From: a bacterium
GTDB taxonomy: Bacteria; Verrucomicrobiota; Verrucomicrobiia; Limisphaerales; UBA11358
DNA length: 64,000 nt
Assembly (NCBI GenBank): GCA_021813325.1
Contig: JAKALA010000002.1
Coordinates: 1-64,000 of the forward strand
Reading direction: 5' to 3'
Both the position numbers and the translations under genes were made by a program. A model generated the notes under the pieces. It was given only the letters and a program-made list of their open reading frames with translations. It was not told the DNA's origin and did no database searches. Below, piece after piece: positions 1-64,000 of this stretch (position 1 is its first letter; each line of letters starts with the position of its first letter).

Positions 1-1
1 T

Positions 2-403
2 TTCCACGCCCTTGAATTTGAGCGAGCGAAAGCCTCCGAGGCGCTAAAGAACAAAGAGCTTAGTCACATCGAACGCGACCGCAGGACTGAACTGGCTTGC
101 GCTACCAGCGTAGAACAGGTTGACGACATTAATCATCGCTACAACGACAAGGCGCAAGTGTTGTCGGCTCCCATCAATGCGCCCGCCAAAGCCAAGGGGC
201 AAAAGGTTCAAAGCGATTGGGACATCACTGTTTTCGATATTTGGCTACTCGCCAAATCTCATCCGACATGCGTGAAGATCGAGCCGCGCCTTGGGGACAT
301 TAAAACCCTGCTCGACAACGGCGTGACCGTCGCCGGTATCAGCGCCACACGGGTCGTCAAATCAACCGTCCGCAGCAAACCAACCAAAACCATCGAAGCC
401 TAA
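2..403 (+). CDS. Hypothetical phage protein, 5'-truncated by window edge
   Basis: An open frame runs from base 2 to the stop at 401-403 with no start needed inside the window, so the N terminus lies upstream. The visible 133 residues begin charged and helical (rich in E, R, K), continue as DITVFDIWLLAKSHP and end in a basic tail with VRSKPTKTIEA. It overlaps the next start by one base (TAATG), typical of a co-translated phage operon. No family was recognised. A GTG at 158 could give an 81-residue product, but the open frame upstream argues for a longer gene. Confidence 0.6.
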   Translation, partial: FHALEFERAKASEALKNKELSHIERDRRTELACATSVEQVDDINHRYNDKAQVLSAPINAPAKAKGQKVQSDWDITVFDIWLLAKSHPTCVKIEPRLGDIKTLLDNGVTVAGISATRVVKSTVRSKPTKTIEA

Positions 404-888
404 TGCCAACATCACCAAACGTAACACTGTCACCGCAGCAAATCGCGATACGCGAAGCTGTCAAAAACTTCAGCGGGTTGACCGGCGTGAATGCCGCGAC
501 CATCTCGCTCATCACCGAGAAATTTGTCGGCCTGATCGCCGGTCGCTGGGACCATCTTTGCGATGTGGCCATCGCGGAAGACGCGGGCGGCAAGGTCAAC
601 GTCGGCTTTTCGCTCGGCCTCGACATGACGCACAAATGTCCGGTCGGAAAACTCTCCATGTCCTTTGCGCTCCGCACGAAAGACGACACCGAGTTTCAGG
701 TCGATGACCCCAGTCAGGGAACTCTCCCGTTTGCTCAAATCGTTCGGGACTCTGCCGCAAGCGACTCAGACCTCCCGACTCCAACCCTGGCACCGCCACC
801 AGCGTCCACGCCGACCGAGCCGACCGAGCTGGCACCCACGCCTCGCACGCCTCGCCGTCGCCGCGCCGTCACCGCACAAGCAGCATGA
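403..888 (+). CDS. Hypothetical phage protein with Pro/Thr-rich tail
   Basis: This 161-residue protein starts on the ATG that overlaps the previous stop (TAATG) and overlaps the RusA gene by four bases (ATGA). Residues 1-110 look folded. From about residue 125 it is low complexity, rich in Pro, Thr and Ala, then ends in a basic RTPRRRR stretch that might bind nucleic acid. I do not recognise the family. Its position just before a Holliday-junction resolvase suggests a recombination or replication accessory role, which is inference only. Confidence 0.7.
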   Translation: MPTSPNVTLSPQQIAIREAVKNFSGLTGVNAATISLITEKFVGLIAGRWDHLCDVAIAEDAGGKVNVGFSLGLDMTHKCPVGKLSMSFALRTKDDTEFQVDDPSQGTLPFAQIVRDSAASDSDLPTPTLAPPPASTPTEPTELAPTPRTPRRRRAVTAQAA

Positions 889-1337
889 AGACACCGCAAA
901 TCAAATTCGGAATTGTCGGCATCCCGGCCCCGCAACCAAGGCCAAAGGCCACGTTGAGGCATGGCAAGGTGTTTATTTACACGCCACCAACCGCAGCAGA
1001 ATGGCGGCAGCGCGTTCGGCTTGCGGCAGTGGGGGCAATCATACCAAAAGGAGTTGTGCTTCCTCTAAGTGGCCCTCTGAAGCTCACCACGAGTTTTTAC
1101 CTCTGGCGACCAAAGGCTCACTTCAATAGCAACGGCACCCTCCGCGCCGATGCGCCTAACTGGTGTCCGCACAAGCCCGACTTCGACAACCTCGCGAAAG
1201 CGGTTGCCGATGAAATGACGGAGTGCGGATTCTGGCACGATGACGGGCAAATCGTCTTTTCAATCATCACCAAACGCTACTCGCATTTTAACGGTGAATG
1301 CGGGTGCGGCGTAACCGTGGAAATCCTTCCCGAATGA
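885..1337 (+). CDS. rusA: RusA-family Holliday junction resolvase
   Basis: This 150-residue protein matches RusA in length and layout. An N-terminal GIPAPQPRPKA strand is followed by the family's hallmark HKPDFDNLAKAV, with D99 and D101 as metal-binding acids, then a further DD pair at 119-120 (WHDDGQI). RusA is a dimeric, metal-dependent endonuclease that resolves four-way junctions during phage recombination or before packaging. The gene overlaps both neighbours by four bases, so it is probably translationally coupled. All expected catalytic acids are present. Confidence 0.9.
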   Translation: MKTPQIKFGIVGIPAPQPRPKATLRHGKVFIYTPPTAAEWRQRVRLAAVGAIIPKGVVLPLSGPLKLTTSFYLWRPKAHFNSNGTLRADAPNWCPHKPDFDNLAKAVADEMTECGFWHDDGQIVFSIITKRYSHFNGECGCGVTVEILPE

Positions 1338-1519
1338 AATTCAAGTCGCCAGCCCATGAGGCCGAAGCCATTGAACGCTTCATAGCTGGCGACCTTTTCA
1401 CCCGACTAAAAACATCAAACAAAACTCGAATCGCACTTTTTGAAAACGACGCCCGCAAGGCCGCAACTCAACTAAGAATAAATGAACTCAATCGAAACAT
1501 CAGAAACGCCCCGCGTTAA
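1334..1519 (+). CDS. Small hypothetical phage protein
   Basis: This 61-residue basic protein begins at the ATG overlapping the RusA stop (ATGA), preferred over an in-frame GTG at 1298 that lies inside rusA. It contains an alpha-helical AEAIERFIAGDLF segment and a C terminus rich in Asn and Arg. It overlaps the following gene by 38 bases. No family was recognised. Small helical proteins at this position in early phage operons are often host-takeover factors, but nothing in the sequence shows that here. Confidence 0.55.
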   Translation: MKFKSPAHEAEAIERFIAGDLFTRLKTSNKTRIALFENDARKAATQLRINELNRNIRNAPR

Positions 1520-1841
1520 AGCTGCCAGTTGCATCGACTGCATTTTCTGGAAGCCGTGGGTCAAACAACGCGACGAAAACAGCAAGTTTGGCGATTGCCG
1601 AAAATTGGCCCCGCGCAACTTCCAGATTCACGCGGACACTCCGCAGACACCGCAACAGAAATTTGTCACCAAGTTTCCCAGCACGAACCAAGGCGAATGG
1701 TGCGGACAGTTTCAACCCTCAAAGCCGGAGGAACAATGGCTGCAACATGCCTACGAGGAATGCCTAGACCAAGCCGTGTATCTCAAAAAATGTATCGCCG
1801 TCACAAAGACGCCGAACGCCTCGCATGAGCCACGGAAATGA
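1482..1841 (+). CDS. Small Cys-rich phage protein
   Basis: This 119-residue protein has Cys pairs near the N terminus (SCIDCIFW, about residues 17-20), a third at DCRKLAPR and a fourth in EWCGQF, an arrangement suited to one zinc site. The C terminus, LQHAYEECLDQAVYLKK, resembles the final helix seen in phage MazG/NTP-pyrophosphohydrolase-type proteins, though no catalytic EExxE core is present. The stop overlaps the methyltransferase start by four bases. A zinc-binding regulatory or structural protein is plausible; its function is unknown. Confidence 0.65.
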   Translation: MNSIETSETPRVKAASCIDCIFWKPWVKQRDENSKFGDCRKLAPRNFQIHADTPQTPQQKFVTKFPSTNQGEWCGQFQPSKPEEQWLQHAYEECLDQAVYLKKCIAVTKTPNASHEPRK

Positions 1842-2536
1842 TCGCGCAAACTGAAATGCTTCTCACGCCTAGCAGCGCCCCGAGCACGGACGGGCCGATC
1901 AATTCCGTTGGCTCTGGGCGATTGTTGGGCAGGGTGCTTGTGGCCTGCGAATACAGCGGAGCGGTTCGGGATGCCTTCGCTCGGCTCGGCTGGGATGCGT
2001 GGTCATGTGATCTGCTACCGAGCGAGGGGCCCGGAAATCACTATCAATGCGACGTGCGCGACGTGCTGAAAGAAAAATGGGACATCCTGATAGGGCATCC
2101 GACCTGCACATACATGAGCAACAGCGGCGTGTCGTGGCTGCACAAATCGGCGGAACGCTGGATGAAGCTGTTTGAGGCAGCGGACTTCTTCGGCGAACTG
2201 TGGAACGCGGACGTGCCGCATATCGCGCTCGAAAATCCAGTGATGCACAAATACGCCAAGCGGCTAATCGGCGTGAAGCAATCGCAAGTCGTGCAACCCT
2301 GGATGTTCGGGCACATGGAAGGAAAGGCGACGTGCCTATGGCTGAAAAATCTGCCGCTACTGACTGAAACCAACAACGTGAAAACTGAAATGATGAAACT
2401 GCCAATAAACCAACGCCAACGGCTGCACTATCTACCGCCGGGCCCATACCGCTGGAAAGAACGCTCGCGCACATTTTCCGGTCTGGCTAACGCGATGGCG
2501 AACCAATGGACGCTCGCCACGCGGCCCAACAGTTAA
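1838..2536 (+). CDS. DNA cytosine-5 methyltransferase-like protein
   Basis: This 232-residue protein has a Rossmann-type start, VLVACEYSGAVRDAF (about 33-47), followed by an acidic strand end (SCDLLPSE), typical of the SAM site of m5C methyltransferases. The catalytic loop reads GHPTCTYMSNSG instead of the canonical PCQ, keeping a Pro and a Cys. LENPVMHKY then takes the place of the ENV motif. This variant group occurs in phages. It may methylate cytosine to protect phage DNA or prepare a hypermodified base. Residues 1-30 are an unconserved Ser/Pro-rich leader. No cognate restriction enzyme is nearby. Confidence 0.75.
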   Translation: MIAQTEMLLTPSSAPSTDGPINSVGSGRLLGRVLVACEYSGAVRDAFARLGWDAWSCDLLPSEGPGNHYQCDVRDVLKEKWDILIGHPTCTYMSNSGVSWLHKSAERWMKLFEAADFFGELWNADVPHIALENPVMHKYAKRLIGVKQSQVVQPWMFGHMEGKATCLWLKNLPLLTETNNVKTEMMKLPINQRQRLHYLPPGPYRWKERSRTFSGLANAMANQWTLATRPNS

Positions 2537-2559
2537 TTCTAACAACCCTGTTGGCATAA

Positions 2560-3114
2560 ATGAAAACACTGACCCAAATGCTTGAGGAGGCAATGATCGA
2601 ACGTAGCTGCCTGCCGAACACCCGCGCCACTTATCAACTTTGGGTCAGTAAGTTTTATCGGCACTGCAAAAAACCAGCCTCCCTCTGGGTGCCAGAAGAT
2701 GTCCGGCAATGGATGATCTCGCTGCATGGTCAGAATTATTCAAATACCACACGCAAGCAGGCGCTTTGCGCCGTTAAATTTGTTTTTGACCACGTCCTAA
2801 AATCTGAGCTTGGATGGCTTGATCTGCCGCCGATGCCCCAGGTCCGGCAGACCTTGCGCACGATTCCGACTCGCGAGGAGTTGGGACGCATTTTCGCCGG
2901 GCTGAAAGGCCAATCCAAAATCATGGCGGCGCTGATGTATGGTGCCGGCCTGCGCGTGAACGAATGCTGTCACCTGCGAGTGCAGGATATTGATTTCGCA
3001 GCACGCACCGTGCGCGTGCATTCCGGCAAGGGCGAAGTCCGTCAAGGCTTGCGAGGCTCAACCGAAAACAACTCAAACAACGACTCAAACCCAGCATCTC
3101 CGCTCCCCTTCTGA
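2560..3114 (+). pseudogene. Truncated integron-type tyrosine recombinase
   Basis: The 184-residue frame has a SAM-like core-binding domain (about 1-95, with NTRATYQLWVSKF) and the start of the catalytic domain: TREELGRIF, then LMYGAGLRVNECCHLRVQDID with the first catalytic Arg. This closely follows integron integrases. Homology stops at HSGKG, where the family continues KDRxxxLP. Here the frame runs into a Ser/Asn-rich tail and ends. The HxxR, H/W and Tyr residues are missing, so strand exchange is impossible. It may be a decayed gene or a DNA-binding remnant. It sits three bases before the MazG-like gene. Confidence 0.7.
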
Positions 3115-3117
3115 ATT

Positions 3118-3483
3118 ATGGAAATTAAAGTTGAAAATCTAAACGACCTTGCCGCGCTTGTTCGTAAGCTAAACGATAAGTGGTGGACAGACATCCACAC
3201 CGGCCAGCCGCTCAACCGCAACAAGGGCGAACTGCTTTGCCTCGTTCACTCGGAGATTTCCGAGGCGATGGAAGGCGAACGCAAAAATTTGATGGACGAT
3301 CACCTTCCGCATCGCCGCATGGCCGAGGTGGAACTGGCTGACGCGCTGATCCGCATTTTGGATTATTGCGGAGGTTTCGGTTACGACATCCATGGCGCAA
3401 TAGTTGAAAAGCTCGCTTACAACACCCGCCGAAAAGATCACACCCACGAGGCCCGCAAGGCCACAGGCGGAAAGGCGTTTTAA
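3118..3483 (+). CDS. MazG-like nucleotide pyrophosphohydrolase
   Basis: This 121-residue all-alpha protein carries the EISEAMEGE helix (about residues 46-54) and the partner EVELADALIRILDY helix (about 70-83). Together these give the ExxE...ExxD magnesium site of the MazG/all-alpha NTP-PPase superfamily. Phage members hydrolyse (d)NTPs to monophosphates, either to clean the nucleotide pool or to lower alarmones such as ppGpp. It follows the truncated recombinase by three bases and precedes the replication initiator by two. The catalytic acids look complete. Confidence 0.85.
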   Translation: MEIKVENLNDLAALVRKLNDKWWTDIHTGQPLNRNKGELLCLVHSEISEAMEGERKNLMDDHLPHRRMAEVELADALIRILDYCGGFGYDIHGAIVEKLAYNTRRKDHTHEARKATGGKAF

Positions 3484-3485
3484 CC

Positions 3486-4445
3486 ATGAACGACAATTTT
3501 TGGTATCCCCGCGAGCCGCTTGTATTCCTTGCCGACACCTGTTGGTGCGATGCCGCCACCGAAGTTGCTCACAACCGGCTCACAGACACCTATTACGCGC
3601 TTGGACGCCCCATTGCCGACAACGATGAGGAAGTCCGAAACATCGGCAAGATCGCACCGGACGACTACCGCCGAGTCAAAGGCAACCTAGAACGCCTGGG
3701 CTGGCGCTTTGAAGACGGCTTCCTTCGCCATTCACGAATCGAAGAAACGCTTCACAGCATGGAGCAAATCAGCGCAGTCAGGTCCGCCGCGGGCAAGACC
3801 GGAGCAGCAAAACGATGGCAAAACGATGGCAAAGCCAATGGCAAACGCAATAGCAAAACCAATGGCAAAGGCATGGCAAACGGTATGGCAAACGCAATGC
3901 GACCGCATATAGCAAACGAAAGTGGCCAAACGGAGCTGGATGGCAAAGCCAATGGCAAACAGGATGGCAAAACGATGGCCGAGCCATTTTTGGAGCCTGA
4001 AAATGGCAAAACGATAGCAAACCCTATGGCAAACGCATGGCAAACAGGATGGCAAAACGATGCTAGTAACAGTAACAGTAACATTATTAAAGCCTCTCTC
4101 TCTACGGGCGAGCATTCTGTGCTGTCAGATCAGCCCGTTGAACTCCCGCACGGCTTCCCTCGGACCGTTGAGGAAGCACGCATCGCCGCCGCCTTCGTAG
4201 GATGTCCCGACGACTTCGCTGACAAGGTTTGGAACAAGGCAATGTCACGGGGAGGCCGAGACGCCCGCGAAAGCCAGATCAGGCAATGGCGCTTCCATCT
4301 CGCTACCGAATGGAGCTACGAAACCGAACGCAACGCAAAAGCCAAAACAGCAAATGAAACACGCAAACCGAATTCTGCCAACCGTAATGAAGGAACTTTC
4401 AACACCGGCAAGCTCAGTCCTGCCGCTCTCGCAAAAGTTTTGTGA
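3486..4445 (+). CDS. DUF1376-type phage replication initiator
   Basis: This 319-residue protein opens with NFWYPREPLVFLADTCWCDAA, the characteristic start of DUF1376 proteins, which are winged-helix phage replication proteins. About residues 95-205 are a low-complexity Asn/Gly/Lys/Ala region encoded by repeats of ATGGCAAA. Residues 215-290 form a second folded domain (GFPRTVEEARIAAAFVGCP). The next gene is a DnaC-type loader, matching the lambda O/P arrangement in which the initiator gene contains the origin. The stop overlaps the loader region. Initiator function is inferred from family and context. Confidence 0.8.
   Translation: MNDNFWYPREPLVFLADTCWCDAATEVAHNRLTDTYYALGRPIADNDEEVRNIGKIAPDDYRRVKGNLERLGWRFEDGFLRHSRIEETLHSMEQISAVRSAAGKTGAAKRWQNDGKANGKRNSKTNGKGMANGMANAMRPHIANESGQTELDGKANGKQDGKTMAEPFLEPENGKTIANPMANAWQTGWQNDASNSNSNIIKASLSTGEHSVLSDQPVELPHGFPRTVEEARIAAAFVGCPDDFADKVWNKAMSRGGRDARESQIRQWRFHLATEWSYETERNAKAKTANETRKPNSANRNEGTFNTGKLSPAALAKVL
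3815..4056 (+). repeat. Iteron-like ATGGCAAA array, candidate replication origin
   Basis: Thirteen exact ATGGCAAA octamers start at 3815, 3826, 3838, 3862, 3873, 3885, 3940, 3952, 3964, 4003, 4026, 4037 and 4049. ATAGCAAA variants lie at 3850, 3909 and 4014. Spacing within clusters is 11 or 12 bases, close to one helical turn. Because the spacing is not a multiple of three, the same DNA word is read as RWQ, DGK/NGK and MAN in the protein. That implies selection on DNA rather than on peptide. Lambda places its origin iterons inside gene O in the same way. Confidence 0.7.
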
Positions 4446-4959
4446 CTGGTTAAAGCTGAGGACGTTTAACGACCCGCAACTCGTCAAGCTGGCGACACAG
4501 TGCCAACGCTGGGCAAACGCCTTCAAAAACAGCGAGGCTCCCCGTTGGCTCACGATCATGGGAAACTCAGGCACCGGCAAGACACATTGCGCCCGTCGTC
4601 TTTGGAATTACGCCAAGGAACGCTCGAACTGGTCGAAAATGGACTTCATGCCAAAGGTCATCTACTGGCCCGACTTCGTGCAGGAACTCCGCAGCGGTCA
4701 CGCCTACGAGTTTAGAAACGAACTTAAACGCTGGCCCGTGTTGTTTCTCGACGACATCGGGGCCGAACGTGACCCGTCCGGTTTTGCCTCTGAGGAGATG
4801 CACACGCTCCTCGGTTGCCGCATGAACCGCTGGACGCTCATCACTAGCAACAAATCACCCGACGCCTTGGCCGCAATCGACCAGCGTATTTTTAGCCGAA
4901 TAATTCGCGGGCCAAACATCGCCGTAAATGTAAACACTCAAGACTATTCAGCACGATGA
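4387..4959 (+). CDS. DnaC/IstB-type helicase loader ATPase
   Basis: This 190-residue AAA+ protein carries Walker A GNSGTGKT (about 59-66), Walker B VLFLDDIGAE (about 115), sensor 1 LITSNKS and an arginine-finger-like DQRIFSRIIRGPN segment. These are typical of DnaC/DnaI-like loaders that place the host replicative helicase at a phage origin. The start at 4387 is chosen because the upstream in-frame ATG (4354) lies 92 bases inside the initiator gene; both are possible. The stop overlaps the next ATG by four bases. It pairs naturally with the upstream initiator. Confidence 0.88.
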   Translation: MKELSTPASSVLPLSQKFCDWLKLRTFNDPQLVKLATQCQRWANAFKNSEAPRWLTIMGNSGTGKTHCARRLWNYAKERSNWSKMDFMPKVIYWPDFVQELRSGHAYEFRNELKRWPVLFLDDIGAERDPSGFASEEMHTLLGCRMNRWTLITSNKSPDALAAIDQRIFSRIIRGPNIAVNVNTQDYSAR

Positions 4960-5579
4960 AACACGGTAAACCCGCATTTGTCGAAGGGCTTAACTCTCCC
5001 AAGGTGTCGCCGCTATACGACGGCGTCACGCAATTCGATTACGACGCCATTGATCGCCCTGTCATCATGGATGACGAGGACGCCCACAAGGCAGACCTTA
5101 AACCACTCCTTTCGGAACTCGTCACGAAGCTGTTTGATTGGGTTACTCGCTCGGGGATTCAAGGTCCGCAGAAACAAGCGGTTGCAGGCCGACGGTTTTA
5201 CGCCCTCGCATGGGTTGTAAATCCGGCAATCTTTGGTGGCATGTCAGCCGCCAAGGTGGCGAAAAGCATCGGCATCGCATCGCCCTGCAACTTCCAAAAA
5301 CTAACCGGCGAAGCTGCCATGGAGTTCGGTATAGTGAACCGCTCACAGGAACATGGCTGGAATAGGGGCAACAAGGGACTCAGCCGGTCACAGGACGCAT
5401 CAAGCACCGTCGGGGACACAAAGACAGGCCGCAAACGATCAAAGCCGCTTAAATCGAATCCTACGCACCCCCATAGGGGGGTGGCACGCAAGGAATCTTT
5501 TACGGCCCGCCCGAAGCGAGCAGGTTCGGAGTCAGCCCCGCAAATCTGCACCGAACGCCAAAAAATCCGTGTCCCATGA
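4956..5579 (+). CDS. HTH-containing phage protein, function unknown
   Basis: In this 207-residue protein a helical middle part (PLLSELVTKLFDWVTRSG) is followed by GMSAAKVAKSIGIASPCNFQKLTGEAAMEFGI at about 90-122, which reads like a sigma-region-4 or HTH fold. The rest, from residue 140, is basic, Ser/Lys/Arg-rich and probably disordered. It overlaps the loader and the next gene by four bases each. A DNA-binding regulator or replication accessory is plausible. I cannot name a family. Confidence 0.65.
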   Translation: MKHGKPAFVEGLNSPKVSPLYDGVTQFDYDAIDRPVIMDDEDAHKADLKPLLSELVTKLFDWVTRSGIQGPQKQAVAGRRFYALAWVVNPAIFGGMSAAKVAKSIGIASPCNFQKLTGEAAMEFGIVNRSQEHGWNRGNKGLSRSQDASSTVGDTKTGRKRSKPLKSNPTHPHRGVARKESFTARPKRAGSESAPQICTERQKIRVP

Positions 5580-5779
5580 ATAAAAAACACCAAGGCGACG
5601 ACTATTACGACGCCATCGCCGAACTTTTGCAGTCAACCGCCCCCGTAAAAACGACACCGAAAACAATCGCCGCCCGCCTGTTGATGAAGGTTGGAGACAT
5701 CCTGTTTGATGCCTCCAATTTCTTTCACGGTTTGGCGCTCGGCTTAAAGCACAACTCAAAGGACCAAAATGCCGACTGA
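5576..5779 (+). CDS. Small hypothetical phage protein
   Basis: This 67-residue protein starts on an ATG overlapping the previous stop and overlaps the ParB-like gene by 11 bases. It has an amphipathic segment RLLMKVGDILFDASNFFHGLALGL (about 34-57) that could lie on a membrane or pack against a partner. No recognised domain. Confidence 0.55.
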   Translation: MNKKHQGDDYYDAIAELLQSTAPVKTTPKTIAARLLMKVGDILFDASNFFHGLALGLKHNSKDQNAD

Positions 5780-6527
5780 TAACGACAACGCACCGCAGGC
5801 CGAACAGGAAAGATTCGAGCAGCACATCGAAGGGCAGTTCATCCCTAAGGTTTACTGTTCGCACTCTGAACTCGTTCCGCTGTTTGAACTCAAAGCGCAC
5901 CCGCAGAATCCGAAATCACATCCCGTCGAGCAGCTTCAAGCATTCGCGGAGATCATCAAAGGGAATGGAATCCGCCGACCGATTACAGTGTCACGCCGTT
6001 CCGGCTTCATTGTGGCTGGTCACGGTTTATTTCAGGCGCTTGAAATGATGGGCGCTCTAAAGGCACCCGTTGACTATCAGGACTTCAAGGACGAGGCGCA
6101 CGAGCTTGCACATCTCGCCGCCGACAACAAGCTCGCCGAGTATGGTGTCGTCAACGAAGCGCAGTTGAACAACGTCGTCCGCCACATCGAGGCGAATGGG
6201 TTGGACAAGGCGCTTGCTGGCGTCCTCAGTGAGCTTGAGGAAATCATCGACGAGGAAAAGAAGGAAGACGATTGCCAGTTTCCGCTCGTGCCGGATTACG
6301 ACGAGGGTTACAACGGCGTCATCATCTTTTGCCGGGGCGAACTCGAATGGACTCAGTTGACCACCATGTTGCCGCTCCCCCGAAAGATCAACCGCAAGGG
6401 CAACATCGGCACGACTCGCGTGCTGCACGCCAAGGAGTTTTTCGAGATGGTGAAAAAACTCAGGGCGACACCCGACGCCAACATCCCCGCGCCTGCACCC
6501 GCAGCGCCGACAACGGAGGGCAACTAA
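5769..6527 (+). CDS. ParB/Srx-like N-terminal domain protein
   Basis: In this 252-residue protein, residues 38-100 form a ParB-type domain: LKAHPQNPKSHPVEQLQAFAEIIKGNG, then RRPITVSRRSGFIVAGHGLFQALEMMG, corresponding to the ParB GERR-like CTP/nuclease box. Residues 180-235 form a second domain with a strand-rich VIIFCRGELEW start and a helical end. The tail is Ala/Pro-rich. Phage ParB-like proteins are known next to DNA-modification and methyltransferase genes as well as in partitioning. The glycosyltransferase-like gene begins one base after its stop, supporting the former. No ParA partner is seen. Confidence 0.82.
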   Translation: MPTDNDNAPQAEQERFEQHIEGQFIPKVYCSHSELVPLFELKAHPQNPKSHPVEQLQAFAEIIKGNGIRRPITVSRRSGFIVAGHGLFQALEMMGALKAPVDYQDFKDEAHELAHLAADNKLAEYGVVNEAQLNNVVRHIEANGLDKALAGVLSELEEIIDEEKKEDDCQFPLVPDYDEGYNGVIIFCRGELEWTQLTTMLPLPRKINRKGNIGTTRVLHAKEFFEMVKKLRATPDANIPAPAPAAPTTEGN

Positions 6528-6528
6528 A

Positions 6529-7299
6529 ATGGAAATGCCGATCATCATTCCCAGCTACAAGCGAGCCGGTCGTGTCACGTCTCATCGCATGGTTGTCGGA
6601 GCCAAGATATGCGTGCCGGAAAGCGAGTATGCTGCTTATCGCGATCATCACCACGCAGAGGAGTTAATCACCCACCCCGACAGCATCAAAGGGAGTGCGC
6701 TTAAGCGGGAGTGGATTCTCGCGAAATACAAGCGAGTCTTTCAGCTCGACGACGATTGCGCTGGCATCTTCCGCATCTGGCGACCCGCAGGCTACAAGCT
6801 CAAAGGGACGACGCTCACGCCAGAGGAAACCACCTTGCTCATCGAACGCAGCGCCGACACTTGCAAGGAACTTGGCGCGTATCTGTTTGGCTTCAACCTG
6901 CACGCAAATCCGATGACGTATAACGGCTTTCGGCCATACGCCTTTGGCGGCTACGTCATGGGCGGAGCGTTCGGCATCCTCGAAGGGAGCCGCCTGCATT
7001 TCGGCTCCATGATGGTGCCGGGGTGCGACCACTTCCTTCCCCTTTGGAATCTCTACGCCCACCGATATTGCTGGCTCGACCGGCGTTTTGCGTTCGCGTT
7101 CAAGCAGACCTACACGGGCGTTGGTGGCCTCACCGACCTTCGCGCAGATCGTGGCGAGGAGCGGGGATATGAATTTCTCCGCAAATGCTTCGGCAAAGCC
7201 ATCGTTAAGAAAACATCAAACCTTTCCGCAGGGCGACAAACCACCAAACGCGAACTCAACCGAGGCGCACGGCTCATTGTCATCCCGTGGACTTACTAA
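6529..7299 (+). CDS. Phage glycosyltransferase-like protein (TET-associated type)
   Basis: This 256-residue protein opens with PIIIPSYKRAGR, a GT-A type nucleotide-sugar strand and loop. It has an acidic cluster FQLDDDCAGI at about 71-80 in the place of a DxD metal motif. Further conserved-looking blocks are ELGAYLFGFN, GGYVMGGAFGIL and GCDHFLPLWNLYAHRYCW. The layout recalls the TET/JBP-associated glycosyltransferases predicted to decorate modified phage DNA bases, though I recall that family only in outline. No TET/JBP oxygenase is visible in the window. It directly follows the ParB-like gene and precedes a sugar-nucleotide dehydrogenase-like gene. Confidence 0.62.
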   Translation: MEMPIIIPSYKRAGRVTSHRMVVGAKICVPESEYAAYRDHHHAEELITHPDSIKGSALKREWILAKYKRVFQLDDDCAGIFRIWRPAGYKLKGTTLTPEETTLLIERSADTCKELGAYLFGFNLHANPMTYNGFRPYAFGGYVMGGAFGILEGSRLHFGSMMVPGCDHFLPLWNLYAHRYCWLDRRFAFAFKQTYTGVGGLTDLRADRGEERGYEFLRKCFGKAIVKKTSNLSAGRQTTKRELNRGARLIVIPWTY

Positions 7300-7324
7300 C
7301 CCAAAACCAAAACCTGAAACCTAA

Positions 7325-7994
7325 ATGAGAACCATAATCATTGGCATCGGCGAAGTCGGCTCCGCGCTGCATTCAGTCTTGTCCGAACATTACAACCCCG
7401 TGAGCATTCACGATTTAAAAGTCAGCAACGCGGACGATGGGCCTTACGACATCATGCACGTCTGCATCCCATACTCCGAAAACTTCATCGACATCGTCAA
7501 AGCATATCGCGCCCGCTTCCAGCCAAAGCACGTTGTCATTCATAGCAGCGTCCCAATCGGCACGAGCCGCCAGTGCGGAGCCGTGCATTCGCCGATACGC
7601 GGATTGCACCCGCTCCTCGACACTGGAATCAAGACGTTCGTTAAATTCCTGGGGGGGAAGCGACGCCCACCTCGTCGCTGACTACTTCCGCCGCGCTGGC
7701 CTCCGCGTGATGCTGTTCGATTCACCGGAAACCACCGAGGCGGCGAAGCTGCTCGACACCGAGTATTATCGCGCCTGCATTGAGTTTTGCGAAAAGGCAA
7801 AATCCGTCGCCACGCTTCACGGGTTAAGTTTCCACGAAGTTTATACCCTGTGGAATCAAACCTACAACGAAGGCTACACGGCGTTGAGTCATCCCGAATA
7901 TGTCCGCCCCGTCCTTCAGCCGATTAGTCACGGCGCGGGCTTCATCGGCGGGCATTGCGTCGGACCAAACCGGACGCTCCTCAAATACGATTGA
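7325..7994 (+). pseudogene. Frameshifted UDP-sugar/6PGDH-type dehydrogenase
   Basis: The first frame (from ATG 7325) gives a Rossmann start, TIIIGIGEVGSALHSVL, and reaches FVKFLGG at a run of seven G (7651-7657). The protein continues one frame over as GGSDAHLVADYFRRAGL and ends with FIGGHCVGPNRTLL, a match to the GGHCIPVDP signature of UDP-glucose/UDP-ManNAc dehydrogenases. Removing one G restores a single ~222-residue gene. The short length suggests a minimal NAD(P)-dependent sugar-nucleotide dehydrogenase. The break may be a sequencing error, a true mutation or phase variation. Confidence 0.72.
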
Positions 7995-8050
7995 GTCCGC
8001 AAGGGGAGGCTCGCCCCGTGCGGGCCTCCTCTGAAAGTCTCCGAAAAGCC

Positions 8051-8079
8051 TTGAACACACTACGCTGATAGCGTATAGT
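8051..8079 (+). promoter_or_regulatory. Promoter P1 with palindromic operator
   Basis: TTGAAC (8051-8056) and TATAGT (8074-8079) are separated by 17 bases. The perfect palindrome TACGCT-GAT-AGCGTA (8061-8075) fills the spacer and overlaps the -10 box. Two further promoters in the next 2 kb carry the same palindrome at the same offset from the -10, pointing to one shared repressor. The predicted start near 8086 excludes the GTG at 8078 and fixes the ligase start at 8111. Confidence 0.8.
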
Positions 8080-8110
8080 GATTACAGATAGTCAAACAAC
8101 AAACAACACT

Positions 8111-9007
8111 ATGAACCAGATCACGAAACCAATGCTCGCCGAAACGCTGACCGACATGGCCAGCTTAACCTTCCCCGTCCTCTGCACGCCGAAGCTCGAC
8201 GGCTTCCGCTGCCTGAAGATCAAAGGCAAGGCGCTCACCCGAAAATTTCTCCCCGTGCGAAACAAGTTTGTGCGGGAGTGGATTGAAGCAAATTGCCCCG
8301 ACGGCGTTGATGGCGAATTGATGCTCCGCAGCGGCAACTTCAATGAAACCGCCTCCGCCATCGGCAAGGAATCCGGCACACCGGATTTTGTCTTCTACGT
8401 TTTTGACTTCGTGCGTTGCGCCGAGCCGTTTGGAGAAAACATAAAACAGCCCTACGAGCAGCGCATGGCCGCGCTGCAATCGCTTCCACTTTTGGACCGC
8501 TGCCAGAAAATTCTGCCGGTGCAAATCGGCAACACCGCCGAACTCGAAGCCTACGAAGCCAAGTGCCTCGCCGCAGGTTACGAAGGCGTGATGATTCGCA
8601 AGCCGTCCGGTCCTTACAAGTGCGGACGCTCTACCGAAGCCGAGGGCTACCTTCTAAAACTAAAACGCTTCGCCGACGCTGAGGCAGTCGTCGTCTCTAC
8701 TTACGAAGGCATGACCAACAACAACGAGGCCACCGTTGACGCCCTTGGCCACACGAAGCGCAGCAGCGCCAAGGCTGGCAAGGTGGGGCGTGGCGAGCTT
8801 GGCGGGTTTGTGGTGCGAATGGCCAGCGGCGTCGAGTTCAAACTTGGTTACAATCACACCTACGGCAAGGACAGGGCGACCATGTGGAATCAGCGCGAAA
8901 CGCTCGTCGGCAAAACTGTTAAGTTCAAATATCAGCCGAGCGGCATGAAGGACGCGCCCCGTTTTCCCTCCTTTCTCGGCTTTCGTGAAGATTGGGACAT
9001 GGATTAA
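8111..9007 (+). CDS. ATP-dependent DNA ligase
   Basis: This 298-residue protein has the adenylation motif KLDG (K28 in CTPKLDGFRC), motif III-like FVFYVFDFV, motif IV YEGVMIRKP and motif V LLKLKRF, followed by an OB-fold-like C-terminal part (GRGELGGFVVRM ... VKFKYQP). It is the small, minimal type found in T7-like and many other phages. It seals nicks during phage replication or repair using ATP. The start is ATG 8111, because the upstream GTG lies in the promoter. The leader is A/C-rich with no Shine-Dalgarno. It is transcribed from P1. Confidence 0.9.
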   Translation: MNQITKPMLAETLTDMASLTFPVLCTPKLDGFRCLKIKGKALTRKFLPVRNKFVREWIEANCPDGVDGELMLRSGNFNETASAIGKESGTPDFVFYVFDFVRCAEPFGENIKQPYEQRMAALQSLPLLDRCQKILPVQIGNTAELEAYEAKCLAAGYEGVMIRKPSGPYKCGRSTEAEGYLLKLKRFADAEAVVVSTYEGMTNNNEATVDALGHTKRSSAKAGKVGRGELGGFVVRMASGVEFKLGYNHTYGKDRATMWNQRETLVGKTVKFKYQPSGMKDAPRFPSFLGFREDWDMD

Positions 9008-9036
9008 TTGACATCGCTACGCTGCCAGCGTAATCT
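9008..9036 (+). promoter_or_regulatory. Promoter P2 with palindromic operator
   Basis: A consensus TTGACA (9008-9013) and TAATCT (9031-9036) lie 17 bases apart. The palindrome TACGCT-GCC-AGCGTA spans 9018-9032, 13 bases from its start to the -10 box, exactly as in P1. Transcription would begin near 9043, only a few bases before the ATG at 9047. The downstream message would therefore be leaderless or nearly so. Confidence 0.8.
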
Positions 9037-9046
9037 GAAAACCACT

Positions 9047-9715
9047 ATGGAAACCGAATACATCGAAGGCTTTAGTAAATCCGCTTGGAAATCGCTTGCC
9101 GTCAAGGCGCTCCGCCTTGGTTGGGTGCAAGGGCTGGAAAGGGCTTGCTGCAATCTCGGCAAATCCGAAATGAAGCCGATACTTATTTGCGGCCTGTTTG
9201 AAGACACCTTCCCCGCGATCAACGAATTACCCCAAGTCCTTGAGGAAGTTCGTCGGCTCGACTTCGTCGCGCTGTGCGAGCGGGAAACGCATCACGGTCG
9301 CGGCCTCACGCCTCGGTTTTGCGAGCTGGCACCGGAAGCCAAAGCCGCCGCACAAAACAAGGTGGGCGAGCTTTTCGATGCGGGGAAGCGTCACAATATC
9401 TGGCTCTCCAAGCGGGCGCTCAACGTCTGGTGGACATGGCTGGAAATGGCCCCGCTGGACACGGGCCGCAAGCGCATCCCCGACATGACCGAATGGAGCG
9501 GAATGCCGCGAGCCGTCGTTGACGCCCACACGTTCGAGGGCAAGGTCGCGGACGTTGGCGCAACCATCCTCTCAGGCCACTATCACAAACACCTCGAATT
9601 GTCGCAGCACGTCGAGGCGCACGGATGGGAATGGGTGCGCGAACAGGTTCACTCCGGTCCCAAGTTCGCCAGCCGCCAGCCGAATTTCACCCCCGACCTT
9701 TTTGCCAATGTTTGA
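9047..9715 (+). CDS. Phage protein of unknown function under operator P2
   Basis: This 222-residue protein starts at ATG 9047; the open frame extends upstream through the promoter, so earlier starts are excluded. An N-terminal helical stretch, WKSLAVKALRLGWVQGLERACCNLG, distantly recalls the C-terminal helices of MgsA/RarA-type proteins. Later parts include ILICGLFEDTFPAI and HGWEWVREQVHSG, Trp-rich and apparently folded. I do not recognise a catalytic site. Control by the same palindrome as the ligase suggests a DNA-metabolism or accessory role. The stop overlaps a small frameshifted gene. Confidence 0.6.
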   Translation: METEYIEGFSKSAWKSLAVKALRLGWVQGLERACCNLGKSEMKPILICGLFEDTFPAINELPQVLEEVRRLDFVALCERETHHGRGLTPRFCELAPEAKAAAQNKVGELFDAGKRHNIWLSKRALNVWWTWLEMAPLDTGRKRIPDMTEWSGMPRAVVDAHTFEGKVADVGATILSGHYHKHLELSQHVEAHGWEWVREQVHSGPKFASRQPNFTPDLFANV

Positions 9716-9968
9716 CTTGTTTGGCCAGCCTGCCTCCGAGGCGGCTGCTTCCCGCGCAGCCGGAAAGCCCAAAGGTTACGCCGCCCCGGCTCCGGCCCGC
9801 AGGGCGAAACCTGCAAGACCTGCATGAACGCCCGCCAGCGTCAAGGCGGCGTAAAGGCTTATTGGAAACTGGACAGGTGGCCCCGGCACCGACATTCGCC
9901 TGAAATCTCCCGCCTGCTCTTTTTGGGCGCAGCGCACCGCGCCGGAATCCGCCTCGAAAAATAGTTGA
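9708..9968 (+). pseudogene. Double-frameshifted small zinc-type protein
   Basis: ATG 9708 begins MFDLFGQPASEAA and continues to GKPKGYAAP, then drifts into an Arg/Ala tail ending at 9827. One frame over, from about 9785, the reading is GSGPQGETCKTCMNARQ with a CxxC pair. From about 9870 a third frame reads WTGGPGTDIRLKSPACSFWAQ. Together these make a familiar small phage protein pattern (GYAAPPGSGP, GETCxTC, WTGGPGTDIR, SPAC). At least two indels break it, the first in a C-run (9784-9787). Either the gene is decayed or the assembly has errors. Confidence 0.55.
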
Positions 9969-9985
9969 AAGTATTTTCCGAAACA

Positions 9986-10014
9986 TCTTTACAGCTACGC
10001 TAGTAGCGTATAGA
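9986..10014 (+). promoter_or_regulatory. Promoter P3 with palindromic operator
   Basis: The palindrome TACGCT-AGT-AGCGTA lies at 9996-10010, with TATAGA (10009-10014) starting 13 bases from the palindrome start, as in P1 and P2. The -35 is less clear: TTTACA at 9988 gives a 15-base spacer, TCTTTA at 9986 gives 17. It drives the small gene at 10,055 and probably the downstream DUF6011-like gene. Confidence 0.7.
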
Positions 10015-10054
10015 GTGGCCTTGCAGTAAAGTTAAACATTAATCAAAACACCAA

Positions 10055-10234
10055 ATGAAAAACAACGGAATCGCAATCAACGGGCTGATCGGCGGCGAAG
10101 TGGAGCTTCTGCGGGGAAATGATTCGTTCATCGTCGGCACCGTCGAGGAGCTTTACGACGTGTTTGCCAGCGAGTTCAAACGGCTTCCCACCGTGAGCGA
10201 AATTGAGTTCGCCAATGAATTTTTTTCGGCCTGA
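10055..10234 (+). CDS. Small acidic phage protein
   Basis: This 59-residue protein begins MKNNGIAINGLIGG and is rich in Glu and Phe (VEELYDVFASEFKRLP, IEFANEFFSA). It is the first gene after operator promoter P3, with a 34-base A-rich leader. Its acidic, amphipathic character would fit a protein-binding inhibitor or DNA mimic, but this is speculation. No family recognised. Confidence 0.6.
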   Translation: MKNNGIAINGLIGGEVELLRGNDSFIVGTVEELYDVFASEFKRLPTVSEIEFANEFFSA

Positions 10235-10250
10235 AACGTGTAAGTAACCA
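10234..10250 (+). repeat. 17-base intergenic repeat, copy 1
   Basis: AAACGTGTAAGTAACCA follows the stop of the 59-residue gene and recurs exactly at 13,684-13,700, again at the end of a gene and before a new leader. A shorter match (AAGTAACCAC) lies at about 10,690. The repeats mark gene junctions and could be recombination boundary sequences or parts of leaders. Confidence 0.6.
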
Positions 10251-10261
10251 CCACAAAATTT

Positions 10262-10675
10262 ATGAATAACATCACCTCGATAAATTTCCTCACGGGCGGC
10301 AACGCTCTTTTCACCGTCTCAAACAACCTCGCGGAGCACTACACATTCAAGGTTCGCAGGCTCGGAGACGACAAGCCATTTTTCATTTCGCTCGTGGGCG
10401 GGAAGGGGAGTGGCCACCGCTTTTCCTACCTTGGAATTTTCCAGCCCGAAAGCAACAAGACGGTTGTCACCCGCAGCAGCAAGTTTGCGGTGGAAGATTT
10501 GCCCGTCAAAGTTTTCAAGTTCGTTGTGCGGTGCCTCGCCGGTCGCCAAACACTTCCTGAAGGCTACGCAATTCAGCACGAAGGTCGGTGCTGCTGTTGC
10601 GGAAAGAAATTAACCGACCCCGAAAGCATCCGGCTCGGCATCGGTCCCGAATGCCGCCGCCATCACGCTCTTTAA
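10262..10675 (+). CDS. DUF6011-like zinc-finger phage protein
   Basis: In this 137-residue protein, residues 1-100 form a strand-rich domain (ALFTVSNNLAEHYTFKVRRLGDDKPFFISLVG). The C terminus, GRCCCCGKKLTDPESIRLGIGPECRRHHAL, carries the CxxCxxxLTxPxSxxxGxGPxC pattern of DUF6011-type zinc modules common in phages and plasmids. The zinc ligands are complete. It probably binds nucleic acid or a protein partner. It lies downstream of promoter P3 and upstream of the AAA+ ATPase. Confidence 0.75.
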   Translation: MNNITSINFLTGGNALFTVSNNLAEHYTFKVRRLGDDKPFFISLVGGKGSGHRFSYLGIFQPESNKTVVTRSSKFAVEDLPVKVFKFVVRCLAGRQTLPEGYAIQHEGRCCCCGKKLTDPESIRLGIGPECRRHHAL

Positions 10676-10714
10676 TTTTCGCAAACCACAAGTAACCACA
10701 AACAACAAACAACT

Positions 10715-11800
10715 ATGCCAAACACAAACGACACCACCACCCAAACCAGCGCCAACCCCGTCACCGACATCGGCGCTGGACAAGTAGAGCAGCAACTTCC
10801 GCCAGAGGCGGCAACCGCAGACGATCAACCCAACGGACGCCGCCGCAATCGGCCCGCGCCCTTGCCTAACGTCGGCACCATCGTCCAGCCCACCGACCGC
10901 GACGAACTTGAAATGCTCGTGCTTCACGAAGACGCCAAGGCTGACTTGCTATCAGGTTTGCGCTCCATTGAAATGCGTGCGGACCTAGAACGCATTTGGA
11001 ACATCGGCAATGTTGAGCCAATGCAAGGGCGTTGCATCCTCAACTTTTACGGAGCGGCTGGCACCGGCAAAACCCGCGCCGCTCTGGCTATTGCTCGCCG
11101 CCTCGGCAAGCCGGTTTACAAGGTGGATTACGCCGCCATCATTTCAAAGTATCTCGGCGACACAGCCAAACACATCACGCTTGCATTCATGTGGGCGAAG
11201 GAATTGGGAGCCGTCCTGTTTTTCGACGAAGCCGACTCGCTCGTTTCCAAACGCGCCGACATGAACCAGTCCTGTGCGACCTCCATTAATCAAAACCGCA
11301 ACACACTCATGCAATGCCTCGACCAGTTCAACGGCGTGGTGATTATGACTACCAACCTTTTCCAGAATTACGACGAGGCCATGCTTCGCCGCATTGCCAA
11401 GCACATCGAATTCAAGTTGCCAACCCGCACCATGCGGAAACGCATCCTTGAGCTTCACTTGCCCAATCGCCAGCGCGTAGAGGCCGACATATTGGAAGTC
11501 GCCAAGGCCAGCAAGGGACTGTCAGGCGGCGACCTGAAAAACGTGTGCCTTAACTCAATCTACGCTGGCAGCACACACGAAGACCCCGAACAGTGGAAAA
11601 TCACGCAGGCAATCCTCGTCGCCGAAATTGAAAAGATCAAAGAGGCGAAGGAAAAGCACAAGCGCCAGCAACGCACCGAGCGCCAGCAACGCACCGAGCG
11701 CCAGCAACGCACCGAGCGCCAGCAACGCACCGAGCGCCAGCGCATCACCGGCTTTGCACCGGAGTCAGCCAGCAATGAAGCCGTCGAACTCGAATCATAA
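10715..11800 (+). CDS. AAA+ ATPase with tandem-repeat tail
   Basis: In this 361-residue protein, residues 1-60 are a disordered Thr/Ala/Pro leader. The AAA+ core has Walker A GAAGTGKT (113-120), Walker B AVLFFDEADS (about 166-175), sensor 1 MTTNLF and the arginine finger region MLRRIAKHIEF, as in classical FtsH/spastin-like AAA modules. Residues 307-345 are RTERQQ repeats from an 18-base tandem array. Such phage ATPases remodel proteins or DNA complexes. It precedes a zinc ribbon protein and a HEFAH protein. Its 15-base leader element matches that of the ligase. Confidence 0.85.
   Translation: MPNTNDTTTQTSANPVTDIGAGQVEQQLPPEAATADDQPNGRRRNRPAPLPNVGTIVQPTDRDELEMLVLHEDAKADLLSGLRSIEMRADLERIWNIGNVEPMQGRCILNFYGAAGTGKTRAALAIARRLGKPVYKVDYAAIISKYLGDTAKHITLAFMWAKELGAVLFFDEADSLVSKRADMNQSCATSINQNRNTLMQCLDQFNGVVIMTTNLFQNYDEAMLRRIAKHIEFKLPTRTMRKRILELHLPNRQRVEADILEVAKASKGLSGGDLKNVCLNSIYAGSTHEDPEQWKITQAILVAEIEKIKEAKEKHKRQQRTERQQRTERQQRTERQQRTERQRITGFAPESASNEAVELES
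11663..11734 (+). repeat. Four tandem 18-base repeats (RTERQQ)
   Basis: Four perfect head-to-tail copies of CGCCAGCAACGCACCGAG lie at 11,663-11,734, followed by a partial fifth copy (CGCCAGCG). They are in frame and encode a charged RQQRTE helix, probably a coiled coil or linker at the end of the ATPase. Perfect copies suggest recent expansion and variable copy number between isolates. Confidence 0.9.
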
Positions 11801-11824
11801 CCACTAACGCGCCATTTATCAAAA

Positions 11825-11998
11825 ATGAAAACTTCAAAAAAACCGAACAAAAAGCAAAAACTTGGTCCGTTTGAATTCGCTTGCAAATCCTGCGGCAAGG
11901 TTGAGCAAAAAAGCTCCTATTGCATAGCGCAACAAGCCGGCGGCGTTACCATCATTTTCACCTGCGCTTGCGGACACACGATGGAGGTGCCGCAATGA
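11825..11998 (+). CDS. Small zinc-ribbon protein
   Basis: This 57-residue protein begins MKTSKKPNKKQK and carries CKSCGK (about 20-25) and CACGH (about 46-50), two knuckles of a zinc ribbon, plus an additional Cys at SSYC. The Lys-rich start may bind nucleic acid. Its stop overlaps the following ATG (ATGA), tying it to the HEFAH protein. Confidence 0.7.
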   Translation: MKTSKKPNKKQKLGPFEFACKSCGKVEQKSSYCIAQQAGGVTIIFTCACGHTMEVPQ

Positions 11999-12432
11999 GT
12001 CCCTACCCCAAGACTGTCGCCGAAATTCTCGACGACTCCCGCAAATACAAGCCCGCCGTGTTGAAGGCGCTTCGCCGCTTCAAAAACTCCCGCCCGTGGC
12101 GTGGCACCCTGTCGGAACGCGGCGACAAGCTCCGCCGACTGCACCGCTCATTGTGCAAAGCCTACCGGAAGACCATCCCCCTCGTCATCGACGTTCCAGA
12201 GGCCGAACAGCAGCGCGGCAATGGCTGCTACGATCACGAGTCAAACGAGATTATTCTGACCGGCAAGCTCTCCGTCCTCACCTACCTTCACGAGTTCGCC
12301 CACGCCACGACTGCGGGCGAGGACGAGTTCAAGGCGTGCGCTTGGTCCGTGAATCTCTACAAGCGCATTTTTCCGCGCTCATGGGCAAGGATGAAATCCA
12401 CCGGCCACCTCGTAACCAAGCCCGCCGTATGA
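11995..12432 (+). CDS. Putative zinc metallopeptidase-like protein (HEFAH)
   Basis: This 145-residue protein starts at the ATG overlapping the zinc ribbon gene; an in-frame ATG at 11,920 lies inside that gene and is rejected. The motif LHEFAHATTAGEDEF (H99, E100, H103, acid about 109-111) matches the HExxH zinc site of SprT-, WLM- or ImmA-like small metallopeptidases. The upstream part is basic and helical. It may process a phage or host protein, or act structurally as SprT-like proteins do at DNA-protein crosslinks. Overlaps on both sides place it in the ATPase-amidoligase operon. Confidence 0.7.
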   Translation: MSPYPKTVAEILDDSRKYKPAVLKALRRFKNSRPWRGTLSERGDKLRRLHRSLCKAYRKTIPLVIDVPEAEQQRGNGCYDHESNEIILTGKLSVLTYLHEFAHATTAGEDEFKACAWSVNLYKRIFPRSWARMKSTGHLVTKPAV

Positions 12433-12662
12433 CCACCGCAGACCTTGCCGCTGAAAACTTGCGCTTGCAGGAAGCCAATGATCGCTACGTCGCGCACATC
12501 ATCAACCAACTTGAAGCTGTCACCGTCCTGCGGCGGCAGCTTCAATCCGCCGTCAAATCGTTACGCCAGATTGCCAGCCTCCAAAACGAGCAAGGCCACA
12601 TCCTTTTTGATGGCGGCTGCAAACGCCTCGCAGAACAAACCTTGAAAGAAATCAACGCATGA
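12429..12662 (+). CDS. Small coiled-coil phage protein
   Basis: This 77-residue protein begins at the ATG overlapping the previous stop (ATGA). Residues 5-60 are a continuous heptad-rich helix (LAAENLRLQEANDRYVAHIINQL), and the C terminus holds one Cys. Its stop overlaps the amidoligase start (ATGA). It is probably an oligomerisation or adaptor subunit; no family recognised. Confidence 0.6.
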   Translation: MTTADLAAENLRLQEANDRYVAHIINQLEAVTVLRRQLQSAVKSLRQIASLQNEQGHILFDGGCKRLAEQTLKEINA

Positions 12663-13693
12663 AAAAACCCCAAGACACCCAAGCTGCCGCCGCAATTTTC
12701 GGCGTCGAACTCGAAACACAAATCCCTATCAACGCCGTCGGCCCCGTCGGCATGTATCACAACGGCAATCAGGTTCACGAAGGCCGGACGCCGATGCGAA
12801 CAACGATTGCCGCCCCGCACTTCGGCTCCCTCCGCTGGGAATCTCAGCGCGACGGAAGCATTAGGTGCGACTCCGGTTTCGAGGCGTGCGAATTCGTCTC
12901 CCCGCGCCTGCATGGTGCTAATGGCCTCCAAGCTCTTTTAAGTTTCGTCGGATTTATGGGTGCGATTGGAGCAAAGGTAAATTCCAGTTGCGGCTGTCAC
13001 GTCACCGTTTCTATTCCGTCGATCATCAGATCGTACGACATCAAGGACGTTGCCGTGTTCGTCCGCAAACTGATTCGCGTGGCCGACTTCCACGCCCTCG
13101 CCATCTACGCGCAGACCGGAACGAATCGCCACCAAAACCGCTACTGCACTCGACCCAACCCGCAAGCCGCCTCCGCCAGCAACGAACTGCTCTACGATGT
13201 TAGCGTCCCCGCCGCCCGCCCGTCCGCCAAGGTTCAAGCTGCCTGTGGTCGGGGTATGTTGAATTTGGGCAAGGCGTTTTGCGGCGACATGCGAAACAGC
13301 ACCGTCGAGTTTCGCGCCTTCGCTGGCACGTTGAACATTTCCAAAGTCCTGCATCACCTCGCCACCGTTTTCGGAATTTGCCGCAAGGTTCACACTATGC
13401 GTTTGCGCGAATGGGAATCGAAATACACAAAGCTCAACGTCCCGAACGCCAACAAGGCAATGCGCCGGTTGTGGACGGCGCTGGGCTGGGGTGGCAAACC
13501 AAACACTCGCAACGCCAACAGCCCCGCCTTCGGATTGTTCGGCACCCTCTACACCGAGATCGGAGACATGACCAAAACCGCGATGAAGATGGCAAAGAAA
13601 TTCGAGGCTCAATATCCCGCCGCTTTTGCGGTGGTCCGCCAACCGGTTCAAGCTCAACCGCAACCAGAAAATTTTTCGACTCCAAACGTGTAA
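12659..13693 (+). CDS. Amidoligase-family enzyme (glutamine-synthetase fold)
   Basis: This 344-residue protein fits the amidoligase 2 family in its FGVELET start (14-20), SIRCDSGFEACEFVSPRL (about 63-80), SSCGCHVTVS in the place of CGxHVHV, and STVEFRAFAGTLNISKV near residue 220. These proteins share the gamma-glutamylcysteine-synthetase/glutamine-synthetase fold and are predicted to join carboxylates to amines using ATP. Acidic metal ligands appear intact. The following gene is a class II glutamine amidotransferase, a pairing seen in phages and suggesting a shared pathway. The substrate is unknown: a peptide, a metabolite or a modified DNA base. Confidence 0.82.
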   Translation: MKKPQDTQAAAAIFGVELETQIPINAVGPVGMYHNGNQVHEGRTPMRTTIAAPHFGSLRWESQRDGSIRCDSGFEACEFVSPRLHGANGLQALLSFVGFMGAIGAKVNSSCGCHVTVSIPSIIRSYDIKDVAVFVRKLIRVADFHALAIYAQTGTNRHQNRYCTRPNPQAASASNELLYDVSVPAARPSAKVQAACGRGMLNLGKAFCGDMRNSTVEFRAFAGTLNISKVLHHLATVFGICRKVHTMRLREWESKYTKLNVPNANKAMRRLWTALGWGGKPNTRNANSPAFGLFGTLYTEIGDMTKTAMKMAKKFEAQYPAAFAVVRQPVQAQPQPENFSTPNV

Positions 13694-13700
13694 GTAACCA
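13684..13700 (+). repeat. 17-base intergenic repeat, copy 2
   Basis: An exact second copy of AAACGTGTAAGTAACCA overlaps the last codons and stop of the amidoligase gene and is followed at once by a 9-bp hairpin. Copy 1 is at 10,234-10,250. Confidence 0.6.
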
Positions 13701-13703
13701 ACC

Positions 13704-13728
13704 GGCGTCCGGCTTAAAACCGGACGCC
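13704..13728 (+). other. Strong hairpin between amidoligase and amidotransferase
   Basis: GGCGTCCGG and CCGGACGCC form a perfect 9-bp stem around the loop CTTAAAA. It is followed by an A-rich leader rather than a T run, so a classical plus-strand terminator is unlikely. It could be an RNA processing, stabilising or attenuation element setting the ratio of the two enzymes. Confidence 0.7.
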
Positions 13729-13761
13729 AAAACCAAAAAACAAAAAACGAATTAAAAAATT

Positions 13762-14631
13762 ATGTGCGTCGTCCTTATCATCCCGAAAGAAGCCCGTCCG
13801 AGCATCGAAACCCTTCGCCTGTGCGAGCGCGCCAACCCTCACGGGGGCGGCATCGCTTGGCGCAACGCCGGAGCCGTCGAGTGGCTGAAGACCAACGACG
13901 TGAATGAAATCGACAAGCTCGCCCTCAAAATCAAGGGCGAGCTGGTCATTCATTTCCGAATCGCCTCCATCGGCGGCGTGTGTAATGAACTTCGCCACCC
14001 GTTCCCCGTCACCAAAAAAGCCAGCCTCGAAGAACGAGGACGCACTGGAGCCGTGCTGTTTCAAAACGGAACGTGGACCGGCTTTAGCTCCGCGCTGGAA
14101 TTCGCCGCCAAGGAGGGCCATAAAATTCCCGATGGCGAAATGAGCGACGCCCGTGCCGCCGCCTTCCTTGTTTCCATCTATGGCCACAAGTTTTTAGCCA
14201 AGTGCGGGTATTCCCGCTGGGTTTACATGAACGCCAAAGAGATCGTGCGATATGGCGAATGGTATAAGCGTGACGGCATTTATTTTTCAAATCTCCACTG
14301 GTTGCCACCGGCCCCGCCAAAACCGTCGGTAAACGTGCCTAGGGGCCGCAAGGGCGCGTCCAAGTTAAGCCAGCCAGAGCTTATCACCACCAATGATGAC
14401 GACGAGAATTACGAGCTTTATGACATGAACACCGTTCGCAACTATTGGGATGTCGTAAACCGCAACTGTCGGCGCAAGCCCGTCGAGCTTCCCAAATTTG
14501 ACAAGCAAACGCATCGCGTATGCCCGTGCTGTGAGGGCTTCGGCATCGTCAAGCGCAGCAATCGAAGTGAATGCTGTCCGCTGTGCGGGGGCGAAAAGAT
14601 CATCGCCCGTGAGGAACTGGCAACCAGCTAA
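13762..14631 (+). CDS. Class II glutamine amidotransferase-like protein with zinc finger
   Basis: This 289-residue protein begins MCVVLI, exposing Cys2 as the N-terminal nucleophile of Ntn-type glutaminases after Met removal. NPHGGGIAWRN (about 26-36) and LVIHFRIASIGG ... LRHPFPV (about 58-80) match the NxDGxG and HxR...HPF signatures of class II glutamine amidotransferases. The C terminus carries CPCCEGFGIVK ... CCPLCGGEK, a DnaJ-like zinc finger not typical of metabolic members. It probably supplies ammonia, or acts as an amidase, with the adjacent amidoligase. The zinc finger suggests targeting to nucleic acid or protein. Confidence 0.82.
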   Translation: MCVVLIIPKEARPSIETLRLCERANPHGGGIAWRNAGAVEWLKTNDVNEIDKLALKIKGELVIHFRIASIGGVCNELRHPFPVTKKASLEERGRTGAVLFQNGTWTGFSSALEFAAKEGHKIPDGEMSDARAAAFLVSIYGHKFLAKCGYSRWVYMNAKEIVRYGEWYKRDGIYFSNLHWLPPAPPKPSVNVPRGRKGASKLSQPELITTNDDDENYELYDMNTVRNYWDVVNRNCRRKPVELPKFDKQTHRVCPCCEGFGIVKRSNRSECCPLCGGEKIIAREELATS

Positions 14632-14639
14632 AAAACAAA

Positions 14640-14936
14640 ATGAGCATCACCGAAACCGGAATCCTGTTGACCGTCAACCGCAGCCGCGTAAGCTGTCAGC
14701 GCATGAGGAAACGAGTCACCAAAAAAAGCAAAGCCGAATTCGCCGCCGCGTTGAAGGCGTGGCGCAAGAAAACGACTACCACCCAAGCGCAAGCCGCCGA
14801 AACCCTTGGCGTCCCGCTCCGCACCCTGGAAAATTGGGAAGTCGCCCGCACCAAGCCAAGCCGGATCACCGAACGCCTGTTGCGTGCCGCAATGGAGCAG
14901 AGGGCCAAAAAGCCAACGGCGAGGAAGAATGGATGA
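14640..14936 (+). CDS. XRE-type HTH protein
   Basis: In this 98-residue protein, residues 40-80 read TTTQAQAAETLGVPLRTLENWEVARTKPS, a Cro/C1-type helix-turn-helix with the usual A-A-x-x-L-G-V...W-E pattern. The basic first 38 residues may be an extended arm, or the true start may be the ATG at 14,703. It is the clearest DNA-binding regulator in the early region and a candidate for the palindromic operators, although it lies downstream of them and in the same orientation. Confidence 0.75.
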   Translation: MSITETGILLTVNRSRVSCQRMRKRVTKKSKAEFAAALKAWRKKTTTTQAQAAETLGVPLRTLENWEVARTKPSRITERLLRAAMEQRAKKPTARKNG

Positions 14937-15240
14937 AGCGTATCGTATGAGCCAAAAACTAGGACTTAAAAAGCAGCGCGAACAACTCATGGCCGCGCTG
15001 ACTGGTGAATCAAATGACTCATGGGCAGCGGTGGAACTCTATCGCTGGCAACATGGCGAACTGCCTCCGCCGACCGGAAGCAAGCCGCTCGATGTGCCGA
15101 CCGCGCTAGTGAAAATGGCAGAAGCCTTGTCGAATCCCGACCACTCAAAATGCCCAACGCCATTCAATATCGCGTCGGTGATGGCTTATGCCGCGAAACA
15201 AATCAAAGCCGCCAATGAAACGCACCGAAAAACACGATGA
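14929..15240 (+). CDS. Hypothetical phage protein
   Basis: This 103-residue protein starts at an ATG overlapping the HTH gene by eight bases, with ATG 14,947 as an alternative. It is helical, with KKQREQLMAALTGESNDSWAAVELYRWQHGELPPP followed by FNIASVMAYAAKQIKAA. No family recognised. Overlap with the HTH gene suggests coupling. Confidence 0.55.
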   Translation: MDEAYRMSQKLGLKKQREQLMAALTGESNDSWAAVELYRWQHGELPPPTGSKPLDVPTALVKMAEALSNPDHSKCPTPFNIASVMAYAAKQIKAANETHRKTR

Positions 15241-15283
15241 CCAACGCGGCGGGATACTTGCGAACACCAAAGAAAAAAATAAT

Positions 15284-15466
15284 ATGAAAATCACAATTAG
15301 CAACGAAAGGGCGATCAAAAAGCAGGGTTGGAATTGCCATTACAACCGTTCTAACTTTTGGTTCAAAGCCAAGCGCGAGGCGGTTGCCTGCGCTCGCAGC
15401 TTGACCAAAGACGACCGCCATCCGTTCACCGCCAGCGTTCGCCCTGTTAAAAATGAAGACATCTAA
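15284..15466 (+). CDS. Small basic phage protein
   Basis: This 60-residue protein begins MKITISNERAIKKQGW after an A-rich leader. The upstream in-frame start at 15,188 lies inside the previous gene and is less likely. It is basic and aromatic (NCHYNRSNFWFKAKREA), so nucleic-acid binding is possible. It overlaps the next gene by 14 bases. Confidence 0.5.
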   Translation: MKITISNERAIKKQGWNCHYNRSNFWFKAKREAVACARSLTKDDRHPFTASVRPVKNEDI

Positions 15467-15680
15467 AAAGCAGTTGGCTCTCGTTCGGGATTGGGAAAAA
15501 CGGAATCCCGAACGGGCGCAAGCCCGCAAAAATGAATGGGCGAAGTCGCCCAAAGGCCGGGCTTGGCTGGCCATAAACCAGAAAAAGAAGAACGACGCCC
15601 GCGATGCTTGGCGGGCAAGAAATCGGGCGGAAGCGATTCGGCACGCGGGAGCTGCCCCACATTCAATGACCGCGCATTAA
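15453..15680 (+). CDS. Small basic helical phage protein
   Basis: This 75-residue protein is very rich in Lys, Arg and Ala (RDWEKRNPERAQARKNEWAKSPKGRAWL), resembling short helical repeats in phage HNH or DNA-packaging accessory proteins. No catalytic residues are seen. It is the last gene before the early-region terminator. Confidence 0.5.
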   Translation: MKTSKKQLALVRDWEKRNPERAQARKNEWAKSPKGRAWLAINQKKKNDARDAWRARNRAEAIRHAGAAPHSMTAH

Positions 15681-15708
15681 TTTCATCCACTTTCTGTTTG
15701 TTGTTGCA

Positions 15709-15738
15709 AGCCGCATCTTAACGGGTGCGGCTTTTTTT
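15709..15738 (+). terminator. Rho-independent terminator closing the early region
   Basis: AGCCGCA and TGCGGCT pair around a 10-base loop, and the stem is followed by an uninterrupted T run to 15,738. It lies between the last early gene and the first late motif and terminase gene. Confidence 0.88.
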
Positions 15739-15747
15739 ATTCGGCTC

Positions 15748-15770
15748 ATAGCGTCCTGCGTTTTTACATG
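15748..15770 (+). promoter_or_regulatory. Late-region motif, copy 1 (ATAGCGTCCTGC)
   Basis: ATAGCGTCCTGC, then a T-rich stretch, ends in the start codon of the small terminase gene. Copies with the same layout occur at 18,273, 21,130 and 27,413. Copy 1 sits directly after the early terminator, as expected of a late promoter or leader. The 27,413 copy shares GCTCATAGCGTCC with it. Confidence 0.5.
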
Positions 15771-16499
15771 CAGGACACCACACAATCAAACGACGCTGCC
15801 AGCGCACAGAATACGCCCTCAGAGCCGTCTTCAACGCCCGCGCCACCAATCAACAAGGCGCACGCCGAAATCCTCCTTAAAGCCGACATATCGAACATCG
15901 CCAAAAAGGTGAAGGCGGGCAAGACGCTCTCGCCTTCAGAGCGCAACATCCTGCAATCTGCCGTCGATGGCGGAAAGCTGTCGGCACAGGAATACGTTGA
16001 TAACGTAATCGAGCTTGCTGACACCCTCGGCGTCACCCGCCGCACCATTTCCCGCTGGAAGAAAATTGACGGCTCCCCTGAAACGCGCCCCGACGGGCGC
16101 TATCATGTTCCGTCTTGGCGCGAGTTCAAGCGCCAGCGCGGACACGACGATGAAGCCGCCGACGACGTTGACCCGCAGCGCGAAAAAAACCGGCAACTGC
16201 TTTTAAAAAATGAGGAGCTGGAAGCCAAGATTGCCGTCCTCAAGCGCCATTGGATGCCCGTCAAGGAAGTCGAGCGCATCGGTGGGGAAGTCGGCTCTGC
16301 CGTCCGCCGCATCGTTGCACAAATACACCTTGCCGCCCCGAATGTTGTCGGCGTTTCCGTGGCCGAGGCCGAGGCCCGCCTGAAGGAAATCGAAGACGAG
16401 GTATTGCAGGCGCTTCATTTGATCGACAACGCCATCACTGAATTTAAGGCCAGCATCCCCAGCGAACCAAAGCCCAACGAAAATGAATCCGCTGCTTAA
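15768..16499 (+). CDS. Terminase small subunit-like protein
   Basis: In this 243-residue protein, a disordered start is followed by a helical part and an HTH at about 83-105 (ELADTLGVTRRTISRWKKIDG). Then comes YHVPSWREFKRQRG, a typical Nu1/small-terminase pattern, and a long coiled coil (NRQLLLKNEELEAKIAVLKR). It should recognise packaging sites and recruit the large subunit. It overlaps the large-terminase gene by 17 bases, supporting the call. Confidence 0.82.
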   Translation: MQDTTQSNDAASAQNTPSEPSSTPAPPINKAHAEILLKADISNIAKKVKAGKTLSPSERNILQSAVDGGKLSAQEYVDNVIELADTLGVTRRTISRWKKIDGSPETRPDGRYHVPSWREFKRQRGHDDEAADDVDPQREKNRQLLLKNEELEAKIAVLKRHWMPVKEVERIGGEVGSAVRRIVAQIHLAAPNVVGVSVAEAEARLKEIEDEVLQALHLIDNAITEFKASIPSEPKPNENESAA

Positions 16500-18276
16500 A
16501 GGTTTCGCGTCGGCCTGCCGTCCCAGCGACCGCCGAAAAGTTTGGGAGTGGTGCGAAGCGCACCTTTACGTCGATAACACCTCTCCGATGCCGGGGCGCT
16601 GGCGTTCAGACAATTCGCCGTGGGTGCGCGAGCCGATGGAAGTATTTGCCGACAACAAGATCAGCGATATTTCTACCATGTGTTCAGCGCAGTCCGCCAA
16701 GACGCAATACGTCATGGGTTGCGCTGCTTGGTGTATCAGCGAAGACCCCGGCCCCGCCATGTGGGTTATGGCGGCAAGGGATGAAGCTAAAACCTTCGTC
16801 CGCGACCGCATCAAGCCAACCTTCGAGAGCTGCCAGCCCGTCGCCGATCAGATCGTTTCGTCCGAGACAATGGAGATCACATTCGGCTCGATGCCTTTTT
16901 ATTTCACCGGCGCTGGCTCGCCGTCGAAGCTGCAATCCAAGCCGATACGCTGGCTTTTTCTGGACGAGGTCCGAAACTACCCGCCCGGCGCACTCGACAC
17001 CGTGCTGAAACGCACCCGCGCCTTTTGGAATACCCGACGCCTGATAGTCTCCACACCCGATCAGGAAAACGACGCCGTCCATCGCGCCTATCTCGCAGGC
17101 GACCAAAGAATGTATCACGTCAAATGCCCGTGCTGTGGCCAGCTTCAGCCGCTCAAATTTGAGCAGCTAAAAGCCATTCATCCCGTGAGCAAAACGGCGT
17201 GCAAATTCACCGATGTTCCCAACGTCAAGGACAGTCAAGGCGTTTGGAATTTTGACCTGCTTGCCATTCACCTTCGTTACGAGTGCGCGGCATGTGGCCA
17301 CCTTGTAAGCGACACACCCTACGAGCGCAAACGACTGGCCCGCGAAGGTCGATATGTCCGCATGAACCCGAAGGCTCCTAAGCACCGTGTCAGCTTCCAC
17401 TGGAATGCGCTACTTCCGCCTTGGGTGCGCTGGATTAACATTGTAGAGGAGTTCATCAACGCCTTAAACGCCGCACGCTTGGGCGACCTCTCACCACTAA
17501 AGACGTTCTACAATGAAACGCTCGGCCTCCCGTGGAAAGACAGCCTTGGCGAAATCGACGACTTCGATTTTCTCGAAATGCGGAAACAGCCGTATGACTT
17601 CGGCGACGTGTGGCCAGAGGAAAAGACTCGCTTCATTTCTGCCGACGTGCAGGAAAAGGATGGCTTCCACATCTGGTTTGCGTGCCGGTCGTATGGCGCA
17701 AATGGACAGTCGCGGCTCGTGAGCTATGGCCGCGTCAATAGTTTTGAGGAGCTGGAAGCCAAACGCAAAGAGCTGAACGTGCCGAATGCGAACTCGATTA
17801 TCGACTCCGGTTACAAGGCCCGCGAGGTGTATCGCTTCTGCCTTAAATACGGATGGAAGGCGTTCAAGGGCGACGATGCCGATTACTTTTTGCATACCGT
17901 CAACGTCCGCAGCGGGAGCCAAGTGGTTAAAAAACAGATACGCCGCATCTGGACGCGGACGATGGTTGACCCCAATTACGGCACGAACCTTCAAGGACGC
18001 ACCCGCCCTATTCCGCTCTTTCGGTGGTCGAACTCCGCCGCCAAGGACGAACTCGCCGAGCAAATGCAAGGCAAAGCAGGGGGGTGGACGCTTCCGCGCA
18101 AGGTCGAACTGCTCTACCTGAAGCAAGTCACCGCCGAACGCCGCGAGGCCCGCATCGACGCCAAGGGGCGGACATCCTACTTCTGGAAACAAATCCGGCG
18201 AGACAACCATCTAGGCGACTGCGAGCTGATGCTTCACGTTGCCGCCGTCATCACCAAAACCTTTGCCGTCAAATAG
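16483..18276 (+). CDS. Terminase large subunit, GpA family
   Basis: This 597-residue protein has a GpA-type N terminus (VWEWCEAHLYVDNTSPMPGRW). It has an ATPase domain with an atypical Walker A, CSAQSAKTQ, and Walker B, RWLFLDEV. Zinc knuckles CPCCG and CAACG lie at about 212 and 270. The nuclease domain has acidic clusters near FISADVQEKDG and SIIDSGYKAREVYRF. GpA family members cut concatemers and power DNA packaging into proheads. The length is close to lambda gpA (about 640). The stop lies inside the late motif preceding the next gene. Confidence 0.92.
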   Translation: MNPLLKGFASACRPSDRRKVWEWCEAHLYVDNTSPMPGRWRSDNSPWVREPMEVFADNKISDISTMCSAQSAKTQYVMGCAAWCISEDPGPAMWVMAARDEAKTFVRDRIKPTFESCQPVADQIVSSETMEITFGSMPFYFTGAGSPSKLQSKPIRWLFLDEVRNYPPGALDTVLKRTRAFWNTRRLIVSTPDQENDAVHRAYLAGDQRMYHVKCPCCGQLQPLKFEQLKAIHPVSKTACKFTDVPNVKDSQGVWNFDLLAIHLRYECAACGHLVSDTPYERKRLAREGRYVRMNPKAPKHRVSFHWNALLPPWVRWINIVEEFINALNAARLGDLSPLKTFYNETLGLPWKDSLGEIDDFDFLEMRKQPYDFGDVWPEEKTRFISADVQEKDGFHIWFACRSYGANGQSRLVSYGRVNSFEELEAKRKELNVPNANSIIDSGYKAREVYRFCLKYGWKAFKGDDADYFLHTVNVRSGSQVVKKQIRRIWTRTMVDPNYGTNLQGRTRPIPLFRWSNSAAKDELAEQMQGKAGGWTLPRKVELLYLKQVTAERREARIDAKGRTSYFWKQIRRDNHLGDCELMLHVAAVITKTFAVK

Positions 18277-18294
18277 CGTTCCGCCTTTAGTATG
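18273..18294 (+). promoter_or_regulatory. Late-region motif, copy 2 (ATAGCGTTCCGC)
   Basis: ATAGCGTTCCGCC, then TTTAG, ends in the ATG of the gene at 18,292. The TAG of the motif is the terminase stop codon. Same layout as at 15,748 and 27,413. Confidence 0.5.
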
Positions 18295-18657
18295 GCAGAC
18301 AACCGCTATCTTCAAATGCGTGCAATGGTCCTTGCCGCCGTCCGCACCGCGCAGGCCGCGCAATCGGGCGACGCCGGGGCCAACTCTAAAGTCACGCCCG
18401 CGTCCGTTTTGGAGGACATCATTGTTGGCAGGTTTGAAACCGAACTGTCCGAAGGAAAAACCCTCATTTCGGTAAACGAAGCCAACGGCGCTCACAGTTT
18501 CGCGATCATCGGCGGCATGACCCCTGCCGACATTGTTGAGCTGGCAATGGAGTCCCTTGTTTGGCTCAACAGCCAACCCGACCCACTTAACCCGCAGGTA
18601 ATTCCCGCGAAGCGAATCAAGCGCCTCCGCGCCTCGTTTAAAAACGCCACAATCTGA
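18292..18657 (+). CDS. Head-tail joining protein, gpW-position
   Basis: This 121-residue protein lies between large terminase and portal, the place of gpW in lambda. It is larger than gpW (68 residues) and has no clear sequence match. It is helical at the start (LQMRAMVLAAVRTAQAAQ) with mixed strands later (GKTLISVNEANGAHSFAIIGG) and a basic C terminus. The stop overlaps the portal start by one base. A connector role is inferred from position only. Confidence 0.5.
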   Translation: MADNRYLQMRAMVLAAVRTAQAAQSGDAGANSKVTPASVLEDIIVGRFETELSEGKTLISVNEANGAHSFAIIGGMTPADIVELAMESLVWLNSQPDPLNPQVIPAKRIKRLRASFKNATI

Positions 18658-20297
18658 TGAAACTCGCCACCCTCAAAAACATCATGCCGCGCTTTCGCTC
18701 GACTACCCTGCCGAGCGTCGCCATCGCCCCGTCGCGCCCCGCGACTCCGCGCCCCGTCATTGCTCGGGCGTCCACCTCTACGCCTCCGCCAGCCGTCACC
18801 AACAGCGGCAACGGAAATTACTACGAGGCGTTGCGCGAATCACATGACCGCACACCCGTCCCGTATGCGTCCGCCAACCTGCACCCGCAAATGGCTCGGC
18901 TGGTCGGAAGTCTAAACCGCCGCATGATTGCCGCGCTGGGGCGCTACCTCGCCGATAATTGTTCCGATGTCGCTTACGCCATCAAAACCATCTCGGCCTA
19001 TTCCGCGCCCGTTACTCCGCATTCGGATTGCCCCGATCAGGAATCCGCCAAAGCGTTCAACGACTACTTTAGAACGTGGTCTAAAAACTGCGACCACACC
19101 CGCCGCTTTAACCTCGCCGAGTTGCAGGACATCATTTGCAGCGCCGTGGACGCCGAGGGCGACATCGGCAGCGTTATGACGCTGGAATCCGGTGCGCCTC
19201 GCGTCCGGCTTTACGACACCTTCCACATCGGCAACCAGTTCGCCACCGACGCGCAGGACGGCGTTGTTACCGACGACGCAAACGGCGGCGTGTTGCTCGG
19301 CTATAAAACCATTGAAGGTCCGCAGGATGAAATGCGCGGCGTGGCCAGCGGCTACTACACCGCAGACCAGTTTCTTTTGATTCACGACCCTGAGCGTTAC
19401 GACAAATATCGCGGCATTTCTCCCATTCGGCGCGGCTCGAACGACCTCCGCGACAAGGGCGACATCAAAGCCTTCGTCAAGCTGAAGGAAAAAATCTCGT
19501 CCGCACTCGCCGCCGTCATCCAGCAAAAGGGGATGCTTGAGGAGGACCATTGGGGCAACGACACCGGGGAAGGCGGCACCAACGAACGCACCGCCGCCGA
19601 CCCGAACCGCCGACCCGTTGACAGCAAAATCTCGCTCGCTGAATTGTTGGGCGGAGACATTCCGGTTGTCGATGGCGAGCTGAAGCAGCTTGAATCGAAT
19701 TTCAACGGCATCAACGCCATTGAGTTCATCGAATACCTCGCCGGTCAATTTGTGGCGGGCTTCGGATTGCCGCCCGCGTTCTACCTCGACGAAAAACTCA
19801 CCGGCCCCAACCTCCGCTCTGTCATCGGCAAGGCGCAACGCAAATTCGACAAGCGCAAAGCCGTCCTCGCCAAATTTGTCGAGTGGTGTTGGCTTCGCGT
19901 CATCGCTCACGGCATCGCCAGCGGCGAACTCAAAGCCGCCGCAGGCTGGGACCGCATCACGCTTCAGTTTCCTCCGCTGCTGCTGATCGACCTCGGCGAC
20001 CAAATGAGCAACGAGCGCAGCGATGTCATGTGTGGCCAGATGTCCGAACGCGAACGCTTTGGCAATCGCGGGAAAGATCATTGCGCCGAACACAATCAGA
20101 TCGTCTCTGAGGTCGAAACCAAGTTGCAATCAGCGATGGCGCTGAAGGAGAAATTTCCTGACGTTCCCCTCCCGCTCATCTTGGGGCGCTTGGGCTTCGC
20201 GACCTCGTCCTCCGTGACTGAAACGCAAACCCAAACCCCGCCAACTGGCGACAGCCAAGCCGACAACCAAGCCGACAACTCCAAAACCAAAAACTGA
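18657..20297 (+). CDS. Portal protein, lambda gpB family
   Basis: This 546-residue protein has a disordered Pro/Ser/Thr leader (1-60), then YYEALRESHDRTPVPYASANLH, LVGSLNRRMIAALGRYLADNC, SAVDAEGDIGSVMTLESG and IEYLAGQFVAGFGLPPAFYLDEKLTGPNLRS. These fit the lambda-type portal that forms the dodecameric DNA entry ring. The C-terminal tail is Gln/Asn/Asp-rich. It is followed two bases later by the S49 protease, as in lambda B-C order. Confidence 0.88.
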   Translation: MKLATLKNIMPRFRSTTLPSVAIAPSRPATPRPVIARASTSTPPPAVTNSGNGNYYEALRESHDRTPVPYASANLHPQMARLVGSLNRRMIAALGRYLADNCSDVAYAIKTISAYSAPVTPHSDCPDQESAKAFNDYFRTWSKNCDHTRRFNLAELQDIICSAVDAEGDIGSVMTLESGAPRVRLYDTFHIGNQFATDAQDGVVTDDANGGVLLGYKTIEGPQDEMRGVASGYYTADQFLLIHDPERYDKYRGISPIRRGSNDLRDKGDIKAFVKLKEKISSALAAVIQQKGMLEEDHWGNDTGEGGTNERTAADPNRRPVDSKISLAELLGGDIPVVDGELKQLESNFNGINAIEFIEYLAGQFVAGFGLPPAFYLDEKLTGPNLRSVIGKAQRKFDKRKAVLAKFVEWCWLRVIAHGIASGELKAAAGWDRITLQFPPLLLIDLGDQMSNERSDVMCGQMSERERFGNRGKDHCAEHNQIVSEVETKLQSAMALKEKFPDVPLPLILGRLGFATSSSVTETQTQTPPTGDSQADNQADNSKTKN

Positions 20298-20299
20298 CC

Positions 20300-21133
20300 A
20301 TGAAAAATTTTAGCTGGCGACTGCAAACCGATGTGCCGCTCATGTCCGTGGGCCACCTCAACCAAATCCTTCACTCGACCGTTTCCGACGCCGACATTCG
20401 CATGTCGGAGCATCCCGCCTTCACCGCGTTGCGTGGCACGCTTGCGCCAAAACTTCAAATCGTCGGCGATGTCGCCATCGCGCCCATCCAAGGCACCTTG
20501 GCGCACAATCCCGATGCGTTTGAAATCCTTTACAGCGGCGTTGAGGATTCACGCACCGTTGTAGCCATGCTCAACGAGGCGAACGACAATCCGAAAGTTA
20601 AAGGCGTCCTGTTGAATCTGGACACGCCGGGGGGGATGCTGCTCGGCGGACCTGAGATGGCTTACGCTGTCAGCGCACTACGGGCCAGCGGCAAGCCCGT
20701 CGTTGCGTTTGCGTCCGGCCTGTGCTGCTCTTTAGGCTACATGATCGCGTCGCAGGCGGCGGAAATCATCGCCAGCCCTTCCGCCATCGTTGGCAGCATC
20801 GGCGTCATCTCGTCCGTTACAGATTACACCGACTATCTCGCCAACCTTGGAATCAAGATCGAGTATTTCACCAACGACGCCGCCATCTTCAAGGGCGCGG
20901 GCGCGGTTGGCAGCACGCTTACCGACCCGCAACGAGCGCAGATCAAAGCGTCGGTTGAGTCCGCGTTCACGATGTTCAAAGACATGGTTCAATCCAATCG
21001 GCCAATGGTTAAAGCCGACGCCATGCAGGGCCAAACCTTCAGTGGACAGGCGGCGAAACAGGCCGGACTTGTGGACCGCATCGGCGACCAGAACTACGCG
21101 CTCGCCGTGCTGCGCTCATACCTTCGCCCATAG
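20300..21133 (+). CDS. Prohead protease, S49/ClpP-like (gpC type)
   Basis: In this 277-residue protein, the crotonase-fold core includes KGVLLNLDTPGG (oxyanion region, about 97-108) and a nucleophile segment, SGLCCSLGYMIASQAAEI, with the catalytic Ser at about 143. SAIVGSIGVISS and TNDAAIFKGAGA follow, where the S49 Lys is expected. It corresponds to the lambda gpC protease that matures the prohead and follows the portal. No scaffold is fused to its C terminus; the next gene may provide that function. Confidence 0.88.
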   Translation: MKNFSWRLQTDVPLMSVGHLNQILHSTVSDADIRMSEHPAFTALRGTLAPKLQIVGDVAIAPIQGTLAHNPDAFEILYSGVEDSRTVVAMLNEANDNPKVKGVLLNLDTPGGMLLGGPEMAYAVSALRASGKPVVAFASGLCCSLGYMIASQAAEIIASPSAIVGSIGVISSVTDYTDYLANLGIKIEYFTNDAAIFKGAGAVGSTLTDPQRAQIKASVESAFTMFKDMVQSNRPMVKADAMQGQTFSGQAAKQAGLVDRIGDQNYALAVLRSYLRP

Positions 21134-21147
21134 CGTTCTGTTGTATG
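21130..21147 (+). promoter_or_regulatory. Late-region motif, copy 4 (ATAGCGTTCTG)
   Basis: ATAGCGTTCTGTTGTATG overlaps the protease stop (TAG). Here the terminal ATG is followed by TAG and cannot start a protein; the next gene begins at 21,182. This copy is shorter and weaker than the others, but it suggests the motif works at the DNA or RNA level. Confidence 0.4.
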
Positions 21148-21181
21148 TAGAGGCACAACGCCGCAACCAAATAAACGAAAA

Positions 21182-21673
21182 ATGAGAATCCTGAATTTGC
21201 ACCTCTCTCCCGACGCCGCCGCTGGCGGTGCGAAGCCCGATCAAGCCGATATTCTTGCCCGCCTTGGCGGCATGGAAGCCGCCTTGGCTAAAACGGGCCT
21301 GAGTCTCGACGAATTGATCTCGCAACACGCTTCGCTGTCTGCGGGAAAGGCCACGATTGATGGCGACGTTGCTCGGCTAACGGGTGACAAGGCGAAGCTG
21401 GTTGCGGGTGCGAACTTACCGACTGACCTTGTCACCGCCGCGAACGATTTACACTCGCTTCGTGCGGAAAATGCGACGCTGAAAGCCAACGCCAAAAGCG
21501 TTGACGAAGCCGCCGCGCAAAAAATTGTTGCTCTCGGCTTCACGGGGACCAGCAAAGCACAGGAACAAAAGCCCGCCAAGAAGCCGATGAGCGACACCGA
21601 ACGCGCCCTTGCTTCCAAGGGTTACAAGACACTCGCCGAAGCACAGGAGAAATTCATCGAGTCTCGTAAGTAA
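21182..21673 (+). CDS. Coiled-coil capsid accessory, possible scaffold
   Basis: This 163-residue protein is Ala-rich and helical (ILARLGGMEAALAKTGLSLDELI, LHSLRAENATLKANAKSVDEAA) with a Lys-rich C-terminal segment. It lies between the protease and the major capsid gene. Scaffolding or decoration proteins occupy this slot in lambda-like phages and are often small helical proteins with a basic capsid-binding end. No direct homology recognised. Confidence 0.55.
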   Translation: MRILNLHLSPDAAAGGAKPDQADILARLGGMEAALAKTGLSLDELISQHASLSAGKATIDGDVARLTGDKAKLVAGANLPTDLVTAANDLHSLRAENATLKANAKSVDEAAAQKIVALGFTGTSKAQEQKPAKKPMSDTERALASKGYKTLAEAQEKFIESRK

Positions 21674-21713
21674 TTTTTAAAACCTCAACCCTTAACCCAA
21701 ATCCGAAACGATT

Positions 21714-22769
21714 ATGACTAACATTGGCGCACTTTGGACCCTCGTTGTATGGGGTGAAGCAATTCGCGAACGCAAGGCCACTTTCCCCGCCTTGTTTCAG
21801 TCGAAGGCGGTTTCCCGCAATCCGCTGTTCGATAAACTTGCGAGCGGCTCAGGCATTGGAACGACCGTTCCGCTGCTCCGCGACATCACTGACACTTCCG
21901 ATGAAGTGCAGAAGGAAAGCACCGCCCCGGTAGCAAACAACGGCATCGGCGGAGCGTTGCAATACTTCCCGATCATGAACCGCGTCACGAAGTTTTCGGC
22001 GACCGCGCTCTCTAAGCAGCTCTCCGGCGCTGACCCGCTGGGCGAGGTGTTGAACCAGATTAACGACACGCGGCTCAAACAGCGGCAAAAGACCTTCATC
22101 TCGCTGTTGCGCGGCCTGTTCGCTTCCGCTGGGGCGGCTGGCCTTGCGGGCGCATTGACCGATTGCCGTTACGTCAACGGCGCGGGCAATGAAATCTTCA
22201 TCGAAGACGGCGCTGCCGCCACCGACGCCAACCTGTTTAACCCCGATGTGTTCATTGGTACTAAGGGTTTGATGGGCGAACTCGGCGACAGCCTCCGCGA
22301 CGGCGTGCTGTTGATGCACTCGACTGTCAAATCCCGGCTCGAAGTCTTGGACAGTCTGAACTTTAAAAAGACCGTCCTAGCGAGCGAGTTGCCGTTTACT
22401 ATCGACAGCTACCGCGACATCCCGGTGATCGTTAGCGATTCCCTTTGCCGAGCAGGCACCGCTACCGGGAAAGTGTTCGACACCTACCTCTTAGCCAGCT
22501 CTACCGTAGGTTACGGGGAGAAAGCGCAGGCCGGTGACGTGGCCGATGTCGCCTCGCTGCAATACTTCCACGACAAGGAAGCGAATGACGAGTTCATCTA
22601 CGACCGCACTCGCCACATGCAGGGCATCGCTGGCACCCGCTACAAGGGCGCACCCGCCGACCCGAACAACGGGCCGACCAACGCCGAATTGCAGGACCGA
22701 ACGGCTTGGGAATTGGCCTTTTCCTCCGCGAAGCTGTGCGGTGCCGTCTGTGTTCGCACCAACGGCTAA
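21714..22769 (+). CDS. Major capsid protein
   Basis: This 351-residue protein looks like an HK97-fold capsid protein of the E-like or P22-coat-like type. It has an N-terminal arm, a central segment VTKFSATALSKQLSGADPLGEVLNQINDTRLKQRQKTFISLL (spine helix), VFIGTKGLMGELGDSLRDGVLLMHSTVKSRLE (a common capsid block) and IPVIVSDSL. Its position after protease and scaffold candidate supports it. The A/C-rich leader shows no Shine-Dalgarno. Confidence 0.82.
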   Translation: MTNIGALWTLVVWGEAIRERKATFPALFQSKAVSRNPLFDKLASGSGIGTTVPLLRDITDTSDEVQKESTAPVANNGIGGALQYFPIMNRVTKFSATALSKQLSGADPLGEVLNQINDTRLKQRQKTFISLLRGLFASAGAAGLAGALTDCRYVNGAGNEIFIEDGAAATDANLFNPDVFIGTKGLMGELGDSLRDGVLLMHSTVKSRLEVLDSLNFKKTVLASELPFTIDSYRDIPVIVSDSLCRAGTATGKVFDTYLLASSTVGYGEKAQAGDVADVASLQYFHDKEANDEFIYDRTRHMQGIAGTRYKGAPADPNNGPTNAELQDRTAWELAFSSAKLCGAVCVRTNG

Positions 22770-22790
22770 ACCTCAAGGACCAAAAAGCGT

Positions 22791-23318
22791 ATGGACCTAA
22801 AAGACAGCGCCGAGTGGCCCGCCGAGGACGAGGTGCATGAAGTTTCCGCGCCCGTCGCGGCACAGGCCGAAAAACCCGTCGCCAGCGTGCAGGCTTTGGC
22901 CCCCAGCGTCACGGAAGGCGCTGGGGAGTCTCAAGACACCCTAGCCGACGAAAAGCCCGTCACAAACGAAGCCAGCGAGCAGGATGGCAAAGCCTTCCCC
23001 GGCTCATTGCGGGAATGCTGGGCCATGCTCGACTCACTCAAGGCGCATAAACGCCTGGGCGCAAACCCGACCACCGAACAGGTTGCCGCGCATAACCAGT
23101 TCAACGCCCTTCGCAAGCACATCTACGAACTGCAACAGGGCTTGAAACCGGAGACGCGCAACATCGTTGGCGGCACCGTCGGCCTCAACGTCACCGACGA
23201 AACGCGGTGGAAATACATAGCCCGCATCGACCCCGTTGTGAAGCGCCTTCTGGACGCCTATCACGAGGCTCTGCGGGAAAACATCGAGCTGAAAGACTTG
23301 CTCGACCAAGCGAAATAA
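22791..23318 (+). CDS. Hypothetical virion-associated protein
   Basis: In this 175-residue protein, residues 1-70 are acidic and disordered (Glu/Ala/Val/Pro). From about 75 it is helical, with LRECWAMLDSLKAHKRLGANPTTEQVAAHNQFNALRKHIYELQQGLKP, then a short folded C terminus ending in a helix. It lies between capsid and tRNA. Head completion or assembly role is possible; family unknown. Confidence 0.55.
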   Translation: MDLKDSAEWPAEDEVHEVSAPVAAQAEKPVASVQALAPSVTEGAGESQDTLADEKPVTNEASEQDGKAFPGSLRECWAMLDSLKAHKRLGANPTTEQVAAHNQFNALRKHIYELQQGLKPETRNIVGGTVGLNVTDETRWKYIARIDPVVKRLLDAYHEALRENIELKDLLDQAK

Positions 23319-23323
23319 ACCTT

Positions 23324-23398
23324 TGCGGGGTGGCGCAATGTTAGCGCGTTCGGCTCATAACCGAAAGGTTGCCGGTTCAAGTCCGGCCTCCGCTACCA
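23324..23398 (+). tRNA. Phage tRNA with CAU anticodon (Met/fMet/Ile2)
   Basis: A full cloverleaf of 75 nt with encoded CCA is visible. Acceptor TGCGGGG/CTCCGCT has an unpaired T1:T72. The D arm is GCGC/GCGC, the anticodon stem TTCGG/CCGAA with loop CTCATAA (anticodon CAT at 23,356-23,358), and the T arm GCCGG/CCGGC. An open 1:72 pair is an initiator trait, but the initiator GGG:CCC anticodon stem is absent (CGG:CCG). Elongator Met or a lysidine-modified Ile2 tRNA are also possible. It sits between capsid and lysis-type genes. Confidence 0.9.
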
Positions 23399-23407
23399 AA
23401 TAGAGCG

Positions 23408-23436
23408 CACCCGCTCGCTACGGCGGGCGGGTGTTT
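23408..23436 (+). terminator. Hairpin terminator after tRNA
   Basis: CACCCGCTCGC and GCGGGCGGGTG form an 11-bp stem (one G-T pair) with a TACG loop, then TTT. It could end or process the tRNA transcript and attenuate read-through into the membrane-protein genes. Confidence 0.7.
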
Positions 23437-23448
23437 GCGTTTAAAGCA

Positions 23449-23748
23449 ATGAACGAAGTCGTAACCATCACAGATCATGCCGCCCGCCAGTCTGACCGCT
23501 GGCTCTTTATCGCCATCCTTGTCATCCTGCTCATCGCGTCCGTTGTCTTCTGGCGCTGGATTATCAAGGACCGTGATAAACTCGGCGCTCGCCTCACCGA
23601 TGTTACCGACCGGCACATTGACGCTCACCAAAAGCTAATTGAAGTCGTCGCCCGCAATAACGAAGTCGTGGCCCAAAACACCCGCGTCCTTTTTGATGTC
23701 AACGCCACGTTGACCTACTGCAAAACACGAAACCAAAACCAACAGTAA
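23449..23748 (+). CDS. Small membrane protein, holin/spanin-like
   Basis: This 99-residue protein starts at ATG 23,449, not the in-frame GTG at 23,431 inside the hairpin. One transmembrane helix (RWLFIAILVILLIASVVFW, about 19-37) is followed by a long charged helix (DKLGARLTDVTDRHIDAHQKLIEVVARN). This N-in, C-out layout fits an inner-membrane spanin or single-pass holin. Four bases separate it from another membrane protein. Confidence 0.65.
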   Translation: MNEVVTITDHAARQSDRWLFIAILVILLIASVVFWRWIIKDRDKLGARLTDVTDRHIDAHQKLIEVVARNNEVVAQNTRVLFDVNATLTYCKTRNQNQQ

Positions 23749-23751
23749 AAA

Positions 23752-24312
23752 ATGAACGAAATACCGATCATAAAATATCTGCCCGAAAAATATCAGGGCA
23801 TTGCCATGATTGCCGTCATGGCTTTCCCATACGTCACCCGCGCATGGCACGCGCTGAAATCGGGCGGCGGATTGAGCGGCATCAAAAACGCCATCCTGTT
23901 TGGCACCAACACGCCGACCCCGCCGCCGCCGACCGCGGCGGGAGCCGACAACAGTGGCGGCAAGCTCGGCCTGCTTTCGCTCATCGCCATCGCCATCAGC
24001 GGGGCGCTGCTTATTAACATGTTGCTCACCGGCTGTGGCACGACAGCGCAACGCATCGCCTTTAACTCTCTCTACACCGTCGAAACCGGCACCAAGTCCG
24101 CGTATGTGGGCTATATGGAAGGAGTCACAGACGGCTCTATCGCGACGAACGACGTGCCGAAAGTTTCGGCGGCGTTCAACCATTTCCAAGCGTCGTTTCT
24201 CGTCGCCTTGGACGCCGTGCAATACAACACCAACGCCCTCGCTCCCGCCGCGCTGATCGTGGAAGGGCAGGACGTTGTCAACCTCATCATCGAACTGAAA
24301 GGAAAAAAATGA
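23752..24312 (+). CDS. Membrane/lipoprotein-like phage protein
   Basis: In this 186-residue protein, an N-terminal amphipathic part (IAMIAVMAFPYVTRAW) and a Pro/Thr linker lead to a hydrophobic segment (about 70-92) ending LINMLLTGCGTTAQ. That resembles a lipobox with Cys, placed internally rather than at the N terminus. The rest is helical. It may be a holin or outer spanin fused to an N-terminal extension, or an internal start may be used. It overlaps the next gene by four bases. Confidence 0.6.
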   Translation: MNEIPIIKYLPEKYQGIAMIAVMAFPYVTRAWHALKSGGGLSGIKNAILFGTNTPTPPPPTAAGADNSGGKLGLLSLIAIAISGALLINMLLTGCGTTAQRIAFNSLYTVETGTKSAYVGYMEGVTDGSIATNDVPKVSAAFNHFQASFLVALDAVQYNTNALAPAALIVEGQDVVNLIIELKGKK

Positions 24313-24536
24313 CTTGGGAACTAGTCGCCAGTCTTATCGTAAAAGTCGGAGTGCCAGCCGCCGAAGCCATCGTAAAAAAATGGGAGGCCGGACAAGCGCC
24401 AACCTCGTCCGACTTCGCCGAACTCCGCGCCCTCGGCGAGCAAGATTCTGTTTCGGTGGTTAAAGATATTCTGACCGCCAAAGGCATTGATCTTGAATCC
24501 GACCAAGCTAAACAACTCCTCGCCCTCGCCAAGTAA
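24309..24536 (+). CDS. Small helical phage protein
   Basis: This 75-residue protein begins MTWELVASLIVKVGVPAAEAIVKKWEAGQAPT. It has an amphipathic N-terminal helix and an acidic C-terminal half. It overlaps its upstream neighbour (ATGA) and abuts the sialidase-like gene without a gap. Small proteins of this kind occur in phage lysis cassettes; its role is unknown. Confidence 0.6.
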   Translation: MTWELVASLIVKVGVPAAEAIVKKWEAGQAPTSSDFAELRALGEQDSVSVVKDILTAKGIDLESDQAKQLLALAK

Positions 24537-27059
24537 ATGAAACACACGCTATCACTCGTCGCTGCCATCCTGCTCGCCGCCATCTCCGTCATTGCGTCCG
24601 ATGTCACATTTGAAACGTATGACGCCTATGGCGATTTGCAGCAAAGCAACAACGTCACGCTGACGCTGTTGGGCGCTCCCGTATCTTACAATGGGGCCGC
24701 CGCCTATTCTCCGCCACAAGTCCACGTCTGGACGAATGGGAGCCTAACGATCCCGCTGGTAGGCGGGAAATGGCTCGCCGCCTTCGCGGGCCAGCCAAAG
24801 CAATACGTCCTTAACGTGCCGAGTGATAGCGACCCTTACCTTTGGACCGACCTCGTCGAAACCAACCTTGGCGCTTATAAAAAGCTCAACGAAATCTTCG
24901 CCTATTGGCCGCACGCGCTCGATCAATGGGCGGCGATGAATCCAAACCTTGTCGTCACCAACTACGTCGCCACCAATGCGCCATCAACCTTTGACGCCGA
25001 CCGTCGAACGCTGTTTTTTGACGCTCGCGACTTCACTACTTCAGTCTCCAACCTTTCGGCATCGCTCGGCACGGCAGCGTTTAAATCTGCCAACGCATTC
25101 AAGGCTGAAGACACCGGGGGCGAGTCCATTCCCGCAAACATTCAAACCAACCTGCCGACCGTCGGCGACCACACTTATTGCTGGACGCCCAACCTCGTTT
25201 ACGACAGTCACCGCCGACAGCTTTACAGCTTCCGCAGCGTTGCGTATATGCACGGGGGGACGAACGACAATATGTTTGTGTTGAACATCTCAACCGACAA
25301 CGGCGTGACGTGGGGCGACTCTACCGTGCTGCAATCAAGCGACGAGTTTAGCTTGATGAATGTCAGTGCGGGCATGGGCAAAGACGGAAGGGTTTGCGTC
25401 CTGTTCGGAAAACTTAGGCTCACTGACAAAAATGAGACGACTTGGGCTATGTATTCCGACGACGGTTGCAAAACCTTTTCCGCTCCCGCCTTAGTCTCGG
25501 TCAGCTCGACCGTATTTGGCGCAATGATTCCATTCGGTAAAATCACCAGCGCCGGAAACACGCTTTACTGTGGCGCTTACGGGACCGGACAAGGTTCAAG
25601 CGGAGTTGAAGGTTTATTGCTGAGGTCGAAAGACAACGGGGCCACTTGGGGAAGCCTGTCGATTGGGTCGCATAACGTCGTGAGCATGATGTATGACGAG
25701 CCAGCGGTTGCTGTTCGCAACGAACAGGAACTTCTAGCCATCTGTCGCGGCTCAAACGGATGGAATGCGTTTTGGACAACGAACGGAGGCGCATCGTTTA
25801 CCAATCTTGGCACCGTTTTCAGCCGAAGCCCGGATGGCTCTGTCGTCTCTGGCCTCTCTTACAATTATCCGGTCGATATTTTTTCCGCGAAGGTCGGTGG
25901 AAACGAAAAAATCTTAATGCTTGCCGGTGTTAGATCGTCCGCTCCGGGCATTTATTATTCGGAAATTAACTGGGATGATTTGCCGAACGTGGACAATTTT
26001 TCATGGAACATGACGACTATCGGCAACCTGCCGTTTACCGCCAGCGGGACGCTGGGCAACTACACCGGAGGCTACCCCAACGGCGTCCTCATGCCCGACG
26101 GCACATTGCTTGTTGGTTACGCCTACGACTTCAGCACCGACACCGCAAACCTGACCAACTGTGAAAGCCGGTTCGCGACGTATAGGCCAACATTTACGAG
26201 CGACACGAAGGCGGTTAAGTCGAAATATGTTTTTGCGGGCGGCGGCGATTTTCGTTCCCTGCTCGGTCCTTCGGTCTATATCGACCCAAGACGCATGGGA
26301 GGCTATTGGAACACCAACTATCGCGGGTCGGCGCTGCGTATTCACGGCGATCAATACAATTATATCGACTATAATCTTTTTGCCGGTGCGTCGTCGTTTG
26401 GATACTACAATCTCATCAACACGAACGACGTTGGATGGCGCACGACTTACAATCAGTCAACGTATAGCCTCTATTACAAGACGCCCTTTCCCGGTGCATT
26501 CAACCAGTCAACGCTGACAGAAGCATTCCGCATCGCATCCTCAACCGGCTTCGGTCTGGAAGTCCCAAGCGGCGTTACCACCACGGCAGGAGGTGTCACT
26601 AACAACTCGGCACAGCCCATTGTATCGGCTGGCGGATTTGTCGGCAGCGGCTTTGGTGTAACTAATGTATTCACCCACCAAGGCGCTGCCTACCGAATCG
26701 ACGCGACCAGCTACAATGTTCCCGTTAGCGGCGCTCCCTATGCTGCCTTCACTTCGTATGCGGGCGGGGTAGCAGCCTTAGAGTATTTCGCCAGTGCCAC
26801 GACGATTAAGAATATGTGGTTTAACTACTCAGTCACCAATCTCGTTATGATGCTATACACCAACAGCAGCACGGCGAGCATTGGCGCTTATACTGGCTAC
26901 TCAGTCACCAATCTCTCATTCCCGTCTTCGGGTATTGGGATTAACCCCGCCGCGTTTACCATCCCCGCAGGGACATACGCTTGTTGGCATATCGGTTACA
27001 CGGCGGGCGTCCCGTCTGGCGCTGCCAATGTGGTTTCGTCACGCGACCAATCCAATTAA
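24537..27059 (+). CDS. Sialidase-like (Asp-box propeller) protein with signal peptide
   Basis: This 840-residue protein has a clear signal peptide (MKHTL, then LVAAILLAAISVIAS). Residues 22-150 form a strand-rich carrier domain. From about 215 to 560 comes a propeller with Asp-box-like motifs: STDNGVTWG, SDDGCKTFS, SKDNGATWG and TTNGGASFT. The C-terminal 250 residues are Gly/Ser/Thr/Asn-rich, fibre-like. Asp-box propellers are typical of sialidases and related glycan-binding or cleaving proteins. A secretion signal on a gene between lysis and tail genes is unusual; it could be an exported lysogenic factor or a tail-fibre depolymerase. The catalytic Arg triad was not verified. Confidence 0.68.
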   Translation: MKHTLSLVAAILLAAISVIASDVTFETYDAYGDLQQSNNVTLTLLGAPVSYNGAAAYSPPQVHVWTNGSLTIPLVGGKWLAAFAGQPKQYVLNVPSDSDPYLWTDLVETNLGAYKKLNEIFAYWPHALDQWAAMNPNLVVTNYVATNAPSTFDADRRTLFFDARDFTTSVSNLSASLGTAAFKSANAFKAEDTGGESIPANIQTNLPTVGDHTYCWTPNLVYDSHRRQLYSFRSVAYMHGGTNDNMFVLNISTDNGVTWGDSTVLQSSDEFSLMNVSAGMGKDGRVCVLFGKLRLTDKNETTWAMYSDDGCKTFSAPALVSVSSTVFGAMIPFGKITSAGNTLYCGAYGTGQGSSGVEGLLLRSKDNGATWGSLSIGSHNVVSMMYDEPAVAVRNEQELLAICRGSNGWNAFWTTNGGASFTNLGTVFSRSPDGSVVSGLSYNYPVDIFSAKVGGNEKILMLAGVRSSAPGIYYSEINWDDLPNVDNFSWNMTTIGNLPFTASGTLGNYTGGYPNGVLMPDGTLLVGYAYDFSTDTANLTNCESRFATYRPTFTSDTKAVKSKYVFAGGGDFRSLLGPSVYIDPRRMGGYWNTNYRGSALRIHGDQYNYIDYNLFAGASSFGYYNLINTNDVGWRTTYNQSTYSLYYKTPFPGAFNQSTLTEAFRIASSTGFGLEVPSGVTTTAGGVTNNSAQPIVSAGGFVGSGFGVTNVFTHQGAAYRIDATSYNVPVSGAPYAAFTSYAGGVAALEYFASATTIKNMWFNYSVTNLVMMLYTNSSTASIGAYTGYSVTNLSFPSSGIGINPAAFTIPAGTYACWHIGYTAGVPSGAANVVSSRDQSN

Positions 27060-27061
27060 AC

Positions 27062-27409
27062 ATGACACCCGCTTCAAAATCTCGTCAACGGGCCTTTAGC
27101 TCCGCGCTGAAGGTCCGTGGACGCCTTCTAGCCGCTTCGAGTGGCGAAACCATAAAAGGCATCATCCACGAGGAGCCGACGCTTCCCGACCCGTTTGCCG
27201 CCGTGCAGCAAGCCAAGCCTGTTTACTCCTCAGTTAGCATCGAAGCCGGTGCCGTAGCCGACCCTCACAGCCTCGTTTCGCTCACCGAAGCCGCATCGAA
27301 ACGCACGCATAAAGTCCTGCGCTTTGACGAATCGGCTTCCGACGAAGTGACGTGGAAATTCTTTTGCGAAAGCACGCGCCTCAAGATCGCCCAACCTTTG
27401 GCCATTTAG
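27062..27409 (+). CDS. Small phage structural protein
   Basis: This 115-residue protein starts at ATG 27,062, two bases after the sialidase stop. N-terminal residues are basic (SKSRQRAFSSALKVRGR) and the C terminus holds VTWKFFCESTRLKIAQP. Position after the fibre/lysis block and before tail-completion genes suggests a head-tail connector; no family recognised. Confidence 0.5.
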   Translation: MTPASKSRQRAFSSALKVRGRLLAASSGETIKGIIHEEPTLPDPFAAVQQAKPVYSSVSIEAGAVADPHSLVSLTEAASKRTHKVLRFDESASDEVTWKFFCESTRLKIAQPLAI

Positions 27410-27412
27410 CTC

Positions 27413-27434
27413 ATAGCGTCCCGCCTTTTATATG
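27413..27434 (+). promoter_or_regulatory. Late-region motif, copy 3 (ATAGCGTCCCGC)
   Basis: ATAGCGTCCCGCC, then TTTTA, ends in the ATG of the gene at 27,432. The 13 bases GCTCATAGCGTCC match copy 1 exactly although the flanking genes are unrelated. Confidence 0.5.
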
Positions 27435-28256
27435 GCGCTGGACGCTCAACACTTTAAAACCAACTTCCCCGAATGGCATCGCGCCTTCGAGGATTGGGTT
27501 GTTGCGTCCGGCTTGGGCATCGTTGACGCCTTCCGCTACCAGTGCCGCATGATCGGCTCCGCGCTCGTGCTGGGCTACGAACCTTCCGGCAGCAAAAACT
27601 GGAATCAATCGACCCCGCCAAACGACCGCAAGCAGGGCGAGGCGGCGGTGCGTCGCGATGTGCGGCGCTCCATCTATCCGCTTACCTCAAAGGGCTTCCG
27701 CAACGTCAAAGTCAAACGGCGCGTCGAGGACGCCTTGCGTTCCGAGGACGTGAGCAAACTTCAAATGATGGTGCAACAGGGCGTGTTTGGCCACGACCGA
27801 ACCAGCATGAAAGTCCTGCCCGCTGGCAACGAGTTTACCGCGCATCAAAATAGCCGCGTATCACGCGGGCGCGTCCTACTCAAACAGCCGCGCTTTGCCA
27901 TCCCGGCCCGAACCATGTCCTACATAAAAAGCTACACCGCCGAGGCCATGCACGGCGTAGGGCAGGCTAAGGGCGGTTGGGCGAATGGCCTGTTTGCGCT
28001 TGGCGGCAAAGTCCCGCCGTGGATTGCCCGCCACCGCAAAGCCGGAGCCGCCCGCGACAACCTCAAACCCAATCAGACCGAAATCGGCTTCAGTTTCATC
28101 AATCGCTCTAAATGGGGCGCGTATGACGACGAGGGCGAAGCCCGCCGCATAGCGGAGTCGGTCATGCGTAACCGAGAAAACTTAATCACCGCCGACATCA
28201 AATTTCTCATCGAGCGCGGTTGGCAGCGTGACACGCAAGGAAGGATTTTACGATGA
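27432..28256 (+). CDS. Phage minor structural protein
   Basis: This 274-residue protein is basic and helical, with FPEWHRAFEDWVVASGLGIVDAFRYQCRMIGSALV at the start and a conserved-looking RFAIPARTMSYIKSY in the middle. It starts at the end of late motif copy 3 and overlaps the next gene by four bases. In siphophages this slot often holds minor tail or neck proteins. No specific family recognised. Confidence 0.6.
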   Translation: MALDAQHFKTNFPEWHRAFEDWVVASGLGIVDAFRYQCRMIGSALVLGYEPSGSKNWNQSTPPNDRKQGEAAVRRDVRRSIYPLTSKGFRNVKVKRRVEDALRSEDVSKLQMMVQQGVFGHDRTSMKVLPAGNEFTAHQNSRVSRGRVLLKQPRFAIPARTMSYIKSYTAEAMHGVGQAKGGWANGLFALGGKVPPWIARHRKAGAARDNLKPNQTEIGFSFINRSKWGAYDDEGEARRIAESVMRNRENLITADIKFLIERGWQRDTQGRILR

Positions 28257-28699
28257 ATTTGGACCTCGAATGGAAACTGTCGCCGCTGCTTGCCAGCTAC
28301 TTCAGGAAGCAACTTGCGAAGACAACTACCGACACCTCGCCCGTCATTGCCTTTTTTGACCCGATGGCGATAGACGAGGCAAACCGCATTGTCATCGAAT
28401 CACCCAAGGCGCTCGTTGACCGCAGCAGCGCCGATAACTTTTCCGCCGCCGTCAAGATCACCGTCAAATCCCAGCTCGGACAGATCGGCACGCTCGAAGA
28501 TTTGAAGGCTCACTTTCAGCGCGTCAACGAGGTGCGCGGGAAACTTTTTGGCGACACCTTTTGCGCGGACGTTAGCGCCCTAAGCGCCGAGGTCGTCATC
28601 ACTGATTGCCTTCCTAAATTTGAATTTGAAACCGACTACACCCGCGTTGGCTTCATTTTCTCCGAAACCACCATCACCCTCAACGGTTACGCACTATGA
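28253..28699 (+). CDS. Possible tail completion/terminator protein
   Basis: This 148-residue protein overlaps both neighbours by four bases (ATGA). Its mixed strand/helix pattern (AAVKITVKSQLGQIGTLEDLKAHFQRVNEVRG) ends with strands (EFETDYTRVGFIFSETTITLNGYAL). Size and place, upstream of a candidate tail tube, fit a tail-terminator such as lambda gpU, but sequence evidence is weak. Confidence 0.5.
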   Translation: MNLDLEWKLSPLLASYFRKQLAKTTTDTSPVIAFFDPMAIDEANRIVIESPKALVDRSSADNFSAAVKITVKSQLGQIGTLEDLKAHFQRVNEVRGKLFGDTFCADVSALSAEVVITDCLPKFEFETDYTRVGFIFSETTITLNGYAL

Positions 28700-29055
28700 A
28701 CGAAGTGAACATATCGGCTACGCTTTCAGCGCAGAAGAACAATGCCGCCATTTCCCGCAGCGAACAAGGCTCGCTTGACATGGCAGGCCGACAAATGACC
28801 CAGCTTACGCAGCCCCTCACGGCGGGCGTCTGGACGCTGGTTGACATCGGCAAGATCACCGGAGCGCCGTCCAAGCTCCTCGTGAAAAACCTCGACGCCA
28901 CGAATTACGTCGAACTCGCCGCCGACGCCGCAGGCGCAACCATCACCGACAAACTTTTGCCGGACGATTTCGTTTTGCGTTCGCCCGTCGCCGTCATTTA
29001 CGCCCGCGCCCACGCCGCCGACTGTGACCTCTATGTAACCGCAACCGAAGCCTGA
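28696..29055 (+). CDS. Small beta-rich virion protein
   Basis: This 119-residue protein, GVWTLVDIGKITGAPSKLLVKNLDATNYVELAADAAG, followed by FVLRSPVAVIYARAHA, reads as a beta-sandwich such as a decoration or minor tail protein. It overlaps its upstream neighbour (ATGA). A C/A-rich spacer precedes the next gene. Confidence 0.55.
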   Translation: MNEVNISATLSAQKNNAAISRSEQGSLDMAGRQMTQLTQPLTAGVWTLVDIGKITGAPSKLLVKNLDATNYVELAADAAGATITDKLLPDDFVLRSPVAVIYARAHAADCDLYVTATEA

Positions 29056-29092
29056 CTTTAAACCGCAACCTCAACCCAAATAGAAAGCAAAT

Positions 29093-29530
29093 ATGAGCGA
29101 CCAAATCGCAGCCGTAAACAAGGCCACTTATCGTGGCATTCCCGCAATGACTGTTGGTTGGACCGGCACCGCTGCCCACAGCCTTACAGTCATGTCCAGC
29201 GTGGACAAGACCCCCACCGCAAACGTCAAGGAGTCCATCGACAGCGACGGCGAGACGATGGGCATGGACCGGACCAACAAGCGCATGAAGGTGAAGTTTA
29301 GCGCCAAGCCCGTTGGGGCCACTCGCGCCGCCGCGCTGGCCATCGCCCAAGACCTGCCCATGCCAATGGACATCTTAACCATCGGCAGCGATGACGCTCA
29401 GATCGACTCCGCAGGCAACACCATCGTCTGCGACAGCGCCAACGCCAAATGGAGTCCCGACAACGAGTTGACCGTCGATATTGAGGCCACCGTTTGGCTC
29501 GGCAAGACCTTCGCCGCCATCGCGGGCTAA
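29093..29530 (+). CDS. Candidate major tail tube protein
   Basis: This 145-residue beta-rich protein has HSLTVMSSVDKTPTANVKESIDSDGETMGMDRTNKRMKVKFSAKPVG and a final strand DIEATVWLGKTFA. Size, strand content, separate leader and position directly before tail-assembly and tape-measure genes fit a tail tube protein. No clear sequence family was recognised. Confidence 0.55.
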   Translation: MSDQIAAVNKATYRGIPAMTVGWTGTAAHSLTVMSSVDKTPTANVKESIDSDGETMGMDRTNKRMKVKFSAKPVGATRAAALAIAQDLPMPMDILTIGSDDAQIDSAGNTIVCDSANAKWSPDNELTVDIEATVWLGKTFAAIAG

Positions 29531-29532
29531 CC

Positions 29533-30189
29533 ATGAAGCGTTTCGCCACCATCATCGAAACCGTGCCGACGCCTTGCACCGTGTTCGGCACGGTCCTTTT
29601 GCCGTTTTCGTTGGGCCATCACGTCATGTTTGCTCGGCACGGGCTGGCGTTCACCGACAACCCCGAAGCCGACTTCACGACCGACGAGCTTTTAACGGGC
29701 GCATTCCTGTGCGCTCACACATACGAGGAAAACATCACCGGCCATATCCGCATGGAATTTTCCGCCGCCCACGAGCGATGGGTAAAACAGGTGAAACGCC
29801 GCAAGTTCGACCTGAAGGAAGCTGGCGAAGTGTTCCGAGAGCATCTTCGCGAAGGCTATCGCATCGCGCCCGTATGGCGTCACACTTGCGTCAAGGGCGT
29901 CTCCATGTCCGCCCCTTGGGAAATGCTTTTGCGGGTGCGGCTCGTTCATGCCGGATTCACTTCCAAGGAGGTGATGAACGCCTACTTGCCCGCCGCCTGG
30001 TATGACTATTTTGCCGCCACCGAAATCGAGCAGCTAGACAAGTGCGAAGACGCCTCGAAGTGGAAGAAAATCTTCTACACGCTACAAGACGCACTCGATG
30101 ACGCAGCCGCCGAGGACATGGCCGGTCAAATCGCCTCACAGAACGCGCAGGCTTGCGCCCCAGCGAGCCGGAAACATTCGGGAGAGTAA
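29533..30189 (+). CDS. Candidate tail assembly protein
   Basis: This 218-residue protein starts at ATG 29,533, two bases after the tail tube stop; the upstream in-frame ATG at 29,494 lies inside that gene. It is helical, with FTTDELLTGAFLCAHTYEENI, and acidic near the C terminus. Genes between tail tube and tape measure normally encode assembly chaperones, sometimes by frameshifting. No obvious slippery site was found, and the role is inferred from place. Confidence 0.5.
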   Translation: MKRFATIIETVPTPCTVFGTVLLPFSLGHHVMFARHGLAFTDNPEADFTTDELLTGAFLCAHTYEENITGHIRMEFSAAHERWVKQVKRRKFDLKEAGEVFREHLREGYRIAPVWRHTCVKGVSMSAPWEMLLRVRLVHAGFTSKEVMNAYLPAAWYDYFAATEIEQLDKCEDASKWKKIFYTLQDALDDAAAEDMAGQIASQNAQACAPASRKHSGE

Positions 30190-30196
30190 TCACAGC

Positions 30197-31603
30197 ATGA
30201 AAGAGCTTCGCATTGATATAAACGGCAGCACACGCGGCTTTCAGATCGCGACCGATCAAACCAAAAAAATGGCGCGGGATATGACCCGCTCCATTGAGGG
30301 CTACACCCCGGACACCTTCAAAAACGCCGCCGCGCTTCGCCAGCGTTACGGCAACCTGATCGACTCCAAGGATGTCGCTCACGCGCACGGGGCCATGAAC
30401 ACCCTGAAGCACGGCGTTCGCGAACTCCGCGCCGAAATGGGTAGCAGTATCGCCACTATGGCGGCAGGCGTCATTAGTGAGGAGGCAGTCCGGCAAACCA
30501 TCGAATATGGCGCTAAAATCAAAGACACGTCCACCGCGCTCGGCATTTCCACCGACGCCGTTCAAAAATGGGGTTACGCGCTGAAACAGGCGGGCGGCGA
30601 CGAATCCGCGCTCACAACCTTTTTTGCCCAGCTCGCCCAAAATCGCGCTTACGCCCTCGAAGGACAATCGCGTTATATCGACTCGTTTCGCCAGCTCGGC
30701 GTCAGCATCGACGACCTGAAAAACAAACGCCTCGAAGACATCGGCATGAAAATCTCCGAAGGCTTCAAGACCGGCTACGTGCAAAAACTCCTCGCTCCAA
30801 TGAAGGAGGTTGGCGGGCGCGGTGCGACCGCAATGGTAGCCGCATTCAAATACGGTATGGACGATTTGACCGCCGAAGCCGCCCGCGTCGGTGCTGTCAT
30901 CGACGGCGTCACGGTGGACAAGATGAAGGCCACATCCGACAAGATCACGATGATCGGCTACCAGCTCCGTGCAGGCTTCGCGCCCATCGTTGGATTTTTC
31001 GCGGACATCTTTTCTCACATCTACGACGGCATTGCCCGCGTCTCTGCCTTCCTTGGCGGGTTTAGCGTTGGTGGATTCAAGGGAGCCGCCGCCGCCGTGC
31101 AACAATTCGACCGCGACAAACTTGCCGCCGAGAAGAAAGACCGCCCGCATCAAAGCGCCGCCGAGGGCGCTGCCGAGGCCGAGGCGGCAACCAACAAACT
31201 CGAAAGCGCACAGAAGGCTTACCGGCGCGAACTCGAAAACTCCGTCAACACTCAGACCCGTCTGCTCATGTTGCTTCAAGACCAAGGCGAATTGCAGAAG
31301 GCGCTCGCCAAGGCTGAAAAGGACGGCGACAAAGTTGCCGCCCTCCAACTCAAAACCGAATTGCTCCAAAAACAGCGCGAAATCAAATCCGCCCGAAAAG
31401 ACGTTGCCGATGACTACAACAAAACCAAGCCCGCGCTCGCAAAAAAACAGATTGAGCATATCGACTCGCTTTCGTCGATGGGCCTCATTTCTTCCGCTGG
31501 GGCGTTGACTAATCCTATGATTGACATTAGTCGCCAGCAACTCACTCAACTCGTAAAAATTGCCGAAAACACCAAAACCAAACCCGACCCATTTGCCCCA
31601 TGA
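30197..31603 (+). CDS. Tape measure protein
   Basis: This 468-residue protein starts at ATG 30,197; the open frame reaches back into the previous gene. It is Ala-rich and almost all helix, with a hydrophobic stretch (about 255-290, YQLRAGFAPIVGFFADIFSHIYDGIARVSAFLGG) and a long coiled coil (about 310-420). By the usual 1.5 angstrom per residue rule it would set a tail of roughly 70 nm, short for a siphophage. It follows tail tube and assembly genes as expected. Confidence 0.82.
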   Translation: MKELRIDINGSTRGFQIATDQTKKMARDMTRSIEGYTPDTFKNAAALRQRYGNLIDSKDVAHAHGAMNTLKHGVRELRAEMGSSIATMAAGVISEEAVRQTIEYGAKIKDTSTALGISTDAVQKWGYALKQAGGDESALTTFFAQLAQNRAYALEGQSRYIDSFRQLGVSIDDLKNKRLEDIGMKISEGFKTGYVQKLLAPMKEVGGRGATAMVAAFKYGMDDLTAEAARVGAVIDGVTVDKMKATSDKITMIGYQLRAGFAPIVGFFADIFSHIYDGIARVSAFLGGFSVGGFKGAAAAVQQFDRDKLAAEKKDRPHQSAAEGAAEAEAATNKLESAQKAYRRELENSVNTQTRLLMLLQDQGELQKALAKAEKDGDKVAALQLKTELLQKQREIKSARKDVADDYNKTKPALAKKQIEHIDSLSSMGLISSAGALTNPMIDISRQQLTQLVKIAENTKTKPDPFAP

Positions 31604-32427
31604 GCGCCGATCATTTATCCTCCGCTGGCGGACTCTTTCTAAAAAGCGAAACCGTTGAAACAAACCGGCTCACCGGGGCGACGACCACCCGCGTTTTCGC
31701 TGGCACCAAAAGCCAGCTCATCGCCCGCCGCAACATGGAGATAAACTTTGGTGCGTCTGTCACCAAACTTGAATTCTCCGAAGGTGCCTACACGCTCACC
31801 AGCTCTTTCAATTTTGACGCCGGGGGTGGACAGCAAAACGCCGCCACGCCGCCAACGAACGCGCACGAACTTGAGATCGACGTGCAGAGCGTTGACATCT
31901 TCACGAGCGAGATTATGCGAAAGCAGCTTTACGACTCCTTTGGCTCGTGGGCGGGCGTCAATGGGGCCATCACCTTCCTGAAGGGCAAGGTCGATCAATG
32001 GGACGGGCAAGACAACCACGCCGCCGCCGACATCACCACCATCGAAGACACCTTCAACATCTACGCGGGCGCACAACTCGCCTTGATGCTGAATTTGTTT
32101 CGCGGCATTGCTTACCACCAAATCCGCAACACCCCTCAATTCAATCCGATTTACCGCCGCCGCATCACCGCCGCAACGTGCAATCAAGTCCGCGCTGCGT
32201 TTGCAGGCGTTGGCGAGGTTTGGACCGCATCGGAGATTTCTTCGTTTGAGGGCGTCCCGTCGTTGTGGTGGTTTCAACTTCCCGACAAGGTATGGTTTAA
32301 ATATCCGCCAACCGTAAATAGCATCGCCGGACAGAAGACCGAAATCGTTTATCAGTATGTTGCCAGCGCATACGCTTGGAGCGGAAACAACATCGCTTAC
32401 AACGCCGCCCCGCTGATTAGCTTCTAA
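31600..32427 (+). CDS. Distal tail/baseplate-type protein
   Basis: This 275-residue protein overlaps the tape-measure stop by four bases. Strands dominate the first half, followed by a helix-rich middle (MRKQLYDSFGSWAGVNGAITFLKG, YAGAQLALMLNLFRGIAYHQI). The place directly after the tape measure is that of distal tail proteins. Family not recognised. Confidence 0.6.
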   Translation: MSADHLSSAGGLFLKSETVETNRLTGATTTRVFAGTKSQLIARRNMEINFGASVTKLEFSEGAYTLTSSFNFDAGGGQQNAATPPTNAHELEIDVQSVDIFTSEIMRKQLYDSFGSWAGVNGAITFLKGKVDQWDGQDNHAAADITTIEDTFNIYAGAQLALMLNLFRGIAYHQIRNTPQFNPIYRRRITAATCNQVRAAFAGVGEVWTASEISSFEGVPSLWWFQLPDKVWFKYPPTVNSIAGQKTEIVYQYVASAYAWSGNNIAYNAAPLISF

Positions 32428-32430
32428 GTT

Positions 32431-32787
32431 ATGCCGCGACTACCAATTAAACCACAGCGCAACTCTTACCTCGAAGTAATCATTTGCGAGTTGATTGAAT
32501 ACCTCGCCGCCATCACGCCGAGGCCGAGCGCCAGCGTGAGGCCGCACACCACCAGTGTAGGCACGACGTTTCACGCCCAAGGCGGAAACAAAACCACCAG
32601 CGTCCCCGCGAGCGGTTGGAACTATCGCGGCGATTGGGCGCATGGTCCCTGCGATCACGGCGACGTGGTGCGGGTTGGCGATGGCTTTGCGGCGGGCATC
32701 TACCTTTGCATGATTGACGGCAACAATAACGCTCCCGACACCGGACTCGGTTGGATTCAAATCTCCTCGTTCTCGACATGGCTATAA
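32431..32787 (+). CDS. Small tail-tip protein
   Basis: This 118-residue protein has an N-terminal basic helix (LEVIICELIEYLAAI) and a C-terminal WNYRGDWAHGPCDHGDVVRVGDGF ... GIYLCMIDG segment resembling the small carbohydrate-binding or tail-fibre modules that hold an RG(x)W motif. It overlaps the fibre gene by ten bases. Likely tail tip or fibre adaptor. Confidence 0.55.
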   Translation: MPRLPIKPQRNSYLEVIICELIEYLAAITPRPSASVRPHTTSVGTTFHAQGGNKTTSVPASGWNYRGDWAHGPCDHGDVVRVGDGFAAGIYLCMIDGNNNAPDTGLGWIQISSFSTWL

Positions 32788-35402
32788 ATCACGGCGACAA
32801 ATTTGACTTCGCGCAACTCATCGAACTCGCGGCTTCCGCCAACGCCTCGCCCGTAAGCAAGGCGGTGGATTACTTCAAGATGACCTACGACGACAGCGCC
32901 CAGCCGTGGGGCTACCGGATTGTTGATCGAGTCAAAATCACAAACGCGGGTGCGCTTTATCAGGTTGGCGATTTGCTTTCGCTGGGCTGGGGGACGCAAT
33001 ACGAAGTCGGCGCGGTGGGCGAGAGTGGTCAGATAAAACTGCTTAGGGCCATCGACAAGGGCTACGGACTATTTAGCGACACCATGCCCATCAGCGGAGC
33101 GTTTACGGGCGGCAGCGGCAGCGGGGCCACCGCTGCATGGTCGATTGTTCAAGTTGGCCCCAATGTGAATTACGACTTTGGGCAGGGCGGCAACGATTAC
33201 AACCCGCTGCGCGGTCAGATCAATCAATTTTTCATGGTTTCCACCGGCAAGGAGTATCAAGTCGGCAACGAACTAACGTGGCCAGAATGGACCGCAAGCA
33301 AGATCATCGTGGACGCTGTCGCCAGTGATGGCAGCATCACCGCATGGCACTCCGAAGACATCACTGTGACTGGCATCGTGCCGGAAAATTACGACTTGAT
33401 GCTTGTCGTCACCGGCTCCGGTTACGGCGCTAAATTTGGCGGCTATCCCATTCTCGAACCAAAGCCATCATGGCGCACTGAGCTTAACCGGCTACGCTGG
33501 TATATTGCCGATTACATCAACAACACAATGCTGGGCGCTGGACGTGTCATCAGCCCGGAAAAATTATGTTGTTCGGGACCGTGGCCGACCGCTGGCATCA
33601 CGGAAAACTTTGAGGACACCAATTTTTATTACGAAGACAACGGCGTTGCGGAAAGTGTCACACTGGCGTGCGATTTGCCGTCGCTCTCCCCGTCTCCGTT
33701 TGAGGTGGCGATTGTTGACAAAGACGTTGCTTATATTGCCCCGCAAACTTATGGCACGCACATGGAATTTTCTATTTGCGTCGGTGGCTCCTCGCCTTTG
33801 CAAGTGACGGGAAGTTTTACATTTAATGGCTTTGTTGCTTGGGGAGGAACTTTCACATACAACCCGGATGCGTCCTTAGCTTCATGGACACCAGATGGCG
33901 TTGACCCTATTTCGTTGGTTGCAATTTCAGGCAATTTCCCCGGCGCGATGACAGTCACATCAACCCCTGTTCCTACATCCCCGACAACGGGCGGGACTGT
34001 ATCAATCAAATTCGACATAAATGAATCCCTCGCCCCCGGAATCTACACGTTGATTCTCGATGTGACCGCCCCCGCCGACGGAACGTCGCAGCAAACCCAT
34101 ACGGGCGTTAATTTTTTAGTCGGCTTCGGAGGTTCTGTATTGGCAACCGGAACATCGTCCATCACCGTTTCAACCGCCGAGGTAGCGCCCGCCATTCACA
34201 GCTTCAAGACCGTAAAGAAAATCAAACTTCCGACCGACCTGAATGGCCTTGCTCCGGTCATTTACGCCGTTGATTATTATTGCACCAATGGCGCGAGCGC
34301 GGGCGCGGCGTGGAGAACGCCGCCATACCCGCAACCAACCTTCGATTCAGCGCCTACTTACAAGTCGTTCAACCTCTACGTCACCACCTCTTGCAATGGC
34401 TTTTGGTCGGCGAAAACCAAGCCGTTGACAAATCCAAACTTCGTCACGCCTGCTGACATGCCGTGGAATTATATCCGCACTAAAACAGGGTCCGCAGGAG
34501 GGGTGCAGGTGGATTACAACCCAATGCTTTTAGGCGGCGAAGCCCCCGATGACTCCAGTGGTCATGCACAGGTATCCAACAGTTACGATCAATCGTTGCC
34601 TGTGGAATATCAGCGCGAGCTTCCCGAATGGAAGGCAAATACATATTTCAGCGCAGGTTTTAACATCCTCGCCGCTGATGGCAATGTGTGGCGTTGCGTA
34701 AGGGCAGGCAACTCGCAGAGCAGCGTCCCAAGTTGGGCCGCCCCAAACAATGTAACGGCTGGCGGGGTGTATTACTATGAAACCTCCGCCGACTCCGGCT
34801 TGATGTGGCAGCGCGTTTACACGCCCGACCCTCCGTTTACGCAATCAGAGCATCGCCCCCGGTGCATCCCGAATTGGCCGACCTACTGGACTAACGAAAC
34901 CGAGTCCTTTTTAAAACCTCCGACCGCCGACAGTGGCCCGACCAGATTTGGCACTTATGGCCAATGGGTGATGGGCGGCGATGGCGGAAACCCCGATGTA
35001 GGATGGCAAAAAACCAACGGCGACCTGTTTGATTCAAGTCTCCCGACCGATCTGCACGGCGCAATGTGCGGTGCGTTCATCACCTTCATCGCCATCGACA
35101 AAATTCGTGGCTTCCCCGATGGCGACACCGGCCCGACGAGTGTTTACGACGTTGAAATCGGCTGCATGAGGAACGGCGCATTTGTTTCGTTTGGTCATTT
35201 CAATTCGGGCAACACTTACAAAGTCCTGTGGCCTGTGTTCACGACCGACGCCCTCGTATATTTGGCCGCCGAACGAATGCAAATCCGCGCCCTTGCCAGC
35301 AAGGGGAGCGTTAGCGCCGACATCAATGGAGGCGTTGCCGCATTTCCAAACATGGCCGCATTCATCAATGACACCGCCGCCGTCATTGACTTGCTGCCGT
35401 GA
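32778..35402 (+). CDS. Tail fibre / receptor-binding protein candidate
   Basis: This 874-residue protein starts at ATG 32,778, which overlaps the previous stop region. It is Gly/Ser/Thr/Asn-rich and beta-rich with no long helices. A middle section (about 300-500) looks like Ig-like or fibre modules, and a Trp-rich WKANTYFSAGFNILAADGNVWRC unit resembles the small ChtBD/fibre module. Last gene of the late operon, where host-specificity fibres lie. The enzymatic site, if any, is not visible. Confidence 0.68.
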   Translation: MAINHGDKFDFAQLIELAASANASPVSKAVDYFKMTYDDSAQPWGYRIVDRVKITNAGALYQVGDLLSLGWGTQYEVGAVGESGQIKLLRAIDKGYGLFSDTMPISGAFTGGSGSGATAAWSIVQVGPNVNYDFGQGGNDYNPLRGQINQFFMVSTGKEYQVGNELTWPEWTASKIIVDAVASDGSITAWHSEDITVTGIVPENYDLMLVVTGSGYGAKFGGYPILEPKPSWRTELNRLRWYIADYINNTMLGAGRVISPEKLCCSGPWPTAGITENFEDTNFYYEDNGVAESVTLACDLPSLSPSPFEVAIVDKDVAYIAPQTYGTHMEFSICVGGSSPLQVTGSFTFNGFVAWGGTFTYNPDASLASWTPDGVDPISLVAISGNFPGAMTVTSTPVPTSPTTGGTVSIKFDINESLAPGIYTLILDVTAPADGTSQQTHTGVNFLVGFGGSVLATGTSSITVSTAEVAPAIHSFKTVKKIKLPTDLNGLAPVIYAVDYYCTNGASAGAAWRTPPYPQPTFDSAPTYKSFNLYVTTSCNGFWSAKTKPLTNPNFVTPADMPWNYIRTKTGSAGGVQVDYNPMLLGGEAPDDSSGHAQVSNSYDQSLPVEYQRELPEWKANTYFSAGFNILAADGNVWRCVRAGNSQSSVPSWAAPNNVTAGGVYYYETSADSGLMWQRVYTPDPPFTQSEHRPRCIPNWPTYWTNETESFLKPPTADSGPTRFGTYGQWVMGGDGGNPDVGWQKTNGDLFDSSLPTDLHGAMCGAFITFIAIDKIRGFPDGDTGPTSVYDVEIGCMRNGAFVSFGHFNSGNTYKVLWPVFTTDALVYLAAERMQIRALASKGSVSADINGGVAAFPNMAAFINDTAAVIDLLP

Positions 35403-35418
35403 GTCACCCCGGCTTAAT

Positions 35419-36516
35419 TCAGACAACCTTTTCCGGCGTTAGGCTCCAAAAGGCTTCCGCCTGTTCCGGCGTTACCAAAGCGCGATAGTGGCGAAATAGC
35501 ATGTCATAATCACCGTGGCCCATATCCCGCATCGTGGCCTCGACCCCGAACTTAACCAGCGAGCAGGACGCAAACGTGTGGCGCAGACAATCCTGTTGCC
35601 AGTCATCCCACAACTCAGCCTTGTCACGCACAGCCTCGAACCTTTTTCGGAGATTCCTTACAGGCAGATCACCCCGCAGACGCAACCACTCCGCCAGCAC
35701 GGGGCGAATCGTTACATGACGACGCTGCCGGTCCTTCGCATGGACACCTTTAACCGTTATTGCGTCACCCGAAACATCCTCCCAGCTTAAACGGCCCGCC
35801 TCGCGCTCAGGACGCAGCCCAGCGAACAAACAGACCGAAATATAAGCCAACAGCCCTTTGTCACGCTTCGACGCCTCAGAGAGCAATCTGGCGCAATCCT
35901 CAACCGACAGGATTGCAGGTTCCTTATCCAAGTCACCCATTCGGCGGGAGGAAATCTTTTCGAGGCTAGACGAAGGCGACTCCTTCAGGTGGCCTTGCTT
36001 CTTACCCCAAAGGAAAAACGTATTTAGACTCGTAAGGTAGGTGTTAAACGTGCGAGGATTCAATCCGACAAGGAAATCAGACACGTCCGACCGGACGAGG
36101 TCATGCAACATCTTTCCCGTGTGGCGGTGGGCAAACCTACCGACGTTCGACTTGTAAGCCTTCAAGGTTCGACTGGACACCAAGGCCCGCTTGCGGTCAG
36201 CGATGAAGTCATCGAACGCGCTCAGGACACCCTTGGGGTTAATCGAATCCGGCTGAAAGGCGTTAAGCGCATCCCGCAGGCTCACGCCTCTAAGTCGGGC
36301 GTCATTGAAGACCGCAATCAGCTCGTTGCGCTCCGCAGCCGCGAGTGAAAGCCAAACATCACCCGCCTGTGCCTGCTGCAAGCCCAGCGACTCCTTTTCG
36401 GCTTCCGCCTCGGCTCTGGTTTTAAAAAACCGGCGAACTCTTTCTTTCCCTCTTCCATACGACACGGAGAATTTACGCTTACCCCGAACCACGACCGGCG
36501 ACACATTGATTTTCAT
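35419..36516 (-). CDS. int: Phage tyrosine integrase
   Basis: This 365-residue protein has an arm-binding start (VRGKRKFSVSYGRGKERVRRFF), a core-binding domain (ISPKGVLSAF-like, about 110-210) and a catalytic domain. That domain has FAGLRPEREAGRL (first Arg), VHAKDRQRRHVTI (Lys), DCLRHTFAS (H/R box) and DMGHGDYDMLFRHYRAL (His and Tyr). All catalytic positions appear present. The start at 36,516 is chosen because residues upstream lack domain features and cover direct repeats. It is transcribed away from the tRNA and convergent with the late operon, 16 bases from the fibre stop. Confidence 0.9.
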   Translation of the reverse strand: MKINVSPVVVRGKRKFSVSYGRGKERVRRFFKTRAEAEAEKESLGLQQAQAGDVWLSLAAAERNELIAVFNDARLRGVSLRDALNAFQPDSINPKGVLSAFDDFIADRKRALVSSRTLKAYKSNVGRFAHRHTGKMLHDLVRSDVSDFLVGLNPRTFNTYLTSLNTFFLWGKKQGHLKESPSSSLEKISSRRMGDLDKEPAILSVEDCARLLSEASKRDKGLLAYISVCLFAGLRPEREAGRLSWEDVSGDAITVKGVHAKDRQRRHVTIRPVLAEWLRLRGDLPVRNLRKRFEAVRDKAELWDDWQQDCLRHTFASCSLVKFGVEATMRDMGHGDYDMLFRHYRALVTPEQAEAFWSLTPEKVV

Positions 36517-36524
36517 TCCGTAGC

Positions 36525-36542
36525 GTTGGCACTTGTTGGCAC
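36525..36542 (-). promoter_or_regulatory. Paired GTTGGCAC repeats upstream of int
   Basis: GTTGGCAC occurs at 36,525-36,532 and again at 36,535-36,542, ten bases apart, just upstream of the integrase start. This suits integrase arm-type sites or an autoregulatory operator near the attachment site. Confidence 0.45.
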
Positions 36543-36621
36543 ATTTTGCAACCACAAAAGCGCATTTACTCCGCAGCAAGTCCGCATGAACTTTTAAGGA
36601 TGAATGGCACTGGAAATGAAA

Positions 36622-36655
36622 AAACCCGCATAAACAGGGCTTGTTGTGCGGGTTT
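36622..36655 (-). terminator. Terminator of tRNA-Ala
   Basis: AAACCCGCA and TGCGGGTTT form a 9-bp stem around a 16-base loop. Read on the minus strand the stem is followed by TTTTTT, giving a proper terminator 15 bases past the tRNA 3' end. On the plus strand TTTATT follows, so it may work both ways. Confidence 0.8.
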
Positions 36656-36669
36656 ATTGAGGATTTGAA

Positions 36670-36745
36670 TGGTGGAGCCTAGGAGGCTCGAACTCCTGAC
36701 CTTCTCATTGCGAACGAGACGCTCTACCAACTGAGCTAAGACCCC
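36670..36745 (-). tRNA. tRNA-Ala(CGC), probable prophage attachment gene
   Basis: A 76-nt cloverleaf with encoded CCA is visible. The acceptor is GGGGTCT/AGGCTCC with the alanine identity pair G3:U70. The D arm is GCTC/GAGC, the anticodon stem TCTCG/TGAGA with loop TTCGCAA (anticodon CGC), and the T arm AGGAG/CTCCT. Its 3' end faces the integrase, the usual arrangement when a phage integrates into a tRNA gene and restores it. Confidence 0.93.
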
Positions 36746-37025
36746 ATCCATTGCGTTGTTTTCAACGTCTTTTGGTGAATTTTGGTTGTTTAAACTTGTC
36801 TTTGAATAGTGGTTTTGATGATACAAACCTCGCAACCATTTCTCGCAAAAATAATTTATAATCGCCACAAATTCACCGCAGCCGGAATGTTACTTGTAAA
36901 GCTCAAGTAGGCAAGCTCAATATAATGGGAAAACAGACATTTGCTGCGTTGCCACAGAGCGTTTACTTGAAGCCTTGCCAGCAGGTTGAATGGGGGCTGA
37001 AAGATATGCAGCGGGAAAATGCTCG

Positions 37026-37841
37026 CTAATTTTTTGCCAAAAGTTTGGGGAAGAATTTGTGGGCTGTTTCGCAGGTGGCCAGGCTGAGTTCTTCCAGCGA
37101 ACACTGTTTGGTTGTGGCCACTGTTTCGGAAATTTCCTTCACGAACGCGGGTTCGCAACGTTGACCGCGATGCGGCACCGGCGCGAGATACGGACAATCA
37201 GTTTCCAGCATGAACTTACCCTGCGGAGTGGCAGCCACGGCGTCGCGGATGTTTTGTCCATTTTTGAAAGTGACAATCCCGGTGTAACTGACCAGCGAAC
37301 CGATTTCCAGAATTTGTTCCAAGCGTGTGATGCTTTCGCCAAAACAATGGAAAACGCCACGGAGCTTGCTGGCAAACACTCTGAGCTGGGCCAGCGTGTC
37401 TTCAAACGATGCGCGTTGATGAATAATGCAGTTGAGACCCGCTTCCGCCGCCACTTCGAGTTGTTGTTGAAAAATTTCCGCCTGGCGCTTTTTGTAATGG
37501 GCATCGTCCGCAGTCGTGCCGCCATTGGCACCGGGCAAACGGTAATAGTCCAGTCCGGTTTCACCGATGGCGACCACTTTGGGATGCCGGGCCAATTCGC
37601 GCAGGGCGGGGCGAAGGTCTGCCGGAGCGTGCAAGGCTTCACTGGGATGCCAGCCCACGGCGGCATAGAGGGCTGGATGCTTTTCGGCCAGGCCCACGGC
37701 GCGGCGGCTGCTGTCCAGGCTGGTGCCGATTGAAATGATTTTGGTGATGCCGGCTCGCTCTGCGCGGGCAAGCATTTCAGCGAAATCTGACGCGTATTCG
37801 GGATAATCCAAATGCGCGTGCGTGTCGTAAAAGGCGGGCAT
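37026..37841 (-). CDS. tatD: TatD-family metal-dependent hydrolase/DNase
   Basis: This 271-residue protein has DTHAHLD at the N terminus (two metal-binding His), the glutamate in VAIGETGLDYY (about 92), His in LNCIIHQRA and GVFHCFGES, and the final Asp in LETDCPYLAPVPHRG. The complete set matches the TatD TIM-barrel family, cytoplasmic 3'-5' exonucleases linked to DNA repair and degradation. Its start lies four bases after the stop of the TIGR03790 gene, so it is the last gene of a minus-strand operon. Confidence 0.93.
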   Translation of the reverse strand: MPAFYDTHAHLDYPEYASDFAEMLARAERAGITKIISIGTSLDSSRRAVGLAEKHPALYAAVGWHPSEALHAPADLRPALRELARHPKVVAIGETGLDYYRLPGANGGTTADDAHYKKRQAEIFQQQLEVAAEAGLNCIIHQRASFEDTLAQLRVFASKLRGVFHCFGESITRLEQILEIGSLVSYTGIVTFKNGQNIRDAVAATPQGKFMLETDCPYLAPVPHRGQRCEPAFVKEISETVATTKQCSLEELSLATCETAHKFFPKLLAKN

Positions 37842-37845
37842 GAAA

Positions 37846-39459
37846 TCAGGGCTTGGACGCGGTGCTCAACTTCTGTTCCAGCGATTGGATTTGATCTTCG
37901 ATGTGATTTTTCCCGGAATAGTCAGGGTCTTCGCGTAGCAATTGGCGGTAATTGTCGCGGGCTTCGGCAAGATCGCCTTGCTCGATCAATTTCTCGCCCA
38001 AGGTGAGACGAATGCGCAAACGTTGCTGCGGCGTGGGTTTGAGCTTCAGGACGTTTTGCCACGTCTCGATGGCGGAGCTGGGTTTGCCGGAGGCGTCATA
38101 GAGTTCGGCCAGTTTTTCCATGAGCACGGCGCTTTGAGGCGTCTGCGGGAGGTTGGCGACGAATTCAATCAACTGCGGCGCGCGCACTCCGCGGGCCAGA
38201 TCCAGGCAAACCAAGCGGTCGAACGACCATTCGATCAACGGATTTTTTTCCCGCGCCAGCAGCGCGTGCATTTCCGGCGGCGATTTCTGGAACGGTGTAA
38301 ACAGCGGGTCGCCAACCACGGTGGTTTGCCAGGAGAGGGCGGGTTGCGCGGTCCAGGCGGCTTCGCCAAAACTATAGCCGGCGCCCCAGGCGGACAGGAA
38401 AAAAGCAATGTTCGGCGTGTAATGCAAATAGGGTTCATAGACGCAGCCCATGGTGCAGGTGGCTCCCTTGGCCAGCAGGGGACCGCACCAATTGCGCGTC
38501 GAACTACGCAGGGTGTCGGCACTGAACGAATGCAAATGATACGCAAAGGCGCCGGGCATGAATTCGACGTTCGGCAGGGTGAACGGCCCGGAAACGTTGC
38601 CATCATACCATCCGGCGTAGATGGCGATCTGGCTCATGGGGAACGAAGCGGGCAGGGTATTGGCGTTGGTGTCCAATTCGGTTTCAAAGCCAAGTTGCCG
38701 CGCAATTTCCGCTCCGGTGATCATCCAACTGTCTCCCAGATAATAGGCGTCGTTGGTTTTCAATCCGCGGGCGTCAAAATAGGCGCGTCCCCAAAACCCG
38801 TTACTTTCAGCGGCAAGCGCCTTGTCCACCAAGCCCATGGCAATGGCGGGGGTTGGTCCGTCCAGGCGGGAAACGAGCAGCAGCCCGTTGGTGCAATTGA
38901 GAAATTCCTTGTTGGTGCAACCGTAAAACGGATTGGGTAACGGCCCGGCCAAAGGCACTTTTTCTTTGATCAACGGCAGCCAGGCCAGTTCGGAATCAAC
39001 CGCGGCTTCGTTATGGATGGCCTGGCCGCTGGTGATCTTGGCCGCCATTTCATCCAGCGTGGAGGTGGATTCAATTTTCAACGGCATGCCGTAACACAAA
39101 ACCGCGTAGCGGATTTTGGACTGGATCACCCGTGTGCCAATGATCGCGGGATGCCCGTTGGTGGCGGGAAGATCCACGTCGCCAAATTTCCACAGATGTT
39201 TGGACTCCAATTTTTCCACCAGCGGCTTTTGCAGAAAATCGGTGAAATCCGCCCGGGTCATCACCTCATTGGTAGTCAGGCCAAAGCTGAAGATTTGCTT
39301 CGATGGCACCTGTCTGGCCGCCGCATAATGTTCCGCCACGATCTTGGATGCGGGCACGCGCGAGTTGTAGAGGACGATAACTTCATCACCTCCGGCATGT
39401 GCAATCCATGGGGCCAGCGTTACTAAAATTATTCCCGTGAGTCTTGCCAATAAATTCAT
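37846..39459 (-). CDS. TIGR03790-family secreted protein with TPR tail
   Basis: This 537-residue protein has a signal peptide (MNLLARL ... IAHAGG). The main domain begins EVIVLYNSRVPASKIVAEHYAAARQVP and carries YAVLCYGMPLKI, GLVDKALAAE and NWCGPLLAKGATCTMGCVYEPY, the pattern of TIGR03790, a family found in Verrucomicrobia and relatives with cysteine-protease-like traits. About 430-530 form TPR-like helices (AELYDASGKPSSAIETWQNVLKLKP). It is probably periplasmic or surface-attached. Function is not established. Confidence 0.82.
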   Translation of the reverse strand: MNLLARLTGIILVTLAPWIAHAGGDEVIVLYNSRVPASKIVAEHYAAARQVPSKQIFSFGLTTNEVMTRADFTDFLQKPLVEKLESKHLWKFGDVDLPATNGHPAIIGTRVIQSKIRYAVLCYGMPLKIESTSTLDEMAAKITSGQAIHNEAAVDSELAWLPLIKEKVPLAGPLPNPFYGCTNKEFLNCTNGLLLVSRLDGPTPAIAMGLVDKALAAESNGFWGRAYFDARGLKTNDAYYLGDSWMITGAEIARQLGFETELDTNANTLPASFPMSQIAIYAGWYDGNVSGPFTLPNVEFMPGAFAYHLHSFSADTLRSSTRNWCGPLLAKGATCTMGCVYEPYLHYTPNIAFFLSAWGAGYSFGEAAWTAQPALSWQTTVVGDPLFTPFQKSPPEMHALLAREKNPLIEWSFDRLVCLDLARGVRAPQLIEFVANLPQTPQSAVLMEKLAELYDASGKPSSAIETWQNVLKLKPTPQQRLRIRLTLGEKLIEQGDLAEARDNYRQLLREDPDYSGKNHIEDQIQSLEQKLSTASKP

Positions 39460-39492
39460 CCTGCTGATTTGACCATGTAGCGGGTCTTCAGT

Positions 39493-40662
39493 TCAAGGTG
39501 TTTTCCCGAAAAGCGCGTCGTGCAGTCCGGGCATCGGCTCATTCCTGGTTTTATCCCAGTAACGGAAATTGGCGCTCCAGTCCCAAATGCACCAGCCGAT
39601 GTTTTCGGCTTCCGCCGCCCGCCGGAATGCGCCGTAAAAATTCGCCCGCGACTGGGGATCAGCCTTGATATACGCGCCAAATTCGCCGAGATGGACCGGG
39701 CGTCCGTAGTAATCCGACCATTCGTGGATGAATTTCAGTTTTCCCGTGAACGCCAGCGGGCTGCTGGGATTTTGGTCGCGCGGCAATGTGTTGTATTTTT
39801 CAATCCGGGCCAGCACATAATTTTTTGGCTCCAGTTTCATATCCGGGACGAGCGGTTTTCCCGGCGGACCGGGGAACTGAAAACCTGTCTGCTTGAAGTC
39901 GGCGCCCACCCAGCCGGCGCCCTGATGGGTGAAAAAGAACGGATCATAGCAATGCACGGAGACGATCACGTTGTTGTCCGGCGGCAGCACCAGCTTGTTC
40001 AGTTCGTCGATGCCGCCCCAACCGGCGGGTTCCACAAAAAGAGTGCGATGCGGATTGGATTTGCGAATTTCGCTGATCGCCCGCGCATAAATGGGATTCA
40101 TCAGGGCCGTCGTGGCGTTTTCGTGCGGCTCGTTGTCGAGTTCAAAGGTCAGGGCTTTGGGATACGCTTTGTAATAGGCTGCAATTTGCCGCCAAATCGC
40201 GAGGAATTCGTCCGTGGCGCCTTGGGGATCGTGGTCCAATTCGTTGAAATGATGGATGTTGATGATGACCGCCAGTTTGTTGGCCAGCGCATTGGTCACC
40301 ACAAAATCCACTTTCGCAAAAATCTCCGGTGACAGCTTGAACTCCGGAGCCCGGCCGACGTAGCGATGCCAGGCTATCGGAACCCGCACATGGTCGAAGC
40401 CCTGCTTTTTCATCTCTGCAAATTCAGCGGCCGAAACCTTGACGCCCCAGCCGTTCCCGGCTTCGAGATAATCGCCAAGGTTCACGCCATGTTTGAACCG
40501 CTTCGCGGCTTGATAGGCCGGTGTCTTGTGACTGGCGATGGGTTTCATCGCCGGCGGATTGGAGGGAGAAAAAACTTTGGTCCCCTCGGCCCTGGCATTC
40601 CATGCCGAAACGTTTAGGAGCGCGACGACAATGATTGTCCCAATCAGATTTGTTCGGTTCAT
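39493..40662 (-). CDS. Secreted GH5 glycoside hydrolase (cellulase family)
   Basis: This 389-residue protein starts at the ATG giving a good signal peptide (MNRTNLIGTIIVVALLNVSA); the frame extends 15 codons further upstream. The TIM-barrel has RFKHGVNLGDYLEAG, FDHVRVPIAWHRY, VIINIHHFNELDHDP, the acid/base FELDNEPHE and the nucleophile VHLGEFGAY, all characteristic of GH5. It probably cuts beta-glucans or mannans outside the cytoplasm. It lies in the same minus-strand cluster as the MBL hydrolase and TIGR03790 protein; a CE15 esterase lies 6 kb away. Confidence 0.9.
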   Translation of the reverse strand: MNRTNLIGTIIVVALLNVSAWNARAEGTKVFSPSNPPAMKPIASHKTPAYQAAKRFKHGVNLGDYLEAGNGWGVKVSAAEFAEMKKQGFDHVRVPIAWHRYVGRAPEFKLSPEIFAKVDFVVTNALANKLAVIINIHHFNELDHDPQGATDEFLAIWRQIAAYYKAYPKALTFELDNEPHENATTALMNPIYARAISEIRKSNPHRTLFVEPAGWGGIDELNKLVLPPDNNVIVSVHCYDPFFFTHQGAGWVGADFKQTGFQFPGPPGKPLVPDMKLEPKNYVLARIEKYNTLPRDQNPSSPLAFTGKLKFIHEWSDYYGRPVHLGEFGAYIKADPQSRANFYGAFRRAAEAENIGWCIWDWSANFRYWDKTRNEPMPGLHDALFGKTP

Positions 40663-40740
40663 ACGCTGTAATTTACTGAAATGATCGCCAAATTGTCTTG
40701 TCCGCAAAACACATCACAGGACCTGCGGACGCTTGAATAG

Positions 40741-41526
40741 TTACTTTCCAGCCACTCTAAGGCCGTCCCAAGCCAGCGTGACGCCCGGCGGCAGTTCGGC
40801 TTGAGATTTGTCGTGATCATAATCGTGCGTGAGATGGGTGAAATAAGTCCGCTCCGCGCCGATGCGTCGGGCAGCGGCGAGCGCTTCGTCCAGACACATG
40901 TGCGTGGGATGGGGCTTGAAGCGCAGCGCATCCAGCACGGCAATTTCCACGCCGCGCACTTTGGTCATGGCCTCCTCTGGGATTTCTTTGCAATCGCTCA
41001 AATAAGCCAGGCGTTTGCGCCCGGCTTGCTCAAACAAATAACCCGTGGTGATGGTTCGCCCATGTGGCAAATCCAGCGGCGTAATCTTCAGATCGCCGAT
41101 TTCAAACGGGCCGGTGATGACGCGTTCTTCTGGAATGAAATAGCCCTTGGGCCAGGGGCCTTGGTGAAACGCATAAATGAACACCCGGCGCAGATGCACC
41201 ATGGTGGCTTCGCTGGCATAAATGGGCAGGGCGGTGCCACCGTTCATGTCGCAGAAGCGGCGGCAGTCATCCATGCCCAGAACGTGATCCGCGTGGGCAT
41301 GGGTAACCAGCACGGCGTCGAGATGCTTGATTTTTTCGCGCAAACATTGCAGGCGAAATTCCGGCGGCGTGTCCACCGCCAGCTTGACTTGATCCGTGGC
41401 CGCGTAAATCGCCGGGCGGGTGCGCCAGTTCTTGGGATTGGCAAGAAATTCCGGTGGATAATCCATGCCGATCAATGGCACGCCTTGGGAGGTGCCGCTG
41501 CCGAGAAAGGTAAATTCAAACGCCAT
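40741..41526 (-). CDS. MBL-fold hydrolase, PhnP-like
   Basis: This 261-residue protein has a [16 protein letters not shown] start, the zinc motif [13 protein letters not shown] (about 76-84), [18 protein letters not shown] (His) and [11 protein letters not shown] (Asp). Late His residues are in [12 protein letters not shown]. This is the PhnP/cyclic-phosphodiesterase-like branch of the metallo-beta-lactamase superfamily. It is cytoplasmic, with no signal peptide. It is first gene of the minus-strand cluster and divergent from the DUF3857 gene. Confidence 0.88.
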
Positions 41527-41696
41527 GCTGACGGGACATTAACAGAATCGAAAATTTCGGCGAATGAAAACGACGTTCGCCTGTCAAAACTCGCGGCTGA
41601 CAATGAGATTGTGGCTTTGGGAGAAGCAATTGCGCGACCGGAATGATTGATTTCCCGGTGCCAATGATTATTGTCATGCCAACATTCTATTACGCC

Positions 41697-44600
41697 ATGA
41701 AGCATCTTTATTTGCGGAACGCCGGTTTCATTCTGATTTTGAGCGCGGCCTTGGTAGTCAGTCTGGCTCAGGCGCAGGAGGCACAGAACCCCAATCTTTA
41801 CACCGGGACCAACTGGGCGTTGTTGGATGCCAAACAGGTTTTGGCGGCAGCGACGGATATTACGCTTGCCAAATATCCGGATTGCGACGACGCCACGGTC
41901 GATGAACGCAGTGTGCGGGTATATCATCCGGACGGGACCGCTGAGGCGCAGGATGAGACGTTCACTAAGGTGCTCACTGAAAAAGGCAAACGCAACAACC
42001 GCACTTTGACGATGGGTTTTCAGTTGCCGTATAACACGGTTTCCGTGGTCAAGCTGGAGGTGATTAAATCCGATGGCAAAATTCAGCCGGTGGATGTGGC
42101 GGCTAATTCCAAGGAGACGATCGATGACAGCCAGATGGCCATGAACATCTACGATCCGAACAGCAAGGTGTTGCAGGTGAATCTGCCGAAAGTCGAGGTT
42201 GGCGATGTGGTGCATTCCGTGGTCCGCTTCACAACGCAGCGGTCCATCATTCCCGGCGCATACACCGAGGTTTCCTTGTTTGAGAGCCCGGGTTACATCC
42301 ACCACCTGACGTATCAGGTGGATGCGCCCAAGGAACGTCCGTTGAAGTGCATCAAGTTGCGCGATGAAATCAAAGGCACGGTCACTTACACCAAACACGC
42401 CGGTCCTGACGGAGGATTGGTTCACGTGTGGGAGGTGAACAATGTTCCGCGCATGTTCGATGAACCCAACATGCCGCCGTATGAACGCGTATTGCAACGC
42501 GTGATGATCAGCACGCTGCCGAATTGGCAGGCGGTTTCGAAGTGGTATTGGGAGTTGAGCAAATCGCATTTGGAAGCCGTTACGCCGGATTTGAAATCGC
42601 AGGTCGATAAGCTGACGGCGGGGGCCACCAATGATCTGGAAAAGGTCAAAGCGCTGTTTTACTACGTTTCCAAGAACATTCGCTACATGGGGCTGACACC
42701 GGAAAAAGATCGTCCCGGTTTTGAACCGCATGACGTGTGCCTGACTTTCGACAAAAAATACGGGGTCTGCCGTGACAAGGCGGCTTTGTTGGTGGCCATG
42801 TTGCGAACCGCCGGTTTGAAGGCGTATCCGGTGCTGATCAACGTGGGCACCAAACGCGATCCCGAGGTGCCGGATCCCGGGTTTAACCACGCCATCGCGT
42901 GTGTGCAACTGAAGCCGGGGCAATACACGTTGATGGATCCGACGGATGAAAATACGCGCGAATTGCTGCCGGATTATGATCGCGATCAAAGTTATCTGGT
43001 GTGTCGTCCGGAAGGCGAAAAGTTGTTGATCAGCCCGATCAAGCCGCCGGAACAAAATCTGATGCGCGTGCAAACCACCGGCTCCCTGACCAGTGCGGGC
43101 AATCTGACCGCCAAAACGCAATTATGGTTTGACGGGGTCAACGACGATGAATATCGGAACGCTTTTGCGCACATGAAACCCGACGATCTGCGCCGGTTCT
43201 TCGAGCGAAATTTGAAAGCGGCGATGTCCGGGGCGCGCTTGACCGGACTGAAAGTGTTTCCGGAAAATGTGCTCGACACTTCCGTGCCGCTGCACGCGGA
43301 GATGGAGTTTACGGCGGATGGCATGATCGCTTCCGGCAATGGCAAGGCGGTGGTCAGTTTGCCGTGGGTGGGAAAACATTTTGGTATCGTGAATTTCATC
43401 CTCGGCGGCACTGGATTGGAGAAGCGCAAATATCCGCTGAAAACCGCGGTCGCGTGCGGCTTGGACGAAAAAGTCGAGATCAAGATGGGGAACGGCTTTA
43501 CCGGGGCGGTTTCGATGCCGGTATGCACGCCGGTCAACGATGCGTCCGTGATTTATCAGGAGCATGTGGCATTGGCCGGACAGACGCTGGAAGCGTCACG
43601 GGAGTTGAAATTGAAAGTTGTAGAATTCTCGCCCGCACAATACCTGCAGTTAAAGAAAACGCTGGAGCTGCTGCAATACGACGAGCGTAAAACTCCTGTG
43701 CTGGCTGTGGCCAAAGGCGCCCCGGTTGCCGGGGAAACGCCAGCCAGCCAGTCCTTGCCGCCGGTGGATTCCAATGCGCAAATTTTGTATTCGCACAAGG
43801 AGCTGCAGGTCAAGGATGCCCACACGGCTGTTTACAAAGTCTCGTATTCCAAGCGCATCCTGACGTATATCGGCAAGAAGCGTGAGGCGGAAATCAAGGT
43901 GGAATACAATCCGTCCTGCCAGGAGGCCAAACTCATTCGCGGCATGGTGATTTCAAAGACCGGAGAGCGCCAGGAAATTTCGGCGGACGAAGTGAACGTC
44001 ATGGACGCGGGCTGGAACGCCTCGGCAAAGCGTTACACCGGCAGCAAGATTCTTGTGGCCAATTTGCCGGGAGTGGAAATTGGCTCAACCATCGAGGTGG
44101 AATTTGTGATCACCAACCAAGGCCGACCCTTCTTGTCTGGGTATGAAAGTTTTGAACTTCCGGATGGCATGGATCACAAGTCATTTGAACTGACGGCACC
44201 GACGGGCCTTGCCATTGACAGCCAGGTGACGGGAAAGAGCGGTCTCATCAAAGCCGTTTCCTCGGCTACCAATGACAGCCAGCACTTTCAATGGACGGCT
44301 GATCATGTCAAAGCGTTGCCCGCCGAGTCGCAACTCCCGCCGGAATGGGTTTATTCCGCCGGGGTCGGCTATTTTATTGGCGATGCCAATGCCTACTGGC
44401 AGACGTTGAATCAAACGATGGAAGCCAAATCGGAACTCAGTTCCAAGGCTTCGGAGACGGCCAGACAACTTGTGGGTTCGGCCAAAACAAAACTGGATGA
44501 AGTGAAGGCCATTCGCGATTTCGTCGCCAAATCCATTCGCGTGGCCGGCCCTTCATTCACCGAACTGCCGCTGACTGAATTATCCGCTGCCGACACCACC

Positions 44601-45551
44601 TTGGCCGACGGTTACGGCCATTTGGCGGATCGCGCCATTCTCCTGCACGCCATGTTGAAAGCCGCCGGTTTTCAGCCGGAATTTGTCATGGCATCGTCGA
44701 TGCCGCCCATCGCCGGGATCACCAACTTCACGGACACCTTGCCGCTGCCGCAATATTTTGATGCGCCGCTGGTGCGGGTCAGCGTTGATGACGAAACCTA
44801 TTATTTAAACGACACTGATCAATATTCGCAGTTGGGCACCACCCTGCACGACGACCGTCTCGCCAGGGATCTTTCCGCGAATCAATTTGTGACGGTGCAT
44901 GCCGCGAAAGACTGCGGAAACAAGTCGGACACGTTTTATTCCCTGACGCTGGCCGACAACGGAAAAGCCCGGGTGGCCATCCGCACCCAATATTTTGGCG
45001 CTGCCTACAACGCCAAAAAACGATTCTTCTCAGAGTTGCCGCCGGAAGAACGGAACCGCTATTTTCAGGAAGTGGTGTCCGCCGTGGCCCAGGGTGCGCG
45101 GCCCATCGGCGATTTGACGACGAAATTCGATCGCTATCCGGGCCTTGAAGAGTTCACGGTCGAGATCGATCATTACGGCGTGGTGGACGGAAAAAATCTT
45201 TATTTCGATCTGCCCTTTACGCCGTCACTCTTTATTGCCGGTGCCGATCAACGGGCGTTGCCGTTGTTTCTATCGGGAGTCGCGGACCAAACGGTTCAAA
45301 CGGATATTCAGTTGCCGCCGGGCTTCCAACATCTCGTCATTGCGCCCGGCAACGAAAATTTAACCCTGCCGGATGGCGCTGGTGGCGCGGTGGTAAAACA
45401 ATCAGACAGTTCGGGACACTATCAGCTCAATTACCAAATTGATACCGAACCCGCGATTATCAATCCGGAGGAATATCCGTCTGTTCTCAAAGTGCAATCC
45501 ACTTTGGGTAAAAAATCGGCGCGGGTATTTTTATTGGAAAAGGGCAAGTGA
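41697..45551 (+). CDS. Secreted protein with two DUF3857-transglutaminase modules
   Basis: This 1284-residue protein starts at ATG 41,697, which gives a signal peptide (MKHLYLRNAGFILILSAALVV); the frame opens earlier. Module 1 is a DUF3857 domain (about 60-260) and a transglutaminase core with KYGVCRDKAALL (Cys), FNHAIAC (His) and MDPTDENTR (Asp). Module 2 (about 700-1270) repeats the layout, but the Cys site reads GYGHLADRAILLHAML, so the nucleophile is lost. The protein is exported, probably periplasmic. Module 2 is likely a binding or structural half. Confidence 0.85.
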   Translation: MKHLYLRNAGFILILSAALVVSLAQAQEAQNPNLYTGTNWALLDAKQVLAAATDITLAKYPDCDDATVDERSVRVYHPDGTAEAQDETFTKVLTEKGKRNNRTLTMGFQLPYNTVSVVKLEVIKSDGKIQPVDVAANSKETIDDSQMAMNIYDPNSKVLQVNLPKVEVGDVVHSVVRFTTQRSIIPGAYTEVSLFESPGYIHHLTYQVDAPKERPLKCIKLRDEIKGTVTYTKHAGPDGGLVHVWEVNNVPRMFDEPNMPPYERVLQRVMISTLPNWQAVSKWYWELSKSHLEAVTPDLKSQVDKLTAGATNDLEKVKALFYYVSKNIRYMGLTPEKDRPGFEPHDVCLTFDKKYGVCRDKAALLVAMLRTAGLKAYPVLINVGTKRDPEVPDPGFNHAIACVQLKPGQYTLMDPTDENTRELLPDYDRDQSYLVCRPEGEKLLISPIKPPEQNLMRVQTTGSLTSAGNLTAKTQLWFDGVNDDEYRNAFAHMKPDDLRRFFERNLKAAMSGARLTGLKVFPENVLDTSVPLHAEMEFTADGMIASGNGKAVVSLPWVGKHFGIVNFILGGTGLEKRKYPLKTAVACGLDEKVEIKMGNGFTGAVSMPVCTPVNDASVIYQEHVALAGQTLEASRELKLKVVEFSPAQYLQLKKTLELLQYDERKTPVLAVAKGAPVAGETPASQSLPPVDSNAQILYSHKELQVKDAHTAVYKVSYSKRILTYIGKKREAEIKVEYNPSCQEAKLIRGMVISKTGERQEISADEVNVMDAGWNASAKRYTGSKILVANLPGVEIGSTIEVEFVITNQGRPFLSGYESFELPDGMDHKSFELTAPTGLAIDSQVTGKSGLIKAVSSATNDSQHFQWTADHVKALPAESQLPPEWVYSAGVGYFIGDANAYWQTLNQTMEAKSELSSKASETARQLVGSAKTKLDEVKAIRDFVAKSIRVAGPSFTELPLTELSAADTTLADGYGHLADRAILLHAMLKAAGFQPEFVMASSMPPIAGITNFTDTLPLPQYFDAPLVRVSVDDETYYLNDTDQYSQLGTTLHDDRLARDLSANQFVTVHAAKDCGNKSDTFYSLTLADNGKARVAIRTQYFGAAYNAKKRFFSELPPEERNRYFQEVVSAVAQGARPIGDLTTKFDRYPGLEEFTVEIDHYGVVDGKNLYFDLPFTPSLFIAGADQRALPLFLSGVADQTVQTDIQLPPGFQHLVIAPGNENLTLPDGAGGAVVKQSDSSGHYQLNYQIDTEPAIINPEEYPSVLKVQSTLGKKSARVFLLEKGK

Positions 45552-45592
45552 GGCCCAAGGAGCTGGCCTCGACGAAATTCGCCGGTAAAGTC

Positions 45593-45628
45593 GCGACCCG
45601 ACCAGTTAATGGCCGGGTCGCTATTTTT
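45593..45628. terminator. Bidirectional terminator between convergent genes
   Basis: GCGACCCG and CGGGTCGC form an 8-bp GC-rich stem with a 13-base loop, followed by TATTTTT on the plus strand. It lies 41 bases past the DUF3857 stop and overlaps the end of the CE15 gene. Confidence 0.8.
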
Positions 45629-46895
45629 GCGTCTGGAAAATGTGATCGGCAAAAATCAGAAAATCGTCCCAGTCGGTTTGCAAAATGTCGTGCTTGCCGG
45701 TGTGACAATTGAAGCTCAAATCATGCAACAGCAAATGATCGAGCGGCGGAAAATTGGTTTCCGTAATTCCGGTGCGACCGAGCAGTTCATAAACGGGCGT
45801 GGCGGCTTGAGCGGCCAGAAATTCGCCGTGGGGATCGCTCCACCGGTCATCGCTGCCGGTATTCAGGAACAATGGCCTTGGCGCGATCAGCGAAATCAGC
45901 ATGTGTGAATCCACCGGCAGCCTGTCCCAGTGGTTTGAGTATTGCTGGAAATTGCCGCACATCCAGTATGGGAAACGGGCCAGAATGTCATTCACTGTTT
46001 CGCCGTAATCCCGCCGGGAGAGCGCCGCGCCCATCTCGCCGGAACAGTTGGCAATCACGGCGGCAAAGCGGGTGTCCTGGGCTCCCGCCCACAGCGCGGT
46101 TTTGCCCAGGCGCGAAAAGCCAAAGAGAATGACGCGTTTGGCATCCACGTTTTTATCAGTCTCCAAATAATCTAGCGCGCGGCTGACGCCCCAAGCCCAG
46201 GCGCCAATTGCCCCCCAATCGCCCGCATTTGGTGCGGGAAAATTCTTGCGGACGCCATAAGGCATTCCCGCGCCGTGAGGCAGGTCAGGCTCGATTTCGC
46301 GATAATCGATAAAGGCAACTCCGTAGCCATGGGCGAGCGTTTCCGCAATCTTCCAATTGCGCGCCGCCGCGCCGCGCCGGGGATTGGTCGGCATTTCATG
46401 CAAGCCGCTTTTTGGATTCAGTTCCGGAAATATCGCAATGCCCGGATCGGGATCGACGGTGTAATTGCCATTGAATTGCAGGCAAAGAAACGTCGGAACA
46501 GCGGATTGATTTGCCGGCGTGTAGAGCAGGAGATGCGCAATGGGACCGGACGTGGTGCCGGAAAAATTAATTTCCACCTGCTTGCGAACGGCGATGCCGT
46601 TGAGCGCGTTGGTGGCGGTCTCCCAGACATGGAAAGTGACATTGGTTCCCGGCTGCGGGCTGCGGCCAAAGATGTGGTCGCGATACGCTTCCAGAATTTC
46701 CGGACGGCGCAACGAATACCACTCGGCGCTGTTGGTAATCCGGGTGCCGTCATTGGCGGTGAGCACGTCGGGCAGGGTGTAATGGCCCACCTTGCTTTCA
46801 TCAAAATTGGTGGCGCCGGCGGTGCCGCTGAACCCGCCGGACAAGATGAGCAGCGTTCCGACTTTGATGGATAGAATACTGAAGCGGCTGAACAT
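45621..46895 (-). CDS. CE15-like glucuronoyl methylesterase
   Basis: This 424-residue protein has an N-terminal signal peptide. The alpha/beta-hydrolase has the nucleophile elbow ILFGFSRLGKTALWAGAQD (CE15 G-C/F-S-R-x-G-K), NCSGEMGAALSRRDYGE (acid side) and the His in FNCHTGKHDILQTDW. WEWGVSRALDYL-like and DSHMLISLIAPRPLFLNTGS segments also match the family. CE15 enzymes cleave ester bonds between lignin alcohols and 4-O-methyl-glucuronate on xylan. It fits, with GH5, a plant-polymer-degrading lifestyle. Confidence 0.87.
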   Translation of the reverse strand: MFSRFSILSIKVGTLLILSGGFSGTAGATNFDESKVGHYTLPDVLTANDGTRITNSAEWYSLRRPEILEAYRDHIFGRSPQPGTNVTFHVWETATNALNGIAVRKQVEINFSGTTSGPIAHLLLYTPANQSAVPTFLCLQFNGNYTVDPDPGIAIFPELNPKSGLHEMPTNPRRGAAARNWKIAETLAHGYGVAFIDYREIEPDLPHGAGMPYGVRKNFPAPNAGDWGAIGAWAWGVSRALDYLETDKNVDAKRVILFGFSRLGKTALWAGAQDTRFAAVIANCSGEMGAALSRRDYGETVNDILARFPYWMCGNFQQYSNHWDRLPVDSHMLISLIAPRPLFLNTGSDDRWSDPHGEFLAAQAATPVYELLGRTGITETNFPPLDHLLLHDLSFNCHTGKHDILQTDWDDFLIFADHIFQTQK

Positions 46896-46983
46896 GGGCT
46901 AACCCTGCCAAAAGCGTTGGCGGGTGTCACATCCTTTACCTCAAGAATTTTTTCAGGAAACGGCTTCGCCATTTGATGATTTC

Positions 46984-47952
46984 ATGGGTAAATTTTCGGC
47001 CATGACATCGAATCCATTTGACGCGGCGAGGGATACTTACCGGAAAATTGCCGCGAACATTGCCTTGATCATGCGGGGGCAGGAGGCGGCTACGCGGCAT
47101 CTGCTGGCCTCCCTGGCGGCGGGCGGGCACGTCTTGCTGGAGGATTATCCGGGCACGGGAAAAACCACGCTGGCCAAGGCGCTGGCCAAATCGATCGACG
47201 CCCAGTTCAAACGGCTTCAATTTACGCCGGATCTTTTGCCGTCCGATATTCTTGGCGTCTCGATTTTTGACCAGCGCGACCAGCAGTTTCATTTTCATGA
47301 AGGACCGGTGTTCACCAATATTTTGCTGGCCGATGAAATCAATCGCGCCTCGCCACGCACGCAATCCGCCTTGTTGGAGGCCATGGGCGAAGGGCAGGTG
47401 AGTGTCGAGGGCGTGCGCCGGAATTTGTCGGATTTGTTTTTTGTCATTGCGACGCAAAATCCGGTTGAATTCCGGGGAACCTATCCGTTGCCGGAAGCGC
47501 AAATGGACCGGTTCGCCATGCAGTTTACATTGGGTTATGTCTCGGCAGCGGATGAAGTCGCGGTGTTGACGGCGCAAGAACATAATCATCCACTCGACGA
47601 ACTGAAGCCGGTGGCCACGCTGGGCGATGTCATTGCCATGAAGGAGGCGGTGGAAAACGTTCGCATCAGCAATGAACTGAAGCGCTACGTGGTGGACATT
47701 GTATCGGCCACCCGCGCCGCCAGCGGAGTGCAATTGGGCGCCAGCCCGCGCGCCTCCATTGCGCTGATGAAAACGGCGCAGGCGGAAGCTCTGTTTGCAG
47801 GGGCTGATTTTGTGGCTCCAGAGCAAATCCAAAAGCTCGCCGTGCCGGTGATTGCCCATCGGCTGGTGTTGGAGCCGCAGGCACGATTTTCGGGCGTCAC
47901 CGCCCGGGGGGTGGTGGAGGATGTGTTGAAAAAACTAACGGTGCCGGCTTGA
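46984..47952 (+). CDS. moxR: MoxR-family AAA+ ATPase
   Basis: This 322-residue protein (or 316 from ATG 47,002) has a MoxR-type start (RDTYRKIAANIALIMRGQE), Walker A EDYPGTGKTTLAKA, GVSIFDQRDQQFHFHEGPVFTNILLADEINRASPRTQSALLEAM with Walker B, and VIATQNPVEFRGTYPLPEAQMDRFAM (sensor 1 and Arg finger). MoxR ATPases act as chaperones for VWA/DUF58-partner systems. The stop overlaps the DUF58 start, forming the standard moxR-DUF58-transglutaminase operon. Divergent from CE15. Confidence 0.93.
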   Translation: MGKFSAMTSNPFDAARDTYRKIAANIALIMRGQEAATRHLLASLAAGGHVLLEDYPGTGKTTLAKALAKSIDAQFKRLQFTPDLLPSDILGVSIFDQRDQQFHFHEGPVFTNILLADEINRASPRTQSALLEAMGEGQVSVEGVRRNLSDLFFVIATQNPVEFRGTYPLPEAQMDRFAMQFTLGYVSAADEVAVLTAQEHNHPLDELKPVATLGDVIAMKEAVENVRISNELKRYVVDIVSATRAASGVQLGASPRASIALMKTAQAEALFAGADFVAPEQIQKLAVPVIAHRLVLEPQARFSGVTARGVVEDVLKKLTVPA

Positions 47953-49292
47953 AGCTGATCTACAAACCGATCTACTGGACTTACTACGTCGCTTCCGGCG
48001 TCTGGTATTGGGCGCGACGACGCTTGACACTCGCAGGATTTGCGGCGGCGGCAGGTTTGGTGGTGTCGGGCGCGGTCGGGGCGGACATTGAAAACACGGT
48101 GTCTTACCAGGCGTTCTTGTTGTTGTTCGGGATGCTCTTCTTCGCATTTGTCAGCAGCTTTTTCTTTCGGGCAAAATTTACTGCTATCCGACATTTGCCG
48201 CGGGTCGGCACGGCGGGACATTCCCTGCGTTATCGGGTGGAAGTGCGCAATTTGACCAAACATAATCAGCCCGGTCTGACGCTCCTGGATGACCTGGCCG
48301 ATCCGCGTCCGACATTCCAAGACTGGCTGGGTTTTCAACTGGCCGAAGGCCGGCGAGTCCGGCCTTTTCGCGTGGCGCAACGGCGGCGCACCAACCCATT
48401 TCGACAGGCAAATTTGGGGGCATCTCCAATCCCGACGCTGACACCGTCTGGAGTGGGGGAGGTGCGCATGGAATTGCTTCCCTTGCGGCGCGGGGTGTTA
48501 CGGTTCAAAGGGGTCACGGTTGCCCGCCCGGATGTGCTGGGATTGTTTCGCTCGTTCTTCAAGATTCCCGCGCCACAGACGGTTTTGATTTTGCCCAAGC
48601 GGTATCCACTGCCGCCGATCGCGCTGCCGGGTTCGCCGCGCTATCAGGAAGGCGGTGTGGCGCTGGCGGCAAATGTCGGCGCCAGCGAAGAATTCGTGGC
48701 GTTGCGGGATTATCGGCACGGTGATCCGTTGCGGCACATCCATTGGCGAAGCTGGGCCAAGATCGGAAAGCCCATCGTCAAGGAATACGAGGACGAATTC
48801 TTTGTGCGCCATGCGTTGGTGTTGGATACGTTTGACGAGGAGCCCAACAGTGAAGTTTTGGAAGAGGCGGTGTCCATTGCGGCATCGTTTGCCTGCACGA
48901 TCATCACCCAGGAATCGTTGCTGGATTTGTTGTTCGTGGGCAATCAGACCTATTGTTTTACGGCCGGACGGGGTTTGGGACATGCCGACCAGATGCTGGA
49001 AGTTTTGGCGTCGGTGAAACATTGCCCGGACAAGAAATTTGAAACCCTGGAGCATCTGGTGTTGGGGCATCTTTCCGTGGTGAGCGGTTGTATATGCGTA
49101 TTGCAGCGGTGGGATGCCGCGCGTCAAAAGTTTGTTGAAAAACTCAAGCGGATCGGCGTGCCCTTGCTGGTGCTGATTGTGGCCCCGCCGGGTCACCGCA
49201 TTTCCCTGGCGGGCAGTCCGCTGCCCGACGCATCCACGACCTTTCACGTGTTGGAGATTGGCAAAATCGAGGAAGGCTTGCGCAAGCTATGA
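47949..49292 (+). CDS. DUF58 membrane protein
   Basis: This 447-residue protein starts at TTG 47,949, overlapping the moxR stop (TTGA). Two transmembrane helices (about 25-75) precede a beta-rich part and the DUF58 signature EFVALRDYRHGDPLRHIHWRSWAKIGKPIVKEYEDEFF (about 240-278), followed by a VWA-like domain. DUF58 proteins partner with MoxR ATPases and a membrane transglutaminase, probably in envelope maintenance. It overlaps the next gene by four bases. Confidence 0.9.
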   Translation: MKLIYKPIYWTYYVASGVWYWARRRLTLAGFAAAAGLVVSGAVGADIENTVSYQAFLLLFGMLFFAFVSSFFFRAKFTAIRHLPRVGTAGHSLRYRVEVRNLTKHNQPGLTLLDDLADPRPTFQDWLGFQLAEGRRVRPFRVAQRRRTNPFRQANLGASPIPTLTPSGVGEVRMELLPLRRGVLRFKGVTVARPDVLGLFRSFFKIPAPQTVLILPKRYPLPPIALPGSPRYQEGGVALAANVGASEEFVALRDYRHGDPLRHIHWRSWAKIGKPIVKEYEDEFFVRHALVLDTFDEEPNSEVLEEAVSIAASFACTIITQESLLDLLFVGNQTYCFTAGRGLGHADQMLEVLASVKHCPDKKFETLEHLVLGHLSVVSGCICVLQRWDAARQKFVEKLKRIGVPLLVLIVAPPGHRISLAGSPLPDASTTFHVLEIGKIEEGLRKL

Positions 49293-51409
49293 AAACACCT
49301 CCGTTTTTGCTGCTCGCGGCGCTGGTCTTTTGGGGATGGATGTCCGGCTTTCTGCTGGTCGGGGCGCTCATGGGGCTGCTCTTGGAAAGCGCGCGTTTTA
49401 TTTCCGCGCGCTGGGAACTGGATGATCCGGATTTCAGCCGGGTATGGTTTTTTTGTGTGTTGTTGAATCTGGCGCTGGTGCTCTACGTCTTCACCATGAA
49501 TGACGAAACCGGGGGAATTGCCGGGATGTTTCATGGCAACATCATGCGCAATGTCTCGGATTCCAGCGTCCAAACCAGCACCCGTTTTCTGCGCTGGCTG
49601 CCCATGAGCTTGTTCGCGCTCATGGCGGCGCAGACCTTTAATCTCCGTCCGTCGGTTCCCATGGCTTCGATTTCGCTCATCACGCGCTGGCGGCAACGGC
49701 GACATAAGGGCGGGCAAGACTTCGCGGGTCAGTATGCCGATATTTCCTATCCGTATTTCATGGTCTGCCTTTTTTCCAGCGGCATTCACAGCAACCGCGG
49801 GGACTTTCATTATTTTGCCGGGCTGGTTCCATTGATTCTCTGGGCGTTGGTGGCGAATCGCTCCAAACGCTATGGCCTGGGTGCTTGGATTTGCGCGATC
49901 ACATTGGGCGTGGGCCTGGCGATCATCGGCAGCCTGGGAGTCAATCAAGTGCAGCGCGCCATTCAGCACATCGATGCCCAACTGATGGCCCGCTTTTTAC
50001 GCCAGCGTTCCGACCCCCTGCAAACCATGACCAGCATGGGTAGAATCGGCGGCTTAAAATTGTCCGCAAAAATTGTCATCTGGCTCCAGCCGAGGGAGCT
50101 GGCCCAGGTGCCGGAGTATTTGCGCGAAGCCAGCTATCGCATCTACAAGCCGGACAAGATGACGTGGTTCAGTGGCGACAAGTTGACCGATTTTAAACCG
50201 CTCCAGCCGGAACCCGATGAAAAGACCTGGGTTTTGCTTCCCGGGAAAATGAACAACCCGGCGGCGGTGAACATTTCGTGCTATCTCAACGGCTGGTCTC
50301 ATGAAGACAACATGCCCGAAGGTTTGCTGCCGCTGCCGGGAGGAGTGCGTCGGCTGGAAAATGTTCCGCCCTACATGGTGATGAAGCGCAACCAAAATGG
50401 CGCCGTGCTCGCCGCCGGCCGGGGCCTGGTGATTTTTGACGCGATTTATGCCGGCGGCGCCACCATGGATTCTCCGCCGAATATCACCTCCACCAACCGG
50501 CTGGATTTGGATGTGCCCACCAACGAAGTTCCCGCGTTGGAACAGGTGATCGCGGAAATGCATTTGGATGCGGGAGCCGATGAAACGCAAAAACTCCGGG
50601 CCGTCAGCCGGTTTTTTTCCAGCAAGTTTTCCTACAGCCTCTGGCAGGGCTGGGACAAAGTGGCCAGCACGAATGCGACACCCTTGACCAAGTTTCTCCT
50701 GACCAGCCGCAAGGGGCATTGCGAGTATTTCGCCAGCGCGACGGTTTTGCTGCTGCGCCAGTTGGGCATTCCCGCGCGTTATGCCATTGGATATGCGGTT
50801 CACGAAGCGCACGGTTCGGAATACGTCGTGCGCGAGCGGGACGCGCACGCCTGGTGTCTGGCTTGGGATGAAAAGGCAAAAAACTGGGTGGACTTCGATA
50901 CCACGCCCGCTTCGTGGGTTTCCATGGAAAACCATTTTTCCGCCGTGGGCCTGTGGTTTTCCGACGCGCGGTCGTGGATTGGATTTCAAATATCAAAATT
51001 CCGCTGGCGCCAGGCGCATCTCCAGCAATACATCCTTTGGTCGTTGTTGCCGGTGATGGTGGTGCTGCTGTATCACATTATTTTCCGGCGGCGCACGCAA
51101 CGAAAACGTCCGGCAGGCAAAGCCGGTCTGGATGCCGATGTCATCTGGCCGGGGCTGGATTCCGAGTTCTATCAGATCGAAAGCCGTCTGGCGGCCTGCG
51201 GCGTGCTCCGTGAACCCGGCGAGGCGCTGGCTGATTGGCTGGAGCGCGCCCTGTCTGAGCCGTCGGTCGCGGAGTTGCGTCCCGTTTTACAACAACTCCT
51301 GCGACTGCATTATCGCTACCGGTTTGATCCGCACGGCTTGAGCGAGGCCGAGCGCAAGTCGCTGGGCGATCAGGCCAGACAGGCGTTAAACCAGCTCTCG
51401 CCAAAATGA
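49289..51409 (+). CDS. TgpA-like membrane transglutaminase
   Basis: In this 706-residue protein, several transmembrane helices lie in residues 1-230, then a periplasmic transglutaminase-like domain with TSRKGHCEYFASATVLLLRQLGIPARYAIGY (Cys), RDAHAWCLAW (His) and NWVDFDTTPASW (Asp). One further transmembrane segment (about 575-595) and a cytoplasmic DUF4129-like tail follow. The layout is that of TgpA proteins. It completes the moxR-DUF58-tgpA operon, with ATGA overlap to DUF58. Confidence 0.9.
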   Translation: MKTPPFLLLAALVFWGWMSGFLLVGALMGLLLESARFISARWELDDPDFSRVWFFCVLLNLALVLYVFTMNDETGGIAGMFHGNIMRNVSDSSVQTSTRFLRWLPMSLFALMAAQTFNLRPSVPMASISLITRWRQRRHKGGQDFAGQYADISYPYFMVCLFSSGIHSNRGDFHYFAGLVPLILWALVANRSKRYGLGAWICAITLGVGLAIIGSLGVNQVQRAIQHIDAQLMARFLRQRSDPLQTMTSMGRIGGLKLSAKIVIWLQPRELAQVPEYLREASYRIYKPDKMTWFSGDKLTDFKPLQPEPDEKTWVLLPGKMNNPAAVNISCYLNGWSHEDNMPEGLLPLPGGVRRLENVPPYMVMKRNQNGAVLAAGRGLVIFDAIYAGGATMDSPPNITSTNRLDLDVPTNEVPALEQVIAEMHLDAGADETQKLRAVSRFFSSKFSYSLWQGWDKVASTNATPLTKFLLTSRKGHCEYFASATVLLLRQLGIPARYAIGYAVHEAHGSEYVVRERDAHAWCLAWDEKAKNWVDFDTTPASWVSMENHFSAVGLWFSDARSWIGFQISKFRWRQAHLQQYILWSLLPVMVVLLYHIIFRRRTQRKRPAGKAGLDADVIWPGLDSEFYQIESRLAACGVLREPGEALADWLERALSEPSVAELRPVLQQLLRLHYRYRFDPHGLSEAERKSLGDQARQALNQLSPK

Positions 51410-51802
51410 TTTACGTCGCGCGCCGGGGCATTCGCACGGCCATGGCCACAATGCCCCACAAGGCCAGAAACCCGGCCAATGTCGTGCCCAGCCGGGATGC
51501 CGGTTTGGGGTGAGAGCGCCCAAGCGCGGCATGAGTTTTATTCGGGCTGCTCACAGCCAAAACTCTATGGATGGGGAGGCAAAGGGATTTATCCGCTCGG
51601 CATCCATTCGTGAACCCGGAAGGATAAAAGACATCCGTCTTTTTCATCTTGCCAGCATTCTGGCATTTATCAAACGCTGCGAAATGGAGACAAAATCCGG
51701 CCAGAATAACGCTGGCAAACAACTCTGAATGAGGGTGGATTTGTTGCCACTACATACTATCACCAACGCCACAGATTCAAAAAGACCATTGCTTTTATTG
51801 AA
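51410..51802. other. Intergenic region, no confident gene
   Basis: Between the transglutaminase stop and tRNA-Ser. Short open frames occur on both strands (for example 51,510-51,728 plus and 51,411-51,722 minus), but none has recognisable domains, good starts or clear coding bias. I see no strong terminator here. Confidence 0.6.
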
Positions 51803-51895
51803 TGGCGGAGAGAGGGGGATTCGAACCCCCGATACGACTTTTGGCCGTATACCGGTTTAGCAAACCAGCGCCTTCAGCCACTCGGCCATCTCTCC
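51803..51895 (-). tRNA. tRNA-Ser(GCU)
   Basis: A 93-nt class II tRNA with encoded GCCA is visible. The acceptor is GGAGAGA/TCTCTCC, the anticodon loop TTGCTAA (anticodon GCT), the long variable arm TACGGCCAAAAGTCGTA, and the T arm GGGGG/CCCCC. Long variable arm and anticodon agree on serine, codons AGC/AGU. Confidence 0.95.
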
Positions 51896-51956
51896 TAAAT
51901 AATTGATTCTATTAGCGTTTGGTTGTGCTTAACCAGCCTGGAATCATGCGCCAACT

Positions 51957-52300
51957 TTACAAGTTGCAACATTGGTCACGTCTGAAGGCTAACCCGTTAC
52001 GCAAAACCAGACAAGCGGAAAAAACGGGTGTCGGCTGCCGGGTGAAACCCACCGCCACGCCCTCCTGATGGCCGTCCTCATGCAAAATCCGCGTCGACTC
52101 CAAATCCAGTGTGTAGCCCTCCTTGGCGCTGGGAAACGGCGCAGGCACCAATGCCAATCAAGTCCGGCGCCCCCGGATCGCGCCGCAAATACGCCACATG
52201 CGTCAGCTTGCGGGCATCACACAGCAGACCGTGCATAAAGGCCAGCGCCTTCGCCACTGGCAGAAGTTGGTTGTTGGAACGCGGCAGGGGGGGCAACGCC
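51957..52300 (-). pseudogene. Decayed transposase fragment, IS1380-like
   Basis: On the minus strand one frame reads LLPVAKALAFMHGLLCDARKLTHVAYLRRDPGAPDLIGI, and a shifted frame from about 52,150 continues VPAPFPSAKEGYTLDLESTRILHEDGHQEGVAVGFTRQ. The order (xLRxDPxxxxLxG, then YTLDLDST, then GxQEGxxxGF/Y) resembles IS1380-type transposases, with an internal deletion between the blocks and at least one frameshift. Nothing functional remains and no terminal inverted repeats were found. Next to a tRNA and a poly-C tract (52,308-52,317). Confidence 0.45.
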
Positions 52301-52586
52301 GCCGCCGCCCCCCCCCCGGAACAGGGCGCTGCCCGCATGTGGAGAAAGCTGTTGTTGTGTAAAGGCAATAGCGATTGCTTTACCGCGGGGTTTGATCTCA
52401 AATGTCCTTGCCGCCGTTTGGTGATCCGGGTGGTCCGGGCGTGTGTTCGACGATTGCGTTGTTTTCATTATTCACCAATCAATCCCCAATCGGTGGCTGC
52501 TTTTCAACTACATCGTTCCGGCTGAGAGCAAAAGGCTTCTATTTTGATTCCAATTTTGTTTTGAAATTATCATTGCCCGGAGGCTC

Positions 52587-52611
52587 AGTTCAGGGAAACT
52601 ATCCCTGAACT
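52587..52611 (+). promoter_or_regulatory. 10-bp perfect inverted repeat upstream of lemA
   Basis: AGTTCAGGGA and TCCCTGAACT flank AACTA, ending 16 bases before the lemA ATG. No T run follows, so it is more likely an operator or an RNA hairpin near the ribosome site than a terminator. Confidence 0.65.
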
Positions 52612-52627
52612 TAACGAAAGAAAATTT

Positions 52628-53239
52628 ATGACTGCCGGAATTATTTTGATTGTTGTTTTGGGCGGATTGTTGCTGGTTGCATTGATCATCGGCGGCATGG
52701 TGGTCGGTGTTTACAACAAGCTCGTCACGTTGCGCAACCGCTACAAAAACGCTTACGCGCAGATTGATGTTCAACTCAAGCGTCGCTACGACCTCATTCC
52801 CAATCTGGTTGAGACGGCCAAAGGCTACATCAAACACGAGCGCGAGACGCTGGAAGCGGTGACCCAGGCGCGCAACATCGCCTATGCGGCCGCCAAGGCG
52901 GCGGCGTCCAATCCGGGCGACGCCACAGCCATGAAAAATCTGACTGCGGCTGAAACCGGCCTGGCGGGCACGTTGAGCCGCCTGATGATGGTTTCCGAAG
53001 CGTATCCGGATCTGAAGGCGAATCAGAACATGATGCAGTTGACCGAGGAATTGACGTCAACGGAAAATAAAATCTCGTTCGCGCGTCAGGCTTACAACGA
53101 CTCCGTCATGACCTACAACACGAACCGCGAAGTGTTCCCGAGCAACCTCGTGGCGGGCATGTTCAACTTCGCGGCGGCCGAATTGTTTGTGGTGGATAAA
53201 CCCGAGCAAAAAGAAGCCCCGAAGGTTTCGTTCTCATAA
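52628..53239 (+). CDS. lemA: LemA family protein
   Basis: In this 203-residue protein, one N-terminal transmembrane helix (IILIVVLGGLLLVALIIGGMVV) is followed by the LemA coiled-coil bundle: YNKLVTLRNRYKNAYAQIDVQLKRRYDLIPNLVETAKGY, then ENKISFARQAYNDSVMTYNTNREVFPSNLVAGMFNF. Length and motifs are standard. LemA proteins are membrane-anchored bundles often encoded beside M48 or TPM-domain proteins. Here an M48 peptidase follows 85 bases later, a common pair. Confidence 0.95.
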   Translation: MTAGIILIVVLGGLLLVALIIGGMVVGVYNKLVTLRNRYKNAYAQIDVQLKRRYDLIPNLVETAKGYIKHERETLEAVTQARNIAYAAAKAAASNPGDATAMKNLTAAETGLAGTLSRLMMVSEAYPDLKANQNMMQLTEELTSTENKISFARQAYNDSVMTYNTNREVFPSNLVAGMFNFAAAELFVVDKPEQKEAPKVSFS

Positions 53240-53324
53240 TTTTGTGGCCGCCGGGCAGGAGAAGGCGCAGAGCTGGGGGCCAATTTGATCGCGTCGTGAC
53301 GCCGCGGCTGCCACATCAATTCAA

Positions 53325-55319
53325 ATGGACTTTTTTGAGCGACAGGACCATGCCCGCAAGCGGACCAAACTGCTGGTTCTCTACTTTTCGGTGGCGGTGG
53401 TTCTAATTGTGGCGGCGGTTTATGGGGTGGTGATGATTGGCGTCAATGCCGCCCGTCAATCCCACCACCACCGTTACTACGAGGAGCAACCGTCTCCGGT
53501 GGCGACCGCCTGGTGGGATCCGGAAGTTTTTCTGGGCGCCACCTTCGGCACCTTGGCCGTCATCTTCATCGGTAGCGCTTGGAAGACCAGCCAGCTTTCC
53601 AGCGGTGGCGGATCGGTGGCCATGCTCATGGGGGGAATACCGGTTGACCCGAACACCACCGATCCCAATGAGCGCAAACTGCTGAATGTCGTCGAAGAAA
53701 TGTCCATTGCTTCAGGCACCCCCATGCCGGAAGTCTATGTGCTCAACCGGGAGCCAGGCATCAATGCCTTCGCGGCGGGCCACACGCCCAGTGACGCCGC
53801 GATCGGCGTGACCCGGGGCTGCATCGAATTGCTTTCGCGCGATGAATTGCAGGGGGTGATCGGCCACGAATTCAGTCATATTTTAAATGGCGACATGCGG
53901 CTGAACATCCGCCTGATCGGCATTATTTTCGGATTGCTCTGTCTCGCGACCATCGGGCGCATTTTGCTGTATGCCCGCAGCAACAACAGCCGCGACAAAA
54001 ATCCGCTGCCCATTTTAGGATTGTTTCTGATTGTGCTGGGCGGGATTGGCGTTTTCTTCGGACGTCTGATCCAGGCCGCCGTCAGCCGGCAGCGCGAGTT
54101 TCTCGCGGACGCCTCGGCGGTGCAGTTTACCCGCAATCCCAACGGACTTTCCGGAGCCTTGCAGAAGATCGGGCGCTATAGCTACGGTTCGAAGCTGGTT
54201 TCCGAGCATGCTCCGGACATGTGCCACATGTTTTTTGGCAACGGGCTGGGCGCGGCCGTGTTCGGCGCGTTTGCGACGCATCCGCCGATTCCGGATCGCA
54301 TTCGGGCCATTGATCCGGCTTGGGATGGAACCTTTCCGGCCCTCAAATCGGAGCAAATTGAAACCGTCAGACGCGCGGCTATCTCGGAGCTTCAACCGGC
54401 CCGCCAGCCCATGCCCCAGATCCTGGGAGCCATTCTCGCGGGCACCATGACTGATGAAGACGTCCCTCGATCTCGCCCGCCGGTCATTCCGTCGCACACG
54501 GTGCTGCCCAGTCTGGGCAACCCGACCCCGCTGCATTTGAAATATGCCGAACAATTGCGCGATGCGTTGCCTGACGATTTGCGCAACGCGGCGCGCGATC
54601 CCATCGGCGCCATGGCCCTGGTTTTTGGCCTGCTGCTTTCAGCCAACGAACCTTTGCGGAATGAGCAACTGGCCCGGATCGGTCAGCTCATTGCCAGCGA
54701 CGTGGCCCAGAAAACAGCGCTGTTGTATCCCCAAGTGCAGGCGGTGGCCCGGCGCGCACGCCTGCCATTGGTCAATTTGGCGGTCGGCGCTTTGCGCAAT
54801 CTGACCCGGCCGCAATTCGATCAATTTTCCTCGACCTTGACCTGGTTGGTGGAAACTGATGGGAAGATCGAGTTATTCGAGTTTGTCCTGCAAAAGATCA
54901 TTCGCCACCACCTGGATTCCAGGTTTAACCCGATACGTTCCGCGACTGTGGAATATTACTCCTTGAAGCCGCTGTTGCCGGATTGTGCCGTGGTCCTGTC
55001 GGCGATGGCGCGGGCGGGCGGTTCACAGGAAAGTGAAATTCAAAACGCCTTCAATGTCGGCGTTCCCTTTTTGCGCTCGCCGGTGCCGGACGAACTGCCA
55101 TTGCTATCCGCTGGAGATTGCGGGGTAACGAACTTGGATGTTTCGCTGGATCGGCTGGCGCTGGCAGCCCCCATCCTCAAAAAGAACCTGCTGACAGCCT
55201 GCGCTCGCGTGGTGGGCGCTGACGGCGTGATCCTCGAACCCGAAGCGGAATTGCTGCGCGCCGTGGCCGACACCATGGATTGCCCGATTCCTCCGCTCGG
55301 AGTCGCCGAAGCCGCGTAA
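53325..55319 (+). CDS. M48 family membrane metallopeptidase
   Basis: This 664-residue protein has transmembrane segments at about 20-45 and 65-90, then ASGTPMPEVYVLNREPGINAFAAG, and the zinc site VIGHEFSHILNGD (about 178-190). A further transmembrane pair and the third ligand region SRQREFLADASAVQFT (Glu) follow. This is the HtpX/Oma1-like M48B layout. The C-terminal 300 residues are an additional helical domain, longer than HtpX (about 290). It may degrade damaged membrane proteins, and is paired with LemA. Confidence 0.92.
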   Translation: MDFFERQDHARKRTKLLVLYFSVAVVLIVAAVYGVVMIGVNAARQSHHHRYYEEQPSPVATAWWDPEVFLGATFGTLAVIFIGSAWKTSQLSSGGGSVAMLMGGIPVDPNTTDPNERKLLNVVEEMSIASGTPMPEVYVLNREPGINAFAAGHTPSDAAIGVTRGCIELLSRDELQGVIGHEFSHILNGDMRLNIRLIGIIFGLLCLATIGRILLYARSNNSRDKNPLPILGLFLIVLGGIGVFFGRLIQAAVSRQREFLADASAVQFTRNPNGLSGALQKIGRYSYGSKLVSEHAPDMCHMFFGNGLGAAVFGAFATHPPIPDRIRAIDPAWDGTFPALKSEQIETVRRAAISELQPARQPMPQILGAILAGTMTDEDVPRSRPPVIPSHTVLPSLGNPTPLHLKYAEQLRDALPDDLRNAARDPIGAMALVFGLLLSANEPLRNEQLARIGQLIASDVAQKTALLYPQVQAVARRARLPLVNLAVGALRNLTRPQFDQFSSTLTWLVETDGKIELFEFVLQKIIRHHLDSRFNPIRSATVEYYSLKPLLPDCAVVLSAMARAGGSQESEIQNAFNVGVPFLRSPVPDELPLLSAGDCGVTNLDVSLDRLALAAPILKKNLLTACARVVGADGVILEPEAELLRAVADTMDCPIPPLGVAEAA

Positions 55320-55349
55320 TCGAATCAGCGCCGAGAAACGGGCGCTTCA

Positions 55350-55381
55350 GCCGTCTGGTCGTGCCTTTCCAGACGGCAAAG
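55350..55381 (+). terminator. Terminator after M48 gene
   Basis: GCCGTCTGG and CCAGACGGC form a perfect 9-bp stem with a 10-base loop, followed by AAAGTTTT. It lies 30 bases beyond the peptidase stop. Confidence 0.65.
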
Positions 55382-55460
55382 TTTTGGTTCGGAATGGGAA
55401 ATAAAATCGGCGAATCCGGCACACGATAACTATTTTTCCGGATTCGCCGAAGCTCGTCTT

Positions 55461-55960
55461 TCAAACAGGAAAAACGGAGCGCCCGTTCTCAAGGGCAGGT
55501 TTAACGTAGCCCATTCCATGCCACCCGCAAGCGATTTCAACCGCAGGATGGAGTCTGGACTGCGCCATCTCTAAAAGCGTGGGGTCAAGTGCCGCCGGTT
55601 CGTATGCCAGATGGCGGCGGAAGCGTTGATCCAGCGACTGGCGCTGCAAGGAGCAATAGACGGCACATAAGGCGGGTAGTTTGGCATCGGCCTGGCGCAT
55701 CTGTTTCCACAGGGGGCCGGACGAGTTGCTGACGTTGGCGATCAAAGGACCAAAGGCATTCTTCAACAAAGCAACTCTGGTCTGAAATCGAGTTCAAGCT
55801 TGACGCGGACATCCTGTTTTGAGTCCACGGCGGAAGATCGGGGCCGACCCAACCTCCGCCAGTTCATTGAAATACGCTGCGAGGCCCCCCTCCAGCGCCC
55901 GGTAAGGCAGCCGGTTGACCGGCAATACCGAAATCGATTTAAGTGAAAAACCGCGTGTTT
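55461..55960 (-). pseudogene. Possible decayed coding region, family unknown
   Basis: On the minus strand, a frame near 55,960-55,830 reads ISVLPVNRLPYRALEGGLAAYFNELAEVGSAP without a start. Another frame (55,769-55,461) reads ALCAVYCSLQRQSLDQRF, then LDPTLLEMAQSRLHPAVEIACGWHGMGYVKP. Both look protein-like but are in different frames and have no promoter or ribosome site. They may be pieces of one broken gene. I do not recognise the family. The rest of 55,382-56,259 holds no confident gene. Confidence 0.3.
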
Positions 55961-56259
55961 AACTCATCGTGGTCGCGCCCAAAATGAAAAGGCCGATGGA
56001 ACATCCAGGTTGATTGCCGCAAAATTACCGCCAGCGTGAGCTTTTTTGACGGCATTTCCCGACGGCGGAACTCGATTCAACAGGACAAGAGAAAAAGTAG
56101 GACGGCACGGACGGAACTTCCACCACGCTCAGAGCATAATCTTACCCGGATTTCAGATGTCAATCCGGCACAAACACGGCATTTTTTATGACGGCACCGC
56201 GGCACTTAACAGCAAATCGCGTTGGCTTTTGGGGCTTTGCCTGTTAGCTTTTGCCGCCC

Positions 56260-57204
56260 ATGTCCAATCCATCGACTGTAGCCCCGTCACCATCAAAGGC
56301 GCAAACGCTGTTGCGTCGGCTGGCTTCGACTTTGGTCTTGTGGACGATTATTCTGGCGGCGTTGTTTTCAGGGCATCCGGTCATTTCTGATGGCGTCTTT
56401 CTAATCTTGATTGCGTTGCTGGCCCTGTCCGGATTGGCCGAATTTTACGGGATTGCGGAAAAACGCGGGCTGGCCTGCTTCAAATATTGCGGCGTGGTGG
56501 GCGGACTTTTATTGATGGTGGGCACATTCCTCAACTTGACCGGGCATCTTGGCACCTCGGGTTCGCCGGCGCGGGTCAATGACTTTGAAACGAGTTTTTT
56601 GATTTTGTTCGTGCTGGGTTTGTGCATCCGGCAATTCATCGCCAAGGAAAACGCCAACGGCATCACGACAATAGCCACCACGCTTTTGGGGCTGATGTAT
56701 GTGCCCTGGTTGCTCAACTTCATCCAGAAAATCAGTTTCTTTCCCTTTCCGGCGGGCAGTTCGCCCGATGCTGGAAAATTTTTTCTGCTCTATTTCATTC
56801 TCGTGACCAAGTTCAGCGACATGGGCGCTTACGCGGTCGGTTCGCTGATTGGCCGGCACAAGATGATTCCGCGCATCAGTCCCGGAAAAACTTGGGAAGG
56901 ATTCGGCGGAGCCGTCGCGGTTTCAACCGGCGCGAGCCTGGCTTTTGTTCACTTTTTTGGCGCGAACATGGTGGGAATGAATTATTTGCACGCCGTTATC
57001 CTGGGTGTGATTCTGAGCACGGCGGCGGTGATTGGCGACTTGATTGAATCGCTGTTCAAGCGTGAAGCCGGGGTGAAAGATTCGGGCAAATTATTTCCCG
57101 GCATCGGCGGCATTCTCGACCTGCTTGACAGCCTCCTGTTCAATGCCCCGCTCATGTATCTGTATTTGCGGCATATTTTGACGCATCCTGTTTTGCACGC
57201 CTGA
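56260..57204 (+). CDS. cdsA: Phosphatidate cytidylyltransferase
   Basis: This 314-residue protein starts at ATG 56,260, preferred over a TTG at 56,251. It has eight or so hydrophobic segments. The C-terminal signature runs KFSDMGAYAVGSLIGRHKMIPRISPGKTWEGFGGA, then ESLFKREAGVKDSGKLFPGIGGILDLLDSLLFNAP, the CdsA prosite region with GIGG in place of GHGG and LDLLDS in place of xDRxDS. It makes CDP-diacylglycerol for phospholipid synthesis. dxr follows 84 bases later; the usual uppS is not upstream. Confidence 0.92.
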   Translation: MSNPSTVAPSPSKAQTLLRRLASTLVLWTIILAALFSGHPVISDGVFLILIALLALSGLAEFYGIAEKRGLACFKYCGVVGGLLLMVGTFLNLTGHLGTSGSPARVNDFETSFLILFVLGLCIRQFIAKENANGITTIATTLLGLMYVPWLLNFIQKISFFPFPAGSSPDAGKFFLLYFILVTKFSDMGAYAVGSLIGRHKMIPRISPGKTWEGFGGAVAVSTGASLAFVHFFGANMVGMNYLHAVILGVILSTAAVIGDLIESLFKREAGVKDSGKLFPGIGGILDLLDSLLFNAPLMYLYLRHILTHPVLHA

Positions 57205-57288
57205 TGAATAATCATGGAACAAGCCGTCGCGAAACGATTCGTTGCTTATGGCGGAGTTCTGTGGCTTGATTTGTATTAATTTTTCCTG

Positions 57289-58434
57289 ATGAAAAACGTC
57301 GTTTTACTTGGCTCAACTGGCAGCATTGGCACCAGCACGGTGAAAGTCGCGGAAGATTTGCCGGATCAAATCCGCTTGATTGGTCTGGCGGCCGGCGGCA
57401 ACGCGGATTTGTTGTTGGAGCAAACCCGTAAACATCGGCCGGCCGTGATTTCGATCAACGATCCGGCCAAGGCCAAAGAACTCCAAGACATCCTGGGATT
57501 GAGCACGCAGATTTGCTGTGGCAATGAAGGTCTGCTCAAACTGGCCACTTTGCCGGCGGCGGACATTGTTTTAATTGCCATCGTTGGCACGGCGGGTTTG
57601 CAGCCGGCGCTGGCGGCGATTCGCGCCGGGAAAGACATCGCCGTCGCCTCAAAAGAAATTCTCGTAATGGCGGGTGAAATCGTGATGAGCGAGGCGCGCA
57701 AATACGGTGTGAAGGTGCTGGCTGTGGACAGTGAACATTCGGCGATTTTTCAATGCCTTGACGGCAAGCCGACGGGATCGGTTCGCAAACTCTGGCTCAC
57801 CGCGAGCGGCGGGCCGTTCCGCAACCGCAGCGAATGGCCAAAGGAGAAATTTTCGGAAATCACCGTTGAACGCGCGCTCAAACACCCGTCCTGGGTCATG
57901 GGGCGGAAAATTACCATCGATTCCGCCACGCTCTTCAACAAGGGGTTGGAAATGATCGAAGCCCGGTGGCTGTTTGACATTGAAATGGCGCGCGTCGGCG
58001 TGGTGGTGCATCCGCAAAGCATCGTGCATTCAATGGTGGAATTCGTGGATGGCTCACTCATTGCCCAGCTTTCAACTCCCGATATGTGTCTGCCGATTCA
58101 ATATGCGCTGACCTATCCGGCACGCGCCGCCAGTGAACGCGTGCAAACCAATTTTCCCAAGATCGGCTCGCTGACCTTTGAAGAGCCGGACACCGAGCGG
58201 TTTCCGTCCATTGCCTTGGCCCGGCGGGCCGGGGAAACTTGTGGAACCATGCCCGCTGTATTTAACGCGGCCAACGAAGTGGCGGTGGATGCCTTTGTGA
58301 ACCGCAAAATCAATTTTCCGCAAATCACGGAAATGGTTCGTCGCGTCATGGACGCGCATCAAGTCGTGGAGCATCCGGCTTTGGAGCAAATTTTGGAGGC
58401 CGATGCCTGGGCACGTCGCCTGGCGCAGGGCTAG
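57289..58434 (+). CDS. dxr: 1-deoxy-D-xylulose 5-phosphate reductoisomerase
   Basis: This 381-residue protein has LLGSTGSIGTSTVKV (NADPH site), VASKEILVMAGE, VLAVDSEHSAIFQCLDG (metal ligands), WLTASGGPFRN, HPSWVMGRKITIDSATLFNKGLEMIEA and VHPQSIVHSMVEFVDGS. This is a complete and standard DXR of the MEP isoprenoid pathway. Normal length. The cdsA-dxr order is common in bacteria, where rseP often follows; here uxuA follows instead. Confidence 0.96.
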   Translation: MKNVVLLGSTGSIGTSTVKVAEDLPDQIRLIGLAAGGNADLLLEQTRKHRPAVISINDPAKAKELQDILGLSTQICCGNEGLLKLATLPAADIVLIAIVGTAGLQPALAAIRAGKDIAVASKEILVMAGEIVMSEARKYGVKVLAVDSEHSAIFQCLDGKPTGSVRKLWLTASGGPFRNRSEWPKEKFSEITVERALKHPSWVMGRKITIDSATLFNKGLEMIEARWLFDIEMARVGVVVHPQSIVHSMVEFVDGSLIAQLSTPDMCLPIQYALTYPARAASERVQTNFPKIGSLTFEEPDTERFPSIALARRAGETCGTMPAVFNAANEVAVDAFVNRKINFPQITEMVRRVMDAHQVVEHPALEQILEADAWARRLAQG

Positions 58435-58579
58435 GTTTTCCTTTTGCGGCATGTGACGCTGCGCTTTGGAAACCGTGGTTGACTGATGCGCAGCAAGATT
58501 TCGATATGCTTCACCTGCTCAAGCCGCGAAAATTTGTCCTGTGGTTGAAGCAGCCCGGTGAGGGCAAAAGTTAAAGAAT

Positions 58580-59656
58580 ATGAAACTCGGACTCGGCCTT
58601 TACCGCCACATGCTCACCCGGGAAAATTTTCAATTCGCCCGGCAGGCGGGAGCGACACATATCGTGGCTCATTTGGTGGATTATTTCCGGGGTGGTCTGA
58701 AAAATCCACGCGACAACCAACCCACCGGCACGGATCGCGGTTGGGGGCTGGCCGGCGACCCCAAGGTGCTCTGGTCGGTTGATGAATTGACCGGTTTGCG
58801 GAAATCAATCGAGGCTGAAGGACTCAAACTCGAAGCGATAGAAAACTTCGATCCCGCGCATTGGCATGACATTCTGCTGGATGGTCCCAAGAAGCCGCTT
58901 CATCTGGAAAATTGCAAAACCATCATTCGCCATCTTGGCCAGGCGGGCATACCCATCATGGGCTACAACTTCAGCATCGCTGGTGTCTGCGGTCGCACGC
59001 ACCAGCCGTATGCGCGTGGCGGAGCGATGTCGGCCGGCATGGAGGGACCGGTTGACACTCCCATGCCCAATGGCATGGCGTGGAACATGATCGTGGACGA
59101 ACGCGCATTTGCCGGCAATGTGCCATCCGCCACGCCCGAACAATTATGGCGCCGGCTTGAAGAATTTTTGGATGCGGTATTGCCGGTGGCCGAGGCGGCG
59201 GGGGTGACGCTGGCGTTGCATCCCGATGATCCACCGTTGCCATTTTTGCGCGGCCAGCCGCGTTTGGTTTATCAGCCGCAACTTTATCAGCGGGTGATTG
59301 ATCTGAAGCCCAGCCAGGCCAACGGGCTGGAGTTTTGTCTGGGTTCGCTGGCGGAAATGACAGAAGGCGATGTTTATGACGCGGTGGAGCAATACAGCCG
59401 CCAGCAAAAGATCGGTTATGTGCATTTCCGAAATGTCACCGGGAAAGTGCCGTATTACCGGGAAACATTTATTGATGACGGCGACATCGACATGATTCGC
59501 GTGCTGCGCATTTTGAAAAAGAATCGGTTCAACGGCGTGCTCATCCCCGATCACACGCCGCAAATGTCCTGCGACGCGCCGTGGCACGCAGGCATGGCGT
59601 TCGCCTTGGGTTACATGCAGGCGGCCATGCGGGTTCTTGAAAAGGAAAGCACATGA
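58580..59656 (+). CDS. uxuA: Mannonate dehydratase, UxuA-type
   Basis: In this 358-residue TIM-barrel protein, TDRGWGLAGDPKVLWSVDELTGLRKSIEAEGL, IMGYNFSIAGVCGRT, LALHPDDPPLPFLRGQPRL, LEFCLGSLAEM and YVHFRNVTGKVPYYRETFIDDGDIDM match the metal-binding UxuA family. Members convert D-mannonate to 2-keto-3-deoxygluconate in hexuronate breakdown. No uxaB/uxaC-type partners are nearby, so the exact substrate may differ. Fits a plant-uronate-using host. Confidence 0.9.
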   Translation: MKLGLGLYRHMLTRENFQFARQAGATHIVAHLVDYFRGGLKNPRDNQPTGTDRGWGLAGDPKVLWSVDELTGLRKSIEAEGLKLEAIENFDPAHWHDILLDGPKKPLHLENCKTIIRHLGQAGIPIMGYNFSIAGVCGRTHQPYARGGAMSAGMEGPVDTPMPNGMAWNMIVDERAFAGNVPSATPEQLWRRLEEFLDAVLPVAEAAGVTLALHPDDPPLPFLRGQPRLVYQPQLYQRVIDLKPSQANGLEFCLGSLAEMTEGDVYDAVEQYSRQQKIGYVHFRNVTGKVPYYRETFIDDGDIDMIRVLRILKKNRFNGVLIPDHTPQMSCDAPWHAGMAFALGYMQAAMRVLEKEST

Positions 59657-59704
59657 GGTTTGACCGGAAGTGCCGACGGCGTCTCAGTGGAGCCGAAAAG
59701 CGAA

Positions 59705-60550
59705 CTAAAGCGTGAGCGTGGCACACGGCACATCCTGATCGGCAACCTGCAATCGAACATGATGCGCTCCGATGTGGTGGAGTTGCTCGGCCATGACGTG
59801 TTCGGCCAGCTCAGGTTTGTTGCATTCGCGGCTGAGGTGCGCCAGATAAAGATGCTTCAATTCGGCGGACATGATTTGCGCCACGGTTTCAGCGGCGGTC
59901 GGATTGGAAATGTGGCCGTGTCTGCCCAGAATGCGCTGTTTCAAGGCCCACGAGCGCCTTGGACAATCTTGCAACATTTTTACATCGTGATTGGACTCCA
60001 GAACCAGCACGTTCGTCCCGCGGATGCGTTCAAGCACGAGCTTGGTGACGTGGCCCAAATCCGTGGCAAAACCAATCACGCCGGCGGGAGTGCGCAAGAC
60101 GAATCCGACCGGGTCTTGCGCGTCATGCGGAATGGAAAAAGTATCGATCCCGATGTCGCCAATTTCAAAACTGGCGCCGGTCTCAAACAAGCGCCAGTCG
60201 ATTTTGGATTTGAGGTGTTCCGTGCCGTCGGCCCCCGCAAACGCGGGTTTCTTTTTGGAATCCCATTTGGTTTTGAGCGCCCAAATGGTGCCGTCCTGCG
60301 TGCCACGGTTGCAAAAGACCGGCACGCGCAGTTTTTCCGCCAGGCCAGGGATGCCGGCGATGTGGTCGGCATGTTCGTGCGTGACGAGAATGGCGGATAA
60401 GTTTTCGGGCGTGCGGCCGATGGTGGCCAGGCGTTTGCGGATTTGCAGCGGCGAAAACCCGGCATCCACCAGGATGCGGGCTTCTGGCGTTTCCACATAG
60501 GCACAATTGCCGCTGGAGCCACTGCCAAGAATGGTGAGTTGAACGGACAC
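59705..60550 (-). CDS. MBL-fold hydrolase, YycJ/WalJ-like
   Basis: This 281-residue protein has an LTILGSGSSGNCAYVETPEARILVDAGFSP start, VTHEHADHIAGIPG (zinc site, about 57-64), TFSIPHDAQDPVGFVL, VIGFATDLGHVT, NVLVLESNHDVKML and YLAHLSRECN. This matches the YycJ (WalJ) branch, predicted 5'-3' exonuclease-like MBL proteins. Cytoplasmic. Convergent with uxuA, 48 bases apart. Confidence 0.88.
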   Translation of the reverse strand: MSVQLTILGSGSSGNCAYVETPEARILVDAGFSPLQIRKRLATIGRTPENLSAILVTHEHADHIAGIPGLAEKLRVPVFCNRGTQDGTIWALKTKWDSKKKPAFAGADGTEHLKSKIDWRLFETGASFEIGDIGIDTFSIPHDAQDPVGFVLRTPAGVIGFATDLGHVTKLVLERIRGTNVLVLESNHDVKMLQDCPRRSWALKQRILGRHGHISNPTAAETVAQIMSAELKHLYLAHLSRECNKPELAEHVMAEQLHHIGAHHVRLQVADQDVPCATLTL

Positions 60551-60644
60551 GAAATGAAATTAGAGATGCATGGGGCGGCGGGCAAATATTTTTGCAGGCG
60601 CGGTAGGGAAGGCCACGCCTTGTCAAAACGTCGCGCGGAAAAAC

Positions 60645-62237
60645 TTACTTCGCCAGACGATAAAACGCCGCCGGCCCGTTCTGGTTCAGGGTGACGACAT
60701 TTTGATTAATCACCACGGCGGGCACGTTGGTGACGCTTGACCAGTTGCCGGAGGCCAGGTCGGTGGTGGTTTGCAGTTGATACGCGCGGTCTGTGCTCAA
60801 TGGCCAGCTCAATTGAACATTGTTTCCGCTGGGCGCGATGGCGAGGGCGGGGCGGTTGGTTGCCATGGAGATCAAAAAAACCTGCGTGCCCCAGCTTGTG
60901 GCGGAATTGGGGATTTCTTGAATGGTCCAAAACAAATCGTCATCCGTGGGATCGACCATGGTGGCTGAATAATCGCCCCAGCGAAAGGGTTGGGTGTCGC
61001 CGGAAACGCTGTAAGTGCCGGTCTGGCCTTGCTTCAGCAGAAACGGCGCGCCCATGGTGATGGCGCCATGGGCAAGGGTGCCGACAGCAGCGTAGATGCT
61101 GATGTTGCCCGCCGGACTAAGTGTGCCCGAGCGATTGAAGGACAGGAGGATTTTGCCGTTGTGGTTGGCGGCGATGGCGGGTTGGAAAAAATCGTAGTTG
61201 GAATCGCTGATCAGACCTTCGCCAATGATCGTGTTGTTGGTTTCGTTCAAGACCAGCCAATGCACGGCGTCCTGGCCGCCTTGCAAAACAGCATTAGAGA
61301 CGGTGTTGGCCATATAGACGTAGCCGCCGATTTGTTTGATGGCGCTGGTAAACCGGTCATCCGATGCGTCCACAGTTTGGCCGCTGGGCATCACGGCGGG
61401 ATTGGGGTAGGCATCATAGACGGTGCTGATGCGCACGCGCGCGCCCAGCGTCGCCCCGGCGGCGCCGGAACCATTGATGGTGGTGCGATCAATGTATCCG
61501 TAAGCGGCGTTGTCGATCGCGATAAACAAACCGTGTCCCGGCCCGGCATCGGGATTGGAGACGCCCTGCAAGGTGAATCCGTAGGTTAAATCATCCAAGT
61601 TTTCGAACTTGGTCATCCGGGCGAGCGTGGGCGGGCTGGCGATCAAGTCTGACTTGGGAATGGAAAACATTGACACGCCGGTAAAGTTGTTAGTCGCGTC
61701 AAAATCATCAACGCCGATGTAAACGCCGGTGGCATCGACGCCTAATGTGTCAAAATCCCCAAAGCCGGAATTGGCCGTGAAGGAAAGGGCTTTCCATGGG
61801 CCGGACGGATCCGCAGTGTCCGAACGTCCAACCAGGATTTTATTGCCCGTGGTGTCCAGCGTAAGCTCGGTGGCAAACCAGCGTCCACTCTGGGCGTCAA
61901 AAATGATGCGCGGATCGGTGAGTCCGGCGGCAATGGTTGCCTGACTGATGCCGGCATTGGGCCAAAAGGCGGTGTCGGAAATGAGCGATGATCGGGCGCC
62001 GGTTTTATCATAAACCGCGAAACCGCCGTTGATGAATTCCACAAAATGGTTGGTGCCGGCGGCACCCATGGTGTCGGGCGGGGTGGTGAAACCGCTAATC
62101 GGCGCGATGTCGTAGTAATTCAACCCGGCGAAATTGGTGATGACCGTTTGGGCTGGCAACGGGCTTATTCCGCAGAAAAACCATCCAATCAAGACATAAC
62201 GACAACAGGTGATTAGGGAAATCGGCTTCATATTCAA
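60645..62237 (-). CDS. Secreted propeller-type protein with FYRLAK end
   Basis: This 530-residue protein has an N-terminal signal segment. Early residues TVITNFAGLNYYDIAPISGFTTPPDTMGAAGTNHFVEFINGGFAVYDKTG begin a strand-rich repeat domain with several SGRWFATELTL and VGRSDTADPSGPWKAL units, like a beta propeller. The last 90 residues (LQTTTDLASGNWSSVTNVPAV ... FYRLAK) form the small C-terminal domain common on secreted Pedosphaera-type proteins. No catalytic residues identified; substrate unknown. Confidence 0.72.
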   Translation of the reverse strand: MNMKPISLITCCRYVLIGWFFCGISPLPAQTVITNFAGLNYYDIAPISGFTTPPDTMGAAGTNHFVEFINGGFAVYDKTGARSSLISDTAFWPNAGISQATIAAGLTDPRIIFDAQSGRWFATELTLDTTGNKILVGRSDTADPSGPWKALSFTANSGFGDFDTLGVDATGVYIGVDDFDATNNFTGVSMFSIPKSDLIASPPTLARMTKFENLDDLTYGFTLQGVSNPDAGPGHGLFIAIDNAAYGYIDRTTINGSGAAGATLGARVRISTVYDAYPNPAVMPSGQTVDASDDRFTSAIKQIGGYVYMANTVSNAVLQGGQDAVHWLVLNETNNTIIGEGLISDSNYDFFQPAIAANHNGKILLSFNRSGTLSPAGNISIYAAVGTLAHGAITMGAPFLLKQGQTGTYSVSGDTQPFRWGDYSATMVDPTDDDLFWTIQEIPNSATSWGTQVFLISMATNRPALAIAPSGNNVQLSWPLSTDRAYQLQTTTDLASGNWSSVTNVPAVVINQNVVTLNQNGPAAFYRLAK

Positions 62238-62515
62238 AGTTCAGTAAAAATGATCAAAAACTTTAAAATTGGCGACATCTTAATTGTTGGTGTTTTGTGT
62301 CTAAATTTTGTTCACTGTGTCGTATTCAAGAAAATGAATCGCTCGTTTCTTGAGTGGGGAATAAATCTATAAATGCTTTTGAAGTTTATACTTAAGTCGT
62401 AAAAATTGACTCCAATATTGGTCCGGTCGGAATTGGCATCAATTGCGCTTTGATGGGTGAAAAATCCTTGGGTATTCTTAAAGCCAAACCTGACCCAGCC
62501 GATTTAACCAGAATC
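62238..62515. other. Divergent intergenic region
   Basis: A roughly 280-base, AT-rich spacer between the secreted propeller (minus) and the S53 protease (plus). It should hold both promoters. I could not assign convincing -35/-10 pairs and see no RNA gene. Confidence 0.6.
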
Positions 62516-64000
62516 ATGAAGTGCCATCGACACGATGGGAGAATTTTGGGTGTATTTTTTCTGCTTTGCGTAATTTTTTCTTGGCCGGCTTCTGCCGTTG
62601 AACGGAAGCAGTTTCCCGGACACCTGCTTCCGGCCAAGGCCCGCCAAAATTTGGAAGGCGACTTGGCGGACACGAATCAGCTGCATCTTTCCTTTAGTTT
62701 GCCTTTGAGAAGTGAACCCAGCTTGGACGAATTCATTCGGGAACTCAGCGACCCCGCCAGCAAAAATTTTCGTAAATTCATTACCCCCCAAGAGTTTGCA
62801 AATCGCTTTGGCCCCTCGCAGGCTGACTACGACACCTTGCTGACATTTGTCCGGACCAATGGTTTTCAAGTGACGGGAACTCATCCCAACCGGGTGTTGG
62901 TGGATGTGGTCGGGTCGGTCGCCACAGTGAATCGGGTGTTTGGGATTAAGATGCGTCGTTATCGGCATCCCCGAGAAAACCGCGATTTCTTTGCCCCGGA
63001 TACCACGCCGGCCATTACCGCGCCGGTTACTTTGTTGGAAGTGAGTGGGTTGGATAATTACTCGCTGCCGCGCCCCAAACTGCGTTTGCAGCCCAACAAC
63101 GCCCCTAATGCGGCGACGCCCCTGATCGGTTCCGGTCCCGGCGGGTCGTATCGTGGAAACGATTTCCGCGCGGCGTATGTGCCGGGCACGTCCCTGACGG
63201 GCGCGGGGCAGTCGGTGGGCTTGCTGCAATTTGACGGTTATTATTCGAACGACATTGCGTCCTACATCAGCCAGTCAGGCATTCAGACGAGTGTGGTGCT
63301 GACCAACGTGCCCATTAACGGCGGCGTCAGCACGCCCGGCAGCGGCGTGGCGGAGGTCTCCTTGGACATTGAAATGGCCATCGCCATGGCGCCGGGACTG
63401 GACAAAATCTACGTTTACGAAGGCCCTAATGGCAGCACCCCCTGGTCCACGATTCTCAGCCGCATGGCGAATGACAATCTGGCCAAACAATTGAGCTGTT
63501 CCTGGGGCGGGGGCGGTGTGGACCCAACCTCCGAGCAAATTTTCAAACAAATGGCCGCGCAGGGACAGTCGTTTTTCAACGCTTCCGGCGATTCGGACGC
63601 CTTCACGAACAGCGTGCCTTTCCCGGCGGACAGCACCAACATTACGCAGGTCGGCGCCACCACGCTGACCACCAGCAGCGCCGGCGGACCTTATGTGTCG
63701 GAAAAAGTTTGGAATCAAAACAACGGCACCGGCAGCAGTGGCGGTCTCAGCACCTACTACAAGATTCCGTTCTGGCAAACCAATATCAACATGGCCGCCA
63801 ACGGCGGTTCCACCACGTATCGCAACATTCCCGACGTGGCGTTGACTGGCGATAATATTTATGTGGTTTACAACAACGGCAGCTACGGAATTTTTGCCGG
63901 CACCAGTTGCGCCGCGCCGCTCTGGGCGGGTTACATGGCGCTGGTGAATCAGCAGGCGCAAATGGCCGGGCTGGCGCCCGTGGGATTTGTAAACCCGCCG
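62516..64000 (+). CDS. S53 sedolisin-type protease, 3'-truncated by window
   Basis: 495 codons are visible and the frame is open at the window end. A signal peptide (ILGVFFLLCVIFSWPASA) leads to a pro-kumamolisin activation domain (about 45-190: LRSEPSLDEFIRELSDPASKNFRKFITPQEFANRFG). The catalytic domain has AEVSLDIEMAIAMAP (Glu and Asp), FFNASGDSDAF (oxyanion Asp) and FAGTSCAAPLWAGYMAL (Ser). All sedolisin residues are present. Such enzymes are secreted acid proteases. The C terminus lies outside the window. Confidence 0.92.
   Translation, partial: MKCHRHDGRILGVFFLLCVIFSWPASAVERKQFPGHLLPAKARQNLEGDLADTNQLHLSFSLPLRSEPSLDEFIRELSDPASKNFRKFITPQEFANRFGPSQADYDTLLTFVRTNGFQVTGTHPNRVLVDVVGSVATVNRVFGIKMRRYRHPRENRDFFAPDTTPAITAPVTLLEVSGLDNYSLPRPKLRLQPNNAPNAATPLIGSGPGGSYRGNDFRAAYVPGTSLTGAGQSVGLLQFDGYYSNDIASYISQSGIQTSVVLTNVPINGGVSTPGSGVAEVSLDIEMAIAMAPGLDKIYVYEGPNGSTPWSTILSRMANDNLAKQLSCSWGGGGVDPTSEQIFKQMAAQGQSFFNASGDSDAFTNSVPFPADSTNITQVGATTLTTSSAGGPYVSEKVWNQNNGTGSSGGLSTYYKIPFWQTNINMAANGGSTTYRNIPDVALTGDNIYVVYNNGSYGIFAGTSCAAPLWAGYMALVNQQAQMAGLAPVGFVNPP

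Follow-up and report, generated by a model that had tools for sequence, protein, structure and literature searches.

An initiator-like gene and its surroundings

The DNA analysed here (the window, 64,000 nucleotides) begins with a prophage, which occupies its first 36.6 kb and carries terminase, portal, head protease and major head protein genes as well as an integrase. The features on which our analysis is centred are the following:

3486..4445, + strand: initiator-like gene, 319 aa, with a winged-helix domain, an array-bearing linker and a C-terminal part (PF07120, PHROG, AlphaFold2)
3516..3731, + strand: winged-helix core, residues 11-82, made of four helices and a wing of two strands (DSSP of the AlphaFold2 model)
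3789..3818, + strand: motif AGKTGAAKRW, residues 102-111, on the long C-terminal helix of the winged-helix model
3815..4056, + strand: putative iteron array, 13 ATGGCAAA and 3 ATAGCAAA (sequence count)
4056..4091, + strand: most A+T-rich stretch of the initiator gene, candidate unwinding element (72% AT over 36 bp)
4065..4083, + strand: 6-bp tandem repeat (AGTAAC)x3, immediately 3' of the array and corresponding to the 5-6 bp repeats of other loci
4354..4959, + strand: DnaC-like helicase loader gene, overlapping the initiator gene, exact start codon uncertain (phrog_50, Bac_DnaA)
35422-36579: integrase gene, next to a tRNA-Ala gene

The product of the initiator-like gene matches PF07120 (DUF1376) over residues 6-89 (Pfam hmmscan, E 3.6e-6); its score was 27.7 bits against a curated cut-off of 30.1 in one search and 30.4 bits, over the cut-off, in another, with E in the 1e-6 range in both. 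It also matches PHROG families annotated as 'primosomal protein' (best E 8e-9). Phage_rep_O gave no match in Pfam hmmscan with E up to 1, where DUF1376 and three families at E 0.06-0.11 were listed, and the initiator had no sequence match to RepA_N in Pfam. Searches with the whole protein returned no match among 50,697 phage records and one relative in IMG/VR, and PF07120 was matched in 8 of 288 genomes of the phylum, too few for statistics. In the AlphaFold2 model of residues 1-115 (mean pLDDT 88.7), a winged helix is predicted with confidence, and after it comes a long helix bearing AGKTGAAKRW. Among its better structural matches by VIA-align are the pSK41-type RepA N-domain and the winged helices of ORC and DnaD; all lie below Z 8, the level at which we trust such matches (Z 6.0-6.7 for RepA and ORC, with an rmsd of 3.6-3.8 over 82-83 residues for RepA_N), and the likeness of the model to these proteins is suggestive only. 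The product of the neighbouring gene matches phrog_50, 'DnaC-like helicase loader' (E 4e-27), and the Bac_DnaA ATPase domain (E 2.8e-12).

Three other observations were made around these genes. A short tyrosine recombinase-like ORF with a partial catalytic domain (2560-3114, 184 aa) lies next to the replication genes and is separate from the integrase. At 6529-7299, a TET-associated glycosyltransferase domain (PF20691, E 6e-11) hints that the phage DNA may be modified. A perfect 18-bp tandem repeat of 4.5 copies lies at 11661-11741, towards the 3' end of a gene for an AAA ATPase.

An octamer array across three reading frames

A sequence-only reading of the window had noted thirteen exact octamers and three one-base variants inside the initiator gene, and our exact recount agrees with it. 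All copies are on the + strand, inside ORF 3486-4445, as follows:

3815, 3826, 3838, 3862, 3873, 3885, 3940, 3952, 3964, 4003, 4026, 4037 and 4049, + strand: starts of exact ATGGCAAA
3850, 3909 and 4014, + strand: starts of ATAGCAAA
3815-3892 (7 copies), 3909-3916 (1), 3940-3971 (3) and 4003-4056 (5), + strand: runs of the array

The spacing of 11 or 12 bases described in the same reading is found within the runs and breaks down between them, where steps of 24 (two units), 31 and 39 occur (start-to-start distances 11, 12, 12, 12, 11, 12, 24, 31, 12, 12, 39, 11, 12, 11 and 12). Its further claim, a DNA word that stays fixed while the frame shifts, was confirmed: the exact octamers are distributed 3/7/3 over the three reading frames, and the peptide readings MAN, (D/N)GK and WQ are all present.

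When the same peptide was re-encoded synonymously with the codon usage of the phage, a mean of 1.39 and a maximum of 7 octamers were obtained in 20,000 trials, against 13 observed. A shuffle limited to the codons present in the array stretch gave a mean of 6.97 and reached 13 once in 20,000. In the whole window, 104 octamers with at most one mismatch were counted against 84.8 expected, a number reached by 2 of 100 shuffles; the signal is the clustering of the octamer and not its window-wide total.

The word in diverged phages

Relatives were collected from IMG/VR and GTDB contigs through DNA patterns and through N-terminal alignments. The pattern scans were selected on the word, so that they reveal where it can occur and not how frequently, and they also returned ordinary repeat proteins. 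In the IMG/VR relative L001, the word is at the same place in both orientations, GATGGCAATTTGCCATC, and its reverse half encodes LPS rather than DGK. In the pattern scans, about 30 diverged ORFs resembling initiators have the array after a G..GA..[RK]W motif. L191 belongs to a different Pfam family, Lin1244_N; the motif was absent just upstream in 17 of 32 multi-frame arrays. Array-bearing genome contigs carry the labels Paeniglutamicibacter, Brevibacterium, Acidobacteriaceae and Marinilabiliaceae, and such labels of metagenome-assembled genomes may be wrong. None of the few homologues from the window's own order (L003-L007) has an ATGGCAA array, so that there is turnover of the word between related hosts. 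The initiator ORF of L152 and that of L097 end directly after the RW motif, and the array runs on without a credible gene over it; L039 and L054 were also considered as non-coding arrays and rejected, as these two are more plausibly split genes whose second ORF contains the array. Extra MANAMAN-type ATGGCAA words were seen inside the winged-helix domain, upstream of the main array, in Arthrobacter phage 1191A (L416), L130 and L151; L130 was left out of the alignments. Phage 1191A is a cultured phage, and 4 ATGGCAA words were counted in its initiator gene.

Altogether, 47 loci contain 247 ATGGCA words, at 100/110/37 per frame. Their spacing has modes at 11 (46) and 12 (75), with more peaks at 21-24 and 33-35; the loci were mostly selected on the word and some by the 11/12 pattern, so that the modes are there partly by construction, which does not hold for the two- and three-unit peaks or for the offsets of reverse copies. 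These reverse copies lie mainly at -4, 8/9 and 19/20 from forward copies, on roughly the same grid.

Two rival readings were weighed against these data. The DNA repeat might be a by-product of the peptide, a disordered low-complexity linker with biased codons; the array stretch is indeed a linker, and single-frame ATGGCA runs were found by the pattern scans in ordinary Gly-Asn and Met-Ala repeat proteins. However, three frames give three different peptides, the synonymous null is exceeded, reverse-orientation copies exist and arrays continue past the initiator stop codon, and we regard this explanation as very improbable. Neutral slippage producing a tandem repeat that is tolerated in the linker appears equally hard to sustain. 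It would be in line with the regular 12-mers of some arrays (L152, L032) and with the variable copy number, but 11-bp steps are common though they change the frame, and the same word recurs in genes that have diverged strongly and, with preferred offsets, in inverted pairs. Moreover, between close relatives the octamers are kept while the spacers diverge and copy number differs. The comparison of octamer with peptide conservation proposed in the sequence-only reading gave the same picture in diverged homologues, where the octamer is kept and the peptide varies. The pattern that had been named as contrary to an origin, the same peptide with the octamer gone, is not what the homologues show, and many of those lacking the octamer hold another repeated word there.

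A tandem repeat of 5-6 bp is frequent 3' of the array: 31 of the 47 loci have at least 14 nt at period 5 or 6, compared with 2.2% of 124-nt windows taken at random, for the most part from the same loci. In some phages it is G+C-rich (CCCGA, CCCGT), so that it is not simply a melting element, and since its period is 5 in several loci, an explanation by dipeptide repeats is disfavoured. A G-quadruplex as the shared feature of these repeats was dropped after inspection by eye, as AGTAAC, GTCACA and GAGACA have no G-runs. In the window, the A+T content of 4056-4091 is in the top 0.4% of windows in 1-36,000. In Propionibacterium phage E1 (L417:1567-1755; KX620752.1, 30599-30787), the initiator-like CDS stops after the winged-helix part, and the gap before the next gene contains repeated GTAAGCAA and a CCCGTA tandem repeat; the arrangement is the same, but the word differs and lies outside the annotated CDS.

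The relation between motif and word was studied in a sample that had not been selected on the word, drawn from two IMG/VR scans with N-terminal alignments ending at the motif, whose seed patterns, mostly from array-bearing loci, lie in the winged-helix part and not in the motif. Thinning at 70% identity, which corrects crudely for relatedness, left 72 of the 160 loci obtained, and a locus was called word-positive when the following 400 nt contained three or more ATGGCAA/TTGCCAT words. Where [AST]G[KRQA].GA..[RK]W was present, 13 of 16 loci were word-positive, against 0 of 56 where it was absent (Fisher p 7.9e-12), and with the motif-defining loci excluded the figures are 6 of 10 against 0 of 56 (p 2.3e-6); both p-values are optimistic, since the expression was drawn up by eye from word-selected loci and narrowed after a first listing of the sample. 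Genes without the motif often hold other repeated words at the position of the array. Thus GAAGCAAA goes with an EAGRxGG motif in L349, L376 and L387, and AGCAATGC, in motif-less relatives, is read as SNA, QAM and EQC (by eye). When 8-mers were sought de novo against a synonymous null, 16 of 68 genes reached p<0.01, some words being part of the 5-bp tandem repeats and not iterons; the same search recovers ATGGCAAA in motif-bearing genes.

The link between motif and word may reflect recognition, or the co-inheritance of one gene segment. It is possible, if somewhat short of probable, that each variant of the motif ([AST]G[KRQA]xGAxx[RK]W, EAGRxGGxxSG and further ones) dictates an iteron word of its own (ATGGCAAA, GAAGCAAA and further ones), and that motif, iterons and 5-6 bp tandem repeat are exchanged together, as one module, by phages whose hosts belong to different bacterial phyla. 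The array might also be bound by another factor, such as a ParB-like partition protein, a regulator or a host protein, and serve as a centromere or operator instead of an origin. A weak ParB_N match at 5769-6527 would fit with this, but across diverged phages the array is within or directly after the winged-helix part of the initiator, and its word is associated with a motif of the initiator protein; we consider such a role unlikely.

The origin reading and known systems

By far the best-supported reading is that the array is the replication origin of the prophage and that its iterons lie within the part of the initiator gene that encodes the linker; we consider this very probable. It is favoured by the array itself, the constraint at the DNA level, the fixed position in diverged initiators, the link with the motif and the adjacent loader gene. 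Against it count the homologues L003-L007 without the array, the multi-frame arrays that lack the motif just upstream, the low Z of the structural matches and the possibility that motif and word were inherited together as one segment. The sequence-only reading had proposed an origin of this kind, and the comparison of homologues supports it; from these features, we infer binding by the initiator, strand opening, helicase loading and origin activity. In this mechanism, the N-terminal winged-helix domain, perhaps together with the basic AGKTGAAKRW helix, would bind the ATGGCAAA iterons, whose spacing of 11-12 bp is about one helical turn. The resulting nucleoprotein complex might open the neighbouring A+T-rich and tandem-repeat segment (4056-4091), and the C-terminal part of the initiator with the DnaC-like loader would then place the host replicative helicase.

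In phage lambda, P is the helicase-loading partner and its gene adjoins O. Ori lambda is in gene O, and the Stx phages P27 and 933W likewise carry their iterons centrally in the initiator gene, with an A+T-rich element beside them (PMC7466680). The locus described here shares this layout: repeated iterons with DNA-level conservation inside the initiator gene, an A+T-rich element adjoining them and a helicase-loading partner encoded next door. In contrast to the 4-6 iterons of other sequence in lambda-type origins, it has 16 copies of an 8-bp word in steps of 11-12 bp, its protein lacks a Phage_rep_O match and the partner is DnaC-like. In the RepA_N plasmid pSK41, the origin lies within the rep coding region, and the peptide encoded there is dispensable for replication (PMC5703833). 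That system is alike in the location of the origin in the initiator coding region, as proposed here, and may be alike in the winged-helix N-domain (by the structural match above, which is not decisive); it differs in being a plasmid, and the prophage protein has no RepA_N sequence match.

The layout is already known (ori lambda, pSK41 rep), and the locus departs from these systems in protein family, word and copy number. Neither DUF1376 iterons nor TGGCAAA in phage origins were recognised in the open-access literature, which was mostly judged by title and abstract. To our knowledge, few temperate phages have a mapped origin. For mycobacteriophages with a differently named RepA, a study in mBio (2020) suspected the origin inside repA or just upstream, and repeated motifs were absent from the region examined (PMC7157519). 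If our reading is true, the origin of phages with this type of initiator could be located from the sequence alone, within about 250 bp, and the recognition part could be tested by swaps of motif and word. The array would also be a clean natural case of selection at the DNA and protein levels on the same bases, in three frames.

A comparable arrangement is found in the Rac prophage of E. coli K-12, where ydaU, annotated as a DUF1376 gene, is followed by ydaV, encoding a putative ATP-binding protein. The word there is another one, with only three copies: TGTTCAAACA occurs twice and TGTTTGAACA, inverted, once within 66 bp (L335:5512-5577; NC_000913.3, 1421511-1421576) and nowhere else in 10 kb, and GATAAA-like hexamers follow. 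We predict this segment of ydaU as a candidate location of oriJ.
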